Shown here: in pieces, positions 1-64,000 of the stretch
Position numbering within the stretch: the stretch's first letter is position 1
Layout of the letters: each line of letters starts with the position of its first letter
From: Sphingobium yanoikuyae
Lineage (GTDB): Bacteria; Pseudomonadota; Alphaproteobacteria; Sphingomonadales; Sphingomonadaceae
Reading direction: 5' to 3'
NCBI RefSeq assembly: GCF_034424525.1
Contig: NZ_CP139979.1
Coordinates: 3,435,001-3,499,000 of the forward strand
Length of the DNA stretch: 64,000 nucleotides
The notes under the pieces: model-generated
Told to the model about the DNA's origin: nothing
The model's input: the letters and a program-made list of their open reading frames with translations, nothing else
The model's database searches: none
Position numbers and translations under genes: made by a program

Positions 1-1
1 T

Positions 2-310
2 ATCCAATATCGGCGCACGAGCGGCGCCATCGAGAAAATCTATGTCGATTTCAGCGACGACGGGAAGCAGGTCTATAGCGGGCGCGAGACGACGCAGATC
101 AACATGCGCGGCCAGTCCAGCTACGAAGCCGACATCCGCCTGACCGGCCCCAAGCCCGGCATCATGAAGCTGCAGATGACCTTCGGACCGCTGGGCGGCC
201 CCAAGCCCGCCGCGATCGACTTCACGCCCCAAGCCGATGGCCAGCCGCGCAGCCGGGGCTTTGCCGAATATGGCGGCCAGCGCCTGAGCGTGGACCGGCT
301 GGCGCCATGA
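2..310 (+). CDS. C-terminal part of an unrecognised protein (5' end outside window)
   Basis: The frame is open from the left edge of the window, so only the last 102 codons before the TGA are visible. The residues are mixed polar and aliphatic with repeated Gly-Pro turns (GPKPG, GPLGGPKP), and there is no membrane segment or recognisable catalytic motif. The pattern could be a beta-rich extracytoplasmic or binding domain, but I do not recognise the family. It ends just before a strong hairpin shared with the convergent transporter operon. An internal ATG at 104 is open but would cut a continuous frame, so I treat the gene as truncated by the window edge. Confidence 0.6.
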   Translation: MQYRRTSGAIEKIYVDFSDDGKQVYSGRETTQINMRGQSSYEADIRLTGPKPGIMKLQMTFGPLGGPKPAAIDFTPQADGQPRSRGFAEYGGQRLSVDRLAP

Positions 311-314
311 AGAG

Positions 315-353
315 CCGCCGGACGATCAGGCCATGGCGCTGATCGTCCGGCGG
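315..353. terminator. Convergent hairpin with perfect 15-bp arms
   Basis: CCGCCGGACGATCAG (315-329) is exactly complementary to CTGATCGTCCGGCGG (339-353), with a 9-base spacer. It lies between the end of the rightward partial gene and the end of the leftward permease gene. The stop codon and last codons of the permease are inside the hairpin. There is no long T-tract, so intrinsic termination is inferred from position and stability. Confidence 0.55.
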
Positions 354-1453
354 AAGCGGGCGAGCGCGATCAGGAAGAAGGCGATGCCGATCGCGGCGGT
401 GGCGGCGAATTGTGGCCAGACGACGCCTATGCCGGCGCCCCGGAACAGGATCGCCTGACCCAGTTCGACGAAATGGGTGGTCGGCGCGAACAGCATCACA
501 TCCTGCACCAGCTTTGGCATGGATTCGCGCGGGGTGGTGCCGCCCGAGAGCATCTGCAGCGGCAGCAGCACGAGGATCATCAGCATGCCGAATTGCGGCA
601 TGTTGCGCGCTAGCGTCGCGAGGAAAATGCCCATCGAGGTTGTGGAAAACAGCACCAGCGCGGCGCCTGCGAAGAAGAGCGCCAGCGATCCGGCGACGGG
701 CACGTGCATCAGCCCCTGCACCACCAGGTTGATCGACAGAGACGAGGCGAGCAGCACGACCAGCCCCATCGACCAGACCTTTGACAGCATGATCTCGAAC
801 GGGGTGACCGGCATCACCAGCAGATGCTCTATCGTGCCATGTTCCCGCTCGCGGATCAGCGCCGCGCCGGTGAGGATGATCGACAGCATCGCGATCTGGT
901 TGATGATCTGTGCCAGCGCGCCGAACCAGGTATGGTTGAGCGTCGGGTTGAAGCGCGCCCGCACCGCCAGGTCGACCTTGGGCACGCTGTTGGCGCGATA
1001 GCGGTTGACGAATTCATTCACCTCGGCGGTCGCGATCTGCTGCACATAGCTGCTGCCCGAGAAAGCCTGGCTCATGCGCGTGGCGTCGGTGTTGAGCTGG
1101 ATTTCCGCCGTCCGGCCGGCCAGCACGTCGCGCTGGAAGCCGTAGGGAATATGCAGGACGAAGGTGAAGTCGCCCGCGTCCATGCCCGGATCGATCTGCG
1201 CCGGCGCAATCATCCGGGGCAGCGTGAATTGCGGCGGATAGAAAGCGGCGACGATCCGCTGCGACAGCGGCGATTCATCCTCGTCGACGATTGCGATGGC
1301 TGCATTGTGCAGCGTTTCCGGCTTGGAATTGGCCGAGGTATAGATGGAGACGGTGAAGACGAACAGGATCAGCACCAGCATGATCGGGTCGCGCCACAGG
1401 CTCCACAGCTCCTTCACGCCCAGCCGGTAGATGTTGGAAATCGTCGCGAGCAT
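326..1453 (-). CDS. yhhJ: ABC-2 type transporter permease, YhhJ-like
   Basis: This is a 375-residue inner-membrane permease of the ABC-2 family and the last gene of a leftward efflux operon. One membrane segment lies at about residues 22-42. A periplasmic domain of roughly 140 residues follows, then five hydrophobic segments in the C-terminal half. The RER-HGTIE-LLV-P motif typical of ABC-2 permeases sits at the end of the first of these segments. The start chosen is the ATG at 1453, 5 bases after the stop of the upstream RbbA-like gene; the open frame upstream of it only shadows that gene. The protein should pair with the permease half of the RbbA-like protein. The substrate is unknown. The gene's 3' end lies inside a convergent hairpin. 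Confidence 0.85.
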   Translation of the reverse strand: MLATISNIYRLGVKELWSLWRDPIMLVLILFVFTVSIYTSANSKPETLHNAAIAIVDEDESPLSQRIVAAFYPPQFTLPRMIAPAQIDPGMDAGDFTFVLHIPYGFQRDVLAGRTAEIQLNTDATRMSQAFSGSSYVQQIATAEVNEFVNRYRANSVPKVDLAVRARFNPTLNHTWFGALAQIINQIAMLSIILTGAALIREREHGTIEHLLVMPVTPFEIMLSKVWSMGLVVLLASSLSINLVVQGLMHVPVAGSLALFFAGAALVLFSTTSMGIFLATLARNMPQFGMLMILVLLPLQMLSGGTTPRESMPKLVQDVMLFAPTTHFVELGQAILFRGAGIGVVWPQFAATAAIGIAFFLIALARFRRTISAMA

Positions 1454-1458
1454 CGGCG

Positions 1459-4209
1459 TCAGGCCTCCTGCTTCTTGAGCAGCATGATCGCGATCCCGAC
1501 GATCAGCGGCGCGGAAATGGCGAGCGGCAGGAAGGAGCCGGCCAGATCCGAAAAGCCCAGCGCCTTGGCAAAGACGCCGCGGCTGATGGTGAACATGTGG
1601 CTGGCGGGATAGATGTCGCCGATGATCCGCGCGCTGCCCTCCATCGAGGAGACGGGGTCGGTCATGCCGCCATAGGTGGTGGCCGGGATCATCGTGCCGA
1701 TCATCGCCAGGAACATCGCGGCGATCTGGCTGCGCGTCACGGCCGAGGCGAGCAGGCCCATGCCGGTCGCAGTGACGCAATAGATGGATGCGGCGAGCAG
1801 CAAGGTCGGGAAGCTGCCCTTCACCGGCACACCGAAGATGAAGATCGCCATCAGCACCATCAGCAGGAAGTTGACAAGCGCCAGCACGACATAGGGAAGC
1901 TGCTTGCCGAGCAGGAATTCGCTGCGGCTGACCGGCGTCACATAGAGGTTGATGATCGATCCGATCTCCTTTTCGCGCACCACCGCCAGCGCGGTCAGCA
2001 TAGCCGGCAGCATGAGCAGCAGCAGCGGGATCACGATCGGCACCATCGCCGGCAGGCTCTGCACATCGGGATTGTAGCGATAGCGGTTCTCGATCGAGAA
2101 GCTGCTGCCGACCGCGCTGCCGCGCGCGGCCGCCTGCTGGCTCAGCCAATGCTGGTGCAGCCCCTGGATATAGCCCTGCACCGTTTCGGCGCGCTGCGGA
2201 TTGGCGCCGTCGAACCAGGCGCCGACCGTGACCTGTCGCCCGGCCGCGATATCCCGGCCGAAGCCCGGCGGAATCTCGATCACCAGCGCCAGTTCGCCAT
2301 CCTTCATGCGCCGGTCGAGATCATCATAATCGCGGATCGGCGCATGTTCGACGAAATAGGAGGAGCCGGAAATGTCGAGCGCATAATTCTGGCTGAGAAT
2401 GCTGTTGTCGCGGTCCAGCACGGCATAGTTCAGCTCGTTGATGTCGGTGGTCATGCCGAAGCCGATCACCAGCATCAGGATCAGCGAACCGATCAGCGCG
2501 AGCGTCGCACGGACCGGATCGCGCTGCAGTTCCAGCGTCTCGCGCCAGGCATAGGTGAGCGCGCGTTGCGGGCTGAAGCCGCGCCTTATCGTGCCATGTT
2601 CCGCCTGCGCCATGTCCTTGAGCGCGCTTTCCTCGTCGGGCGGGCGGGTGTCGCCGCCGGCATCGACCAGATAGCCGATGAAAGCCTGTTCCAGATCAGG
2701 CGCGCCGCGCTTCTCGATCAGGCGCGCGGGCGCATCGCTGTCCAGCACATGGCCGGCGTGCATCATCGACATGCGGTCGCAGCGCATCGCTTCGTTCATG
2801 AAATGGGTGGAGATGAAGATCGTGACCTTGTCGCGCCGCGACAGTTCCGCCAGCAATCGCCAGAAGCCGTCGCGCGCCACCGGATCGACGCCGGAGGTCG
2901 GCTCGTCCAGGATCAGCAGTTCCGGCTTGTGGACCATCGCCACGGCAAGGCTGAGGCGCTGACGGATGCCGAGCGGCAGGCTGTCGGGCAGTTCCTCCAT
3001 CACCGGGCCAAGATCGAACCGATCGGCCATTTCCGCGACGCGGGCGGGAATATCGTCGCGCGCGACATGGAAGAGATGAGCGTGGAATTCCAGATCTTGG
3101 CGGACGGTGAGTTCGGTGTAGAGCGAGAAGGCCTGGCTCATATAGCCGACCCGCTTGCGCGTGGACATGTCGTCCGGGTCCACTGCATTGCCGAACAGCC
3201 AGGCCTTGCCCTCGGTCGCGGGCAAGAGGCCGGTCAGCATCTTCATGGTGGTCGACTTGCCGCAGCCATTGGACCCCAGGAAACCGAATATCTCGCCCCG
3301 GCGAATGCGGAAGCTGACATGGTCGACCGCGGTGAAATCGCCAAAGCGCATGGTCAGGCCCTGCGCCTCGATGGCGATATCATCCTCGCTGGCTTCGAGC
3401 GGCGGGATGACGACCGGCTCGTGGCCGCGCTTCTTCTCCTCGGGCAACAGCGCGATGAAGGCCTCCTCCAGCGAACTGGTGCCGGTGCGCGCGAAAATCT
3501 CGGCCGGGGTGCCGGTGTCGAGGATCTGCCCGTCATCCATCGCCACCAGCCAGTCGAAACGCTGCGCCTCGTCCATGTAGGCGGTGGCGACGATGACGCT
3601 CATCTGCGCCTGGGTCTGGCGAATGTCGTTGATGAGATCCCAGAATTGGGCGCGGGCCAGCGGATCGACGCCGGTGGTCGGCTCGTCCAGGATCAACAGG
3701 TCGGGATCATGGATCAGCGCGCAGCACAGGCCGAGCTTCTGCTTCATGCCGCCCGACAGCTTGCCCGCCGGCCGGGCAAGGAACGGGTCGAGGCCGGTCG
3801 CGCGGGTGAGCGCATCGATCCGCCGTCGCCGCTCCGCCCCGTCATGGCCGAACAGGCGGCCGAAAAACTGCAAATTCTCCTCGACCGACAGGGTGGGATA
3901 GAGATTCTTGCCCAGTCCCTGCGGCATATAGGCGATGCGCGGGCAGACATCGCTGCGATGGCGCTTGTCGCGCATGTCGCCGCCCAGCACATGGACATCG
4001 CCATCCTGGATGACATGGGCGCCGGCGACGAGGGAGAGCAGGCTGGACTTGCCCACGCCATCGGGTCCGATCAGGCCGATCATCCGCCCGCCCGGTATGT
4101 CGAGATCGATGCCGCGCAGCGCCTGCGTCTTGCCATAATGGAGGCGGACGCCGGACAGGCGGACGACCGGATCGACCGTCGGCGCGCCGATGGGGTCGGC
4201 CTGATTCAC
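1459..4209 (-). CDS. rbbA: RbbA-like double ABC ATPase fused to ABC-2 permease
   Basis: This 916-residue protein has two nucleotide-binding domains followed by an ABC-2 permease, the architecture of E. coli RbbA/YhiH. NBD1 has Walker A at 48-55 (GPDGVGKS), signature LSGGMKQ at 151-157 and Walker B LLILDEP at 171-177. NBD2 has Walker A at 312-320 (GSNGCGKST) and Walker B LLILDEP at 431-437. Its signature is degenerate (LPLGIRQ, about 411-417), so the two sites are probably unequal. Residues from about 550 hold a membrane anchor, a periplasmic domain and five further membrane segments. The start overlaps the stop of the HlyD-like gene by 4 bases. With the HlyD-like adaptor and outer membrane factor this looks like a tripartite export pump rather than a ribosome-associated factor. 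The substrate cannot be told from sequence. Confidence 0.88.
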
Positions 4210-5297
4210 TGGACCGCCCGCGATCCTTCGGGAAGGGCGCGGACCGCAAGCGAGGCGGGCCAGGCAACGCCCGGATCGATCCGGACATAGGCCATGCCGG
4301 GCAGGCCGGTCTTCACCTGGGCGATATGCTTGCGCAGCAGCGCCGGATCGATCCGGGCCTTGACCCGAAACATCATCTTCTCGCGCTCGCTCTGGGTTTC
4401 CACCGTCTTGGGCGTGAACTGGGCGACGTCGGCGACGAAGCTGATCCGCGCCGGGATCGGATAGTCGGGAATGGCATCGAGCACGATCCGCGCCTCGCTG
4501 CCGATGGCGACACGGCCGGCGGCGGTGGCGGGCAGGAAGAAGCTGATCGTCACGTCGGACAGGTCGACCAGGCTCAGCACCCGGCCACCGGCCGTCACCA
4601 CCTCGCCGGGCTGGGCGACGCGATACTGGACGCGGCCGTCGCGTGGCGCGCGCAGGCTGCTGTCGTTGATGTCCGCCTCGATCCGCTGGATGGTGGCGCG
4701 GCCGGCCTCCACGCGCGATCGCGATCCGATCACCTGATTGCGGGCATTGGTGATGGCGACCTCGGCCGAGGCGAGCTGGGCACGGGCCGCCTCCACGGCG
4801 GCGGCGGCGCCTTCGGTCTGGGCGGCGTCGTCATCGCGCTCCTGCACTGCGGTCGCACCTTCGCGGGCCAGGGTTTCGGACCGGGCAAGGCGCTTGCGCG
4901 AGGCGTTGAGCTCGGCGATGCGCTGGCGCACCACGGCCTGGGCCGCGGCCTTCTCGCTCTCGCGCTGGGCCACCTGGGTCTGGGCGACGAGGACGGCATT
5001 CTGCGCCTCGGCCAGTTGCGCGACGGCCTCGGTCCGCTGTGCGTCCAGCACGTCGACATCCATATGGGCGACGATCTCGCCGGCCTTCACCAGCTGCCCT
5101 TCATCCGCGACGATATCCTTGATCCGTCCGGCGGATTTGGAGGCGACGTCGATCTCGGTCGCTTCCAGCCGGCCATTGCCGCCGACAATGCCTTCGGGCA
5201 GGCCGGCCGGCTTCAGCAAAGTCCAGAGCAGGAAGGCAATGCCGGCCACCGCCGCCACGATCAGCCCCCTGACGATCCAGCGCTTGTTCATGCTCAT
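4206..5297 (-). CDS. HlyD-family membrane fusion (periplasmic adaptor) protein
   Basis: This 363-residue periplasmic adaptor has a single N-terminal membrane anchor at about residues 8-27. A barrel-sandwich (biotinyl-lipoyl-like) half-motif follows around residues 45-75. A long Ala/Glu/Gln/Arg-rich alpha-helical coiled coil at about 80-195 should form the hairpin that meets the outer membrane factor. The second half of the sandwich and a beta-barrel domain complete it. It resembles YhiI, whose gene neighbours the rbbA and yhhJ homologues in E. coli. The start at 5297 overlaps the outer membrane factor stop by 4 bases and has AGGGGGAA just upstream; a second ATG two codons later is possible. 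The role is to couple the ABC transporter to the outer membrane channel. Confidence 0.87.
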
Positions 5298-6799
5298 GGT
5301 TCCCCCTGGTTCCCGGACGGGGCGGCCGCGATGCCGCGATTGACCACAAAGCCGCCGCCCAGGGCGGCATAGAGGCTGACGATGCTGGAGAGTTCCCCCC
5401 GGCGAAGCTGGACCAGCGCCTGTTCCGCATCGAACAGGTCGCGCTGGGCATCGAGCACTTCGAGATAGGTGGAGCGGCCATTGTCGAACCGCAACTGGGC
5501 GAGGCGCGCCCGTTCCCGCTGGGCATCGACCAGTTGGCGCGTGGTGCCGATCTGCAGGGCGATCTGGCGCCGCCGGACCAGCGCGTCGGACACGTCGCGA
5601 AAGGCGGACTGGATCGTCTTTTCATAGGTAGCGACGGCCTCGTCCCGGCGCGCCTGCGCCACGTCCAGATTGCCCTTCAGCCGACCGGCGTTGAACAGGG
5701 GCAGACGGATCGTCGGCGAAAAGCTCCACACCTCGCTATTGCCGCCGAACAGGCCGTCGAGGTCCGGGCTGGTCGTGCCATAGGCGCCGGTCAGGCTGAT
5801 ATTGGGGAAGAAGGCGGCGCGGGCGGCACCGATGTTGGCATTGGCGGCGCGCAGCTGATGCTCGGCCGCGACGATGTCCGGCCGGTTGGTGAGCAGTTCG
5901 GACGGCAGGCCGGCGGGCACCTGATAATCGCCGCCCGGTCCGGCCAGCCGCAGCGATCCGGGCGCGATCTCCACCGGCTGGCCGACCAGCAGCGCCAGCG
6001 CGTTGCGATTGACCGCGCGGTCGAGGTTCAGCACATGCATGGTGGTGTCCGCCTGCGCCAGCAGCACCTGGGACTGGGCCAGGTCCAGCTTCGACCCAGA
6101 CCCCACCTCATAGCGGCGGCGCATGATGCGCAGCGTTTCCTGCCGGGTGGTGATCGACTGCTGGGTAAGGGCGGCGCGCTCCTCATATTCGCGCTCCAGC
6201 AGATAGCCGAGCGCCACCTGCGCGATCAGGTCGGTCGCGACCGCCCGGCGCGATTCCTCGGACGCCAGAAACTGTTCGCGGGCGGCCTCCTTCAGATTGC
6301 GCAGCCGGCCCCAGAAATCGATTTCCCAGCTGGCGCTCAGTTGGGCGGTGATCGATTTCACGTCGACGATCTGGTCGCCGATCACCGGCAGGCTGTAGAA
6401 GGCCTGACCGCGCGTGCCCGTCGCCACGGCATCGAGCTGGGGATAGAGCGAGGCACCCTCGATCCGCCAGGCGCCGCGCGCCTGCGCCACGCGGGCGGCG
6501 GCGATGCGAATGTCCCGATTATTGGCCAGCGCCTGGGCGACCAGCCTGCGCAATTCGGGATCGGGAAAAACCTGCTCCCAGTCGCGCCCGGCCAACGAAG
6601 CCCCGTCCGGCGTCGCTACGGCATAGCTGTCGGGCACCGGCAGGGATGGCTGGACATAATCGGGCGCAAAGGAACAACCGGTCAGGGAAAGAGCCAGAAG
6701 CATCGTCAAGGCCTCAGGGACAACCCTCCCCTTCGCGCCATGACCTATCGCAAAATCGGAATTGCCAAGCGACACCAAGCACCCCTTTTCGAGCAACAT
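5294..6799 (-). CDS. NodT/OprM-family outer membrane factor lipoprotein
   Basis: This 501-residue protein is the first gene of the efflux operon. A lipobox (LSLTGC) puts the modified cysteine at residue 42 with the start used here. The mature protein begins SFAPDYVQP and carries two outer membrane efflux protein repeats rich in amphipathic helix, as in OprM/TolC-type trimeric channels. The start is the ATG at 6799 with AGGGG about 4 bases upstream. This gives an unusually long stretch before the lipobox, and a GTG start nearer the hydrophobic segment (VVPEALTMLLALSLTGC) cannot be excluded. The protein should form the outer membrane exit duct for the ABC pump encoded by the three overlapping genes downstream. 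Confidence 0.88.
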   Translation of the reverse strand: MLLEKGCLVSLGNSDFAIGHGAKGRVVPEALTMLLALSLTGCSFAPDYVQPSLPVPDSYAVATPDGASLAGRDWEQVFPDPELRRLVAQALANNRDIRIAAARVAQARGAWRIEGASLYPQLDAVATGTRGQAFYSLPVIGDQIVDVKSITAQLSASWEIDFWGRLRNLKEAAREQFLASEESRRAVATDLIAQVALGYLLEREYEERAALTQQSITTRQETLRIMRRRYEVGSGSKLDLAQSQVLLAQADTTMHVLNLDRAVNRNALALLVGQPVEIAPGSLRLAGPGGDYQVPAGLPSELLTNRPDIVAAEHQLRAANANIGAARAAFFPNISLTGAYGTTSPDLDGLFGGNSEVWSFSPTIRLPLFNAGRLKGNLDVAQARRDEAVATYEKTIQSAFRDVSDALVRRRQIALQIGTTRQLVDAQRERARLAQLRFDNGRSTYLEVLDAQRDLFDAEQALVQLRRGELSSIVSLYAALGGGFVVNRGIAAAPSGNQGEP

Positions 6800-6860
6800 G
6801 GACCCCTATTCAATCGATATAGCATCGACCGACTTCATCTATTCTCGATTTTGTGAGACA

Positions 6861-6878
6861 TGATGTTTCAGAACATCA
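6861..6878. promoter_or_regulatory. Dyad in the divergent efflux/pldA promoter region
   Basis: TGATGTT-TCAG-AACATCA is a perfect 7-bp inverted repeat, about 60 bases upstream of the efflux operon start and 128 upstream of pldA. It is nested inside a looser GTGAG/CTCAC pair (6853-6857, 6885-6889). It has the size and symmetry of a TetR- or MarR-type operator, but no such regulator gene is in the window. The rest of the 206-base gap is AT-rich (TTTAATATATTTGTG near 6904) and probably holds both promoters. Confidence 0.35.
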
Positions 6879-7005
6879 CAAGGACTCACGAATAACTTAT
6901 GCCTTTAATATATTTGTGTTTATCCACCACAACCAGTATCGTCAATCGCACCTGACCTGACCGCTCGCGCCGTTGCGAGGGGCGCAACGCGACAAGGGAC
7001 GCAGG

Positions 7006-8268
7006 ATGATCCGCAACCGCCGCGCGCAACCACGACACTTGCCCGCCCCCTGGTCGAGCCTGGCATGGCTGCTGGTTGTCCTGTCGCCTTCTTTTGCGAC
7101 AAGCGCCCTGGCCGGGGAACCCGTAGAAACCCTGATAGGGCGGATCGCCCTGCCCGATGACCAGAATATGGCGAGCGTGGAACTGCGCTTCCTCAACATG
7201 GGCACGGCACCCGCCACCATGCCGCTGCCCGACCGGGTCGAGGCGCTGGTGGAACAGGATGGCGCGGCGCGCCGGCTGTGGCTGCGCCGGGCGCCGGGCG
7301 TGCCGGAGACGGTGGAGATTGCGCCGGGCGGCTTTGCCCAGGCGCGCTATCAACTGGCCGCGAGCGACATGGCCGAGGGGGCATTGCTGTCGATCCCGGC
7401 CTGGAATTCGCCGCAGGTGGCGCTGCATGGCGCGGCGGCCGCGCGGATGGCGGCCGCTTCGCCTGTGCCTGTTCCACCGCCGCCGCCGCCACCCGGAACC
7501 CCGGTGCCGCCGCCGGTCGCGCCGCCGGCCGATCGCAGCGCGGGCAATGCCTTCATCGGCAATCTGGCGCCCTATGAGCCGATCTATGCAGTCTATGGCC
7601 CCGGCACCAATACCGATGCCCGGCTGCAGCTGAGTTTCGAATATCGGCTGTTCGGATCGCGCGATGCCGCGCACCTGCCCAGTTCCTGGCGGGACGGCCT
7701 GCATTTCGCCTATACCCAGCGCATGTTCTGGGATCTGGGTGCCAATTCCATGCCCTTCCGCAACATCGATTATCAGCCCGAGCTCATCTATGTGACGCCG
7801 ACCCGGATGCTGAAGAACGGCATGTCGCTGGCGCTGCAGGGCGGGCTTCGGCACGAATCCAACGGCCGGGACGGCGATGCGTCGCGCAGCATCAACAGCG
7901 TCTATGTCGCGCCGATGGCGGCCTTCTCGCTGGGCGAGGAACGGCGGCTGCTGGTGGCGCCGCGCCTGACCTTCTATGTCGGCGACAAGTCCGACAATCC
8001 CGATATCGTCCGCTATCGCGGCCATGCCGGCCTGTTCCTGCAGGTCGGCGATGATGACGGGCTGCGCCTGTCGACCAACAGCCGGTTCAATTTCGGATCG
8101 GGCAAGGGCGCGATCAACGCCGACCTGTCCTATCCGCTGCCGCACCTGCTGGGCGGTGGCCCCGATCTCTATTTGTTCGCTCAGGGATTTGCCGGATATG
8201 GCGAGAACCTGTTGGACTATAATCGTTCCATAACAAGATTGCGGATCGGCTTCGCGCTGGTGCGCTAA
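7006..8268 (+). CDS. pldA: Outer membrane phospholipase A (OMPLA/PldA) with extra N-terminal domain
   Basis: This 420-residue outer membrane phospholipase hydrolyses phospholipid acyl esters. The active-site signature is clear: H283-x-S285-N-G and N297, with exactly the spacing of H142, S144 and N156 in E. coli OMPLA. A signal peptide ends near residue 36 (SALA/GE). Residues about 37-150 form a beta-rich domain absent from E. coli PldA. A proline-rich linker at about 153-174 (PVPVPPPP...) follows, then the barrel domain at about 190-420, ending in a typical outer-membrane C-terminus (RLRIGFALVR). The start chosen is the ATG at 7006 with AAGGGA 6 bases upstream; a TTG at 6973 lacks a ribosome site. 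Likely roles are membrane lipid turnover or release of contents under stress. Confidence 0.88.
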   Translation: MIRNRRAQPRHLPAPWSSLAWLLVVLSPSFATSALAGEPVETLIGRIALPDDQNMASVELRFLNMGTAPATMPLPDRVEALVEQDGAARRLWLRRAPGVPETVEIAPGGFAQARYQLAASDMAEGALLSIPAWNSPQVALHGAAAARMAAASPVPVPPPPPPPGTPVPPPVAPPADRSAGNAFIGNLAPYEPIYAVYGPGTNTDARLQLSFEYRLFGSRDAAHLPSSWRDGLHFAYTQRMFWDLGANSMPFRNIDYQPELIYVTPTRMLKNGMSLALQGGLRHESNGRDGDASRSINSVYVAPMAAFSLGEERRLLVAPRLTFYVGDKSDNPDIVRYRGHAGLFLQVGDDDGLRLSTNSRFNFGSGKGAINADLSYPLPHLLGGGPDLYLFAQGFAGYGENLLDYNRSITRLRIGFALVR

Positions 8269-8318
8269 CCGCCGGGTGGCTTGCCCCCGGCCGCTCGACG
8301 CGACTGAAAGGGAAGCCG

Positions 8319-10991
<2,673 letters not shown>

Positions 10992-11036
10992 CCGCCATTA
11001 TCCACAGTCCCACAGCCGCAGAAGAAGGAGGAAATC

Positions 11037-12062
11037 ATGCCGACGACCATGCGAGCCGCGATTGCCCGGACGTTCAAGGCGCCGCTGACGATCGAGGAGA
11101 TAGCGATACCCGAGCCGGGGCCCGGTGAGGTGCTGGTGAAGATCGTCGCCAGTGGCGTATGCCATACCGATTTGCACGCGATCGATGGCGACTGGCCGGT
11201 GAAGCCGACCCTGCCGCTGATCCCCGGCCATGAGGGCGTGGGCCATGTCGTGGCGCTGGGCGCGGGTGTCACCGACCTGAAGGAAGGCGACGCCGTCGGC
11301 ATCCCCTGGCTGCACGATGCCTGCCGCGCCTGCGAATATTGCGAGACGGGCTGGGAAACGCTGTGCGAGCGGCAGCATAATACCGGCTACAGCGTCAACG
11401 GCACCTATGCCGAATATGCGATCGCCAGCGCCCCCTTTGCCGGCCGCCTGCCCGACAGCGTCGATTTCGTGACGATGGCGCCGATCCTGTGCGCGGGCGT
11501 CACCGTCTACAAGGGGCTGAAGGAGACCGAGGCGAAGCCGGGCGAATGGGTGACCATTTCCGGCGTCGGCGGGCTGGGCCATGTCGCCGTGCAATATGCC
11601 AAGGCGATGGGCCTGCATGTCGTGGCGCTGGACATTGGCGAGAGCAAGCTGGAGCTGGCCCGGTCGCTGGGCGCGGACCTGGCGCTGGATGCGCGGGCCG
11701 ACAATGTCGTGGCGGAAGTGCAGAATGCGACCGGCGGCGGCGCCCATGGCGTGCTGGTGACGGCGGTGTCGCCCCCCGCCTTTGCCCAGGCGATCGCCTG
11801 CACCCGCCGCCGCGCGACCGTCAGCCTGGTCGGCCTGCCGCCGGGCGATTTCCCGACGCCGATCTTCGACGTGGTGCTCAAGCGCGTGACCGTGCGCGGT
11901 TCGATCGTCGGCACCCGGCGCGACCTGGCCGAAGCGATCGCCTTCGCGGTCGAGGGCAAGGTGAAGGCGCATGTGACGCCCCGGCCGTTCGACGATGTGA
12001 ACGCCGTGCTGGACGAATTGCGCGCCGGCAAGGTGGACGGGCGCATCTCGCTCACCCTGTAA
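11037..12062 (+). CDS. adhP: Zinc-dependent alcohol dehydrogenase, AdhP type
   Basis: This is a 341-residue cytoplasmic medium-chain dehydrogenase that interconverts alcohols and aldehydes with NAD(H). The catalytic zinc site includes C42 and the H65-E66 pair of GHEGVG, and the structural zinc cysteines are C96, C99, C102 and C110. A Rossmann motif GVGGLGH lies near residue 180. Length and motifs match the AdhA/AdhP propanol-preferring group. The start has a strong AAGGAGG site 6 bases upstream. It follows the P-type ATPase by 45 bases, so it may be co-transcribed, although no functional link is obvious. A GC-rich hairpin follows it. Confidence 0.9.
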   Translation: MPTTMRAAIARTFKAPLTIEEIAIPEPGPGEVLVKIVASGVCHTDLHAIDGDWPVKPTLPLIPGHEGVGHVVALGAGVTDLKEGDAVGIPWLHDACRACEYCETGWETLCERQHNTGYSVNGTYAEYAIASAPFAGRLPDSVDFVTMAPILCAGVTVYKGLKETEAKPGEWVTISGVGGLGHVAVQYAKAMGLHVVALDIGESKLELARSLGADLALDARADNVVAEVQNATGGGAHGVLVTAVSPPAFAQAIACTRRRATVSLVGLPPGDFPTPIFDVVLKRVTVRGSIVGTRRDLAEAIAFAVEGKVKAHVTPRPFDDVNAVLDELRAGKVDGRISLTL

Positions 12063-12077
12063 CGGGCGGCATGGCCG

Positions 12078-12105
12078 GGCGCGGGCGGTGCATGCCGCCC
12101 GCGCC
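12078..12105. terminator. Convergent GC-rich hairpin with 11-bp arms
   Basis: GGCGCGGGCGG (12078-12088) pairs perfectly with CCGCCCGCGCC (12095-12105) across a 6-base loop. It lies between the ends of the rightward alcohol dehydrogenase gene and the leftward beta-helix gene, and probably works in both directions. No T-tract follows. Confidence 0.6.
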
Positions 12106-12110
12106 GCCGG

Positions 12111-13682
12111 TCAGCGGCGCGCTTCGAAGATGGAGATGCGGCGCGGCTGGCGCGGCTGCACCGCCTGGCCCAGTTCACGTTGCAGCATGGCCAGCATCCA
12201 GGCGCGGTGCCGGGCCATGAATTCGGCGAATCCCTCTGCCCTGGCCGGATCGAACACGGGCACCTGCCAGTCGGCGGGCTGATCGAGATAGGGCGGGATC
12301 ACGTCGCCCGCCGCCTCGGCCGGCAGGTCGACATGGCTGCCCCAGTAGCGATTGTCGCGGAAGCGGATAAATTGGGCCGGGGCGAAGCCTGCCTTGATGA
12401 GATAATCGGGGCCTGACCGGCCGCTCTCGCTGCCATAACGAGCGGTGCCGGCGACCTTGAAGTCATTTTCGACGATGCGGACATCCTGCGCCCAGCCATC
12501 CCAGTTGGTTGCCACCACCATCTGCACATCCATGCCCTTGCCGACATGGATCACATTCTTCTCCACCAGCACGTCGGAGACATTGCCGGCGAGCTGGAAG
12601 ATGCGCAGCGCGTCGTTGCGGCTGACATTGTAGCGCGCGACGGTGCCGCGATTGCCCAGATTATCCTTGTCGTTGCGGCCGGGCGAACAGATCAGCAGGA
12701 AGCCGCCGGCATTGTCGTGGCTGTAATTGTAGAGCAATGTCGTGCGACGCGAATTGAAGTCGCTGTCAAAGCCCTGCCCGTCATAGCGGGTGCGGGTATA
12801 GGCGGCCTCGTTGAGCTGGATCAGACTGTTGTCGGTGCTCCACTGCCAGATGCCGGCATTATAGCCGGGTGCTCGGGCACCGGCATAGCGCACGATATTA
12901 TGTTCGATCAGGGCGCCGTCGGTGCCGCGCGGGACGATGCCGTCGCCGCCGATATCCTCGACCAGATTGTCGCGAATCACGATCTTTTCGCTGGGGAACC
13001 AGTCCTTGGCGCTGATCCGGTCGGCGATGCCGGCAATGCCGGACCGGTCGACCTTCCAGACGATATTGCGTTCGATCACCAGATCTTGAAAGCGGGTCGG
13101 CAGCTTCTTGCCGGTCGCGCTGAAGACGATGCCACCATTATCCTTGCGATCATTCACGCCGCGCACGTCGTGAATATACATGTCGCTGATGCGGATACCG
13201 CGCGTCACGCCCCGGTCGACCGCGGAGACCAGCACGCCGAAACGCTGGGCCGGGGCGGAATTGTCGTTGGTGACTTCCAGCCCGCTGACGCTGACATATT
13301 CGGCATTGATGACGCCCACGCCATGGGGCGAGACGCCGCCGACATCGATGCGCGGCCGCGCGCCGGTGCCGAAGGCGGCGACGCTGATCGGTGCGCCGGA
13401 GCGGCCCGATCGGGTGATGGTGAGCGGCTCCTGCCAGCGCGATCCGGCCATCAGCAGCACCTGATCACCCGGCATCAGCGGATAGTCGCGCACCCGCGCC
13501 AGGCTGCGCCAGGGCTGGTCGGCGGTGGTGCCGGCGGCGCGATCATTGCCGGTGGCGCTGTTGACATAATAGGTCGTCGCCTGCGCCGCGGATGTCGCAC
13601 CCGCGGTCAGCACCAGGAAAGGCAGGAAGATTGTCAGCGCCCGGCCATGCCGGCTTTTACCCATGATCATATTGCGCGCCAT
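12111..13682 (-). CDS. Secreted right-handed parallel beta-helix protein
   Basis: This protein of about 523 residues has an N-terminal signal segment (LTIFLPFLVLTAGATSAAQA) followed by TTYYVNSATGNDRAAGT. That opening is typical of secreted parallel beta-helix proteins of the pectate-lyase/polysaccharide-lyase superfamily. The centre contains many short N/G/V/I repeats of the PbH1 type (for example IVIRDNLVEDIGGDG and IEHNIVRYAG). It probably binds or cleaves a polysaccharide outside the cytoplasm; the catalytic residues cannot be assigned. The start is uncertain: ATGs at 13682, 13670 and 13664 all lie just before the signal and none has a strong ribosome site. The open frame upstream of 13682 overlaps the next gene and is not real. 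A polysaccharide deacetylase gene lies immediately upstream. Confidence 0.78.
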   Translation of the reverse strand: MARNMIMGKSRHGRALTIFLPFLVLTAGATSAAQATTYYVNSATGNDRAAGTTADQPWRSLARVRDYPLMPGDQVLLMAGSRWQEPLTITRSGRSGAPISVAAFGTGARPRIDVGGVSPHGVGVINAEYVSVSGLEVTNDNSAPAQRFGVLVSAVDRGVTRGIRISDMYIHDVRGVNDRKDNGGIVFSATGKKLPTRFQDLVIERNIVWKVDRSGIAGIADRISAKDWFPSEKIVIRDNLVEDIGGDGIVPRGTDGALIEHNIVRYAGARAPGYNAGIWQWSTDNSLIQLNEAAYTRTRYDGQGFDSDFNSRRTTLLYNYSHDNAGGFLLICSPGRNDKDNLGNRGTVARYNVSRNDALRIFQLAGNVSDVLVEKNVIHVGKGMDVQMVVATNWDGWAQDVRIVENDFKVAGTARYGSESGRSGPDYLIKAGFAPAQFIRFRDNRYWGSHVDLPAEAAGDVIPPYLDQPADWQVPVFDPARAEGFAEFMARHRAWMLAMLQRELGQAVQPRQPRRISIFEARR

Positions 13683-13719
13683 TCTATCGGTCGCGCGCTG
13701 AATGCAAGGTGAAGTCGCC

Positions 13720-14649
13720 TCAGCCGGGTGTGCGGCAGGCCTGGCGCAGGTCGATTTCGGGTGCCGGGGATGGGGCAGCGGGGAGAGCGATGCCCTGTGC
13801 CTGCGCCACCCGTTCGATGATGCCACCGCCGCCCGGCAGGGCTTCGGCCTGGGCATAGGCCGGGTCGGCCTCCGCCTTTGCCAGCGGAATATAGCGCGCG
13901 CCGGCGGCATCGAGCCGGGCCATGACATCGGGCAGGGTGTCGGCGGTCCAGGCGCCGACATGGAGCAGCAGCACATGCGGGATCGGGCGGCCATGAACGC
14001 GCTGGGCATTGGCCTTTGCCCGCGCGATCGCCTGATCGACCACGGCCAGATAGTGGCGCTTCATCGCCGCGATCATGCGATCGTCGCCCTGCGCGCGGCA
14101 GCGGGCATAGGCGTCGCTATAATCCCAGTCCTCGAAAGCCAGGCTGACGCTGGCGATGCGATAGCCGCGCCGTTTCAGGAAGGCGGCGGCGCCGTCATGG
14201 CGGGTCGCGTCCTTGCCGCTCGACAGGTTGGGGAAGCGCAGCCAGTGCCAGTCCCCTTTCCCCATATGCTGTTCCAGCGCCGGCTCGCCAGCGATCACGT
14301 CCGCCTGCCAGGCGTCGAGCGAGGGCGCGCCGTCGAGATTGAGGTGGCTGTAACTATGGTTGGCGAGTGGATAGCCGGCCTGACGCCAGAGCGTCAGCAC
14401 CGCGTCCGACGCCGGATCCTCCGCCAGTCCGCGCGCATTGACGAAGCCATAGGCCTGCGCGACATGATGCGCCTTCAGCGTCGCGAGGAAGCGGCGGGCG
14501 ATGTCGGCGCGGGTGGTGCCGGGCGGCAACTGGCCATGGGCAGGCAGATCATCGACCGTGATCGCGACATCGAACCGGGGCGGATCGCCCGCCTGCGCCG
14601 CCGCTGCGCTGCCCAGCAGCAGGCAAAGGGCCATGGCCCGCTTCATCAT
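13720..14649 (-). CDS. Secreted polysaccharide deacetylase (CE4/NodB-like)
   Basis: This 309-residue protein has a signal peptide ending near residue 20 (AAAAQA/GD) and a NodB-homology domain. Motif 1 is TVDD (31-34) and motif 2 is HSYSH (98-102), which supply the metal-binding Asp-His-His triad. LRFPNLSSGK resembles motif 3, and VLLLHVG near the C-terminus resembles the motif with the catalytic histidine. It should remove N- or O-acetyl groups from a cell-surface or environmental polysaccharide. A strong GGGAGAGGCAGGA site precedes the tandem ATGs at 14649/14646. It reads leftward with the beta-helix gene 37 bases downstream, suggesting a two-gene polysaccharide-modifying unit. Confidence 0.85.
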   Translation of the reverse strand: MMKRAMALCLLLGSAAAAQAGDPPRFDVAITVDDLPAHGQLPPGTTRADIARRFLATLKAHHVAQAYGFVNARGLAEDPASDAVLTLWRQAGYPLANHSYSHLNLDGAPSLDAWQADVIAGEPALEQHMGKGDWHWLRFPNLSSGKDATRHDGAAAFLKRRGYRIASVSLAFEDWDYSDAYARCRAQGDDRMIAAMKRHYLAVVDQAIARAKANAQRVHGRPIPHVLLLHVGAWTADTLPDVMARLDAAGARYIPLAKAEADPAYAQAEALPGGGGIIERVAQAQGIALPAAPSPAPEIDLRQACRTPG

Positions 14650-14700
14650 TCCTGCCTCTCCCGCTGAATGTCCGCAGCGGTCCTAGCCGGGTCGCGGGGA

Positions 14701-15789
14701 TCATTCGAGCAGTTTCAGCACATCCTGTTGCCGGGCATTGGCCTGGGCCAGCATCGCCGTTGCCGCCTGCGACAGGATCTGGCTCTTGGCGAGAGCGGTG
14801 GATTCGGTGGAGAAGTCCGCATCCTCGATCCGCGAGCGGGCGTCGGTCAGGTTGACGATATTGGTGTCGAGCTGGCTGGAGATGGATTCCAGCCGGCTCT
14901 GCGCCGCGCCCAGATTGACGCGGGCGGTCGAAATCTGCGCCAGCGCGGCGTCGATCACCGTCAGCCCCTGCTGCGCGGTCACGCCGATCTGGGCGTAGGA
15001 TTTATAGTCGGAATCGGTGAAGGCGACATAGCCTTCCGGGTCCATCCAGCCGGTGCTGCCCAATTCATTGGTGCGATGGACGGCGGCCACACCGACATCA
15101 TAGTCGAGCGTCAGGTCGATATTGCTGATCCCCACGAAGCGCATCGTGCCGTTCACCGCAAGGTCGGTGCCCAGCAGGGTGAAATCGTCGCCGTTGCTGC
15201 GCAGGGTCGGCAGGGTGATGGCGACATTGTCGGTCGCATTGGCACCGGCCTGGACATTGATGACGGTGCTGCCGGCACTGTGCATGAGTTCATCGCGATA
15301 ATACCCATAGCCGCTGTAATCGAGCAAATCGCCATCCGCATTATAGTCGCGGGCCGCCGTCCCTTGCGCCGTGTTCGAAAACAGGTTCACGCCGTTGAAC
15401 TCGCTATTCTGCAGCAACGCGTTGATCTGGGCGACGGTCTGATCCATTTCGGTCTGGAGCGCGGCGCGATCCTCCGGCCGGTTGACGCCATTGGCCGCCT
15501 GCAACGTCAGTTCGCGCATGCGCTGCAGGCTGTTCTGGACCTCGCCCAATATGCCTTCGGCGGTCTGGGTCAGCGATATGGCGTCGGCCGCGTTGCGCTT
15601 GGCCACTTCCATGCCACGCAGCTGGCTGGTCATGGTCTGGGCGATCGCCATGCCGGCCGCATCATCCTTGGCCGAATTGATCCGCTTGCCGGTCGACAAT
15701 TTCTCGCTTGCCTGGCCCTGGGCCTTGGTGGCCGCCTCGATCGCCCGCTGCGCGCGCAGCGCCGCGCTGTTGGTTCCGATCACGCTCAT
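14701..15789 (-). CDS. Flagellin
   Basis: This 362-residue flagellin has an N-terminal D0/D1 region (MSVIGTNSAALRAQRA, then SAKDDAAGMAIAQTM) and a C-terminal D1/D0 region (ARVNLGAAQSRLESI to ATAMLAQANARQQDVLKLLE), both diagnostic for the family. The variable middle, at about residues 150-270, is short and carries an unusual Tyr/Asp-rich patch (YNADGDLLDYSGYGYYRDE). The start is the ATG at 15789 with GGAGGA 6 bases upstream; the longer open frame starting at 15921 adds a non-flagellin leader. No other flagellar gene is in the window, so it is an isolated flagellin locus, as sometimes found in sphingomonads. Confidence 0.93.
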   Translation of the reverse strand: MSVIGTNSAALRAQRAIEAATKAQGQASEKLSTGKRINSAKDDAAGMAIAQTMTSQLRGMEVAKRNAADAISLTQTAEGILGEVQNSLQRMRELTLQAANGVNRPEDRAALQTEMDQTVAQINALLQNSEFNGVNLFSNTAQGTAARDYNADGDLLDYSGYGYYRDELMHSAGSTVINVQAGANATDNVAITLPTLRSNGDDFTLLGTDLAVNGTMRFVGISNIDLTLDYDVGVAAVHRTNELGSTGWMDPEGYVAFTDSDYKSYAQIGVTAQQGLTVIDAALAQISTARVNLGAAQSRLESISSQLDTNIVNLTDARSRIEDADFSTESTALAKSQILSQAATAMLAQANARQQDVLKLLE

Positions 15790-16015
15790 GGGATGTCCTC
15801 CATCCATGCCAGGCAGGAAGATGCCGGCGTCTGTGGGACCGGGCGACGCGGGTCGCAAAGCGCCGCCCGGCAACCGAAAGGCGTTGCCCCCAAACGGTCG
15901 CCCCCGTGATGGCCGCGCCACAGCGCCCGGCCTATCCGGTTAATTCCCGGATAAGATTGAAACGGCAGGGAATTTCCCGGCTTGGCAGGCGGGTGATCCG
16001 GGCTAGGACAGGGCC
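15790..16015. promoter_or_regulatory. Divergent promoter region of flagellin and sensor kinase
   Basis: This 226-base gap is the longest in the window. It contains a dyad TATCCGG-7-CCGGATA at 15933-15953. On the flagellin strand this dyad follows a TCAA at a spacing of about 17, loosely like a sigma-28 promoter (TCAA then CCGATA), but the match has an extra base. I see no convincing sigma-54 site. The remainder is GC-rich with no gene. Confidence 0.25.
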
Positions 16016-17626
16016 ATGGCCACCCTGTCCCCCATGAGCGCCCGGCCGCGCCCTTTTCGCCTGGAGGCGCGCGCCATCGACTGGCGGCTGGTGGCGCTGC
16101 TGCTGGCCTATCCCTTCGCGTTCAAGCTGGCGCATATGGCGGCCAGCCCGTGGGGTGGCGCCCATTTCTTCAGCCTCTGGTATCCCGCCGCCGGCGTGCG
16201 GCTGGCGCTGCTATGGCGGATCGGCGCGCGCTACACGCCGGTCCTGATCGTCGAGGAATGCGTGATCCAGTTGCTGACCGGCACGATCGTGTCGGACGGC
16301 CCCGAATTTCTCAACCAGCTGGGCGGGGTCGCGCGCGCGCCCGCCGCCTATGGCCTGATGATCGCGCTGGTGCGCTTCATCGAACGGCGCAGCCGGTCGG
16401 AACTGGCGATCGCGCCGATGCCCTTCGGCCTGGCCGCGGTGCTGGCGCCGACGCTGGTGTCCTTCACCGCCGGCTTCTGGGAATGGCTGTGGCCCGGCGT
16501 GTCGGGCACCCTGCCCAGCCAGCCGATCGCCACCACCATCGCCGCCTTCCTGGTCGGCGACCTGCTGGGCGTGCTGCTGGTCGCGCCGCCCCTGCTGTGG
16601 ATCGGCACGCGCCGTGAAGAAGCGCGGCGGCTGATGCAGATCGGACGCGGCCGTGCGGTCGAGGCCGCCGCCGTCTTCGTCTTTGCCTGGCTGCTCGCCT
16701 GGGGGCTGGCGCGGGTCGAACCCCAGATCGCGGTCACGCCGGTGCTGATCGGCGCGATCTGGGTGGGGCTGCGCTGCGGCCGGCTGGGCGCGTGGATCGC
16801 GATCATCCTGTCGGCCGCGATCATCCTGCCCTGGTCGGCACCATTGTCGGCCAGCGCCACCCGCTTCGCGCTGCACATGGGCCTCGCCGCCATGGCGATC
16901 GCCACCTATCTTGCCGGCAGCTTTGCCGAGGCGCAGATTCGCGCCCGCGAGGATATCGCCCGGCGCGATCGCATCCTGTTCCAGGCCGAACGGCTCAAGA
17001 CGCTGCGCGCCATGTCGGTGGCGATCATCCACGAGATCAGCCAGCCGCTGTCGACGCTGGCGATCGAGACCCGGCATCTGTCCGCCCTGTCGCGCGATCC
17101 CCAGCCCGACCCGGCGGAGATGCGCGAGAGCATCGAACTGGTCGATCGCAAGGCGGCTTTGCTGGCCGACATGGTGCGACGGCTGCGCAGCTTTGGCGGG
17201 CGCGCCGTCGATGAGCCATCGCCGATCATCGTTGGCCAGATGCTGCGCGACTGTGCCGGCATGGTCGGCGGCGAGGCGCGCAGCCTGGGCTGTGCCATCA
17301 GCCTGCCGCCGATGGATGCGCGGTTGCAGGTCACCGGGCATGAGATCGAACTGACCCAGATATTGCTCAACCTGCTGCGCAACGCGATGCTGGCGGCGCC
17401 CGGATCGACCATCGAGATTGCCCTGGAAAGCCGGGCCGATCAGGTGACGATCCATGTCGCCAACCCGGTCCCTTCCCCCTCCCCCGACTATGGCGGGATG
17501 GGCATCGGCCTGCTGGTGGCGCGTGCCATCGCCGACGCCCATGGCGGCACGCTGAGCCGCGACATCGCGCAGGGCCGCGCGCGCGCCAGCCTGTCGCTGC
17601 CCCGCACGGAGCCCAGCCATGACTGA
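16016..17626 (+). CDS. MASE1-domain sensor histidine kinase
   Basis: This 536-residue membrane sensor kinase has eight or so hydrophobic segments over residues 20-300 that match the MASE1 sensory domain (FFSLWYPAAGVRLALLW near the start). A HisKA-type dimerisation helix follows with the phospho-acceptor H339 in HEISQPLSTL. The HATPase domain has an N-box NLLRNAMLAAP and a G-box GMGIGLLVARAI. It should autophosphorylate and pass phosphate to the response regulator whose start codon overlaps its end by 8 bases. The signal is unknown. The kinase core resembles FixL/DctB-type kinases with the HEISQP form of the H-box. Confidence 0.9.
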   Translation: MATLSPMSARPRPFRLEARAIDWRLVALLLAYPFAFKLAHMAASPWGGAHFFSLWYPAAGVRLALLWRIGARYTPVLIVEECVIQLLTGTIVSDGPEFLNQLGGVARAPAAYGLMIALVRFIERRSRSELAIAPMPFGLAAVLAPTLVSFTAGFWEWLWPGVSGTLPSQPIATTIAAFLVGDLLGVLLVAPPLLWIGTRREEARRLMQIGRGRAVEAAAVFVFAWLLAWGLARVEPQIAVTPVLIGAIWVGLRCGRLGAWIAIILSAAIILPWSAPLSASATRFALHMGLAAMAIATYLAGSFAEAQIRAREDIARRDRILFQAERLKTLRAMSVAIIHEISQPLSTLAIETRHLSALSRDPQPDPAEMRESIELVDRKAALLADMVRRLRSFGGRAVDEPSPIIVGQMLRDCAGMVGGEARSLGCAISLPPMDARLQVTGHEIELTQILLNLLRNAMLAAPGSTIEIALESRADQVTIHVANPVPSPSPDYGGMGIGLLVARAIADAHGGTLSRDIAQGRARASLSLPRTEPSHD

Positions 17627-18227
17627 CCCGGCCGATCCCGCCATCATCCATGTGGTCGATGACGATCCTGATCTGGGCCGGGCGGTGGCGCGGCTGCTGG
17701 GGCGGCACGGCTATCGCACCCAGGCGTTCGACACACCCCGCGCGATGCTGCGCGCCCAGGCCGACGAGCCGGCCCATTGCCTGGTCACCGACGTGATGAT
17801 GGCGGACATGGACGGCTTTGCCTTTGCCGAGCGGATGCGGGCGCAGGATCCGGCGGTGGCGATCATCTTCATGACCGCCTGGCCGACCACCAGCAGCGCG
17901 GTGGATTCGGTGCGCCGCTATGGCGGGTTCGACTATCTGGAAAAGCCGATCGACGAGGGCCGGCTGCTGGCCGCCGTGGCGGAGGGCGCGCGCTGGAGCC
18001 GGCAGCGGCGCGGGGCGCTGGCCCGGCTGGCGCCGCTGACCCCGCGCGAGCGCGAGGTGCTGCACTGCCTGGCCCAGGGGATGAGCAACAAGATGGTCGC
18101 CGCCGCCCTGTCGCTGAGCCCCAAGACGATCGAGGATCATCGCGCCGCGATCGTCGCCAAGACGGGCGCCAGCAGCCCCGCCGCCCTGATCGCCCTGGTG
18201 CGGGAGGCGAGCGGCACCGAGGGCTAG
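17619..18227 (+). CDS. FixJ/NarL-family response regulator
   Basis: This 202-residue transcriptional regulator has an N-terminal receiver domain with acidic pocket D14-D15, phospho-acceptor D58 (VTDVMMADMDG), a switch threonine in IFMTAW and the conserved lysine in YLEKPID. A C-terminal LuxR-type helix-turn-helix at about 140-195 (LTPREREVLHCLAQGMSNKMVA ... SPKTIEDHRA) follows. It overlaps the MASE1 kinase gene by 8 bases, so the two form a translationally coupled two-component system. Targets are unknown; the neighbouring flagellin and catabolic genes are possible but unproven. Confidence 0.92.
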   Translation: MTDPADPAIIHVVDDDPDLGRAVARLLGRHGYRTQAFDTPRAMLRAQADEPAHCLVTDVMMADMDGFAFAERMRAQDPAVAIIFMTAWPTTSSAVDSVRRYGGFDYLEKPIDEGRLLAAVAEGARWSRQRRGALARLAPLTPREREVLHCLAQGMSNKMVAAALSLSPKTIEDHRAAIVAKTGASSPAALIALVREASGTEG

Positions 18228-18269
18228 ATTGTCTTGTTGTGCGCGGCGATGGTCGGGCTATCTAGGCCG

Positions 18270-19166
18270 ATGATCGATCCCCGCGCGCTTCGCACCTTCC
18301 TCGCCGTCTGCCGTGCCAACTCGATCAGCGGCGGCGCGCGGCTGCTCAACATCTCCCAGCCATCGGTGTCCAATGCGATCGCGCAACTGGAACAGTCGGT
18401 CGGCGCAGCCCTGTTCGCCCGGTCGCGCAGCGGCATCAGCCTGACGCCGGAGGGCGAAGTGCTGCTGCGCCGGGCGGAGGCGGTCGACAGCCTGATCAGC
18501 GGCGCGGAGGAGGAATTGCGGCTGGCGCGTGCGGGCGTGACCGGGCCGCTGCGGGTCGGCGGCACGCCGGGCGCCCTCGTCAGCCTGCTGCCCGACGCGG
18601 TGCGGCGGCTGGAGGACAAGATGGGCCATTTCGCGCTGCATGCGGTGGAACGGCCCGACCATGACCTGGCCGACATGCTGCACCGGGGCGAGATCGAGCT
18701 GGCCTTCGTCACCACGGGGCTGGAGGAGCCGCCCGAGGGGATCGAGGAAATCACCTTCGCGCAGGATCCGTTCGCGCTGGTGGTCGGCCGCCGCAACGAT
18801 CATCTGCCGGCCGAGGTCTCGCTGCGCGACATGATGGCCAAGCGCTGGGTTTTGCCGGAAGCACGCGGCGCCTTCCGCCGGCAGATCGACGCCCTGTTCA
18901 TGTCGGCGGGCGTGCCGGTGCCGCAGGATGTGATCCGGTGCGATTCGCTGCTGACGACCAAGGCGATGGTGCGGAACAGCAGCCGACTGACCATCCTGCC
19001 GATGAAGGTGGCGGCAGCCGAACTGTCGATCGGCGTGCTGCGCGCGATCGCCATTCGCGAAGCGACCTTCCAGCGCAGCATCGGCATCCGCAAGCTGAAG
19101 GATGCCCGCCTGTCGCGGCTGGGCGAGGCGCTGCTGGACATCATGATCCATAGCTCCAAGCTATGA
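18270..19166 (+). CDS. LysR-type transcriptional regulator of the aromatic operon
   Basis: This 298-residue LysR-type regulator has an N-terminal winged helix at residues about 1-60 (ALRTFLAVCRANSISGGARLL, then SQPSVSNAIAQLEQSVG) and a periplasmic-binding-protein-like effector domain. The start is the ATG at 18270, which gives the usual LysR N-terminus MIDPRALRTF; upstream ATG and TTG codons add an atypical leader. It lies 80 bases upstream of the amidohydrolase gene in the same direction. It is therefore the natural candidate for controlling the amidohydrolase-hydroxylase-dioxygenase operon, probably in response to an aromatic substrate. It resembles in position FdeR, the LysR activator of naringenin degradation in Herbaspirillum, but orthology cannot be shown here. 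Confidence 0.87.
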   Translation: MIDPRALRTFLAVCRANSISGGARLLNISQPSVSNAIAQLEQSVGAALFARSRSGISLTPEGEVLLRRAEAVDSLISGAEEELRLARAGVTGPLRVGGTPGALVSLLPDAVRRLEDKMGHFALHAVERPDHDLADMLHRGEIELAFVTTGLEEPPEGIEEITFAQDPFALVVGRRNDHLPAEVSLRDMMAKRWVLPEARGAFRRQIDALFMSAGVPVPQDVIRCDSLLTTKAMVRNSSRLTILPMKVAAAELSIGVLRAIAIREATFQRSIGIRKLKDARLSRLGEALLDIMIHSSKL

Positions 19167-19246
19167 CGTTCCCAAAAATCATTATTATTCTTGCGTATAA
19201 ATTCGGCGCATAAGGGCATTCAACAAGAGACTTCGGGAGAGCCCTC

Positions 19247-20482
19247 GTGCGGCAGCTGATCCGCAATATTGCGATTTTCGACGGGACCGGCAGTGCGCCC
19301 TTCCCCGGCGCGGTCATGATCGAGGGCGATCGCATCGCCGACATTCTGCGCGACGAAGCCGCGATCGATGCGGCGCAGGCCGACATGGTGATCGACGGCC
19401 AGGGCGCGACGCTGATGCCCGGCATGGTCGACGCCCATACCCATCTGACCTGGGGCAGCTCGGTCGAGAAAATCTATCATCAGTTCATCCTGCCGCCCGA
19501 AGAGCTGAAGGTCGCCGCCTGGCGCAATGCCCGCGTGCTGCTCGACCATGGCTATACCAGCCTCTATTCGGCCGGCGCGCTGGGCGACCAGATCGAACCG
19601 GAACTGGCCCGCGCCATTGCGGCCGGCGAAACCCCCGGCCCGCGGCTGGTGCCCTCCACGCTGGAGCGCAGCCCGGAAGGCGAGGAAGGGGTCGAGACCG
19701 GCGATGTGTTCAACGGGCGGGGGCCCGAAGCGATGCGCGCCTTCGTCGCCTATTGCGCGGCGGAGGGCGTCAAATCGCTCAAGCTGGTGATTTCGGGCGA
19801 GGATGCGCTCAAGCCTGGATCGTCGCAGGATATCCTCTACACCGACGCGGAAATGATCGCGGCCGGCGAGGCAGCGAAGGAGGCAGGCCTGTGGATCGCC
19901 ACCCATGCCTATAGCCCGCGCGCCATCAATCTGGCGCTCGAAGCGGGTGCCCGCATCCTCTATCATTGCTCCTTCGCCGACGATGCGGCGGTCGACGCCA
20001 TGGCGGCGAAGAAGGACGCCATCTTCTACGCCCCCGGTCCCGGCGTATCGGTCGCCGCGCTGGAGGCCAATCCGCCGCCCCATATCAATATGGCGTCGAT
20101 GAAGGCGAGCGCGGCCGAGCGGCTGGAACTGGAAAAGACATTGGTGCCCAAATTGAAGGCGCGCGGCGTACGCGTGCTGCCCGGCGGCGACTATGGTTTC
20201 CCCTTCAATCCCCATGGCCGCAACGCCCGCGACCTGGAACATTTCGTCACCTATTATGGCTTCACCCCGGCCGAGGCGCTGCATGCCGCCACCATGCTGG
20301 GCGGCGAGCTGATGGACCAGCCCGTCGGCCAGGTGAAGCCGGGCTATCTCGCCGACCTGCTGCTGGTGGAGGGCGATCCGACGACGGACGTCCGCCTGCT
20401 GCAGGATGCGGCCAATATCAAGATGATCATGCTGGGCGGGCGGATGCACAAATCCCCCGTGCCCGAGCCCCTGACGGTCTGA
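19247..20482 (+). CDS. Metal-dependent amidohydrolase
   Basis: This 411-residue protein of the amidohydrolase (imidazolonepropionase-like) superfamily has a small beta-sandwich first, then a TIM barrel with the metal ligands H64 and H66 in DAHTHL. Further candidate ligands are the lysine in SLKLVISGE, the histidines in IATHAYS and LYHCSFAD, and the aspartate in PGGDYGFPF. The start is a GTG at 19247 with GGGAGA upstream. It is the first gene of the operon with the flavoprotein hydroxylase (16 bases downstream). It probably hydrolyses an amide, lactone or C-C bonded ring-cleavage intermediate. The exact substrate is not evident. Family and metal site are well supported. Confidence 0.82.
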   Translation: MRQLIRNIAIFDGTGSAPFPGAVMIEGDRIADILRDEAAIDAAQADMVIDGQGATLMPGMVDAHTHLTWGSSVEKIYHQFILPPEELKVAAWRNARVLLDHGYTSLYSAGALGDQIEPELARAIAAGETPGPRLVPSTLERSPEGEEGVETGDVFNGRGPEAMRAFVAYCAAEGVKSLKLVISGEDALKPGSSQDILYTDAEMIAAGEAAKEAGLWIATHAYSPRAINLALEAGARILYHCSFADDAAVDAMAAKKDAIFYAPGPGVSVAALEANPPPHINMASMKASAAERLELEKTLVPKLKARGVRVLPGGDYGFPFNPHGRNARDLEHFVTYYGFTPAEALHAATMLGGELMDQPVGQVKPGYLADLLLVEGDPTTDVRLLQDAANIKMIMLGGRMHKSPVPEPLTV

Positions 20483-20498
20483 CCGGAAAGACGCTTTC

Positions 20499-22007
20499 AT
20501 GTTCGACGTTGCGATCATCGGCTGCGGGCCGGTGGGGGCCTTTGCGGCCAATTTACTTGGGAAAGCGGGCGTCTCGGTCCTGGTGATCGAGCGCGAGGCC
20601 AACCCCTATCCCCTGCCCCGCGCGGTCCATCTGGACCATGAGATGATGCGCCTGTTCCAGTCGGCCGGCGTCATCGACCGGGTCGCGCCGGGCATGCGCG
20701 ATACCGAAGGCCATCTGCATGTCGGCGCCGATCATGGCGTGATCCGCTACATGGGCACGGTGGGCCGTCCCCGCCCCTATAGCTGGTCCAACGACTATTT
20801 CTTCTACCAGCCCGAACTGGAAGACCATCTGCGCGACGCGCTGGACGTCTATCCCAATGTCGAGCTGTCGCTTGGCACCGCGTTCGAGGCGCTGGCGCAG
20901 GACGAGGACGGCGTCACGCTGACGCTGCGGTCGGACGCCGGCGAGGAACAGGTCCGCGCCCGCTATGTCATCGCCTGCGACGGCGCGCGCAGCGCGGTGC
21001 GCAAGGCGCTCGACATCAGCCTGGATGATCTGGATTTCGAGGAACCCTGGCTGGTGGTCGATGCCGAAGTCGACGGCCCGGTCCGTTTCCCCGACCTGTG
21101 GGGCGTGCCGCAAGCGGCCGACCTGCAGAAATTGTCGGTGATGATGTGCGATCCCAAGCGCCCGGCGACCATCGTGCCGGGACGCGGCAATCATCGCCGC
21201 TGGGAATTCATGCTGCTGCCCGGCGAAGACGATCAGGCGATGATGCAGCCCGATGCCGTGGCTGCGCTCGTCGCCCCCTATCTTGACGGCGTGCCGCACA
21301 GGATCGTGCGCGCGGCCACCTATTGTTTCCATGGACTGATCGCCGAGCGGTGGCGGCAGGGCGGCGTCTTCCTGGCCGGCGATGCCGCGCACCAGACGCC
21401 GCCCTTTTTCGGCCAGGGCATGTGCCATGGCCTGCGCGACGCCGCGAACCTGGCGTGGAAGCTGGAACTGGTGCTGGCGGGCAAGGCGCCCGAAAGCCTG
21501 CTCGACAGCTATCAGCCCGAACGCGATCCCCATGTCCGCGCCGTCATCTCCGCTGCCGTGGGCGCGGGCCGCTATATCTGCGTGCTCGACCCCGACGCCG
21601 CCGCCGCGCGCGACCATCAACTGCGCGAAGCTGCCAAGGGCGCCCAGAGCGGCACCGCTGCCGACCTGATCCCCGCCATCGCCACCGGCATCATCGCCAC
21701 CGGAACGCCGGGTGCGGGCGAACGCTTCATCCAGCCGCGTGTCGGCGACCGGCTGCTGGACGATGTGACCGGCGATGGCTGGCGCCTGTTCACCCGCCAG
21801 CCGGTTGTCGGCGGTGACGTGACCGTGATCGATGTCGCGGACCTGGGCGATGACGGCCATGTCGCCGACTGGCTCGATGCGCGCGGCGTCGAGGCGGTGC
21901 TGGTCCGCCCCGACCATTATGTCTTAGGCACTGGCGCCCCCGCAGAACTGATCGCCCGACGCGACGCGCTGATCGCCGGCACCGCCCCGCAGGAGATTGC
22001 GGCATGA
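20499..22007 (+). CDS. FAD-dependent aromatic hydroxylase, MhpA-like
   Basis: This 502-residue class A flavoprotein monooxygenase uses FAD, NAD(P)H and oxygen to add a hydroxyl to a phenolic ring. The N-terminal dinucleotide motif GCGPVGAFAANLLGKAG is at about residues 8-24, the DG motif CDGARSAVRKAL is near 165, and the second FAD motif GDAAHQTPPFFGQGMCHGLRD is near 295. Length and motifs match the MhpA/PheA group, which makes catechol-type products for meta-cleavage. The extradiol dioxygenase two genes downstream fits this. In Herbaspirillum a comparable enzyme (FdeE) hydroxylates naringenin; the same role here is inference. Its stop overlaps the next start by 4 bases. Confidence 0.88.
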   Translation: MFDVAIIGCGPVGAFAANLLGKAGVSVLVIEREANPYPLPRAVHLDHEMMRLFQSAGVIDRVAPGMRDTEGHLHVGADHGVIRYMGTVGRPRPYSWSNDYFFYQPELEDHLRDALDVYPNVELSLGTAFEALAQDEDGVTLTLRSDAGEEQVRARYVIACDGARSAVRKALDISLDDLDFEEPWLVVDAEVDGPVRFPDLWGVPQAADLQKLSVMMCDPKRPATIVPGRGNHRRWEFMLLPGEDDQAMMQPDAVAALVAPYLDGVPHRIVRAATYCFHGLIAERWRQGGVFLAGDAAHQTPPFFGQGMCHGLRDAANLAWKLELVLAGKAPESLLDSYQPERDPHVRAVISAAVGAGRYICVLDPDAAAARDHQLREAAKGAQSGTAADLIPAIATGIIATGTPGAGERFIQPRVGDRLLDDVTGDGWRLFTRQPVVGGDVTVIDVADLGDDGHVADWLDARGVEAVLVRPDHYVLGTGAPAELIARRDALIAGTAPQEIAA

Positions 22008-22432
22008 CCCTCTCGCTCGCCCAGGCCCGCGCCATCATCGACGCCGCGCTTGCCAAGGCACGCGCCGATGGCGCCCAGCCGCTGGCCGTCATCATATTGG
22101 ATGCCGGCGCCCATCCGGTCGCCTTTGCCCGCGAAGATGGCGCCAGCCTGTTCCGTTTCGACATCGCGAAGGCCAAAGCCTCGGGTGCGCTGGGGATGGG
22201 CGCGGATACGCGGGTGCTGGCCACCCGCGCCGCGTCCAACCCTGTCTTTTTCCAGAGCATCGCGGCGGCCACCGGCCAGATGGCCTTCTCGCCCGGCGGG
22301 GTGCTGATCCGTGATGCGGACGGCGCGCTGACCGGCGCGGTCGGCATCAGCGGCGACACCGGCGAGTGCGACGAAGCCTGCGCCATGGCCGGCATTCAGG
22401 CCGCCGGCCTCTTCCACGGAGACACGAAATGA
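22004..22432 (+). CDS. GlcG/HbpS-family protein
   Basis: This 142-residue small protein of the GlcG/HbpS (heme-binding-like) family has the characteristic opening LSLAQARAIIDAALAKARADG, followed by LAVIILDAGAHPVAFAREDGA and a C-terminal GAVGISGDTGECDEACA. Such proteins are often found in catabolic operons for aromatics or glycolate, and their function is generally unclear; cofactor binding or a tautomerase-like role has been suggested. It overlaps both neighbours by 4 bases and so is tightly coupled to the hydroxylase and the dioxygenase. Confidence 0.83.
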   Translation: MTLSLAQARAIIDAALAKARADGAQPLAVIILDAGAHPVAFAREDGASLFRFDIAKAKASGALGMGADTRVLATRAASNPVFFQSIAAATGQMAFSPGGVLIRDADGALTGAVGISGDTGECDEACAMAGIQAAGLFHGDTK

Positions 22433-23337
22433 AGCTGCGCAGCATCGAACTGGCGCTGCCCCATGCGGCAGAGGCCGCCGCCTTCCTGACCGACATCTGG
22501 GGCATGGCCCCGGCAGCGCAAGAAGGCGAAACCCATTATCTGCGTGGATCGGGCAGCTATCCCTATCTCGTGGCGCTGACGGAAGCGGCGGACGCCTATG
22601 TCCGCTCCACCACCTTCGTCTGCACCGCCGACCGGCTGGAGCAGCTGAAGCGCAGCGTCACTGCCGCCGGCCTGCCCGCGACTCCCACCGTGTCGAAAGA
22701 TTTGGGCGGCGGCCATGGCATCATCGTCGAACTGGCCGAGGGCGAATTGCTGCGCTTCCTGGTCGATGCCGAGGAGGTTGCGCCGATCGTCGGCGCCGAC
22801 CTGCCGGTGAAGTTGACCCATGTCGTCTTCAACAGCGCCGATGCGGAGGCGACCGGCCATCTGGTCGAGGAGGCGCTGGGCTTTCGCGTGTCGGACCGGA
22901 CCAAGGGCATGGTGTTCGTGCGCTGCAATGACTCGCATCATTCCACCGCTTTCGCCCGCGCCGGCTTTGCCAGCCTCAACCATATCGCCTTCGAAATGGC
23001 GGACATGGACGCGGTGATGCGCGGCATCGGCCGGTTGCGCGACCATGGCATGGTGCCCGCCTGGGGGCCGGGCCGCCATGGTCCGGGTGCCAATGTCTTC
23101 GCCTATTTCATCGCCCCCTTTGGCCCGGTGATCGAATTTTCGACCGCCGTGGAAAAGGTGGCCGAGGATTATCAGGCCGGCGCGCCGGAGGACTGGACCT
23201 GGCCCGAGGGCCGGATCGACCAGTGGGGCATGTCCGACAAGGATTTCGCCGGGCTGCGCGCCGCCGAGGAGAAATTCCGCCATCGCCGCGACTGGGATGC
23301 CCAATCGCTAGACCTGATCAACGAGGAACAAGCCTGA
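22429..23337 (+). CDS. Type I (VOC) extradiol ring-cleavage dioxygenase
   Basis: This 302-residue two-domain vicinal-oxygen-chelate protein has the three expected iron ligands in the C-terminal domain: H131 (LTHVVF), H185 (LNHIAF) and E236 (PVIEFST). The 54- and 51-residue spacings are close to those of catechol 2,3-dioxygenase and BphC. It should open a catechol-type ring next to a hydroxyl using Fe(II) and oxygen. The start at 22429 forms ATGA with the preceding stop. Upstream lies the ring hydroxylase and downstream a fumarylacetoacetate-hydrolase-family enzyme, a standard meta-cleavage order. The true substrate is probably larger than catechol, but this is inferred from context. Confidence 0.87.
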   Translation: MKLRSIELALPHAAEAAAFLTDIWGMAPAAQEGETHYLRGSGSYPYLVALTEAADAYVRSTTFVCTADRLEQLKRSVTAAGLPATPTVSKDLGGGHGIIVELAEGELLRFLVDAEEVAPIVGADLPVKLTHVVFNSADAEATGHLVEEALGFRVSDRTKGMVFVRCNDSHHSTAFARAGFASLNHIAFEMADMDAVMRGIGRLRDHGMVPAWGPGRHGPGANVFAYFIAPFGPVIEFSTAVEKVAEDYQAGAPEDWTWPEGRIDQWGMSDKDFAGLRAAEEKFRHRRDWDAQSLDLINEEQA

Positions 23338-24167
23338 TGCGCTATGTCAGTTTCCGCCGTCCCGACGGCACCCCCAGCTTCGGCCGGATCGAGGGCGAGA
23401 CGATCGTCGAGCTGGCAACCGATGGGGCGCCGAGCCTGAAGGCCGCGCTGACCGACGGCAGCCTGTCGGGCCTGGCCAATGGCGCATCCTATGCCGCCGC
23501 CGATGTCGTACTGCTGCCGGTGATCCCCGATCCCGCCAAGATCCTCTGCGTCGGCCTCAACTATGCCGAGCATGTCAAGGAAACCGGCCGTGAGCAGAAG
23601 GCGCATCCGGCGATCTTCGTGCGCTATGCCGACAGCCTGATCGCCGACGGCCAGCCGATGGTGAAGCCGGCCGTGACCGAGCGTTTCGACTATGAAGGCG
23701 AACTGGCGCTGGTGATCGGCAAGCCCGCGCACAAGGTCGCGGCCGCCGACGCCTGGGACTATGTCGCCGGCTATGCCGCCTTCAACGACGGCAGCGCGCG
23801 CGACTGGCAGCGCCACAATATCCAGTTCACGCCGGGCAAGACCTTTCCCGGCACCGGCGGCTTCGGCCCGGCGCTGGTGACGCCCGACGAGATTGACGAT
23901 CTTGCCGCGCTGCGCGTCCAGACCCGCCTCAATGGCGAACTGGTGCAGGACCAGCCGGTCAGCGACATGATCTGGGATATCCCCACGGTCATCGAATATG
24001 TCACCGCCTTCACGCCCTTGAGCCCCGGCGACGTGATCGCCACCGGCACGCCGGGCGGCGTCGGCGATAAGCGCACCCCGCCGCTCTACATGAAGGCCGG
24101 CGACAAGGTCGAAGTGACCATCGGCACCATCGGCACGCTCAGCAACCGCATCATCGACGAACAATAA
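23337..24167 (+). CDS. Fumarylacetoacetate hydrolase family protein
   Basis: This 276-residue protein has a C-terminal FAH catalytic domain starting near residue 70 (ILCVGLNYAEHVKETG). It carries the metal-binding acidic residues in FDYEGELALVIGK and the NDGSARDWQRHNIQFTPGK segment. Members hydrolyse or decarboxylate ring-fission products such as 2-hydroxy-dienoates, acylpyruvates or fumarylacetoacetate. The start overlaps the dioxygenase stop by one base (TGATG). In this operon it most likely splits the product of the extradiol dioxygenase. It is the last enzyme before the TonB receptor gene. Confidence 0.88.
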   Translation: MRYVSFRRPDGTPSFGRIEGETIVELATDGAPSLKAALTDGSLSGLANGASYAAADVVLLPVIPDPAKILCVGLNYAEHVKETGREQKAHPAIFVRYADSLIADGQPMVKPAVTERFDYEGELALVIGKPAHKVAAADAWDYVAGYAAFNDGSARDWQRHNIQFTPGKTFPGTGGFGPALVTPDEIDDLAALRVQTRLNGELVQDQPVSDMIWDIPTVIEYVTAFTPLSPGDVIATGTPGGVGDKRTPPLYMKAGDKVEVTIGTIGTLSNRIIDEQ

Positions 24168-24202
24168 CAATCATCAACCCGCATACCGGGGGAGGACAGA
24201 CC

Positions 24203-26488
24203 ATGCGTAACATCCACATCACCATTGCGGCCCTCGCCAGCGCGAGCGCCATCGCGATCGCCGCGCCGGCCTTCGCACAGGACGCGCCCGCGCCCGAACA
24301 GGCGGCACAGCCGGCGGACAATTCCGACATCATCGTCACCGCCCAGCGCAAGGCGGAGAAGGTGACCGAGGTGCCGATCTCCATCACCGTGGCCAATGCC
24401 GCCCAGCTGGAGCGGCAGCAGGTCAACACGATGAACGACCTCAACCGCATTGCGCCGAGCCTGGAAATCCAGCAGGCGCCGGGTCAGAATACCGGCGGCG
24501 GCGGGTCGATCCGCGGCATCGGCACCCAGACCTTCTCCGCCGGCGCCGTCGCATCGGTCGGCGTGGTCGTCGACCAGGTGAGCCAGGGCAACGCCAATAT
24601 CTCCGACCTGTTCGACGTCAGCCGGATCGAAGTGCTCAAGGGGCCGCAGGGCACGCTGTTCGGCCTCACCACCTCGGCCGGCGTCATCAACATCACCACC
24701 AATGCGCCCGATCCGACCGGCTTTGTCGCCCGCGTCCGCACCGAATTGTCCGACGCCGGCACGCTGGGGTCGAAGTTCGGCAACCAGGTCGTGCAGGGCA
24801 TGATCAACGTGCCGCTGGCCACCAACGCCGCGATCCGCCTGTCGGGCGTCGCCAATTTTCGCCAGGGCCCCAACCGCAACGCCAGCACCGGCGACTATAA
24901 TGACACCGATCGCTACGGCATTCGCGGCCGCTTCCTGTGGGAGCCGACCGATCGCCTGACCGTCAATGTCATCGGCGACTATACCAAGAGCCGGATCGAG
25001 AATGGCGGCGACTTCTTCACCTTCGTCAAGACCAGCGGTCCGGGCACGGCGCTGGGCGGCCTGCTGGCCGACACCACCGGTATCACCGCCCGGCTTGCCA
25101 GCTGCGGCGTGACGCCGGGCGAAGGCAATCGCGACTATTGCAGCGACGACAGCTATGTCGGCCATACCGAAAATTACGGCGGTTCGCTGCAGGTCGATTA
25201 TGAGGCCGACCCCTTCACCCTCACCTCCATCACTGCCTATCGCAAGTCGAACGAGACTGGCTATGGCGCGGCGAGCAACGTGTTCCGGGCCGATCCGCTG
25301 GAATTGCAGGTCGCCAACGGCCCGACCAACCGGCGCCTGAGCCTCTTCACCCAGGAATTGCGGGTCAGCTCGCCTGCCGACCAGTTCCTCGAATATACCG
25401 CCGGCGTCTTCTACTCGAACCAGAAGCAGACCCGCGATCCTGAAACGCTGGCGGTGTCGGTCGTGCCCTTCCCCGGCCTCGTCATCCCGATCGTGCGCAA
25501 TCCCGGCGCCGACATCGACATCCAGGATGAATCGCTGGCCGTGTTCGGCCAGGGCACCTTCCACCTGTCGCCCGCGCTGCGGCTGATCGCCGGCGGCCGC
25601 TACACCACCGACCGGCTGTCGATGGACCGCTACGACTATTTCACCCCGGCCGATCCGTTCAGCCGCACGGTGCTGGACGTCCAGAAATTCTCCTGGCGCC
25701 TGGGCGCACAATATGACTTGGCCAACGACACCATGGTCTATGCGACCGCCTCGCGCGGGTTCAAGGGCGGGCAGATCGCCATCCCCTCGGCGCCGGCCAA
25801 GCCCTTCGTCGTGCAGCCGGAAATCCCGACCGCCTATGAACTGGGGCTCAAGAGCACGTTGTTCGGCGGCTGGGTCGCGGACCTCAACGTCTTCTACAGC
25901 AAGATCAAGAATTTCCAGGCGCAGCAATGCACGGTGGACAGCACGGCGGTCATCTCCTGCGTCCAGACCAACATCAACGGCGTGAAGTCGCGTGGCGCGG
26001 AAATCAACTTCTTCGGCAAGGTCTTCGACGGCCTGTCGCTCAACACCGGCTTCATCTATGCGAAGGCGACCTATCCGGGCGGCTTCATCGGCACCGATGG
26101 CACCAATATCGGCGGCAGCCAGCTCGCCTATGCGCCCAAATACAAGTTCACTTTGTCGGGCGAATATGAAGCGCCCGTCACGAGCCGCCTGAAGGGCTTC
26201 CTGGCAGCGGACACGGTGTGGAAATCGAAGGTGCGCTACGAAGCCAATTCGAACGACGAAACCACCTTCCGTTCGCACTGGCTGGTCGGCGGCCGCATCG
26301 GCCTGCGCACCGATGACGATCGCTACAGCGTCGCGATCTTCGGTCGCAACCTGTTCAACGTGCATGAGCCCTCGCTGATGCAGAGCGACTTCCCCTACAC
26401 CACCGACCAGGGCGAACAGAATATCGGCGCCATCTATGGTCCGCAGTCCTTCCGCCAGATCGGCATCAGCCTGGACGCGAAATTCTGA
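24203..26488 (+). CDS. TonB-dependent outer membrane receptor
   Basis: This 761-residue receptor has a signal peptide ending near residue 26 (APAFA/QD), a TonB-box-like DIIVTAQRKAEKVTEVPISITV, a plug domain (residues about 50-170, with VLKGPQGTLFG) and a 22-strand barrel ending in IGISLDAKF. The family form (QRKAEKVTEVPISI) is the one common in sphingomonads for uptake of plant- or aromatic-derived organic compounds rather than siderophores. A GGGGGAGGA site precedes the ATG by about 6 bases. It lies 35 bases after the FAH-family gene, so it is likely co-transcribed with the ring-cleavage genes and imports their substrate, possibly a glycoside. A strong terminator follows. Confidence 0.9.
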   Translation: MRNIHITIAALASASAIAIAAPAFAQDAPAPEQAAQPADNSDIIVTAQRKAEKVTEVPISITVANAAQLERQQVNTMNDLNRIAPSLEIQQAPGQNTGGGGSIRGIGTQTFSAGAVASVGVVVDQVSQGNANISDLFDVSRIEVLKGPQGTLFGLTTSAGVINITTNAPDPTGFVARVRTELSDAGTLGSKFGNQVVQGMINVPLATNAAIRLSGVANFRQGPNRNASTGDYNDTDRYGIRGRFLWEPTDRLTVNVIGDYTKSRIENGGDFFTFVKTSGPGTALGGLLADTTGITARLASCGVTPGEGNRDYCSDDSYVGHTENYGGSLQVDYEADPFTLTSITAYRKSNETGYGAASNVFRADPLELQVANGPTNRRLSLFTQELRVSSPADQFLEYTAGVFYSNQKQTRDPETLAVSVVPFPGLVIPIVRNPGADIDIQDESLAVFGQGTFHLSPALRLIAGGRYTTDRLSMDRYDYFTPADPFSRTVLDVQKFSWRLGAQYDLANDTMVYATASRGFKGGQIAIPSAPAKPFVVQPEIPTAYELGLKSTLFGGWVADLNVFYSKIKNFQAQQCTVDSTAVISCVQTNINGVKSRGAEINFFGKVFDGLSLNTGFIYAKATYPGGFIGTDGTNIGGSQLAYAPKYKFTLSGEYEAPVTSRLKGFLAADTVWKSKVRYEANSNDETTFRSHWLVGGRIGLRTDDDRYSVAIFGRNLFNVHEPSLMQSDFPYTTDQGEQNIGAIYGPQSFRQIGISLDAKF

Positions 26489-26499
26489 TCCTCCTGAGG

Positions 26500-26532
26500 C
26501 GGGGCGCCGCTGGTGGCGTCCCGTCTTTTTTC
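26500..26532 (+). terminator. Rho-independent terminator after the TonB receptor
   Basis: CGGGGCGCC (26500-26508) pairs with GGCGTCCCG (26515-26523), with one G-T wobble and a 6-base loop. TCTTTTTT follows directly. This is the clearest intrinsic terminator in the window and separates the ring-cleavage operon from the glycosidase genes. Confidence 0.88.
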
Positions 26533-26558
26533 CTAATCCTTCTGGCCAGAGGGGACAT

Positions 26559-27407
26559 ATGAAGCCGATCAGGGACGCCATCGCCGCACTGGGCACCGAT
26601 CTGGGACCGGACATACTCGGCCAGTGCCGGGCGCTGTTCGATGCCGAGCAGGCGGCGCTGGCGGCGGCGATCCCGGTGTCGCAGGCGGACATCCCCTATG
26701 GTCCGGACGCCCGCCACCGGCTCGACCTCTATGCCCCCAAGGGCGATGCCCCCGCCCCCATTCTGGTCTTCGTCCATGGCGGCGGCTTTCTGAAGGGCGA
26801 CAAGGGCAGCGCCGACGCCTGGCCCAATGCCAATGTCGGCCGGATGGCGGCGCAGGCCGGTTTCCTGGGCGTCGTCATCAATTATCGCCTTGCCCCCGAC
26901 CATGGCTGGCCCGCCGGGGCGGAAGATGTTGCGGCCGTCGTCGCCTGGCTCAAGGATCATGCCGCCGAGCATGGCGGTGACCCCGATCGCATCGTCCTGA
27001 TGGGCACGTCGGCCGGCGCCGTCCATGTCGCGGGCTATCTGAAACTCGCCGGATCGGACGCCGTGCGCGCTGCCGTGCTGCTGTCGGGCCTTTATGGTTA
27101 TACCCCGCTCGATCCGCGCGACATGCTCTATTATGGTGAGGCTTCGCTCTACCCGGAACGCATGCCGCTGGAAGCCATTGCTTCGACCGACCTGCCGCTG
27201 CTGATCGCCTGCGCCGAGTTCGACCCGCCCCGCTTCCAGGCCGAGTTCCTGAGCCTGTTGCAGGACCGGCTGGCGCGCCATGGCGCCATGCCGCGCGCCT
27301 TCATCCAGTCGGGCCATAATCATTATTCCATGGCCATGCATCTGGGCACCGCCGATCGGCGGCTGTTGCAAGAAATCTGCGCCTTCGTGCGCGAAACCAC
27401 TGCCTGA
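26559..27407 (+). CDS. Alpha/beta hydrolase, hormone-sensitive-lipase-type esterase
   Basis: This 282-residue cytoplasmic esterase has the oxyanion motif HGGG (73-76), nucleophile elbow GTSAG (149-153, S151), an acid in CAEFDPPR and the catalytic histidine in SGHNHYS near the C-terminus. The fold matches the BD-FAE/HSL group that removes acyl groups from small esters. The start at 26559 has AGAGGGG just upstream. It follows a terminator, so it opens a new transcription unit with the beta-glucosidase 24 bases downstream. It could deacylate acylated plant glycosides; the substrate is inferred from context only. Confidence 0.87.
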   Translation: MKPIRDAIAALGTDLGPDILGQCRALFDAEQAALAAAIPVSQADIPYGPDARHRLDLYAPKGDAPAPILVFVHGGGFLKGDKGSADAWPNANVGRMAAQAGFLGVVINYRLAPDHGWPAGAEDVAAVVAWLKDHAAEHGGDPDRIVLMGTSAGAVHVAGYLKLAGSDAVRAAVLLSGLYGYTPLDPRDMLYYGEASLYPERMPLEAIASTDLPLLIACAEFDPPRFQAEFLSLLQDRLARHGAMPRAFIQSGHNHYSMAMHLGTADRRLLQEICAFVRETTA

Positions 27408-27431
27408 CAATTATAATAGGAGAGACGGAAC

Positions 27432-28736
27432 ATGCTGGATCGCCGCACCCTTCTGGCTACCGGCGCCGCGCTGATGGCCGCCCCCGCCATTGCCGCGCGC
27501 AAGAGCGCCAACCCCAATTTCCCCAAGGGCTTCTACTGGGGCGCGGCCACCGCGCCGCATCAGGTCGAGGGCAATAATATCGCCAGCGACCTGTGGTTCG
27601 TGGAGAATCAGCAACCGACCGTCTTCTCCCAGCCCTCGGGCGATGCCTGCAACAGTTTCGCGCTGTGGGAAACCGACCTCGACCTCGTCAAGGCCATGGG
27701 CCTCAACGCCTATCGCTTCGGCATCGAATGGGCGCGGATCGAGCCGGAAAAGGGCCTCTTCTCCCAGGCGATGCTCGATCATTACAAGGCGGTGATCGAC
27801 GGTTGCCATGCCCGCGGTCTGGCCCCGATCGTCACCTTCAGCCATTTCACCGCGCCGCGCTGGTTCAGCGCGCAGGGCGGCTGGACCAACCCGGAAAGCG
27901 CGCAGCTTTTCGCCCGCTATTGCGACAAGGCGATGCGCGCGCTGGGCCAGGGCATCGCAAGCGCCATCACCCTCAACGAACCCAATATCCTGCTGCTCCT
28001 GAAGCCGATGCTGCCGCCACAGGTGTGGGACATCCAGAAACTGACGCTGGAAACCGCGGCCAAGCGGCTGGGCGTGCCCAAATATGTCTGCGCTAATGTC
28101 GCCGGCTTCGACGATCTGCCCGCGCTCCAGACCGGGCTGGAAGCCGCGCACAAGGCGGGCAAGGCGGCGATCAAGGCGGTGCGCGGCGACCTGCCGGTCG
28201 GTTTCTCGCTGGCGCTGATGGACGATCAGGCGGTCGGTGCCCATTCGGTGCGCGATGCCATGCGCAAGCAGCTTTATGGCAACTGGCTGGAGATCGCGAA
28301 GGGCGACGATTTCATCGGCGTCCAGAATTATGAGCGTGCCCTGTGGGGCGACAAGGGCCGCCTGCCCGCGCCCAAGGGTTCGGCCGTCAACTGGTCCGGC
28401 ACCGAAGTCTGGGCGCCCTCGCTCGGCGGCGCGGTCCGCTTTGCCCATGAAGCGACCGGTGTGCCGATCCTGGTGTCCGAACATGGCGTGGGCAGCGACG
28501 ATGATGCGGTCCGCGCGAAGTTCATCCCGGAGGCATTGGCGGGGCTCAAGGCCGCGATCGACGATGGCGTGCCGGTGCTGGGCTATTGCCACTGGTCGCT
28601 GCTCGACAATTTCGAGTGGATCTTCGGCTACAAGCCCAAATTCGGCCTGCACAGCGTCGATCCGGTGACCTTCGCCCGCACGCCCAAGCCCAGCGCCGCC
28701 GTCTATGGCGCGATCGCCCGGCGCAACGCGCTCTGA
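27432..28736 (+). CDS. GH1 family beta-glucosidase with Tat-like signal
   Basis: This 434-residue glycoside hydrolase family 1 enzyme opens with FPKGFYWGAATAPHQVEG, a GH1 hallmark. The acid/base is E183 in TLNEP and the nucleophile is E350 in LVSEHGVG. The usual form of the nucleophile motif is TENG, so SEHG is a variant. WSLLDNFEWIFGY near the C-terminus is the GH1 aglycone/sugar-binding block. The N-terminus LDRRTLLATGAALMAAPAIAA resembles a Tat signal, so the enzyme is probably periplasmic. It should remove a terminal beta-linked sugar, probably glucose, from imported glycosides. It lies between two esterase genes upstream of a rhamnosidase. Confidence 0.9.
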   Translation: MLDRRTLLATGAALMAAPAIAARKSANPNFPKGFYWGAATAPHQVEGNNIASDLWFVENQQPTVFSQPSGDACNSFALWETDLDLVKAMGLNAYRFGIEWARIEPEKGLFSQAMLDHYKAVIDGCHARGLAPIVTFSHFTAPRWFSAQGGWTNPESAQLFARYCDKAMRALGQGIASAITLNEPNILLLLKPMLPPQVWDIQKLTLETAAKRLGVPKYVCANVAGFDDLPALQTGLEAAHKAGKAAIKAVRGDLPVGFSLALMDDQAVGAHSVRDAMRKQLYGNWLEIAKGDDFIGVQNYERALWGDKGRLPAPKGSAVNWSGTEVWAPSLGGAVRFAHEATGVPILVSEHGVGSDDDAVRAKFIPEALAGLKAAIDDGVPVLGYCHWSLLDNFEWIFGYKPKFGLHSVDPVTFARTPKPSAAVYGAIARRNAL

Positions 28737-28751
28737 CGGGGGAGGATCGCC

Positions 28752-29654
28752 ATGAAGCGCCTTGTGCTGCTCCCGCTGCTGCTGGCCTCGCCCGGCATCG
28801 CCCAGATGCCGACGCCCGTGCCCGCCACGGCCCCGGCCGAACCCGATGCCATCCCGCTCTATCCCGATCTCAAGGCGCCCAAGGGCATAACCGAAAATTG
28901 GGTGCGCTTCGGCGACGATCTGGCGGTACGCAACGTCACCGTGCCGACCATCACCCCGGTCCTGCCCGATCCGGCGAAGGCAACTGGCGCGGCGGTGATC
29001 GTCGCGCCCGGCGGCGCCTTCATGCTGCTGTCGATGGATCATGAGGGCTGGAATGTCGCGCGCTGGCTGGCCGATCATGGCGTCGCCGCCTTCGTCCTCA
29101 AATATCGGCTGAACCAGACCCCGGCCGACACGGCCGAGGCATCGGCCTATATGGGCAAGCGCATGGCGGAATCGCTCAGCGATCCCAGCGTCCCGCCGAC
29201 GATCAGCGAGCCGCGCGCCACGCTGGATGCACTCGCGGCACTGAAGCGGGTGCGGGCGGGCGCTGGCCAATGGGGCATCGATCCCCGGAGGGTCGGCATG
29301 ATCGGCTTTTCCGCCGGCGCCATGACCGTGATGAACGCCACGCTGGAGGGCAAGGGCGCGGATCGCCCGTCCTTCATCGGCTATGTCTATGGCCCGATGC
29401 TGGCGCGCGACGTGCCCGCCGACGCGCCGCCGATGTTCGCGGCGATCGCCAATGACGACAGCCTGTTCCCCAATCCCTCCTATGCGCTGGTCGAAAGCTG
29501 GCGCCGGGCGCATGTGCCGGTCGAACTCCACGCCTATGAGCGCGGCGACCATGGCTTCGGCATGGGTAAGCCGGGCACGACGACCATGGGTCTGCTGCCG
29601 CAATTTCTGAGCTGGATGGACATGCGCGGCCTGCTCACGAAGGCGGGGCAATGA
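28752..29654 (+). CDS. Secreted alpha/beta hydrolase (acetyl esterase-like)
   Basis: This 300-residue protein has a signal peptide (MKRLVLLPLLLASPGIAQ) and an alpha/beta hydrolase domain of the acetyl-xylan-esterase/BD-FAE type. The oxyanion segment is APGGAFMLLSMDHEG, the nucleophile is S187 in GFSAGAM, the likely acid is in IANDDSLFP and the histidine is in RGDHGFGMG. Such enzymes often appear annotated as endoxylanase-like hydrolases but act as esterases. GGGGGAGGA precedes the ATG, and the gene begins 15 bases after the GH1 gene. It is likely to remove acyl groups from glycosides in the periplasm. Confidence 0.85.
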   Translation: MKRLVLLPLLLASPGIAQMPTPVPATAPAEPDAIPLYPDLKAPKGITENWVRFGDDLAVRNVTVPTITPVLPDPAKATGAAVIVAPGGAFMLLSMDHEGWNVARWLADHGVAAFVLKYRLNQTPADTAEASAYMGKRMAESLSDPSVPPTISEPRATLDALAALKRVRAGAGQWGIDPRRVGMIGFSAGAMTVMNATLEGKGADRPSFIGYVYGPMLARDVPADAPPMFAAIANDDSLFPNPSYALVESWRRAHVPVELHAYERGDHGFGMGKPGTTTMGLLPQFLSWMDMRGLLTKAGQ

Positions 29655-30079
29655 CCGGCGCCGTCTCGATCCGGCGGGAGGCGGCGATCAGCGTCGGCAT
29701 CAATGGCGCGCTGAGCCTGGCCTTCTTCCTTGCCTTGTTCGGCACCCAGCCCCGCCTGCTCGCCTGGGCGGCGCCGGATCGGCTGGCGCTCGATTTCGTG
29801 CCGCAGAGCATTGCCGTTGCACTGATGAGCGCGCTCGTCCCGGCACTGATCGCGCGCAAACGGGTGGGTGGCGCCCTGCGCCCGATCCTGCTGCGCGCCG
29901 CCGGCTTTGCGCTGGCCGGTGCCGCGCTGGGCGGGCTGCTGTCGCTCGCGACCGGTGGCCTGCCGCCGATCGGCTGGGGCGCCGCGCTGGCCATCAAGAT
30001 TGCCTATGGCGGCGCGCTCGGTGCGCTGGTCGCCAGCCTGGCGCTGCGGCGGATGCTCTCGTCCGCCCCAATCATCTGA
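29651..30079 (+). CDS. Small integral membrane protein, unrecognised
   Basis: This 142-residue protein has four predicted hydrophobic segments (about 13-38, 48-68, 80-102 and 108-132) separated by short charged loops, and a basic C-terminus. I do not recognise the family. The start overlaps the esterase stop by 4 bases (ATGA), so it is translationally coupled and belongs to the glycoside-hydrolase unit. A role in transport or membrane anchoring is possible but not shown. Confidence 0.7.
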   Translation: MTGAVSIRREAAISVGINGALSLAFFLALFGTQPRLLAWAAPDRLALDFVPQSIAVALMSALVPALIARKRVGGALRPILLRAAGFALAGAALGGLLSLATGGLPPIGWGAALAIKIAYGGALGALVASLALRRMLSSAPII

Positions 30080-30095
30080 CATGAGGATCGCCCCG

Positions 30096-33000
30096 ATGAC
30101 CTTCCGTTCCCTGCGTCTCGCCATGCTGCTGGCCGGCACTGTTCTCGCCATGCCGGCCCAGGCCGACGATCTGGCCGACGGCTTCAACAATCCGCCCCAG
30201 TCGGCCCGGCCGCGCGTGTGGTGGCACTGGCTGAACGGCAATGTGACAAAGGACGGGATCGACAAGGATCTCGACTGGCTGGCGCGCATCGGCATTGGCG
30301 GGGTGCAGAATTTCGACGCCAATCTGCAGACGCCGCAAATCGTCAAGGAACGGCTGGTCTATATGACCGACGGCTGGAAGGACGCCTTCCGCCACGCCGT
30401 CCAGACCGCCGATGCCAAGGGGCTGGAATTCGCCATCGCCGCCTCGCCGGGCTGGAGCGAGACTGGCGGCCCCTGGGTCAAGCCGCAGGATGCGATGAAG
30501 AAGCTGGTCTGGGCGCAAACCGAGGTCGAAGGCGGCAAGCGGATCAAGGGCACCCTGCCCGCCCCGTCCAATGTGACGGGCGCCTTCCAGAGCGCGAAGT
30601 TCAGCGATCCGCTGGCGGGCGACGCGGAGATACCGGACCAGCCGCGCGCCTATGGCGAGGCACGGGTGCTGGCCTATCCGATCGCCGAGGCCGCCCTGCC
30701 GACGCCGCATATCCTTGATGCTAATGGCCAGCCGATTGCGGGCGCCGCGGCGCTGGACGACAGCGATCTGGAAAGCGTGGCGCAGATGGCCAAGGGCGAT
30801 GAAGCGCATCCCGGCACGCTGATCCTTGATTATGGCAAGCCGGTCACGGTGCGGTCGGCAAGCCTGTTCGTGCCCCATGCCCGCCCGCCCTTCGGCGACC
30901 CCGCCTATCGCCCGACGATCGAGGCGGAAACGGCGCAGGGCTGGCAGCCGCTCGGTCGCTTCTCGCTGACCGAAGTCGCCTCCACCACCAGCTTTGCGCC
31001 GGTCACGGCGCAGCGCTTCCGGCTGGTCCTGTCGCCCAATGACGCCGCCAAGTCGCCGGGCCTGGGCGATGGCGCGCCCGGTGCGGTGATGATCGACGTG
31101 TTCGGCCGCCCGGCCAGCCAGACGCTGGGCATCGGCGACCTGCGCCTGTCAGCCGAGGCGCGGATCGACCAGTTTGAAGCGAAGGCCGGCTATGCCATCG
31201 CATCCGATTATAACCGCCTGAACATGGGTCTGGCCGATGCGCCGGCGATCGATCCGGCCAGGGTTATCGACCTGACCGACCGGCTGCGTCCCGATGGCAC
31301 GCTCGACTGGACCGCACCCAGGGGCACGCGCTGGCGCATCGTCCGCATGGGCTGGTCGCTGACCGGCAAGACCAACCATCCTGCCACGCCCGAAGCCACC
31401 GGGCTGGAGGTCGACAAATATGATGCGGCGGCCGTGCGCCGCTATCTCGAAACCTATCTCGCCATGTATCGCGATGCGGTCGGCGCCGACTGGATCGGCA
31501 AGAAGGGCATCAGCGCGCTGCTGACCGACAGTATCGAGGTGGGCGCGTCCAACTGGACACCGCGCATGGTGGAAGAGTTCAAGGCGCGGCGCGGCTATGA
31601 TCCCGTCCCCTTCCTGCCGACCCTGACCGGCGCAGTCGTGGGATCGGCCGCGCGCAGCGATGCCTTCCTGCATGATTATCGCCAGACCCTGGCCGATCTG
31701 CTGGCCGACGCCCATTATGGCACGGTGGCGAAGGTCGCGCATGAGCATGGCCTGACCGTCTATGGCGAGGCGCTGGAAAATGGCCGGCCGGTGCTGGGCG
31801 ACGACCTGGCGATGCGGTCGCATACCGATGTGCCGATGGCGGCGATGTGGACCTTCAATCGCGGCAGCGCACCGCGCCCGACGCTGATCGGCGACATGAA
31901 GGGCGCGGCGTCGGTCGCCCATATCTATGGCCAGAATATCGTGTCGGCCGAAAGCATGACGTCGGCCTTCGCGCCCTGGGCCTTTGCCCCGGCCGACCTC
32001 AAGCGCGTGATCGACCTGGAATTCGTGTCCGGCGTCAACCGGCCGATCGTCCACACCTCCGTCCACCAGCCGGTGGATGACAAGGTGCCGGGCCTCAGCC
32101 TCATGATCTTCGGCCAATATTTCAACCGCCACGAAAGCTGGGCCAATATGGCCAAGCCCTGGGTCGACTATATGGCGCGCACCGGCTTCCTGTTGCAGCA
32201 GGGCCGCGACCATGCCGACATCGCCTATTTCTATGGCGAGGATGCGCCGATCACCGCGCTGTTCGAACATGGCGTGCCGGCCGACCTGCCCAGCGATTAT
32301 GCCTATGACTTCGTCAATGCCGAGATTTTGGCGACCAGGGCGTCGGTGCAGGATGGCGACCTGATCGCCGGCAAGGCGCGCTACAAGGCGCTGTATCTGG
32401 GCGGATCGAGCAAGGTGGTGACGCTCGCCACCCTGCAGCGCATCGCCGCGCTGGTCGAGGCTGGCGCTACCCTGATCGGCACCGCACCCGACCGCGCGCC
32501 CGGCCTGCAGGATGATCCCGCCGCCTTCCGCGCGCTGGTGGCGAAGCTGTGGAGCGGTCAGCCGGTCGGCAAGGGCAAGGTGATCGCCAGCGCCGATGTC
32601 GACGCCGCGCTTGCCGGCACGGGCATCGGCGCCGATTTCCGCGTGACCGGCAGCAGCGATGCCGGTGCCTATCGCTTCCTCCACCGCGCTTTGCCCGATG
32701 GTGACCTCTATTATGTGACCAATGGCAAGGCGCAGGCCGAGCATGTCGAAGCGCGCTTCCGCGTCACCGGCCGCCAGCCCGAAATCTGGCGCGCGATCGA
32801 CGGCAGCGCCGCGCCGCTGTCCTACCGAACCGAAGGCAGCGACACGGTCATCCCGCTCGATGTCGGGCCGGAGGATGCCGTCTTCATCCTGTTCCGCAAG
32901 CCGGCGCAGGCCCCCAGCCGGACGATCGCGCCGGCGGCCGTAAAGCAGGTCGCCACCCTGTCGCAGCCCTGGACCGTGCGCTTCCAGTCGGGGCGCGGCG

Positions 33001-33425
33001 CACCGGCCGAGATCGCGATGCCGACGCTGACGGCGCTCGACAAGAGCAGCGATCCGGGTGTGCGCTATTTCTCGGGCGAGGCGACCTATGCCAGCAGCTT
33101 TACCCTGCCCAAGGGCGCCAGGCCCGGCGCGCCGCTGTGGCTTGATCTCGGCAGCGTCGGCGATGTCGCAGAGGTGCGGGTCAATGGCCAGGTCGCGGGC
33201 ACCAGCTGGTTCGCGCCCTATCGGCTGGACGTCGGCAGACTGGTGAAGCCCGGCCGCAACGCGATCGAGGTGAAGGTCGCGAACCTGTGGGTCAACCGCC
33301 TGATCGGCGACCAGCAGCCCGGCGCGGACAAGATCACCTTCACCGCCGCCCCCACCTATCGTCCCGATGCACCGCTGCGTCCGTCGGGCCTGATCGGGCC
33401 GGTCACGCTGTCAACCGAACAATAA
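30096..33425 (+). CDS. GH106 alpha-L-rhamnosidase
   Basis: This is a secreted protein of about 1109 residues with a signal peptide (LRLAMLLAGTVLAMPAQA) directly followed by the GH106 opening SARPRVWWHWLNGNVTKDGIDKDL. Glycosidase barrel segments include LTDSIEVGASNW and TVYGEALENGRPVLG, whose glutamates are catalytic candidates. A jelly-roll galactose-binding-like domain at about 1000-1095 (GSVGDVAEVRVNGQVAGTSWF) closes the protein. GH106 was founded on an alpha-L-rhamnosidase from Sphingomonas paucimobilis. The enzyme should remove terminal L-rhamnose from plant glycosides or polysaccharides. The ATG at 30096 has GAGG 9 bases upstream; the ATG at 30081 lacks a site, and the longer frame overlaps the previous gene. 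It ends the glycoside unit. Confidence 0.88.
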   Translation: MTFRSLRLAMLLAGTVLAMPAQADDLADGFNNPPQSARPRVWWHWLNGNVTKDGIDKDLDWLARIGIGGVQNFDANLQTPQIVKERLVYMTDGWKDAFRHAVQTADAKGLEFAIAASPGWSETGGPWVKPQDAMKKLVWAQTEVEGGKRIKGTLPAPSNVTGAFQSAKFSDPLAGDAEIPDQPRAYGEARVLAYPIAEAALPTPHILDANGQPIAGAAALDDSDLESVAQMAKGDEAHPGTLILDYGKPVTVRSASLFVPHARPPFGDPAYRPTIEAETAQGWQPLGRFSLTEVASTTSFAPVTAQRFRLVLSPNDAAKSPGLGDGAPGAVMIDVFGRPASQTLGIGDLRLSAEARIDQFEAKAGYAIASDYNRLNMGLADAPAIDPARVIDLTDRLRPDGTLDWTAPRGTRWRIVRMGWSLTGKTNHPATPEATGLEVDKYDAAAVRRYLETYLAMYRDAVGADWIGKKGISALLTDSIEVGASNWTPRMVEEFKARRGYDPVPFLPTLTGAVVGSAARSDAFLHDYRQTLADLLADAHYGTVAKVAHEHGLTVYGEALENGRPVLGDDLAMRSHTDVPMAAMWTFNRGSAPRPTLIGDMKGAASVAHIYGQNIVSAESMTSAFAPWAFAPADLKRVIDLEFVSGVNRPIVHTSVHQPVDDKVPGLSLMIFGQYFNRHESWANMAKPWVDYMARTGFLLQQGRDHADIAYFYGEDAPITALFEHGVPADLPSDYAYDFVNAEILATRASVQDGDLIAGKARYKALYLGGSSKVVTLATLQRIAALVEAGATLIGTAPDRAPGLQDDPAAFRALVAKLWSGQPVGKGKVIASADVDAALAGTGIGADFRVTGSSDAGAYRFLHRALPDGDLYYVTNGKAQAEHVEARFRVTGRQPEIWRAIDGSAAPLSYRTEGSDTVIPLDVGPEDAVFILFRKPAQAPSRTIAPAAVKQVATLSQPWTVRFQSGRGAPAEIAMPTLTALDKSSDPGVRYFSGEATYASSFTLPKGARPGAPLWLDLGSVGDVAEVRVNGQVAGTSWFAPYRLDVGRLVKPGRNAIEVKVANLWVNRLIGDQQPGADKITFTAAPTYRPDAPLRPSGLIGPVTLSTEQ

Positions 33426-33486
33426 GCAAAGCGCACACGGATGCTCGCTTGAACGCGCGAAAGTCGCCGCCTATCAGGCGGTCATC

Positions 33487-33717
33487 ATGACCGACGATCA
33501 GCAGAGCATCCGCGCCATCCTCGACCGGCTGCGCGCGCCGGCGGGCAATCCCGTGGCCCGCGCCCGCTGGCTGGTCGAACGGCAGGTGCCCGAAGCGCGG
33601 CGCGGGCCCGGCTGGGACCGGCACTGGCGCGAGCTGGAAGCCTATCTGGACAGCCCGGTCAGCTGGTCGGGCAATCGCGATGCGGACGGGATCGAAGGGT
33701 GGGACGATGACGTCTGA
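33487..33717 (+). CDS. Small hypothetical protein (76 aa)
   Basis: This is a 76-residue hydrophilic protein with no signal or membrane segment, rich in Arg, Asp and Trp (RWLVERQ, GPGWDRHWRELEAYLD, GIEGWDDDV). The family is unknown. The normal amino-acid composition, the overlap with the following small gene and the lack of any competing gene make it plausible. It does not look related to the rhamnosidase 61 bases upstream. Confidence 0.55.
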   Translation: MTDDQQSIRAILDRLRAPAGNPVARARWLVERQVPEARRGPGWDRHWRELEAYLDSPVSWSGNRDADGIEGWDDDV

Positions 33718-33934
33718 CCGGCTGATCGACATGATGATCGCGCGGCTGGTGATCGCCCATGGCAAGAGCAAGCATCATTGGCGCAAGGCGATCGGTCCGG
33801 TCCGAATCTACAGCCGCGCTACCCATCCCCATTGCAACTGGGCCTTCACGCCGAGCGGCACGCCGGGCGAGATATCGGTGATCGAAACGCTGCTGGACGA
33901 TCTGCACCTGCGCCATCCGCTGATCGATCGGTAA
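33707..33934 (+). CDS. Small hypothetical protein (75 aa)
   Basis: This is a 75-residue protein starting at the ATG at 33707, which overlaps the preceding small gene by 11 bases and has AAGGGTGGG upstream. It is basic in the middle (HGKSKHHWRKAIGPVRIYSRATHPHCNW) and acidic at the end (VIETLLDDLHLRHPLID). It could bind nucleic acid or a partner protein, but no family is recognised. An earlier ATG at 33680 would extend it by nine residues inside the upstream gene. The pair looks like a small two-gene unit. Confidence 0.55.
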   Translation: MTSDRLIDMMIARLVIAHGKSKHHWRKAIGPVRIYSRATHPHCNWAFTPSGTPGEISVIETLLDDLHLRHPLIDR

Positions 33935-33963
33935 CACCAAGCCCGCGCGGCGCTTGAGCGTTG

Positions 33964-33997
33964 CAAGGTGCTGATGCGCCAGCATCACTGCACCTTG
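33964..33997. terminator. Convergent hairpin before ligC
   Basis: CAAGGTGC-TGATGC (33964-33977) pairs with GCATCA (33982-33987) and, after a 2-base bulge, GCACCTTG (33990-33997), around a GCCA loop. It sits between the convergent ends of the small rightward genes and the leftward lig operon. It has a TCAAAAAC tail on the plus strand and no T-tract. A bidirectional terminator is the simplest reading. Confidence 0.5.
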
Positions 33998-34065
33998 TCA
34001 AAAACAAAGAGGCGCGGACGGCCGGTCGCCATCCACGCCCCCTTGCGACCCCGAAGGGATCGGAA

Positions 34066-35007
34066 TCAGCCGGCGAGCTGCGTTTCCAGTTCGCCCAGCA
34101 CGCGATAGCAGTCGAACACCTTGGCGACCGAGCTGTTGGGCTCACGGCCCTCGCGGATCGCGCTGATGAACTCGCGGTCCTGCAATTCGATGCCATTGTT
34201 CGAGATGGCGACGCCGGCCAGGTCGATCGGCTCTTCCTTGCCGTTCACCAGATCGTCGTAGCGCGCGATATAGGTGTCGGTATCGCCGATATAGCGGAAG
34301 AAGGTGCCCAGCGGTCCGTCATTGTTGAAGCTCAGCGACAGGGTGCAGATGGCGCCGGTCTCGCTCTTCAATTGGATCGACATGTCCATGGCGATGCCCA
34401 GTTCCGGATGGATCGGCCCCTGCATCGCGTGAGCGGCGACGATCTTGCCCGCCTGATAGGCGAACAGGTCGACCGTGTGCGCGGCATGATGCCACAGAAG
34501 ATGGTCGGTCCACGACCGCGGCTCGCCCTTGGCATTGATATTCTTTCGGCGGAAGAAATAGGTCTGCACGTCCATCTGCTGGACGTTGAATTCGCCCGCC
34601 TGGATGCGGTTGTGGACGAACTGATGCGACGGGTTGAAGCGGCGGGTATGGCCGACCATGCAGACAAGGCCGGTTTCCTTCTGCTTCGCGAGCACCGCCT
34701 GCGCATCGGCCCAGCTGTCGGCGAGTGGGATTTCCACCTCGACATGCTTGCCCGCATTCATGCAGGCGATCGCCTGTTCCGCGTGCATCTGGGTCGGCGT
34801 ACACAGGATCACCGCATCGACATCGTCACGCGCCAGCGTCTCGTTGAGGTCGGTCGTCACATGGCCGATGCCATATTTCTCGGCGACCTTCTTCGTCGCC
34901 TCCAGTTCGCGGCCGATGATCGAGGTGACGGTGACGCCGTCGATATTCTTGAGGCCATCAAGATGCTTTTCGCCAAAGGCGCCGGCACCGGCGAGGGCAA
35001 TACGCAT
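34066..35007 (-). CDS. ligC: 4-carboxy-2-hydroxymuconate-6-semialdehyde dehydrogenase
   Basis: This is a 313-residue cytoplasmic NAD(P)-dependent oxidoreductase of the Gfo/Idh/MocA fold. It oxidises the hemiacetal form of 4-carboxy-2-hydroxymuconate-6-semialdehyde, the LigAB product, to 2-pyrone-4,6-dicarboxylate. The Rossmann motif is GAGAFGEKHLDGL at residues about 7-19, with CTPTQMHAEQAI and HVEVEIPLADSWADA following. The conserved SWTDHLLWHHAAHTVDLF segment lies in the catalytic domain. Sequence and position next to ligB match SYK-6 LigC. The start is the ATG at 35007 with GGAGAA 6 bases upstream; the longer frame to 35061 runs into a palindromic repeat. It is separated from ligB by that repeat although in the same operon. 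Confidence 0.93.
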   Translation of the reverse strand: MRIALAGAGAFGEKHLDGLKNIDGVTVTSIIGRELEATKKVAEKYGIGHVTTDLNETLARDDVDAVILCTPTQMHAEQAIACMNAGKHVEVEIPLADSWADAQAVLAKQKETGLVCMVGHTRRFNPSHQFVHNRIQAGEFNVQQMDVQTYFFRRKNINAKGEPRSWTDHLLWHHAAHTVDLFAYQAGKIVAAHAMQGPIHPELGIAMDMSIQLKSETGAICTLSLSFNNDGPLGTFFRYIGDTDTYIARYDDLVNGKEEPIDLAGVAISNNGIELQDREFISAIREGREPNSSVAKVFDCYRVLGELETQLAG

Positions 35008-35027
35008 GGAATTTTCTCCATCTAAAG

Positions 35028-35144
35028 CCCCTCCCTGGAAGGGAGGGTTGAATAGAGACACCTGTCTCTATTCAAGGGTGGGTGCCTCCGAAGGAGGCTC
35101 GCTACGCTCGCACCCACCCCCGGCCCCTCCCTAGAAGGGAGGGG
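35028..35144. repeat. Mosaic palindromic element between ligB and ligC
   Basis: Four hairpins stand in series: CCCTCCCT-GGA-AGGGAGGG (35029-35047), TTGAATAGAGACA-CC-TGTCTCTATTCAA (35048-35075, 13-bp arms), GGGTGGGTGC/GCACCCACCC (35076-35085 and 35110-35119) enclosing CCTCC-GAA-GGAGG, and CCCCTCCCT-AGA-AGGGAGGGG (35124-35144). The first and last are variants of the same palindrome. It fills nearly the whole gap inside the leftward lig operon. It resembles REP/BIME-type intergenic mosaics; mobility is not evident. Confidence 0.8.
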
Positions 35145-35166
35145 AGGCAGGAGTGCGAACCGAAAT

Positions 35167-36419
<1,253 letters not shown>

Positions 36420-36438
36420 CTCATCCTCTCTTGGCATC

Positions 36439-36478
36439 CATCCCCCGGCCCTTCCTTCCAACAAAGGACCGGGGGATG
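36439..36478. repeat. Hairpin between ligJ and ligA
   Basis: CATCCCCCGG (36439-36448) pairs with CCGGGGGATG (36469-36478), and the stem continues as CCTT/AAGG after one mismatch. It lies inside the leftward lig operon between the ligJ stop and the ligA start. There is no T-tract, so partial termination or mRNA processing and stability is more likely than full termination. Confidence 0.5.
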
Positions 36479-36516
36479 AACGCGCCCCTCCGCGGGGATA
36501 GGGTTACAGGCTGCGG

Positions 36517-37539
36517 TTACAGGCCGCGCGCCTTCAATTGCGCGTCGAGCCGGGGGAAGACCCGGCGGGCATTGCCCTCGAAGATCGCGGCACGCTCGCC
36601 CTCGCTGATGTCCAGCGCATCGACATAGCGCTTGGTATCGTCGAAATAATGACCGGTGGTGGGATCAATGCCGCGCACCGCGCCGACCATTTCCGACCCG
36701 AACAGGATATTCTTGTTGTCGATCACGTCGGCCAGCAGGTCGACGCCGGGCTGATGATAGACACAGGTGTCGAAGAAGATGTTGTTCATCAGATGGGTCG
36801 ACAGGTCGGGCTTCTTCAGCATGTCGGCCAGACCGCGATAACGGCCCCAATGATAGGGCACCGCGCCGCCACCATGCGGGATGATGAACTTGAGGGTCGG
36901 GAAATCCCTGAACAGGTCGCCTTCCAGCAACTGCATGAAGGCGATGGTGTCGGCCGCGATATAATAGCCGCCGGTCGCATGCATCGCCGGATTGCAGCTG
37001 CCCGACACATGGATCATCGCCGGCACGTCCAGCTCGACCATCTTCTCGTAGAAGGGATACCAGTAACGGTCGGTCAGCGGCGGATGCTGGAAATGACCGC
37101 CGCCCGGATCAGGATTGAGGTTGCAGCCGATGAAGCCCATGTCGACGCAGCGTTCCAGCTCGGCAATGCTGTTGGCCATGTCCGCCTTGGGCGACTGGGG
37201 CAGCATGCACACGCCGACGAAGGTTTCGGGGAACAGGCCGACGACGCGCGCGATCAGGTCGTTGCAGCGCATCGCCCATTCCTTCGCCACCGCCGCGTCG
37301 CCAACATGAGGGGCCATGGCCGAAGCGCGCGGCGAGAAGATGGTGAGGTCGGCGCCGCGTTCCTTGATCAGGCGCAACTGGTTCGCCTCGATCGTCTCGC
37401 GGATTTCGGCATCGCTGATGTCGGGATAGGCGGGGGCAGGCACGCCCGCCTTGAACGCCGCCTTCTGCTCCTCGCGCCAGGCGTCATGCCCCTTGGGCAG
37501 CACGGTATAATGGCCGTGGCAGTCGATAATCATGGTCAT
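36517..37539 (-). CDS. ligJ: 4-oxalomesaconate hydratase
   Basis: This 340-residue protein of the amidohydrolase superfamily hydrates 4-oxalomesaconate to 4-carboxy-4-hydroxy-2-oxoadipate, the LigK substrate. The N-terminal metal motif is IIDCHGHYTV (H8, H10). Other conserved segments are FSPRASAMAPHVGD, GFIGCNLNPDPGGGHF, MIHVSGSCNPAMH and FIIPHGGGAVPYHWGRYRG, all typical of LigJ. The start at 37539 overlaps the stop of the upstream dehydrogenase gene by 4 bases (ATGA); a second ATG two codons in is possible. It is the second gene of the leftward lig unit. Confidence 0.93.
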   Translation of the reverse strand: MTMIIDCHGHYTVLPKGHDAWREEQKAAFKAGVPAPAYPDISDAEIRETIEANQLRLIKERGADLTIFSPRASAMAPHVGDAAVAKEWAMRCNDLIARVVGLFPETFVGVCMLPQSPKADMANSIAELERCVDMGFIGCNLNPDPGGGHFQHPPLTDRYWYPFYEKMVELDVPAMIHVSGSCNPAMHATGGYYIAADTIAFMQLLEGDLFRDFPTLKFIIPHGGGAVPYHWGRYRGLADMLKKPDLSTHLMNNIFFDTCVYHQPGVDLLADVIDNKNILFGSEMVGAVRGIDPTTGHYFDDTKRYVDALDISEGERAAIFEGNARRVFPRLDAQLKARGL

Positions 37540-38432
37540 GCCGGGTCGGCCTTTCCTGTCTGTTCTGCTTTTGCTTGGATGATGCTGTCGATCTTGGCGC
37601 CCAGTCCTTCGGGCGGCGCCTTCAGGCCGAGCGTGCCGATCGCCTGCTGGCGCTCGACCGTGCCGCGCGTCATCGCGGAACCGGTGCCAAGGCCGTCGAG
37701 CGTCTTGACCACCTCCGCCATCTCGGCCGCGCGGCGCAGCCCGTGGACCATCATGCGGTCGAGATTATAGTCGGCGCGGATATCCCAGGGACGCGGCTTC
37801 TCGCTGGCGTCGAGCGATCCGATCACCTCGTCCAGCACACCCGCCGCATCGGCCGCCAGCATGCATTCGGCGGTCAGCGCCTCCAGCCCCTTGACCATCA
37901 CCGACCGGATCATCTTGATCGCCGACGCCCGACCGACGGCTTCGCCGACGACGCGGATATTGGTGAATCCCAGCCGGGCCAGCCCTGCCCGCGCGGCATC
38001 GGCATGGCCACCGCTGACCAGCAGCGGCACGTTCAGCCGGGCCGGATCGACCGGCGCCATGACGGCGACATCGACATAATGGCCACCGGCCGCCTCGATC
38101 GCGCGGGCTGCCGCCTGCTTGGTTTGCGGCGCGACGCTGTTGAGATCGCAATAGAGCGCGCCGGGCGCGATATGGGCGGCGGCGGCCTGCGCCACGGCGA
38201 GCGCCTGGTCGGCGGTGACGAGCGACAGGATGACGGTGACGGGCGTGACGGCATCGGCCAGCGTCGGCACGGCCCGGACGCCGGCCCTGGCACAGCGCGC
38301 CAGCATCGCATCGCGGGTGGCGCCGACATCCGTCTGGATATCATAGACGCGGGCCGCGTCGATCCAGTCCCCCGCCATCGCAAAGGTGGACCCTGCCTCG
38401 CCAAATCCGATCAGACCGATTTCCTGCTCCAT
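37536..38432 (-). CDS. NAD(P)-dependent beta-hydroxyacid-dehydrogenase-like protein (DUF1932)
   Basis: This 298-residue protein has an N-terminal Rossmann domain (IGLIGFGEAGSTFA, residues about 5-18) of the 6-phosphogluconate/3-hydroxyisobutyrate dehydrogenase superfamily and a C-terminal DUF1932 helical domain. The conserved lysine in RASAIKMIRSVMVKG and the DLNSVAP and APVDPARLNVPLLVSGG blocks match the superfamily. It is the first gene of the leftward lig unit: the ligR stop is 64 bases upstream, with a LigR-operator-like dyad between. It does not match a named step of the protocatechuate pathway. It may reduce or oxidise a side product or a related hydroxy acid. Confidence 0.8.
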   Translation of the reverse strand: MEQEIGLIGFGEAGSTFAMAGDWIDAARVYDIQTDVGATRDAMLARCARAGVRAVPTLADAVTPVTVILSLVTADQALAVAQAAAAHIAPGALYCDLNSVAPQTKQAAARAIEAAGGHYVDVAVMAPVDPARLNVPLLVSGGHADAARAGLARLGFTNIRVVGEAVGRASAIKMIRSVMVKGLEALTAECMLAADAAGVLDEVIGSLDASEKPRPWDIRADYNLDRMMVHGLRRAAEMAEVVKTLDGLGTGSAMTRGTVERQQAIGTLGLKAPPEGLGAKIDSIIQAKAEQTGKADPA

Positions 38433-38486
38433 GGCGGGTTGGATGACGGATCATGTCTGATGCCGCCAATCGAATCCGCTGGACCA

Positions 38487-38500
38487 GTATAAGATTTTAC
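38487..38500 (-). promoter_or_regulatory. Candidate LigR operator upstream of the DUF1932-ligJABC unit
   Basis: Read leftward, GTAAAATCTTATAC is a 14-bp imperfect dyad followed by TGGTCCAGCGGATTCGA. The same arrangement, GCAAAAATTTATGC then CTGGTTCCAGTTCGGATTTGA, precedes ligK. The dyads differ at positions 2 and 13 by a compensating change (T-A against C-G), as expected for a protein-binding palindrome. The ligR TAA stop codon lies inside this copy. It is 54 bases from the DUF1932 start. Confidence 0.6.
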
Positions 38501-39648
38501 GAATTCATATGTGCCGCAGCCTGATCGATCGCGGCCATGAACTGCTGCTGCAACCGGGTCGGGCGCCAGTCGGCCCGCGTCGTGAGGCCGATGGTCCGGC
38601 TGATCGCACCGGGTGCCGGGCCGATATCGATCAGCAGCCCCGCCTCCAGCTCCAGCGCCAGCTGATCGTGCGACAGCAAGGTCAGATACTCGCCGCCGAC
38701 CAGCAATTGCCGGATCGTCATCACCGATCCGCATTCGATCGGCACCGCCGGCAGATCCCCGCCGAGCGCCGCAAACATCGCCTGCCACAATTGCCGCAGC
38801 GGCGTTCCCTCCGGCGGCAATATCCAGGGATAGCAGCGCAGCGCATCGGCGTCCCAGCCCGCCGCCAGCGCATGGCCGCGCCGCGCCAGGATGGTCGGCT
38901 GATCCTCGAACAAGGGCCGTTGCGCCAGGTCCAGCGCCATGGCGGGATCGCGCAGCGCACCGACCATCATGTCGATTTCGCCATCGCGCAGCGGGCCGAC
39001 CAGTTCGGCATGCGATCCTTCATGCACGCTGATGTCGACCTGCGGAAAATCGGTGCGGAACCGGGCGATCGCATCGGGGATCAGGCGCGCGCGCGACAGC
39101 GGCATCGCGCCGACCAGGATGCGCCCGCCCTCCTGCCCGCGCAGGTCGGCCAGATCCTCCAGCCCCTGCCGCAATTCCGCCAGCGCCAGCCGCAGCCGCT
39201 GCGCCAACACCGTCCCGGCCCTGGTCAGCATCACGCCACGCCCGCGCCGGTCGACCAGCCTTTGCCCCAGCGCCAGCCCCAGATCGCCGACCGCGCGATG
39301 CAGCGAGGGTTCGGCCACGCCGGTCGCCACCGCCGCCGCCGCATAGCTGCCGCCGCGCGCCAGCGCGACGAAGGCGCGCACCTGCGCCGCCGTCACCCGG
39401 TTGCTGCCGATCAGCCGCAGCGCCGCATCAATCCGGGGCTTCAGCCGTTCCGCCGGTTCCAGCGCGACCATGCCGCCGGGCTGACGCGCGAACAGCGACA
39501 GGCCCAGTTGCGCCTCCAGCTTGGCGATCCCCTGGGTCACCGCCGGCTGGGTCAGATTGACCGCGCGCGCCGCCAGGCTGACGCTGCCAAGCTCCACCAC
39601 GGCCGCCATCGCGGCGAGATGACGGATATTGAACTGGTCGGGGTTCAT
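38497..39648 (-). CDS. ligR: LysR-type regulator of protocatechuate 4,5-cleavage genes with tandem HTH domains
   Basis: This 383-residue LysR-type regulator is about 80 residues longer than usual because it carries two winged-helix domains in tandem. The first is at about 8-66 ([22 protein letters not shown]). The second, divergent one is at about 86-150 ([22 protein letters not shown]). A normal effector-binding domain from about 175 follows. It sits between the two lig units, and matching operator-like dyads flank both ends of the gene. In SYK-6, LigR activates lig operons with protocatechuate or gallate; assignment here rests on position. The start is taken as the ATG at 39648; a GTG at 39657 is possible. 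Neither has a strong ribosome site. Confidence 0.82.
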
Positions 39649-39660
39649 GTCCAACACTTA

Positions 39661-39674
39661 GCAAAAATTTATGC
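39661..39674 (+). promoter_or_regulatory. Candidate LigR operator between ligR and ligK
   Basis: GCAAAAATTTATGC is a near-perfect 14-bp dyad, 12 bases upstream of the ligR ATG and 78 bases upstream of the ligK ATG. It is followed by the small palindrome CTGGTTCCAG (39676-39685). A T-N11-A LysR box is included (TAGCAAAAATTTA, 39659-39671). The second copy lies at the other end of ligR. The position suits both ligK activation and ligR autoregulation. Confidence 0.62.
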
Positions 39675-39752
39675 ACTGGTTCCAGTTCGGATTTGAGCAT
39701 CGCGCTGCACCTGTCCACATCGCTGTCAACTTATGCGCTAGGAGAAGGCTTG

Positions 39753-40419
39753 ATGTCCGGCATTGTCGTCCAGAATATCGAACGGGCGGACCTCGCCGTC
39801 ATCGATGGCCTCGCCAAGGCGGGCGTCGCCACCGTCCACGAAGCCCAGGGCCGCAAGGGCCTGCTCGCCCCCTATATGCGCCCCATCTATCCGGGCGCCC
39901 GCATCGCCGGCAGCGCGGTGACGATCTCCACCCCGCCGGGCGACAACTGGATGGTCCATGTCGCGATCGAACAGCTGAAGGAAGGCGACATATTGCTGCT
40001 CGCCCCGACCAGCCCCTGCACCGACGGCTATTTCGGCGACCTGCTCGCCACCTCTGCCCAGGCACGCGGCTGCCGTGGCCTCATCATCGACGCGGGCGTC
40101 CGCGACGTGCGCGACCTCAAGCAGATGAACTTCCCGGTCTGGTCCAAGGCGGTCCATGCCCAGGGCACGATCAAGGGCACGCTGGGATCGGTCAATATCC
40201 CGGTCGTGTGCGCCAATGCGCTGGTCAATCCGGGCGACGTGATCATCGCCGACGATGATGGCGTGTGCATCGTGCCGCGCGCCGACGCCGCCGCCGTGCT
40301 GGAAAAGGCGCAGGCCCGCGAGGCCGCCGAGGAAGCCAAGCGCGTCCGCCTGGCCGCCGGGGAACTGGGCCTCGACATCTACAATATGCGCCCGCGCCTG
40401 CAGGAAATGGGCCTCAAAT

Positions 40420-40427
<8 letters not shown>
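39753..40427 (+). CDS. ligK: 4-carboxy-4-hydroxy-2-oxoadipate aldolase
   Basis: This 224-residue class II (metal-dependent) aldolase of the RraA-like fold splits 4-carboxy-4-hydroxy-2-oxoadipate into pyruvate and oxaloacetate, the last step of the pathway. Typical segments are [53 protein letters not shown] and the metal/substrate motif [12 protein letters not shown]. The start is the ATG at 39753 (MSGIVVQNI) with GGAGAAGG upstream; the longer frame from 39693 runs through the promoter region. It is the first gene of the rightward lig unit and overlaps the next start by 8 bases. Confidence 0.93.
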
Positions 40428-42368
<1,941 letters not shown>

Positions 42369-42395
42369 GGCCACAGCCGGTTTCCAATCAGCACA

Positions 42396-42419
42396 CGGCC
42401 GCTCCGTCTGGGGCGGCCG
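42396..42419 (+). terminator. Hairpin after ligI
   Basis: CGGCCGCTCC (42396-42405) pairs with GGGGCGGCCG (42410-42419) around a GTCT loop, with one G-T pair. GTTGCATTT follows, a weak T-rich tail. It probably ends the ligKUI transcript. Confidence 0.55.
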
Positions 42420-42420
42420 G

Positions 42421-42454
42421 TTGCATTTGCGCAACAGGCTTCTCGCAAATGCAA
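42421..42454. promoter_or_regulatory. 34-bp dyad and possible Fur site upstream of the siderophore receptor
   Basis: TTGCATTTGCG (42421-42431) and CGCAAATGCAA (42444-42454) are perfect 11-bp inverted repeats with a 12-base spacer, 71-104 bases upstream of the receptor ATG. Closer to the gene, AATTGCGAACGAATATCAAT (42463-42482) loosely resembles a Fur box. Iron control of the receptor is inferred. Part of the dyad could also add to the ligI terminator. Confidence 0.45.
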
Positions 42455-42524
42455 GTCAACAGAATTGCGAACGAATATCAATATCGCTATGGGCGCCCCA
42501 TAAACGAGTCACGGGGGATCCCAT

Positions 42525-44594
42525 ATGAAGAAGTTCATCGCATTGAGCGGCGCGGCCCTGATCGCGCTGTGCCATGGCACTGCCTGGTCGGCAGAGGCGG
42601 CCGCTGCGGACGCCCCCCGCACTGACGAAGACAGCATCGTCGTCACCGCCGCGACCACCGGGTCCAAGACCGATACGGCGCTGGTCGAACTGCCCCAGCC
42701 GATCAAGGTCATCACGTCCGAACAATATCTGTCGCAGGGCGCGATCAGCATCAGCGACACGGTGAAATATGCCGCCGGCGTGCTGGCCAACCCCTATGGC
42801 CGCGATACCCGCGTCGATGGCTTCAACGTCCGTGGCCTGGACGCGCTGCAGTTCCGCGACGGCATGCGCGACATCTTCAGCTATTATGCGTCGATTACGT
42901 CCGACCCCTATAATTTCTCGCGCGTGGAAATCCTGCGCGGCCCGGCATCGGTGCTGTTCGGCCAGGGGTCGATCGGCGGCCTGGTCAACCTGGTCAGCAA
43001 GACGCCCGATTTCACCACGCGCGGCGAACTCAACCTCGTCTATGGCAGCTATGACCGCAAGGAGGCGATGGGCGACGTCAATGTCGCGCTGGCCGACAAT
43101 CTGGCAGTGCGCTTCGTCGGCCGCGTCCGCGACGCCGACACCTATGTCGACCATGTCCCCGACGACCGCGTGATGTTCGCGCCCTCGATCCGCTGGCAGC
43201 CGACGCCGGATACCGACATCGTGCTGACCGGCCTGTATCAGGAGGATGATACCGGCTCGACGTCGCAGTTCCTGCCGATCGTCGGCACCTTCATGCCCAA
43301 CAATGTCGCGGGCGAGCAGCTCGATCGCTACACCTTCGTCGGCAAGGCCGGCTGGGATCGCTATGATGGCCGGTCGCTGCAGGGTGGCGGCTCGATCACC
43401 CACCGCTTCTCCGACAATGTGAAGCTGAGCCTCAAGGCGCGCTATATCGACAGCGACCTCGAATATAACACCCATTATGCCGACAGCTATACCAACCCGC
43501 AGGATCCCTTCTCGGTCTATGGCACCGACGGGCGCACCATCGCGCTGACAGCCGACGCCAGCGACGCGCGGATGAACGTCTTTTCGACCGACAACAACGT
43601 CCAGTTCAATTTCAACACCGGCGCCAATATCGAGCACAAGCTGCTGGTAGGCATCGACTATAGCTGGAACAAGGTGTCCAAGCGTTATGCCGGCGGCTAT
43701 GAACTGGTCGACCTTTACGACATCGATTATGATGCGCTGGCGACCTATGATCCGACTGGCCCCTTCACCAGCGACAGCCAGAAGCAGTTGGGCGTCTATG
43801 TCCAGGACCAGATCCGCTTCTATGACCGGGTATCGGTCGTGCTGGGCGCCCGCCGCGATCGCGTGACCGGCTCTTCGGGCCAGAAGGACAACGCCACCAC
43901 CTTCCGCGCCGGCATCATCGGCGAAATCGGTGCCGGCATCTCGCCCTTCTTCAGCTACACCGAAAGCTTCCTGCCGGTCGCCGGCCGGATCGACAATGGC
44001 GATGGCAGCTATGGCGATGCCTACAAGCCGCAGACCGGCACCCAATATGAAGCCGGCGTGAAGTGGCAGCCCGCCCCCAGCACCCTGGTCACCGCCACCG
44101 TGTTCAAGATCAAGGAGCGCAACCGCGTCCTCTATCTCGCAGCTGGCGGCACCGAACAGTCGGGCGTGCTCAACACCAAGGGCTTCGAGATCGAGGCGAG
44201 CCACACCCTGCCCGGCAATTTCGAACTGCTGGCCAATTATGGCTATTCGAAGCTGAAGTCGGAAACCAACACCAGCCTCGACTATATGCCACGCCACACC
44301 GCGTCGCTCTGGTCCACCAAGACCTTCGGCCTGGCCGACGAGGCGCAGCTGCGCCTGGGCGGCGGCGTTGTCTATAGCGGCAAGAGCGTGTCGACCAGCG
44401 CGATCTGGTCGATCGTCACGCCGTCGCGCACCACCGTCGATGCGCTGGCGGAAATCACCTGGCAGGACTGGCGCTTCGCGCTCAATGCGACCAACCTGCT
44501 CAACAAGAAATTCTACGCGTCCTGTCTGGCGCGTGGCGACTGCTTCATGGGCGCGCCGCGCAACGTCATGGGCACGGTCGGCTTCCGTTTCTGA
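42525..44594 (+). CDS. TonB-dependent siderophore-type receptor
   Basis: This 689-residue outer membrane receptor has a signal peptide (MKKFIALSGAALIALCHGTAWS/AEA) and a TonB-box region DSIVVTAATTGSKTDTALVELPQPIKVIT. The plug contains GRDTRVDGFNVRGLDALQFRDG and VEILRGPASVLFGQGSIGGLVNLVSKTP, the form typical of ferric-siderophore receptors. The barrel ends GTVGFRF. Two cysteines near the C-terminus (SCLARGDCF) form the usual extracellular-loop pair. It is followed 11 bases later by a DUF4198 gene, a common pairing. The substrate is probably an iron-siderophore or another metal chelate. Confidence 0.9.
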   Translation: MKKFIALSGAALIALCHGTAWSAEAAAADAPRTDEDSIVVTAATTGSKTDTALVELPQPIKVITSEQYLSQGAISISDTVKYAAGVLANPYGRDTRVDGFNVRGLDALQFRDGMRDIFSYYASITSDPYNFSRVEILRGPASVLFGQGSIGGLVNLVSKTPDFTTRGELNLVYGSYDRKEAMGDVNVALADNLAVRFVGRVRDADTYVDHVPDDRVMFAPSIRWQPTPDTDIVLTGLYQEDDTGSTSQFLPIVGTFMPNNVAGEQLDRYTFVGKAGWDRYDGRSLQGGGSITHRFSDNVKLSLKARYIDSDLEYNTHYADSYTNPQDPFSVYGTDGRTIALTADASDARMNVFSTDNNVQFNFNTGANIEHKLLVGIDYSWNKVSKRYAGGYELVDLYDIDYDALATYDPTGPFTSDSQKQLGVYVQDQIRFYDRVSVVLGARRDRVTGSSGQKDNATTFRAGIIGEIGAGISPFFSYTESFLPVAGRIDNGDGSYGDAYKPQTGTQYEAGVKWQPAPSTLVTATVFKIKERNRVLYLAAGGTEQSGVLNTKGFEIEASHTLPGNFELLANYGYSKLKSETNTSLDYMPRHTASLWSTKTFGLADEAQLRLGGGVVYSGKSVSTSAIWSIVTPSRTTVDALAEITWQDWRFALNATNLLNKKFYASCLARGDCFMGAPRNVMGTVGFRF

Positions 44595-44605
44595 GGAGAG
44601 AGACT

Positions 44606-45238
44606 ATGCTGAAATGGACTAGTGCGCTGCTGGCGATCGCCTGCCTGCCCGCAATGGCGCAGGCGCATGAAGTGTGGGTCGAACGGGACGGCGCCGGCCC
44701 GGCGCGCATCTATCTGGGCGAACCGGGCGATCCGCTGCCCGAGGGTGGCGATCCCGAGTTCGAGAAGCTCAAGGCGCCCAAGCTGGTGCCCGCCTCCCCC
44801 GCCGCGCAGGTGCGCAAGGCCGGCTATATCGAAGTCGCCGTGCCTGCCGGCGACGTGCGCGTGATCGACGACAGCGTGTTCGATCCCTGGGGCGAGGAAG
44901 GCAAGAAGGAAGGCGTGATCTATTATGCGCGCGCCGGCCGCAGCGAGGCCAAGGCCGGGATGCCGCTGGAAATCGTGCCGACCGCTGCGGGCGCCAACAG
45001 CTTCACGCTGGTCCGCGACGGCAAGCCGCTGGCCGGGGTCAAGGTAACCGCGATCTCGCCCGACAAATGGTCGAAGGGCTTCGTCACCGACGCCCAGGGC
45101 CGCGTGACCCTGCCGATCAGGGAAAAGGGCCGCTATATCCTGACCGCGACGCAGGAGGAAAAGGGCGACCTCAGCCTGCGCGGCGCCAAGGTGGCGACGC
45201 TCTACAACATCGCCACGCTGACCTTCGTCAATAACTGA
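44606..45238 (+). CDS. Periplasmic DUF4198 protein
   Basis: This 210-residue protein has a signal peptide ending MAQA, which leaves a mature N-terminus HEVWVERDG. A DUF4198 domain follows, with a C-terminal carboxypeptidase-regulatory-like beta-sandwich (LAGVKVTAISPDKWSKGFVTDAQGRVTLPI). The exposed N-terminal histidine is a possible metal ligand, as in periplasmic copper/nickel binding proteins. Members of this family often lie beside TonB-dependent receptors and are linked to metal (nickel or cobalt) uptake. GGAGAGAGA precedes the ATG. It is likely co-transcribed with the receptor. Confidence 0.82.
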   Translation: MLKWTSALLAIACLPAMAQAHEVWVERDGAGPARIYLGEPGDPLPEGGDPEFEKLKAPKLVPASPAAQVRKAGYIEVAVPAGDVRVIDDSVFDPWGEEGKKEGVIYYARAGRSEAKAGMPLEIVPTAAGANSFTLVRDGKPLAGVKVTAISPDKWSKGFVTDAQGRVTLPIREKGRYILTATQEEKGDLSLRGAKVATLYNIATLTFVNN

Positions 45239-45245
45239 CACTGGA

Positions 45246-45272
45246 GCGGCGCGGGCCATCGACCCGCGCCGC
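45246..45272. terminator. Convergent hairpin with perfect 10-bp arms
   Basis: GCGGCGCGGG (45246-45255) pairs with CCCGCGCCGC (45263-45272) across a 7-base loop. It lies between the ends of the DUF4198 gene and the P450 gene, 8 and 4 bases from the two stops. It is likely bidirectional; no T-tract is seen. Confidence 0.65.
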
Positions 45273-45276
45273 CGCC

Positions 45277-46857
45277 TCATGCGGCGAGCGCCGCCAGATC
45301 CGCGTCCAGCGCGTCGAGCGCCGCATCGGTGAACTGCGACGGGGCAAAGGGCTGGATCGCGCGGAGCGTCATGCCCCTTGCCATCGCAATGCGCTGGTCA
45401 TCCGCCACGCCGGGAAAATAGCGATCGAGCAGGCTGCGCGTCTGCGGATCGGCCAGCAGCACGCCGATCTTCGTGTGCGTGGTCGACAGCATTTCGTCCT
45501 GTGGTTCCACCTGCGCTTGCGGCGTCTGCCCTGCAACGGGGAAAGCGCCCGCCTCACCCCGATCGGCCAATGCGGTGGTCGATGGCGTCAGTATCAGGTG
45601 CAGGTCGGCCAGCCCGCGAATGATGAAGCTCGGCTCGAAATGCAGGTCGCGGGCACCGGGCGGGCCATGGCGGGTCGGGTCGAGTTCGATCGCGCTGCTA
45701 TGCTCCAGAAACTTCTCCAGGATGATCCGCACCTCGACACGGGCGAGCGGCGCGCCGGCGCAGACATGCTTGCCCCGGCCGAAGGCGACATGCTCGCGGA
45801 TGCGGGGGCGATCCAGTTGCAACTCTGCCGGCGCGTCCCAGCGCGCAGGATCGCGATTGGCCGCCGCCAGTGCCAGCAATATGCAGGTACCCGCCGGCAC
45901 CAGCCGATCGCCGATCCGGGTATCGCGCCGCGCGACCCGCGCCGTCTGCTTGCTCGATCCCTCGATCCGCAGCACTTCCTCGATCAAGGCCGGGATCAGC
46001 GCCGGGTCGGCGCGCAATTGGTCCTGTAGCCCCGGCTGATCGACAATATGGCGCATGGCGTTGCCCAGCAGCTTGGCGCTGGTGTCCTGCCCGGCGCCGA
46101 ACAGGAAGGTGGCGAGATTGACGATCTCCGCCACGCTGGGCGTGGTCCCGTCGGCATATTTGGCCAGCGCCAGCTCGGTCAATATATCCTCGCGCGGATG
46201 ACGCCGCCGATCCTCGACATAGGCGGCGAAATAGGAACCCATGACGATCAGCGGATGCCCCTCCCCCGCATAGTCATTGTCCGCCGCGTCCAGGCTGCCG
46301 GGCGGCGGCGCCGCATCGATCACATCCATGAAGCGCTGGCGATCCTCCGCCGGCACGCCCAGCAGATCGGCGATCACCAACGTGACGAAGGGCGTGGCGA
46401 TGTCCCGGATCAGTTCGGTCCGCCCCCGCGCCACCGCCTGGCGCACCAGATGGTCCGAATAGTCCGATATGAAGCGCTCGTTCGCCTTGAGGCGGGACGG
46501 GGTGAACAGCCGGTTGACCAGCCCGCGCAGCATTGTGTGGGGCATGTCGTCCAGCCCGACCAGCATCGTGCCGCCGGGAAAATCGGGCCGATGCGCTTCA
46601 AGCTGCGCGCTGATGTCGCTGCCTTGCGGGTCAAAGGGCAAGGGCGCCGCGGCCCCCTGCAGCGCGTTGACGGCGGAAAAATCCTGGGCATTGGCGAGGA
46701 CTTCGAGCGTTTCGTCAAAGCCCGTGACGATCAGATAGTCCCGTCCCGGCGGCTGATAGACCGGGCCATGTGCCCGGACCGCCTCGAAAAAGGCATAGGG
46801 ATCCTGCAATATGCCGCGATCGGTAAAATAATCGCGCGCCTCCAGTGCCACCATCAT
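45277..46857 (-). CDS. Cytochrome P450 with extra C-terminal domain
   Basis: This 526-residue soluble bacterial P450 has the I-helix motif FGAGQDTSAKL near residue 255, an ExxR motif (EEVLR) near 300 and the heme loop FGRGKHVCAGAPLA with ligand C366. The P450 fold ends near residue 425 (LADLHLILTPS). About 100 more residues follow: a Pro/Gln-rich linker and a compact helical segment from about 460 (TKIGVLLADPQTRSLL ... ARGMTLRAIQPFAPSQFT), unusual for this class, which normally has about 400 residues. The start has GGGAGAGAG directly upstream; tandem ATGs make it ambiguous by one codon. It lies after the valine genes but has its own upstream dyad. The substrate is unknown. Confidence 0.88.
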   Translation of the reverse strand: MMVALEARDYFTDRGILQDPYAFFEAVRAHGPVYQPPGRDYLIVTGFDETLEVLANAQDFSAVNALQGAAAPLPFDPQGSDISAQLEAHRPDFPGGTMLVGLDDMPHTMLRGLVNRLFTPSRLKANERFISDYSDHLVRQAVARGRTELIRDIATPFVTLVIADLLGVPAEDRQRFMDVIDAAPPPGSLDAADNDYAGEGHPLIVMGSYFAAYVEDRRRHPREDILTELALAKYADGTTPSVAEIVNLATFLFGAGQDTSAKLLGNAMRHIVDQPGLQDQLRADPALIPALIEEVLRIEGSSKQTARVARRDTRIGDRLVPAGTCILLALAAANRDPARWDAPAELQLDRPRIREHVAFGRGKHVCAGAPLARVEVRIILEKFLEHSSAIELDPTRHGPPGARDLHFEPSFIIRGLADLHLILTPSTTALADRGEAGAFPVAGQTPQAQVEPQDEMLSTTHTKIGVLLADPQTRSLLDRYFPGVADDQRIAMARGMTLRAIQPFAPSQFTDAALDALDADLAALAA

Positions 46858-46896
46858 CTCTCTCCCATGCTGCCGTCACGCGCGCAGGAGCGATCG

Positions 46897-46937
46897 CGCA
46901 ACCACATATGATACACAGTAGATCATATGTGGTTGCG
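46897..46937. promoter_or_regulatory. 16-bp inverted repeat upstream of the P450 gene
   Basis: CGCAACCACATATGAT (46897-46912) and ATCATATGTGGTTGCG (46922-46937) are perfectly complementary with a 9-base spacer. The dyad is 40 bases upstream of the P450 start and 15 bases downstream of the mmsB stop. No T-tract follows on either strand. Size and symmetry suggest an operator for a dimeric regulator, probably encoded elsewhere. Confidence 0.6.
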
Positions 46938-46952
46938 GTCAAGTCAGGGATG

Positions 46953-47840
46953 TTAGGCCGCCGCGCCCTTGAGGAAGCGGATCATGGACGAGAAATCCTT
47001 GCCCCCGGCGCCGGCATTGACCAGCGCCTGATAGAGCGATTCCGCCGCCGCGCCCATCGGCACGCTGGCGTCGACGCCATGGGCGGCCTCCACCGCGAGT
47101 TTCAGATCCTTGAGCATCAGCGCATTGGCGAAACCGCCTTCATAGTCGCGGTCGGCCGGCGTTTCCGGACCGACGCCGGGTACCGGGCAATAGCTGGTCA
47201 TCGACCAGCTCTGCCCCGACGCCTTGGACGAGATGTCGAAGAAGGTCTGGAGATCGAGACCCAGCTTTTCGGCGAGGGCGAAGGCTTCGCAGGTGGCGAC
47301 CATGGTGGCGCCCAGCAGCATGTTGTTGACGATCTTCGCCGCCTGCCCCGCGCCCGCCGCGCCGGCATGGATCACCGCCTTGCCCATCGCCTGCAAGATC
47401 GGTTCGGCGCGGGCGAAGGCGGCATCCTCGCCGCCGACCATGAAGGTCAAGGTGCCGCCATTGGCCGCCGCGATGCCGCCCGACACCGGCGCATCGACCA
47501 TGGCGAGGCCATGCTCGGCCGCCTGTTCGATGACGGCGCGGGCCGATGCGACATCGATGGTCGAGCAATCGATCAGCAGCGTGTCCGGCCCGACCGCACC
47601 CAGCAATTGCTCGCCATAGACGGCGCGGACATGCTTGCCGGCGGGCAGCATGGTGACAACGATGTTGACAGCTTTAACGGCTTCCGCGGCGGACGCGGCG
47701 CGGGTGCAACCGGCCGCCTCGGCGCGGGCCAGCGCGGCTTCGGACAGGTCGAAGGCGGTGACGTCATGCCCCGCCTTCACCAGATTGGCGGCCATGCCGC
47801 CGCCCATATTGCCAAGGCCGATGAAGCCGATGCTGCTCAT
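46953..47840 (-). CDS. mmsB: 3-hydroxyisobutyrate dehydrogenase
   Basis: This 295-residue NAD-dependent enzyme oxidises 3-hydroxyisobutyrate to methylmalonate semialdehyde in valine degradation. The Rossmann motif is GFIGLGNMGGGMAANL (residues 5-20), the substrate-binding block is DAPVSGGIAAANGGTLTFMVGG, and the catalytic lysine is in GAAGAGQAAKIVNNMLL. Its substrate is the product of the CoA hydrolase encoded upstream, and its product feeds MmsA. AGGAGAGGA precedes the ATG. The gap to the upstream gene contains a very large hairpin. Confidence 0.93.
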   Translation of the reverse strand: MSSIGFIGLGNMGGGMAANLVKAGHDVTAFDLSEAALARAEAAGCTRAASAAEAVKAVNIVVTMLPAGKHVRAVYGEQLLGAVGPDTLLIDCSTIDVASARAVIEQAAEHGLAMVDAPVSGGIAAANGGTLTFMVGGEDAAFARAEPILQAMGKAVIHAGAAGAGQAAKIVNNMLLGATMVATCEAFALAEKLGLDLQTFFDISSKASGQSWSMTSYCPVPGVGPETPADRDYEGGFANALMLKDLKLAVEAAHGVDASVPMGAAAESLYQALVNAGAGGKDFSSMIRFLKGAAA

Positions 47841-47875
47841 GTCTGTCCTCTCCTATTATTCTATCAGAACCTGTC

Positions 47876-48010
47876 TGGAAAATGCGCGGAAGAGCGCATT
47901 TTCGATGCGGCACCAGCCCGCACCCCCACCCGACCGCCCAGACATGGTACCCTGATGGGTGGTCGGGTGGGGGTGCGGGCTGGTGCGGATGCGCCAACGG
48001 CGCATTTCCA
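47876..48010. repeat. Large composite hairpin between the CoA hydrolase gene and mmsB
   Basis: A perfect 26-bp inverted repeat lies at 47910-47935 and 47961-47986 with a 25-base spacer; the first arm begins GCACCAGCCCGC. It is flanked by two smaller hairpins, GAAAATGCGC/GCGCATTTTC (47878-47903) and ATGCGCC/GGCGCAT (47989-48005). The outer ends (TGGAAAATGCGC and GCGCATTTCCA) are also mutually inverted. The stem extends five more pairs into the spacer if one G-T pair is allowed. It fills most of a 179-base gap within the valine operon. Confidence 0.8.
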
Positions 48011-48019
48011 AATACATTC

Positions 48020-49084
48020 TCAGGCGTCGACCGCCGCCTGGGGCAGCGGGGTCCAGCGCTCGCCGTCCGGCAGCGGCGCGAAGATCGCGTCGACCAGCTG
48101 GTCGGTCACCGCCTCCACCGTCGGCGGATTCCAGCGCGGCTGGTTGTCCTTGTCGACGATCAGCGCGCGCACGCCTTCGACAATGTCGGGCCGGGCGATG
48201 ATGCGGCAGGCGAGATCATATTCCATCGCCATATTGTCGACGAAGCGGGTCAGGCGGCTGGCCTGCGCCAGTTGCCGCAGCGCGACCTTCATCGTCTGGG
48301 GCGATTTGGTGTCGAGCGCGGCAAGCTGCGCCTGCGCCCAGTCCGATCCGTCGGCGCGCAAGGCGGCATAGATATCCTCCAGCCGGTCGCTGGCGAACAG
48401 CCGGTCGATGTCCGGCAGGCGGTTGGCGAAATGGCTGTCGGGCGGCATAGCGGCGAAGCGCGCGAGCGCGGCGCCGATATCGGACGGGTCGGCGATGATC
48501 ACGGCCTTCGCCTCCTCCAGCCGGTCGCTCGGCAGATAGTCGGTGGCAAGGTCGAGCGCGATCGCGTCCGCGCCGTCGATGCGCGCGCCGGTGACGGCGA
48601 GATAGCGGCCCGACCGGCCCGGCAGGCGGGAAAGATACCAGCCGCCGCCGACATCGGGGAACAGGCCGATGCCGGTTTCCGGCATGGCATAGACGGTGCG
48701 TTCGGTCGCGACGCGATAGCGCGCCGGCTGGGCGATGCCGACGCCGCCGCCCATGGTGATGCCGTCCATGAAGGCGATCACCGGTTTCCCATAGGTGAAG
48801 AGCAGATGGTTCAGGCGATATTCGGTCGCGAAGAAATCGCGTGCCGCCAGATTGTCGCCGGCCGCGCTTTCCGCGATCAGGCGGATGTCGCCGCCGGCAC
48901 AGAAGCCGCGCCCTTCGGCATGGTCGATCATCACCGCGCGGATCGTCGGATCATCCTGCCAGGCGAGCAGCGCATCGGTCATGGTCGCGCACATGGCGCG
49001 GGTCAGGGCATGGATCGCCTTGGGCCGGTTCAACCGCAGGCGGCCGACGCCGCCCTCCACCGCAATCAGCACGTCGTCGGTCAT
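48020..49084 (-). CDS. 3-hydroxyisobutyryl-CoA hydrolase (enoyl-CoA hydratase family)
   Basis: This 354-residue crotonase-fold enzyme releases free 3-hydroxyisobutyrate from its CoA ester in valine degradation. The CoA/oxyanion motifs are GRGFCAGGDIRLIAE near residue 60 and FMDGITMGGGVGIAQP near 105. The ETGIGLFPDVGGGWYLSRLPG block contains the glutamate and aspartate typical of HIBYL-CoA hydrolases. The length is greater than the about 260 residues of simple hydratases and fits this subgroup. It starts 11 bases after the acyl-CoA dehydrogenase gene with AAGGGGA upstream. The lower operon genes follow after a large hairpin. Confidence 0.88.
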   Translation of the reverse strand: MTDDVLIAVEGGVGRLRLNRPKAIHALTRAMCATMTDALLAWQDDPTIRAVMIDHAEGRGFCAGGDIRLIAESAAGDNLAARDFFATEYRLNHLLFTYGKPVIAFMDGITMGGGVGIAQPARYRVATERTVYAMPETGIGLFPDVGGGWYLSRLPGRSGRYLAVTGARIDGADAIALDLATDYLPSDRLEEAKAVIIADPSDIGAALARFAAMPPDSHFANRLPDIDRLFASDRLEDIYAALRADGSDWAQAQLAALDTKSPQTMKVALRQLAQASRLTRFVDNMAMEYDLACRIIARPDIVEGVRALIVDKDNQPRWNPPTVEAVTDQLVDAIFAPLPDGERWTPLPQAAVDA

Positions 49085-49095
49085 GGTCGTCCCCT

Positions 49096-50238
49096 TCAGG
49101 CCTTGAGCAGTTCGCGGGCGGTGATCATGCGCATGATCTCGTTCGTGCCCTCCAGGATGCGGTGGACCCGCAGATCGCGCCAGATGCGCTCGACCGGATA
49201 GTCCATCAGATAGCCATAGCCGCCATGCAGCTGCAGCGCGCGGTCGGCCACGGCCGATCCGGTGTCGGTCGCGAAACGCTTGGCCATGGCGGCGAATTTG
49301 GTCTTGTCGGGTGCGCCTTCGCTCACCTTGGCGGCGGCGAGATAGAGCAGCGCGCGGGCGGCCTGAAGCTCGGTCTCCATGTCGGCCAGGGTGAACTGCG
49401 TATTCTGGAAATCGGCGATGGCGCGGTCGAACTGACGCCGGTCGCGGGTATAGCCGACCGCCTCGTCCAGCGCACGCTGGGCACCACCGAGCGAGCAGGC
49501 ACCGATGTTGAGACGGCCGCCATCAAGCCCGGCCATGGCGATGGCAAAGCCCTGCCCCTCTACCCCGACCCGGTTGGCGACCGGCACGCGGACGCCGTCG
49601 AAATTGACCTGGGCGGTGGGCTGCGAATGCCAGCCGAGCTTGCGCTCCTGCGCGCCGAAGCTGACGCCTTCCATGTCCTTTTCGATCACCAGGCAGCTGA
49701 TGCCCTTGGGGCCATCCTCGCCGGTGCGGACCATCACGACATAGATGTCATTTTCGCCGCCGCCCGAAATGAACGCCTTGGAACCGGTGACGACATAATG
49801 GTCGCCGTCCCGCATCGCGCGGGTGCGCAGCGACGCCGCGTCGGAGCCGGCGGACGGTTCGGTCAGGCAGTAGGAGGCAATCGTCTCGCAGGTGACGAGC
49901 GACGGGAGATAGCGCTGTTTCACCGCATCGTCGCCGAAGCGGTCGATCATCCAGGCCGCCATATTGTGGATCGAGATGAAGGCCGAGGTGGAGGGGCAGC
50001 CATAGGCCATCGCTTCCATGATGAGCGCGGATTCAAGCCGGCCAAGACCGATGCCCCCGCTCTCTTCCGACACATAGATGGCGCCAAAGCCCAGTTCGGC
50101 GGCCTGGCGGATGGTGTCGCGGGGGAAATGATGATCCTCGTCCCACCTGGCCGCATGGGGCGTGATCGCATCGGCGGTGAAGCGCTGCGCCAGTTCCTGC
50201 ACGGCGCGCTGCTCGTCGGTGAGGTCGAACTGGGTCAT
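49096..50238 (-). CDS. Acyl-CoA dehydrogenase (probably isobutyryl-CoA dehydrogenase)
   Basis: This 380-residue FAD enzyme matches the acyl-CoA dehydrogenase family throughout: the CLTEPSAGSDAASL flavin/substrate motif near residue 125, the KAFISGGGENDIYVV block, DRRQFDRAIADFQNTQF, and the C-terminal QLHGGYGYLMDYPVERIWRDLRVHRILEGTNEIMR. The glutamate in YxxEGTNEI is a candidate catalytic base. Co-location with HIBYL-CoA hydrolase, mmsB and mmsA indicates isobutyryl-CoA as substrate. The start is the ATG at 50238 (MTQFDLTDEQ), the usual family N-terminus. An ATG at 50262 adds eight residues and overlaps a repeat end. Confidence 0.9.
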   Translation of the reverse strand: MTQFDLTDEQRAVQELAQRFTADAITPHAARWDEDHHFPRDTIRQAAELGFGAIYVSEESGGIGLGRLESALIMEAMAYGCPSTSAFISIHNMAAWMIDRFGDDAVKQRYLPSLVTCETIASYCLTEPSAGSDAASLRTRAMRDGDHYVVTGSKAFISGGGENDIYVVMVRTGEDGPKGISCLVIEKDMEGVSFGAQERKLGWHSQPTAQVNFDGVRVPVANRVGVEGQGFAIAMAGLDGGRLNIGACSLGGAQRALDEAVGYTRDRRQFDRAIADFQNTQFTLADMETELQAARALLYLAAAKVSEGAPDKTKFAAMAKRFATDTGSAVADRALQLHGGYGYLMDYPVERIWRDLRVHRILEGTNEIMRMITARELLKA

Positions 50239-50261
50239 GGGGTTTGTCTCATTTTTTTCCA

Positions 50262-50390
50262 TTCGTCATGCCGGACTTGATCCGGCACCCATTAGCGCGA
50301 CGGGGGCATGCAGCGTCAACCTGCAGCGTCCTGTCCGGGGAGGCTTCATCGCCTCCCCGCTTCCCATCACCCCATGGTCGGGATGACGAA
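50262..50390. repeat. Palindromic repeat with TTCGTCAT/ATGACGAA ends
   Basis: The ends TTCGTCAT (50262-50269) and ATGACGAA (50383-50390) are inverted repeats. Inside are GCCGGA-CTTGA-TCCGGC, a common alphaproteobacterial dispersed motif, and GGGGAGGC-TTCATC-GCCTCCCC (50337-50358). The element overlaps the last 24 bases of mmsA. It separates mmsA from the acyl-CoA dehydrogenase gene. Confidence 0.65.
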
Positions 50391-51872
50391 GGCGCTGTCG
50401 CCAGTCGCGCCGCCGTCGGGCCAGCGCTGGGTGACGGTCTTCACCTTGGTGAAGAATTTCACCCCTTCCATGCCATGCTGGTTGGTGTCGCCAAAGGCGC
50501 TGCGCTTCCAGCCGCCGAACGTGTGATAGGCGACCGGCACCGGGATCGGCACGTTGATGCCGACCATGCCGACATTGACCCGCGCGGCAAATTCGCGCGC
50601 GGCATGGCCGTTGCGGGTAAAGATGGCGACGCCATTGCCATATTGATGGTCGCTCGGCAGGCGCAGCGCGTCCTCGAAGCTGTCGGCGCGCACCATCTGG
50701 AGCACGGGGCCGAAAATCTCCTCCTGATAGCTGCGCATCTGCGGCGTCACCCGATCGAACAAAGTCGGGCCGACGAAGAAGCCCTGTTCATGCCCCTGCA
50801 GCGTGAAGCCGCGGCCGTCGACCACCAGTTCGGCGCCTTCATCGACGCCCATCTGGATATAGCTCTCGATCTTCGCCTTGTGCGCGGCGGTGACGACCGG
50901 GCCATAATGGGCGTCGGCATCGGTCGAGACGCCGACCCGCAGCGCGTCGATCGCCGGGATCAGCTTTTCGCGCAACGCGATCGCCGTCGCCTCGCCCACC
51001 GGCACCACTACCGGCAGCGCCATGCAGCGCTCGCCGGCCGAGCCGAAGGCTGCGCCGGCAAGATCATTCACCACCTGGTCGAGATCGGCGTCGGGCATGA
51101 CGATGCCATGATTCTTGGCGCCACCCATCGCCTGGACGCGCTTGCCCGCCTCGACGCCGCGGCGATAGACATAATGGGCGATGTCGGAGGAGCCGACGAA
51201 GCTGACCGCCCGGATCTCCGGATGATCGAGGATCGCATCGACCATTTCCTTGTCGCCATGGACGACCTGCAACACGCCGTCGGGCAAGCCGGCCTCCCGC
51301 ATCAGTTCGGCTAGGCGCACGGGGACGCTGGGGTCGCGCTCGCTGGGCTTCAGGATGAAGGCATTGCCGCAGGCGATAGCGACGCCGAACATCCACATCG
51401 GGATCATCGCCGGGAAATTGAACGGGGTGATGCCGGCGACCACGCCGAGCGGCTGGCGCATCGAATAGACGTCGATGCCGGGGCCGGCGCCCTGGGTATA
51501 TTCGCCCTTGAGCAGATGCGGGATGCCACAGGCGAATTCGATCACCTCCAGCCCGCGCTGGATATCGCCCTTTGAATCGGCGATCACCTTGCCATGTTCG
51601 GAACTGAGCAGATGGGCGAGTTCGTCCATATTCTGTTCGACCAGCGTCTTGAACGCGAACATGACGCGGGCGCGGCGCTGCGGATTGGTCGCGGCCCAGG
51701 CCGGCTGGGCGGCAAGTGCGGCGGCCATGGCAGCGTCCAGGTCGGCCTGTGTGCCGAGGCGCAGCTGCGCCTGCACGCCGCCATTATTGGGGTCGAAGAC
51801 GTCGCTGGTGCGGCCGCCGTCGCCCGCCCCATCACTGGCCTGACCGCTGATGACATGATCGATGATACGCAT
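50367..51872 (-). CDS. mmsA: Methylmalonate-semialdehyde dehydrogenase (CoA-acylating)
   Basis: This 501-residue aldehyde dehydrogenase converts methylmalonate semialdehyde, CoA and NAD to propionyl-CoA. It has NAD-binding ITPFNFPAMIPMWMFGVAIACGNAFILKPSERDP, a catalytic cysteine in AGERCMALPVVV, and RVNVGMVGINVPIPVPVAYHTFGGWKRSAFGD, which is diagnostic of MmsA. The start is the ATG at 51872 with GGAGAGGA upstream; the longer frame to 52073 crosses the divergent regulatory region. Its last codons are within a dispersed repeat. It is the first gene of the leftward valine operon, facing a LysR gene. Confidence 0.94.
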   Translation of the reverse strand: MRIIDHVISGQASDGAGDGGRTSDVFDPNNGGVQAQLRLGTQADLDAAMAAALAAQPAWAATNPQRRARVMFAFKTLVEQNMDELAHLLSSEHGKVIADSKGDIQRGLEVIEFACGIPHLLKGEYTQGAGPGIDVYSMRQPLGVVAGITPFNFPAMIPMWMFGVAIACGNAFILKPSERDPSVPVRLAELMREAGLPDGVLQVVHGDKEMVDAILDHPEIRAVSFVGSSDIAHYVYRRGVEAGKRVQAMGGAKNHGIVMPDADLDQVVNDLAGAAFGSAGERCMALPVVVPVGEATAIALREKLIPAIDALRVGVSTDADAHYGPVVTAAHKAKIESYIQMGVDEGAELVVDGRGFTLQGHEQGFFVGPTLFDRVTPQMRSYQEEIFGPVLQMVRADSFEDALRLPSDHQYGNGVAIFTRNGHAAREFAARVNVGMVGINVPIPVPVAYHTFGGWKRSAFGDTNQHGMEGVKFFTKVKTVTQRWPDGGATGDSAFVIPTMG

Positions 51873-51894
51873 GGTCCATCCTCTCCAATATGCT

Positions 51895-51995
51895 TTGGAG
51901 CGCGCTGCGATCACCCTGACGCAAGTCGCGCGCTCCAACTTCTTTTGTCGCATCGTTTGAAGCGGAAAACCGGTTCCCACTTTTCCGCACGATGC
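51895..51995. repeat. Compound palindromic element upstream of mmsA
   Basis: There are two parts: TTGGAGCGCGC/GCGCGCTCCAA (51895-51905, 51928-51938), and a region bounded by GCATCGT (51950-51956) and ACGATGC (51989-51995) that contains GCGGAAAA-11-TTTTCCGC (51962-51988). The second part has the GCGGAAAACCGGTT form of a repeat I recall as widespread in alphaproteobacteria. It begins 22 bases upstream of mmsA and must lie in or near its promoter. Confidence 0.65.
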
Positions 51996-52007
51996 TTTCA
52001 CCCCGCC

Positions 52008-52062
52008 TTGCAGGATATCATAAATGCAGGCAAGCTGACGGATATGCATATCTATCCTGCAA
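52008..52062. promoter_or_regulatory. Candidate LysR operator between mmsA and the LysR gene
   Basis: TTGCAGGATA (52008-52017) and TATCCTGCAA (52053-52062) are perfect 10-bp inverted repeats 35 bases apart. The perfect palindrome GATATGCATATC (52041-52052) abuts the second. The array ends 13 bases before the LysR ATG, which suits autorepression and divergent activation of mmsA. Confidence 0.5.
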
Positions 52063-52075
52063 AAACGCCGCACCG

Positions 52076-52969
52076 ATGAACTGGGATGACTTGCGCCTGT
52101 TCCTGGCGGTGGCGCGCACCGAGCGACTGAGCGCGGCGGCGGCGATGACCAGGATGGACGCCACGACCATCTCGCGGCGGATCAAGCGGCTGGAGCAGGC
52201 GCTGGAGCAACGCCTGTTCGAGCATACGCCGGCCGGCCATGTGCTGACCGACCATGGCACCCGCCTGCTGGAACAGGCCGAGCGGATGGAGGCGGCGGCG
52301 CTCGGCGTGCAGCGGAGCGGCAGCGCGGCCGGCGCGCAGATGGCCGGAACGATCCGGCTGAGCGCGTCGGAAGGCTTTGGCAGCCGGGTGATCGCGCCCC
52401 ATCTGCGCAGCTTCACCGCCGATCATCCCCGGATCGAGATCGACCTGGTGGCGTCGAGCGGCTTCCTCAACCCCTCCCGGCGCGAGGCGGACATCGCGGT
52501 GATGCTGGCCCGGCCCAAGACCGGCCCGCTGATCACCCGCAAGCTGACCGACTATCATCTGGGCCTCTACGCCACGGCCGCTTATCTGGACGGCGCGCCG
52601 CCGTTGAAGGCCAAAGGCGACCTGCTGCGCCATGTGCTGGTCGGCTATGTCCCCGATCAGATCTATGCGCCCGAACTACGCTATCTGGCGGAGGTCGATG
52701 CCCGGCTGGAACCGGCGATCCGGTCGAGCAGCATCAATGCCCAGGCGGAGATCATCGCCAGCGGCGCGGGCTGCGGCATATTGCCCTGCTTCATCGGCGA
52801 CGCCATGCCGGGGCTGGTCCGCGTGCTGCCTGAGGCGGTCGATATCCAGCGCAGCTTCTGGCTGGTGGTGCCCCGCGACCTGCGTGGCATTGCCCGGATC
52901 GACCAGTTTGTCGGCTGGCTGGTGGCGACGAGCGAGCGGCTGCGGCCGGTGATGCTGGGCACGGGTTAG
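52076..52969 (+). CDS. LysR-type regulator divergent from the valine operon
   Basis: This 297-residue LysR-type regulator has a winged helix at about 1-60 (MNWDDLRLFLAVARTERLSAAA, then MDATTISRRIKRLEQALEQRLF). It has the form seen in the LysR subgroup with NWDDLR openings. The effector domain runs from about 88. Divergent orientation and an inverted-repeat array in the gap suggest control of mmsA and the genes behind it. The start is the ATG at 52076; the upstream frame reads through the operator array. Its stop overlaps the stop of the convergent membrane-protein gene by 4 bases. Confidence 0.88.
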   Translation: MNWDDLRLFLAVARTERLSAAAAMTRMDATTISRRIKRLEQALEQRLFEHTPAGHVLTDHGTRLLEQAERMEAAALGVQRSGSAAGAQMAGTIRLSASEGFGSRVIAPHLRSFTADHPRIEIDLVASSGFLNPSRREADIAVMLARPKTGPLITRKLTDYHLGLYATAAYLDGAPPLKAKGDLLRHVLVGYVPDQIYAPELRYLAEVDARLEPAIRSSSINAQAEIIASGAGCGILPCFIGDAMPGLVRVLPEAVDIQRSFWLVVPRDLRGIARIDQFVGWLVATSERLRPVMLGTG

Positions 52970-54771
52970 GACTTCGGGGCCGCCGCGCGGCCGATCCGGG
53001 ACCGCTCGAACCACCAGAGCAGGGCGCTGGCGATCAGCCAACCGAGAAGCCAGGGCCAGGACGGGCCGGGAACGGCGCGCGCGGCTGTGGCAGGATCGCT
53101 CTTGTCGTCGGCGCCCTGCAGCAGGGCCATGGCCTGATGCATCTGCGCGATGCGCAAGGCCGGCAGGGCATTGGCGGGATGGATGTAGAAGGCGGCGAAT
53201 GCGCCATCCGCCCGGCGCAACTGGTGCCATCCCGCCCGATCGGGCCACCAGGCGGCGCAATCGCCGGTCGCCGGATCGGTCGCCAAGCGCGCGCCATCGA
53301 CACGGGCGCCGGGCTTCAGGCCGCACAGGCTGATCCGCTCGCCGACCCAGGCCGGGCCGGTGAAGGCGGGAACAGACCCCGGTGCCGGGCGCACGACGGC
53401 GGTCATCATCCGCCCCCACCAGTCGCCGTAAAGATCGCCCCGGCCGCTCAGCACCAGGCCAAAGCTGTCGAGGCCGGTCCAGACCGCGACGCGACCCGCG
53501 CCCAGCGCGCGCCAGGCGGCGAGCGGCGTGCCGGCAGCGTCCTGCGCCAGCGGAACCGCGTCACGGCCGGCCGGGACGCCGTCCATGCGGGTCGCTTCGG
53601 GCAAAAGGTCGTCGCCGATATTGAGGTCCGCGGGTATGTCGGCGCTGCCGATGCCGGCACGGGTGCGGGCGCGATCGGCGGCCAGCGGCGCCGGCAGGGC
53701 GATCGGCGCGACGCCATTGCCGCCGGACAGATCGAAACCCAGCGCGCGCCACTGGCCGCGCAGCGCGCCGTCGGCCGGGCCGCTGCCGCGTAGCAGCAGG
53801 CCCATGCCGCCGCGCACCGCTTCCAGCACCGCGCCGCGTCCGCCGCCCAGACCGGCCCAGGCGCGGTCATCGGCGACCAGCAGGTCATAGCGGCGCAGGC
53901 TGGTGGCGTTGATCGCCACCGGTGCGTCGCCCAGCGCAATGCCGCCGCCCGCGCTCATGTTGACGGTGACGGCATAGCCGGCGTCGGTCGCCCAGCGGCG
54001 CAGATATTTGACTTCCGGCCCTGGCGCCCCGGCCAGGATCAGCAAGCGCGGCGCGGCATCGCCCTCGATCCGCAGCGGCACCAATGCCTGTTCGACCAGC
54101 CCGCCATCGGCGCGGCGCAGACGCAGGGTGAATTCGGCGGTGCCGGCGGCGCGCGCGGTGCCGGTCAGACTGAAGCGGCCATCGGCATCCACAGCGGCGG
54201 CATCAGTGACGCGCCCGGCGGGATCGAGCAGTTCGACCTGCGCCTTGGAGAGGCCCGCCACCTGTCCACCCACGGCGAAGGTTGCGCCCGGCGCGATCCG
54301 GTCAGGCCGGGCTAGCGCGATCAGTCCTGCGGCGGCGGCCGGCGGCGTATAGTCGATCGCAAGCCCCCTCGCCGCATCGCGGTCGCGGGCGACGAGGCCC
54401 TGCCCCAGGATGATCAGGCGGCGCGTGTCGGGATAGCGGCGCAATGCGGTCGCCAGATCCGGCATCGCCTGCGCGCCCGCCACGTCCGGCGCTTCGGGCA
54501 GCGCGACCAGATGCGCGCCCTTGCCGGCCGAGGCGAAGCGCGAACTGCCCTGGGTCGCGACGGTCAGCGTGCCGCCTGCCACCGGCAGCGTGGGCGGGAA
54601 CAGCCCGAAATAGAGAAGCAGCGCGACAACCGGCTGGAGCAACAGCAGGGCGGCGAGGCGCCAGGGCCGTGCGCCCAGATCGCCGGCGGCGCGCTGCCAC
54701 AGCAGCAGCCTTGCCCAGCCGACCAGCACGGCCGCGCCCAGCAGAAGCGCTGTGATGAGTTGCGCGTTCAT
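52966..54771 (-). CDS. Large membrane protein at the end of the MoxR/BatA-type operon
   Basis: This 601-residue protein has two N-terminal membrane segments (about 5-20 and 40-62), a large periplasmic region and a C-terminal membrane segment (WPWLLGWLIASALLWWFERS). The periplasmic part contains a carboxypeptidase-regulatory-like beta-domain (PGATFAVGGQVAGLSKAQVELLDPAGRVTDA). It also has a glutamine-amidotransferase-like/ThuA-like region (LLVADDRAWAGLGGGRGAVLEAVRGGMGLLLRG), as seen in similar proteins beside BatA. I do not know its biochemical role. The start overlaps the DUF4175 gene stop by 4 bases. It is the last gene of the operon and probably forms a membrane complex with its neighbours. 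Confidence 0.78.
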   Translation of the reverse strand: MNAQLITALLLGAAVLVGWARLLLWQRAAGDLGARPWRLAALLLLQPVVALLLYFGLFPPTLPVAGGTLTVATQGSSRFASAGKGAHLVALPEAPDVAGAQAMPDLATALRRYPDTRRLIILGQGLVARDRDAARGLAIDYTPPAAAAGLIALARPDRIAPGATFAVGGQVAGLSKAQVELLDPAGRVTDAAAVDADGRFSLTGTARAAGTAEFTLRLRRADGGLVEQALVPLRIEGDAAPRLLILAGAPGPEVKYLRRWATDAGYAVTVNMSAGGGIALGDAPVAINATSLRRYDLLVADDRAWAGLGGGRGAVLEAVRGGMGLLLRGSGPADGALRGQWRALGFDLSGGNGVAPIALPAPLAADRARTRAGIGSADIPADLNIGDDLLPEATRMDGVPAGRDAVPLAQDAAGTPLAAWRALGAGRVAVWTGLDSFGLVLSGRGDLYGDWWGRMMTAVVRPAPGSVPAFTGPAWVGERISLCGLKPGARVDGARLATDPATGDCAAWWPDRAGWHQLRRADGAFAAFYIHPANALPALRIAQMHQAMALLQGADDKSDPATAARAVPGPSWPWLLGWLIASALLWWFERSRIGRAAAPKS

Positions 54772-56867
54772 GGCCGTCCCCCGATCGTACCGAGATAGCG
54801 GGCGCCGGTCGCGTCGGCCGGGCGGCGCCGCGCCACGCCACCGGACGGCCGCTCCATCGCCATCCACAATTGCGCGCGTAGCTTGTCGCGACAGGCGGTG
54901 CAGCCCGGTTCACGACGGACCGCGTCGATCGCACCGCTCAATGCCAGGGGATCGGGCAGGCGCGTGGCGTTGGTGCGGGCCCAGCCCTCCAGCGCGTCGA
55001 GCGGCACCGGTCCTTGCGCCAGCCCGCGCCAAGCGGCGGCGGCCGGGCCGTCATCGCCCTCGACCGCGACCAGCGGCTCGAAATGGCCGGCTATCCCCTC
55101 GCGCTTGCCGGTCATGCGCCGGGCGGGATCGATCGGCGGCAGTTCCGGGCCGACCCGCGACAGGAAGATGCGGGTCGCCTGCTGCACTTCCTTGATGAAG
55201 CGCAGCGCCTTGTAGGCGAAGGGCAAGGCCAGGTCCGGTCGGCCCTGCTTCAACTGCATTTCCGACTGCCACATCTCATCCACCGCCTGTTTCAGGATCG
55301 CGCGGGTTTCCGGGGCCAGGCTGGAGGCGGGCGATTCATCGTGCGGATGGCCGAATTCGGCGAGCACATCCTCCTTCTCGCCAAAGACATTGGGGGTCGC
55401 GACCGGCGGACCATGATCATGGCCGTCACCCTCGCCATGGCCATCCGCATCGGCGGTCGACAGGCTGGGTTCGCCTTCGCTCTCGCCGCCCAGGAACTGG
55501 CTGTAGCGGCCGCGCAGGATTTTCTGATCATTACCGATGCCGTTGGATTGCGACAGATATTTGTCGGCCGACAGGCTGCGCTTGCGCTTCAGCAGCGCCT
55601 CGGCATCGATGATGATCTGGCGCTGGCTGCGGAAATAGGCCGGCAAAGTGGTGTTGACCATGCCCTGCAGGCCGCCGCTTTCGGGCGCCTTGGCCGCGGG
55701 CCAGCGCAGGATGACGCTGGGGCCGCGCACCTCCTGCGGCGACGGTGCGCGATTGTCGCGGATGATGATCTGCACCACCATGTCGCCACCGGCCGAAAAG
55801 CCGAGCGCGCCGAAATCGATGCGCGGGGCGAAGCGCCGGTCGCGCGCCAGGCCGGTGCCGGACACGGCGATCTCGCGCTCGGTGAAGCGGATATTCTCGC
55901 CCTCGCCAATCGCCAGGGTGATGCGCAGCCGGGCGGTGGCGGCGACGCCATAATCGTCGCTCGCGGCGAAGACCGGCGTCCAGCTGCGCTGGCCCGGCGT
56001 CACCATGTTGAGGCTGGCGGCGGGCGCGATCAGCTTCACCTGCGGCAGCGCATCGGCGACGCCGTCGATCCGGTGCAGCGGCGGCAGCGGCCCGCGCCCG
56101 GATGCCGGATCGACGCGGTAGAGGAAGGAGGCATCCAGCGTGCGGCTGGCGATCCAGTGATCGCCGTCACGGCGCAGCGCCACGGCGGCGCCGCCCAGCG
56201 GCAGCAACGCCGGCGCGCTTGCCTGCGGATCGAAGCGGAAGGTCCATTCGAGGCGTGATCCGAGCGGCGCGCGGGCGTCGAGCTTGGCTTCGTCGCGCAG
56301 CGGCAGGCCGGTATAAGCGGGCGGGATGATGCGCAGATTTTGTGCGACCAGGCGCGGGATGCCGGGTTTGGCCGCGATGCCCTCGGCGGCGGGCGCGAGC
56401 ACGACCGGCTTGGTCGCGCTACGCGGCCAGAGCAGCAGGGCCGCGATGCCGAGCAGGGCCACGGCCCAAAGCGCGATGATCGCGCGGCGCGACCAGTCCG
56501 GCGCCAGTTCCTCCGGCATGCCCTGCCCCAACCGCTGGTCGAGCCGAGCGCGTTGCAGCCGTTGCAGCGGCCCCAGCGCTTGCGGATCGGCGAAGAGCAG
56601 CGCACTGCTATCCTCCAGATCGGCGCGGCTAGCATCGAGACGGCGGACCAGCCAGGCCTGATCGAAACGCCGGGCGCGGCGGATGACGAGGGTGCCGAGC
56701 AGGCCAGCGCCGAGCAGCAGCAGGATGGCGGCCGGCACCAGTCCGGCGGAACGCCAGACCAGCGCGCCCGCCAGCAGCAGGATCGGCAGGCCGAGCAGCA
56801 GCGTATCAAACCGCACGCGCCGGCGACTGGGCGTCAGCCAGGTGGAGAGCAAGGCGTCGGCACTCAT
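54768..56867 (-). CDS. DUF4175 family membrane protein
   Basis: This 699-residue protein has two N-terminal membrane segments (about 22-62) and a third near 130-148. A long periplasmic DUF4175-like region follows, with SLNMVTPGQRSWTPVFAASDDYGVAATARL-type beta-strands. A helical segment FLGGESEGEPS leads to a His/Asp/Gly-rich insert (DGHGEGDGHDHG) near residue 480 and FGHPHDE near 510. The insert could bind metal. Two cysteines (CTAC) lie near the C-terminus. The ATGs of adjacent genes overlap, so expression is coupled. The function is unknown; members occur beside MoxR and BatA genes in alphaproteobacteria. Confidence 0.82.
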   Translation of the reverse strand: MSADALLSTWLTPSRRRVRFDTLLLGLPILLLAGALVWRSAGLVPAAILLLLGAGLLGTLVIRRARRFDQAWLVRRLDASRADLEDSSALLFADPQALGPLQRLQRARLDQRLGQGMPEELAPDWSRRAIIALWAVALLGIAALLLWPRSATKPVVLAPAAEGIAAKPGIPRLVAQNLRIIPPAYTGLPLRDEAKLDARAPLGSRLEWTFRFDPQASAPALLPLGGAAVALRRDGDHWIASRTLDASFLYRVDPASGRGPLPPLHRIDGVADALPQVKLIAPAASLNMVTPGQRSWTPVFAASDDYGVAATARLRITLAIGEGENIRFTEREIAVSGTGLARDRRFAPRIDFGALGFSAGGDMVVQIIIRDNRAPSPQEVRGPSVILRWPAAKAPESGGLQGMVNTTLPAYFRSQRQIIIDAEALLKRKRSLSADKYLSQSNGIGNDQKILRGRYSQFLGGESEGEPSLSTADADGHGEGDGHDHGPPVATPNVFGEKEDVLAEFGHPHDESPASSLAPETRAILKQAVDEMWQSEMQLKQGRPDLALPFAYKALRFIKEVQQATRIFLSRVGPELPPIDPARRMTGKREGIAGHFEPLVAVEGDDGPAAAAWRGLAQGPVPLDALEGWARTNATRLPDPLALSGAIDAVRREPGCTACRDKLRAQLWMAMERPSGGVARRRPADATGARYLGTIGGRP

Positions 56868-58027
56868 GGCGCGATCGCCCGCTTGCGGCCGGTGGCGAAC
56901 CAGCGCTCGACCAGCAGCAGCGCCGCGATCAGCAGCGCCAGCCAGGGGCGCAGGTCGGCCGGCGTTTGCGGATAGGCACGTCCGCCGGTGAGTGGCGCAT
57001 AGGCGGCGGCATCGGCGCGCTGTGGTGCAACGCTCGGCGGTTGAATCAGCGCGCGCAGGCGGACGGGGAAATCCGCCTCCAGCAATTGCGGCATCTGCGC
57101 GGGCTGCAACGGGCGGGTGAAGCGCAGCAGCCGGCCCTTGCCGATCGGCATCGCCTCCACCCGCGGCCGGGCAAGATCATCCTGCCACAGAGGCGCGGGC
57201 GTCGTCCCCTGGGGCAGCAGCGCATCGGAGGCGACGATCGCCTGCCCGCCCTGCGCGATCCAGCGTTGCAGCGCTTCCGGCAAAGTGCCGGCGCTCATCC
57301 AGAACAAGATCTTGTCCGACGGCGGCAGTGCGGCGTTGAGCGGGCCGCTGTCGACATCGGCCGACTTGCCCGCCGGCTGCCAGGCAAGCGCGGCGGCATT
57401 GAGGTAACGCAGCCCCGCAGCATGGCTCGCATCGGCTCGGATCGCGATCCGCGGCACCATCACCGGCACAGGCTTGCCCGCCGACATCGCGCCGGGGACG
57501 ATGCGCCAGTCGACCTTGCGCGACAGGCGCGGCCGCTCCGCATCGGCGCCCTGAATCATCTGCGGCACGATGATGGTGAGCGGCGCGTCCTGCGGCAGCT
57601 CAGCGTCGAGTTGGCGCACCAGACTGCCGATCGGGATGGCCTCGGTCATGATCGGCTTGCCCGGTTCGACGCGGGGATAGCCCGGGGCCAGCCAATGCGC
57701 CCTGCCATCGGCCAGTGCCTTGTCGTTCACCACCGCCGGATCGAGGCCGGGCGTCAGCGCCACATAAGCCTGCTTGCTCGCCGCGCCGAACAGCACCGGA
57801 TGGGCGAGCCACAGCGCGACCAGCGCCAGCAGGGCGAGGCGCATGGCAAGCAGCAGCCATTCGTCGAACCGTAACCGGGACCGGGGCTTGGGCTTCTGCC
57901 GCAGCCAGCGCAGCGCAGCGAAATCGGTCGGCAACTGCTCGCTGCGCCGGGCGATATGGATCGCGAGCGGGATCAGCAGCGCCAGCAGGCCGGCCAGCGC
58001 GGCGGGGAGCAGCAAGGCGGGCGTCAT
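56864..58027 (-). CDS. BatA-domain (N-terminal double-transmembrane) protein
   Basis: This 387-residue protein has the BatA/aerotolerance N-terminal domain: two membrane segments (about 4-26 and 58-80) around RRSEQLPTDFAALRWLRQKPKPRSRLRFDEWLLL. A periplasmic or cytoplasmic region of about 270 residues and a final membrane segment (LRPWLALLIAALLLVERWF) follow. No von Willebrand A metal site (DxSxS) is evident. It overlaps both adjacent genes by 4 bases. It should be part of an envelope complex with DUF58 and MoxR; the precise role is unknown. Confidence 0.84.
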   Translation of the reverse strand: MTPALLLPAALAGLLALLIPLAIHIARRSEQLPTDFAALRWLRQKPKPRSRLRFDEWLLLAMRLALLALVALWLAHPVLFGAASKQAYVALTPGLDPAVVNDKALADGRAHWLAPGYPRVEPGKPIMTEAIPIGSLVRQLDAELPQDAPLTIIVPQMIQGADAERPRLSRKVDWRIVPGAMSAGKPVPVMVPRIAIRADASHAAGLRYLNAAALAWQPAGKSADVDSGPLNAALPPSDKILFWMSAGTLPEALQRWIAQGGQAIVASDALLPQGTTPAPLWQDDLARPRVEAMPIGKGRLLRFTRPLQPAQMPQLLEADFPVRLRALIQPPSVAPQRADAAAYAPLTGGRAYPQTPADLRPWLALLIAALLLVERWFATGRKRAIAP

Positions 58028-58917
58028 GAATATTCGGCCGCGTCATGGGCGCCGAACAGGCGGCGCAGCGGCATATCGATCGGCTCGTCCAGCACATGAG
58101 TCGCGCGGCGGATGCCGACCGCATCGAGCCGGGCATGCAGTTCCGCCCGTGCCTCGCCGAAGCGGCGCAGAAATTCGGCGCGCAGCGCGGCGCCGTCGCC
58201 CAGCAGTTCCTCGCCCGTCTCCGGGTCGCGGAAGCGATAACCGCCGTCGAACGGGAAATCGCGCTCGCCGACCGTCAGCATCTCGATCACCAGAACCTCG
58301 CGCCCGGCGGCTGACAATTTCTCGACCAGCTCGATCGCGCCCGGCTCGAAACAGTCGCTGAGCAGGATCACCAGATCATGCGCGCCGATCCGTTCCCAGA
58401 CCGGCCCCAATTGCGCTTCGGCGGCAAAGCCCCCTTCGGCCCGCAGCGGCAGCATGTCGAGCAGCAGCCGGTCGCGCTGGCGCAGGCCGGTGGCGGGCGG
58501 CAACAGCCGCAGCCCAGCGTCGGACAGCGCCATCCAGCCGAAACGATCGCCCTGCTGCATCGCCAGTTCGGCGATGCTGGCGGCAATCCCCTTGGCTGCA
58601 TCGAGACGGCTGTAATCGGACCGGATCGCGTCCGCCTGCCCCATTGAGGCGCTGGCATCCATCATGATCCAGACCGCGACCGGGCTTTCCCGTTCAGCTT
58701 CCCGGACAAAGAATTTGTCCGACCGAGCATAGAGTTTCCAGTCGATCTGGCGCAGCTCGTCGCCCGGCTCATAGGCACGATATTGCGCAAATTCGAGGCC
58801 CGCGCCCCGGCTGTGACTATGATGCAGGCCCAACCCATGCGATCCCACCGCCCGGCGCGTGATCAGGCGCAGGCTTTTCAGCCGGCTCCGCACGTCTGGG
58901 GGGATGAAATCGGCCAT
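58024..58917 (-). CDS. DUF58 domain protein
   Basis: This 297-residue cytoplasmic protein has the DUF58 signature YRAYEPGDELRQIDWKLYARSDKFFVRE near residues 47-75. A von Willebrand A-like region follows (WIMMDASASMGQ, with an Asp-x-Ser-x-Ser metal site near residue 87). DUF58 proteins are co-encoded with MoxR ATPases and are thought to be their clients or adaptors. It begins 15 bases after the MoxR gene and overlaps the BatA-like gene by 4 bases. Confidence 0.9.
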   Translation of the reverse strand: MADFIPPDVRSRLKSLRLITRRAVGSHGLGLHHSHSRGAGLEFAQYRAYEPGDELRQIDWKLYARSDKFFVREAERESPVAVWIMMDASASMGQADAIRSDYSRLDAAKGIAASIAELAMQQGDRFGWMALSDAGLRLLPPATGLRQRDRLLLDMLPLRAEGGFAAEAQLGPVWERIGAHDLVILLSDCFEPGAIELVEKLSAAGREVLVIEMLTVGERDFPFDGGYRFRDPETGEELLGDGAALRAEFLRRFGEARAELHARLDAVGIRRATHVLDEPIDMPLRRLFGAHDAAEYS

Positions 58918-58932
58918 GATTGCGCGTCCGGA

Positions 58933-59922
<990 letters not shown>

Positions 59923-59941
59923 GATAGTTCCTAGCAAATGC

Positions 59942-60030
59942 CGTCATCCCCGCGCAGGCGGGGATCCATCTCCGACGCTCTCCACGGGTGCGAGGTTGGG
60001 AGGTGGATTCCCGCCTTCGCGGGAATGACG
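59942..60030. repeat. Dispersed alphaproteobacterial repeat with inverted ends
   Basis: The left end CGTCATCCCCGCGCAGGCGG and the right end (CGTCATTCCCGCGAAGGCGG on the other strand) are inverted, near-identical copies about 29 bases long. Each can also form its own small hairpin. The form is one I recall as common between genes in sphingomonads and related groups. It lies between the DUF4159 and MoxR genes. Confidence 0.7.
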
Positions 60031-60055
60031 TAGAAAAGGCGGCGGACGGCAGGCG

Positions 60056-60751
60056 TCACGATGACAGCGCGTACATCACGATATTGACCGCGAACCTGGT
60101 ATTATCCTCGGCCAGGAAGCGCTTGTTGCGCCAGTCATAGTCCCACTCGCAGCCATAATCCTTGTTGCTGTAGAGAACGCCCAGGCGCCCGTTCACCTCT
60201 ATCCCCTTGAGATAGTCGTGGACCAGATCGTCGCCCCAGCCGTTCAGCTCCAGCGCGGTATTGGGCGGCCCGTCAAACTTGAAGAAGCTGCGATAGACCG
60301 GGTGGGTCCTGGGCAGCGTCTTCAAGCCCTTGGGGCCGAAAATCTTGGCCATCTGCGCCTCGAACGAGCGAGCGAAGAGGCCGTCTATGTCATGGTTGCA
60401 ATCATCCACCAGGACGAAGCCGCCATTGCGGACATAGCGTTCGAAATTGCGCCGCTCGGCCTCCGAAAATTCGACCAGCTTGTGCCCCGCCATGTAGCAG
60501 AAGGGCGCGGTCAGCATCTTCGGGTCCGAAAGGGCGATGACATGCTCCTTCGGATCGACCCGCAGCGTCGTATAATCGATCAGCGAGGTGATGAGGTTGG
60601 ACGGCATGCGCTGGTCGACGTCCCAGTCGCCCGAGTCATAGCGCAGCCGCGTAAACCAGAAATCATAGCCTCCCGCGGCGGCAAGCGGACGGGCCAGCAT
60701 CGCGCCAGCCAGACCGCCCGCCATCAACCGAAGAAACTCGCCGCGTGTCAT
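60056..60751 (-). CDS. DUF4159 domain protein with signal peptide
   Basis: This 231-residue protein has an N-terminal signal-like segment (FLRLMAGGLAGAMLARPLAAAG) and a DUF4159 domain: DFWFTRLRYDSGDWDVDQRMPSNL, YMAGHKLVEFSEAERRNFERYVRNGGFVLVDDCNH, then NKDYGCEWDYDWRNK. The NGGFVLVDD block resembles glutamine-amidotransferase-like folds. The signal resembles a Tat signal but has TRGEFL where a second arginine is expected. The start at 60751 has no clear ribosome site. DUF4159 genes are usual partners of MoxR/DUF58/BatA operons, and the MoxR gene is 133 bases downstream. Confidence 0.83.
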   Translation of the reverse strand: MTRGEFLRLMAGGLAGAMLARPLAAAGGYDFWFTRLRYDSGDWDVDQRMPSNLITSLIDYTTLRVDPKEHVIALSDPKMLTAPFCYMAGHKLVEFSEAERRNFERYVRNGGFVLVDDCNHDIDGLFARSFEAQMAKIFGPKGLKTLPRTHPVYRSFFKFDGPPNTALELNGWGDDLVHDYLKGIEVNGRLGVLYSNKDYGCEWDYDWRNKRFLAEDNTRFAVNIVMYALSS

Positions 60752-60776
60752 CAAAGCTAATCGAACGCCCAATCTG

Positions 60777-60911
60777 CATAATCCTCCCCCATTGGGGGAG
60801 GGGGACCATTTGCGCAGCAAATGGTGGAGGGGTGTCCCGCCATCGATATGGGGTGACACCCCTCCGTCTGGCCTTCGGCCAGCCACCTCCCCTTCACAGG
60901 GGAGGATTATG
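60777..60911. repeat. Mosaic palindromic element with 13-bp terminal inverted repeats
   Basis: CATAATCCTCCCC (60777-60789) and GGGGAGGATTATG (60899-60911) are perfect inverted ends of a 135-bp element. Inside, in series, are CCTCCCCC-ATT-GGGGGAGG, ACCATTTGC-GCA-GCAAATGGT, GAGGGGTGTC/GACACCCCTC, TGGC-CTTCG-GCCA and CCTCCCC-TTCACA-GGGGAGG. No coding potential. It lies between the DUF4159 gene and the TldE-like gene. Confidence 0.8.
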
Positions 60912-60925
60912 GGTTGCTTCCTGCC

Positions 60926-62260
60926 TTACACCGCGTCCGAGAGCGAGGTGAAGGTGAAGTCGCGCAGCTTCATCGGCGGCACGACGATGTTCATCGACAC
61001 TTCGTCCGGCGGCACGCGGACCGGGCGACCCAGCTCTTCGACATTGTTGAGCATGATCACCGGGCTCTCGTTGAACCGGAAATTCTTGATCGGATATTTG
61101 ATCTGGCCGTTCTCGACATAGAAGGTGCCGTCGCGGGTCAGGCCGGTCAGCAGCACGGTCTGCGGATCAACCATGCGGATATACCAGGTGCGGGTGACGA
61201 GCACGCCGCGCTCGGTCGAGCGGACCAGATCGGCGGTAGTCTTGGTGCCGCCGGTCATCAGGATATTGCCCATCTGGCCGATTGCAGGCTTGCCCTGCTT
61301 GCTCGCCCAGTAACGGCTGTAATTGAGGTTGGTGACCTTGCCGTCCTTGACCATGTCGACGCGCTGGCGCGCGAGGCCATCCTCGTCCCACGGCAGGCAG
61401 GGCGCGACCGGATCCCACGGGTCGGTGTAGAAATTGACCTGCGGTCCGAACACCTGTTCGCCCAGCTTATTGCCGCCGCCCTTCTTCGACAGGAAGCTGC
61501 GGCCCTCGTCCGCCTCGCGCGCGCCGAAGAAGTAGAACATGAAGCCGATCAGGCCAGCGGCCGCCATCGGTTCCAGGATCACGGTATATTTGCCCGGCTC
61601 CAGCGCCTTCGCCTCGGACGAGGCCGATGCCTTGCGCATCGCGATCTGGATGTCGCTGTCCGCCTTGAAGCGGGTGGCCTCCTGCGTGTCGGTGCCGACC
61701 CAGCCGGAACCCCGGCCATCTTCGGTACGGACGGTGCAAGTATAATCCAGCATGGTCGAACGCTGATAGCCGAAATTGCCCTTGCTGTTGGCGATCGCGA
61801 CGAAGCTCTGATTATCCTCCAGATAGCCGGCCGCGATCAGCTTCTGCGACTTGCAGGCGCTGATCGAGGTCGACGCCACCTGGGCGCGATATTCCGGCGT
61901 AATGTCGGCGGTCGACTGGGCGAAGGTCGGGCTGGCCTTGTAAGCCTGCCTGTCCACCGCCGGCATGAACTCCGGATTGTCCGGGGCCAGATTGGCCAGC
62001 GTTTCGGCCCGGCGCACCACCCGTTCCAGCGAGGCGTCGTCAAACTGGTTGATGGTGGCGGTGCCGACCTTCTTGCCAAAGGCAACCTGGACCGCCAGCT
62101 CGATATCGTCGGTCAGCCCCGCGGTCGACACGTCGTTGCGGGCAAAGCGGATATTGCCCTGGATCTTGCCGGTCAGTTGCGCGGTGCACTCGTCGGCCTT
62201 CGACAGGGCGACGACCTTGGTCAGGATGGCCTTGGCCTGCGCTTCGGTAAGGATGCTCAT
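60926..62260 (-). CDS. TldE/PmbA-like metalloprotease-family subunit
   Basis: This 444-residue protein of the TldD/PmbA family lacks the HExxxH zinc motif, as is usual for the TldE (PmbA) partner. Family blocks include GNIRFARNDVSTAGLTDDIELAVQVAFGKKVGTATINQFD near the N-terminus. In the C-terminal domain are LPWDEDGLARQRVDMVKDGKVTNLNYSRYWA and the GNILMTGGTKTTADLV region. No signal peptide is visible. It begins 20 bases after the TldD-like gene with AGGGAGA upstream, so the two should form the heteromeric protease. In E. coli TldD/E processes small peptides such as microcin B17 precursor and CcdA. Confidence 0.88.
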   Translation of the reverse strand: MSILTEAQAKAILTKVVALSKADECTAQLTGKIQGNIRFARNDVSTAGLTDDIELAVQVAFGKKVGTATINQFDDASLERVVRRAETLANLAPDNPEFMPAVDRQAYKASPTFAQSTADITPEYRAQVASTSISACKSQKLIAAGYLEDNQSFVAIANSKGNFGYQRSTMLDYTCTVRTEDGRGSGWVGTDTQEATRFKADSDIQIAMRKASASSEAKALEPGKYTVILEPMAAAGLIGFMFYFFGAREADEGRSFLSKKGGGNKLGEQVFGPQVNFYTDPWDPVAPCLPWDEDGLARQRVDMVKDGKVTNLNYSRYWASKQGKPAIGQMGNILMTGGTKTTADLVRSTERGVLVTRTWYIRMVDPQTVLLTGLTRDGTFYVENGQIKYPIKNFRFNESPVIMLNNVEELGRPVRVPPDEVSMNIVVPPMKLRDFTFTSLSDAV

Positions 62261-62280
62261 GTTCTTGTCTCCCTAAGCGA

Positions 62281-63915
62281 TCAGCCGAGCGAACGCGCGG
62301 TGTTGATGACGTTGATACCGTTGAAGCGCGCGGTCGAAGACCCGTGCGACACGGCGGAGACCTGGGCCGGCTGGCCCTTGCCGTCGAAGAAGGAGCCACC
62401 CAGGCGATAGTCGCTCTGGTCGCAGACGCCGACGCAGGCATTCCAGAATTCCGGGGTGCGGATCTGGTAGGCGACATCCTCGATCTGCTGGGTGATCTTG
62501 CCGTTCTTGATCTCGTAGAAGAGCTGGCCGCCAAACTGGGCGTTGTAGCGCTGCTGGTCGATCGAGAAGCTGCCGTCGCCGATGATGTAGATGCCATCCT
62601 CGACACCTGCGATCATGTCGGCGACGCTCTGCTTGGTCTTGCCCGGTTCCAGGCTGACATTGGCCATGCGCTGGAACTGCACATTGGACCAGCTGTCGGC
62701 ATAGGCGCAGCCGTCCGATTCCTTCTTGCCCTCGATATGGGCCTGGTCACGGATCGCCTGGTAACCGACCAGCTTGCCGTCGCGGATCAGATCCCACTTC
62801 TTGGTCTTCACGCCCTCGTCATCATAGGCGACGGCGCCCAGGCTGCCGGGCTGGACCTTGTCGGCGACGATGTTCACCTTGTCGCTGCCATATTGGAAAT
62901 GGGCCTGCAGCTTGTCCATCGTGGCGAAGCTGGTGCCGGCATAGTTCGCCTCATAACCCAGCACGCGGTCCAGTTCGAGCGGATGGCCGACGGATTCGTG
63001 GATGGTCAGCCAGGTGTGCGACGGGTCGAGCACCAGATCATATTTGCCCGGCTTGACCGACGGCGCCTTGAGCTTGGCGCGCGCCTGCTTGGCGGCGGCG
63101 ATCGCGTCTTCCTTCATGTCATAGCTGTTGCCATAGACGGTGACGCCATTGGGCAGCACGGTCTTGCCGCTGGCCGCGCCATCGAGATATTCGAAGCCCA
63201 GGCCCATCGGCGAGGACAGCCCCTCGCGCGTGCGGAACTTGCCGCTGGTCTTGTCGACCGCGGTGACCGTCATCGGCGCCCAGATGCGGTGAACGTCCTG
63301 GTCGATATAGCTGCCATCGGTGCTGGCGAAATATTTCTGCTCATTGACCAGGAACAGGATCGAATTGACGAAGTCGGCGCCCGCCTCCATCGCGGCAGCG
63401 TTCACGCCCATCAGCAGTTCGACCTTGTCCTTGATCGGCACGGCCATGCTGTTCTTGACGATCGGCGTCTTCCAGCTGACCTCGCCCGCGCCCTTGACCG
63501 GGGCGAGCTGGACCGGGGCGCTCTGCTGCGGCGCATTGGCCTTGGCGATGGCGACTGCCTGCTGCGCGGCCTTGGCAACCGCTTCCTTGCTCAGCTCGTT
63601 GGTGGCGGCAAAGCCCCAGGCGCCATTGGCCAGAACGCGGATACCGACACCGGTGGATTCGGTGTTGACGATATTCTCGACATTCTTTTCGCGGGTGATG
63701 ACGAACTGGCGCAGATAGCGGCCAACGCGCACGTCGCAATAGCTGGCGCCGGCGCTCTTGGCCGCGTTCATCGCGGCGTCGGCCAGCCCCTTCTTGAAGC
63801 CGACGTCGAGCGCGCTGTTCAGATCCTCTGCTGCAATGACCTTGCCGAAAAAGGACGGCAGGACGAGCCCGCCGACACCCATGGTGCCAAAGGCCAGGAA
63901 GTCGCGTCTATGCAA
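62281..63915 (-). CDS. TldD-like metalloprotease subunit with Tat-type signal
   Basis: This 544-residue TldD-family protein has the zinc motif H306-E-S-V-G-H311 in LTIHESVGHPLELDRVLGYE. The N-terminus HRRDFLAFGTMGVGGLVLPSFFGKVIA is a good Tat signal, so the protein is probably exported folded. The start is uncertain. A TTG at 63915 has GGAGG 6 bases upstream and gives MHRRDF. A GTG at 63927 gives four more residues but has no ribosome site. It pairs with the TldE-like gene 20 bases downstream, which has no signal. Possible roles are periplasmic peptide processing or protein quality control. Confidence 0.88.
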   Translation of the reverse strand: MHRRDFLAFGTMGVGGLVLPSFFGKVIAAEDLNSALDVGFKKGLADAAMNAAKSAGASYCDVRVGRYLRQFVITREKNVENIVNTESTGVGIRVLANGAWGFAATNELSKEAVAKAAQQAVAIAKANAPQQSAPVQLAPVKGAGEVSWKTPIVKNSMAVPIKDKVELLMGVNAAAMEAGADFVNSILFLVNEQKYFASTDGSYIDQDVHRIWAPMTVTAVDKTSGKFRTREGLSSPMGLGFEYLDGAASGKTVLPNGVTVYGNSYDMKEDAIAAAKQARAKLKAPSVKPGKYDLVLDPSHTWLTIHESVGHPLELDRVLGYEANYAGTSFATMDKLQAHFQYGSDKVNIVADKVQPGSLGAVAYDDEGVKTKKWDLIRDGKLVGYQAIRDQAHIEGKKESDGCAYADSWSNVQFQRMANVSLEPGKTKQSVADMIAGVEDGIYIIGDGSFSIDQQRYNAQFGGQLFYEIKNGKITQQIEDVAYQIRTPEFWNACVGVCDQSDYRLGGSFFDGKGQPAQVSAVSHGSSTARFNGINVINTARSLG

Positions 63916-64000
63916 GATAGCCTCCACTGGAATGCCCGCAGATCGCGGGTCTGTCTTGTCGCGAAGGCCACCCCCTTGGCACCCTCCGCGTGGATGGCGC

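Follow-up and report, generated by a model that had tools for sequence, protein, structure and literature searches.

The window analyzed here, a 64,000-nucleotide stretch of the Sphingobium yanoikuyae genome, contains ligR (38497..39648, minus strand) between two groups of genes, ligK-ligU-ligI on the plus strand and DUF1932-ligJ-LigA-like ORF-ligB-ligC on the minus strand, which is the neighborhood expected of LigR. The protein is a LysR-type regulator in which both the N-terminal HTH_1 domain (PF00126) and the C-terminal substrate-binding domain (PF03466) exceed their gathering scores, and its closest named relative, at 97%, is that of Sphingobium scionense. Its best NCBIfam model is TF_pcaQ with 211 bits, below the cut-off of 303.8, so this LigR is not classed as PcaQ. 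On the ligK side, ligK (39753..40427), the first gene of its group, and ligU (40420-41484), encoding 4-oxalomesaconate tautomerase, are matched above cut-off by TIGR02798 and NF033377, respectively, and are followed by the amidohydrolase gene ligI (41481-42368; PF04909). The minus-strand operon starts with a DUF1932 / 6PGDH-like gene (37536..38432; PF09130 and PF03446), and its remainder spans 34066..37539 with ligJ (36517-37539), a LigA-like ORF recognized by translation only (about 36015-36419), ligB (35167-36015; NF009903 above cut-off) and ligC (34066-35061). The names ligJ, ligC and ligI are based on broad Pfam families together with position. By sequence, the solved chains closest to the DUF1932 protein (4ezb, 3qsg) are 6PGDH-like with no named reaction, and DUF1932 was absent among the matches listed by a literature search on DUF1932 and protocatechuate. 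Downstream of ligI we also noted by eye a TonB-dependent receptor-like ORF (42525-44594) and, on the other strand, a cytochrome P450-like ORF (45277-46857).

LigR has been studied in two related organisms. In Sphingobium lignivorans SYK-6 it is described as a LysR-type activator that binds at -48 to -80 with protocatechuate and gallate as effectors (PMC12710314) and that regulates ligJABC, ligKUI and ligR itself (PMC6888825, which names the same effectors); the sites upstream of ligK and ligJ are attributed to Kamimura et al. 2010, as cited in both of these papers. In Novosphingobium aromaticivorans, two LigR sites reached significance in DAP-seq, one upstream of ligK and one upstream of SARO_RS14280. 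EMSA and footprinting likewise showed binding ahead of ligK and of the gene that precedes ligJ; the footprints cover about 30 bp, at -51 to -83 and at -56 to -85, and the region just upstream of ligJ is not bound (PMC12710314). The same source reports that deletion of ligR lowers expression of the flanking genes about 10- to 20-fold, and gives the shared sequence of the site, a consensus of four sites, as TT-N-GC-N6-TTAT. The central proposal of a preliminary description of this DNA, that matching blocks at both ends of ligR are LigR operators and place the DUF1932 gene in the LigR regulon, is thus already in print for this relative.

Both blocks are present exactly as first described. The left copy, GTAAAATCTTATAC at 38500-38487 on the minus strand, is followed by TGGTCCAGCGGATTCGA, and the right copy, GCAAAAATTTATGC at 39661-39674 on the plus strand, is followed by ACTGGTTCCAG and then TTCGGATTTGA; the two 14-mers agree at 10 of 14 positions. 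The ligR start codon (ATG at 39648) lies 10 nt from the putative right operator, and the stop codon (TAA, 38499-38497) falls within the left one, as had been pointed out. We place the operator core on the ligK side at 39658..39672 on the plus strand (TTAGCAAAAATTTAT), where it matches the published TT-N-GC-N6-TTAT (PMC12710314) exactly. The core on the DUF1932 side, at 38489..38503 on the minus strand (TTCGTAAAATCTTAT), overlaps the ligR stop codon and differs from that pattern by one base, GT in place of GC, because the stop codon starts there; conservation and a profile match support it, and by its position and conservation we class it as LigR-operator-like.

The resemblance of the two 14-mers proves nothing by itself and was set aside as evidence, since a 10-of-14 match appeared in 130 of 200 dinucleotide shuffles of both flanks, with a mean of 2.7 such pairs against the three observed. 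The pattern class GYAAAANNTTATRC is matched exactly at two places in the 5.53-Mb genome, namely the two copies at this locus. When up to one mismatch is allowed, its 17 matches compare with 26 for the reversed control, and beyond the two exact matches the 14-mer is not enriched. A profile of 42 positions was built from 122 sites at other loci (LigR identity at least 50%, site score at least 12), with the window's own locus left out. Among the 150 of 411 first-look candidates that were scored, this profile yielded two genome matches at E ≤ 10 (E-values 6e-5 and 1e-4), and these are exactly the two boxes.

To follow the boxes across sphingomonads, a first collection of 21 loci with LigR-like genes, of which two were distant and lacked usable flanks, was extended by a survey that found 113 LigR-like places in 90 of 397 genomes; 90 loci covering 91 places were taken, and the 22 places left out were mostly lower-scoring. 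The 109 loci with a LigR-like gene provided 91 ligR-ligK flanks and 92 ligR-DUF1932 flanks, each reduced by similarity to 80; these loci are related, and counts over them are not independent. One-site-per-sequence motif finding arrived at a common box for the two flank sets, reading TTAGCAAAA-n-CTTAT ahead of ligK and TTCGTAAAA-n-CTTAT ahead of DUF1932, with T at position 1 and A at position 13 in 97-98%, and the 122 profile sites align without gaps over all 42 columns. The boxes are kept in place upstream of ligK and of DUF1932 across the family. The distance counts given below use the sites scoring at least 9 (79 on the ligK side and 76 on the DUF1932 side of 80 each), which excludes one ligK-side and four DUF1932-side sites. 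Many sphingomonad genomes also have a second group of LigR-like proteins with 46-49% identity to LigR, and some lig loci with such a protein (e.g. L104, L107, L108 and L112) have a DUF1932-side box more like TTCAGGAAATCGAATAG.

Among 61 genomes of the genus, for each of which 106 candidates were scored under stricter filters, the profile identified 42 outward-facing box pairs in 39 genomes, and 39 of these pairs have a spacing of 1.15-1.25 kb. A box match and a LigR-like protein occurred together in 44 genomes and were both absent in 15, leaving one genome with only the protein (G426, 46% identity) and one with only a box match (G429, E 0.38); because some of the loci used to train the profile come from the genomes searched, this co-occurrence is support and not an independent test. 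Eight of the 92 listed matches were unpaired. Those in G273 and G419 are at contig ends, a separate scan showed a weaker second box for those in G408, G430 and G432, and the match in G429 (locus L154), alongside which no lig gene was found, is probably due to chance. The one in G414 (L152) is an extra box: this locus has about 1.4 kb between ligR and ligK (region 4800-6250), with a second LigR-type box (6144-6185) before ligK, and was left out of the spacing argument. The frames in the gap, judged by eye, resemble an IclR-type regulator and a small SnoaL-like protein. Two ligR loci, each accompanied by a box pair, are present in three genomes (G400 on C55 and C108, G437 on C2 and C5, G449 on C4 and C1). 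The G400:C108 copy may be frame-shifted, as its LigR match is split into two pieces (1-187 and 185-383).

Downstream of each box, the aligned flanks contain further conserved positions from which candidate promoters can be read. An ATT[T/G]G element lies 18 nt beyond TTAT and is likely the -35 element; the pattern [AC]TT[TGA]G occurs at this exact offset in 69/80 DUF1932-side flanks and in 37/80 ligK-side flanks, with nine more on the ligK side shifted one base later. It is missing from the scanned stretch in 31/80 flanks on the ligK side and 5/80 on the DUF1932 side, making the ligK side less uniform. For ligK, the predicted -35 is TTTGAG (39692..39697, plus strand), 19 nt after the operator core, where the conserved ATTTG begins at 39691 (aligned positions 33-37), and the predicted -10 is CACATC (39716..39721, plus strand), which would put +1 near 39728, ahead of a Shine-Dalgarno sequence AGGAG at 39740..39744. 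For the DUF1932-ligJABC operon, the predicted -35 is TTGGCG (38464..38469, minus strand; aligned positions 34-39) and the predicted -10 is CATCCA (38440..38445, minus strand). Both proposed -10 elements carry CA at aligned positions 58-59, a dinucleotide that is enriched on both sides; the signal is weak and would correspond to -12/-11. The conserved -35 and -10 registers would fit a placement of the operators about 50-85 bp upstream of the putative transcription starts of ligK and of the ligJ operon.

The two promoters differ in what follows. A CA at positions 58-59 implies a transcription start near position 70-71, which is where the DUF1932 start codon lies. In the window the DUF1932 ATG is 71 nt from the operator, with no Shine-Dalgarno sequence seen before it, and all 76 scored sites have an in-frame DUF1932 start 69-73 nt from the initial T of the box (ATG in 70). 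The ligK start falls at this distance in 2/79. Any other 5-nt window on the DUF1932 side contains a start at no more than 17 of the 76 sites (median 3); the spacing is kept in 33/33 LigR clusters at 70% identity. Starts of ligK are a median of 93 nt from the box (10th-90th percentile 87-104), about 15-35 nt beyond the DUF1932 register. Shine-Dalgarno-like sequences precede the start in 79/80 ligK, 61/74 ligJ and 30/79 ligU cases, and in 9/74 for DUF1932. From the spacing, the absence of a Shine-Dalgarno sequence, the weak CA and the published footprint positions, we infer, with less certainty than we attach to activation by LigR, that the DUF1932-ligJABC message is leaderless, its start codon coinciding with the transcription start. 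Leaderless messages are not rare in Alphaproteobacteria, with 375 in Caulobacter (PMC4117421) and 119 of 2,675 pairs of transcription start site and gene in Zymomonas (PMC7566282), which makes the prediction plausible.

The ligR start shows a similarly fixed relation to the box on its own side. In 75/79 sites, ligR has an in-frame start codon 9-13 nt from the initial T of the box on the ligK side; a Shine-Dalgarno-like sequence is present in 6 of the 77 that have a start in range. If +1 is the ligR ATG, the TAA at -12 to -10 on the ligR strand is the complement of the TTA of the box, and this start spacing suggests TAAGTG (39655..39660, minus strand), overlapping the left arm of the operator, as a candidate -10. 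The ligR message is thus probably also leaderless, with its -10 inside the right operator, where it would be covered by bound LigR. In N. aromaticivorans the transcription start of ligR could not be mapped (PMC12710314).

Alternatively, the DUF1932 and ligR messages could have ordinary leaders and be translated from starts that need no Shine-Dalgarno sequence. Such initiation is common in some Alphaproteobacteria, Caulobacter having a Shine-Dalgarno sequence at 24.6% of initiation sites (PMC4117421), and the fixed spacing could partly reflect shared ancestry. However, a start well upstream would bring the -10 and -35 elements out of the register of the ligK side, where a predicted leader of about 15-35 nt with a Shine-Dalgarno sequence follows, and the DUF1932 distance is fixed in 33/33 LigR clusters; we consider ordinary leaders unlikely, while giving them appreciable weight. 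A bolder reading, which we consider somewhat more likely than not, takes the lig switch as a leader-free module, in which the message of a LysR-activated ring-cleavage operon would start at its first codon and a leaderless ligR promoter would have its -10 in the operator of the divergent operon, with the boxes abutting both ends of ligR and the left one supplying the ligR stop codon in several registers. The leaderless reading of the DUF1932-ligJABC and ligR messages, which we infer from the aligned flanks, is what is new here. The word "leaderless" is absent from the main text of PMC12710314, and a search of openly available papers found none linking leaderless messages to ligJ or to transcription start sites in Novosphingobium.

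As to the operator itself, the preliminary description had drawn it as a composite, with a 14-mer dyad kept by a compensating change at positions 2/13, a shared CTGG-CCAG palindrome and a shared CGGATTYGA, which LigR would recognize as one block. All three parts do occur at both ends of this ligR and in the near-identical locus L009, but they do not hold up across the family. Positions 2/13 show no clear covariation: complementary pairs number 51/79 on the ligK side (47.7 expected under independence) and 21/76 on the DUF1932 side (29.3 expected). The strongest dyad on the ligK side, ATTAG-N6-CTTAT, is centered 3 nt away from the proposed one (1.63 versus 1.35) and, like the sites of PcaQ-type LysR regulators, for which a T-N12-A box is cited (PMC12609908), fits T-N12-A, although LigR differs from PcaQ in its target pathway. 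The DUF1932 side gives a weaker dyad result: three other centers score above the proposed one, with 3.5 the highest (1.27), 6.5 next (1.07) and the proposed 9.5 at 0.85. The ligR stop codon (27 TAA, 3 TAG) begins exactly at 14-mer position 2 in 30/76 scored DUF1932-side sites; in the 46 others, where it lies elsewhere, the base is C (27 sites), G (12), T (6) or A (1). The T at position 2 of the left copy is there because the stop codon begins at that base, hence it is not evidence for a dyad. CTGG-CCAG is found in 1/80 deduplicated flanks on each side, both being the window's own, and among the near-identical loci removed as duplicates it is present in L009 on both sides and in L023 on the ligK side only; we therefore rejected it as a conserved element. 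The two copies of CGGATTYGA (CGGATTCGA on the left, CGGATTTGA on the right) differ by 5 nt in their distance from the box. In register, GATTTG on the right faces GATTGG on the left, so that the apparent shared block is a misaligned match and the conserved element is the ATTTG (right) or ATTGG (left) 18 nt after TTAT. We regard recognition of the composite as one block as very improbable; the part of the proposal that stands is that both blocks resemble LigR operators, being conserved in place and having equivalents that are bound in N. aromaticivorans.

Slightly less credible again is that another regulator, such as the LigR-like paralogue with 46-49% identity that several genomes carry, binds the boxes, given that G426, which has only the paralogue, has no box match at E ≤ 0.5, and that the next match to LigR in the S. 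yanoikuyae genome scores 74 bits versus 814.

The remaining question is to which gene the left box belongs. The ligR stop codon begins within the box core in 45/76 scored sites, in six registers, and 3-4 nt before the core in 15 more, and its position varies from -70 to +72 while the distance from the box to the DUF1932 start is fixed. In two genomes of the genus (loci L150 and L151), a ligB-like gene (L150:4554-5387 and L151:916-1749, both plus strand) with 40-41% identity to LigB, opposite in direction to ligR, lies between ligR and a DUF1932-type gene, and the box is 70 nt from the DUF1932-type start and about 1.4 kb from the end of ligR; the L151 contig ends within the DUF1932-type gene, which has no tblastn match and was recognized by its translated start. 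We therefore rejected the idea that the left box is a ligR 3'-end element, and these comparisons indicate that it belongs to the DUF1932 promoter, merely sharing bases with the end of ligR. That it is instead a terminator or processing site of ligR, as the enclosed stop codon and the 45/76 overlaps might suggest, is the least probable reading of all, against the box that stays with the displaced start in L150 and L151, the fixed distance to DUF1932 beside a shifting ligR stop, and the LigR footprint on the equivalent site in N. aromaticivorans (PMC12710314).

Both blocks are very probably LigR operators, and the DUF1932 gene very probably belongs to the LigR regulon, as was first suggested: the blocks are conserved in place, and LigR binds both equivalent sites in N. 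aromaticivorans (PMC12710314). The locus resembles that of N. aromaticivorans in the regulator, in the equivalent two sites at the ends of ligR with a TT-N-GC-N6-TTAT box, in the target operons, with an NAD(P)-dependent oxidoreductase gene ahead of ligJ, and in a similar promoter distance, and differs from the published consensus in the GT of the left copy. SYK-6, as described in the sources cited above, has its site upstream of ligJ, in contrast to the DUF1932 gene here. We are highly confident that LigR at the two boxes activates ligK-ligU-ligI and DUF1932-ligJ-ligA-ligB-ligC, a claim that for this locus draws on homology, site conservation and placement, binding and activation having been seen in N. 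aromaticivorans. In the proposed mechanism, each end of ligR would carry one LysR-type box, TT[A/C]G[C/T]-N6-TTAT, located about 55-70 bp ahead of a promoter that faces outward, and bound LigR, likely with protocatechuate or gallate as the effector (both known from SYK-6), would activate ligK-ligU-ligI rightward and DUF1932-ligJ-ligA-ligB-ligC leftward. The left box would be part of the DUF1932 promoter, its overlap with the end of ligR being incidental, and the ligJABC message would be leaderless, with the DUF1932 start codon at the transcription start. With ligR probably leaderless as well and its -10 in the right box, bound LigR would also hold down its own synthesis.

These results offer a proposed promoter map for the central protocatechuate 4,5-cleavage operons across Sphingomonadaceae, which are used in converting lignin aromatics, and they support the conserved and unexplained DUF1932 dehydrogenase as a LigR target beyond one species. 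They also illustrate that an apparent compensating change in a dyad can stem from an overlapping stop codon. The leader-free module, if true, would also provide the ligR transcription start that escaped mapping in N. aromaticivorans, and leaderless DUF1932-ligJABC and ligR messages, if true, would matter for rebuilding these operons with standard ribosome-binding sites.
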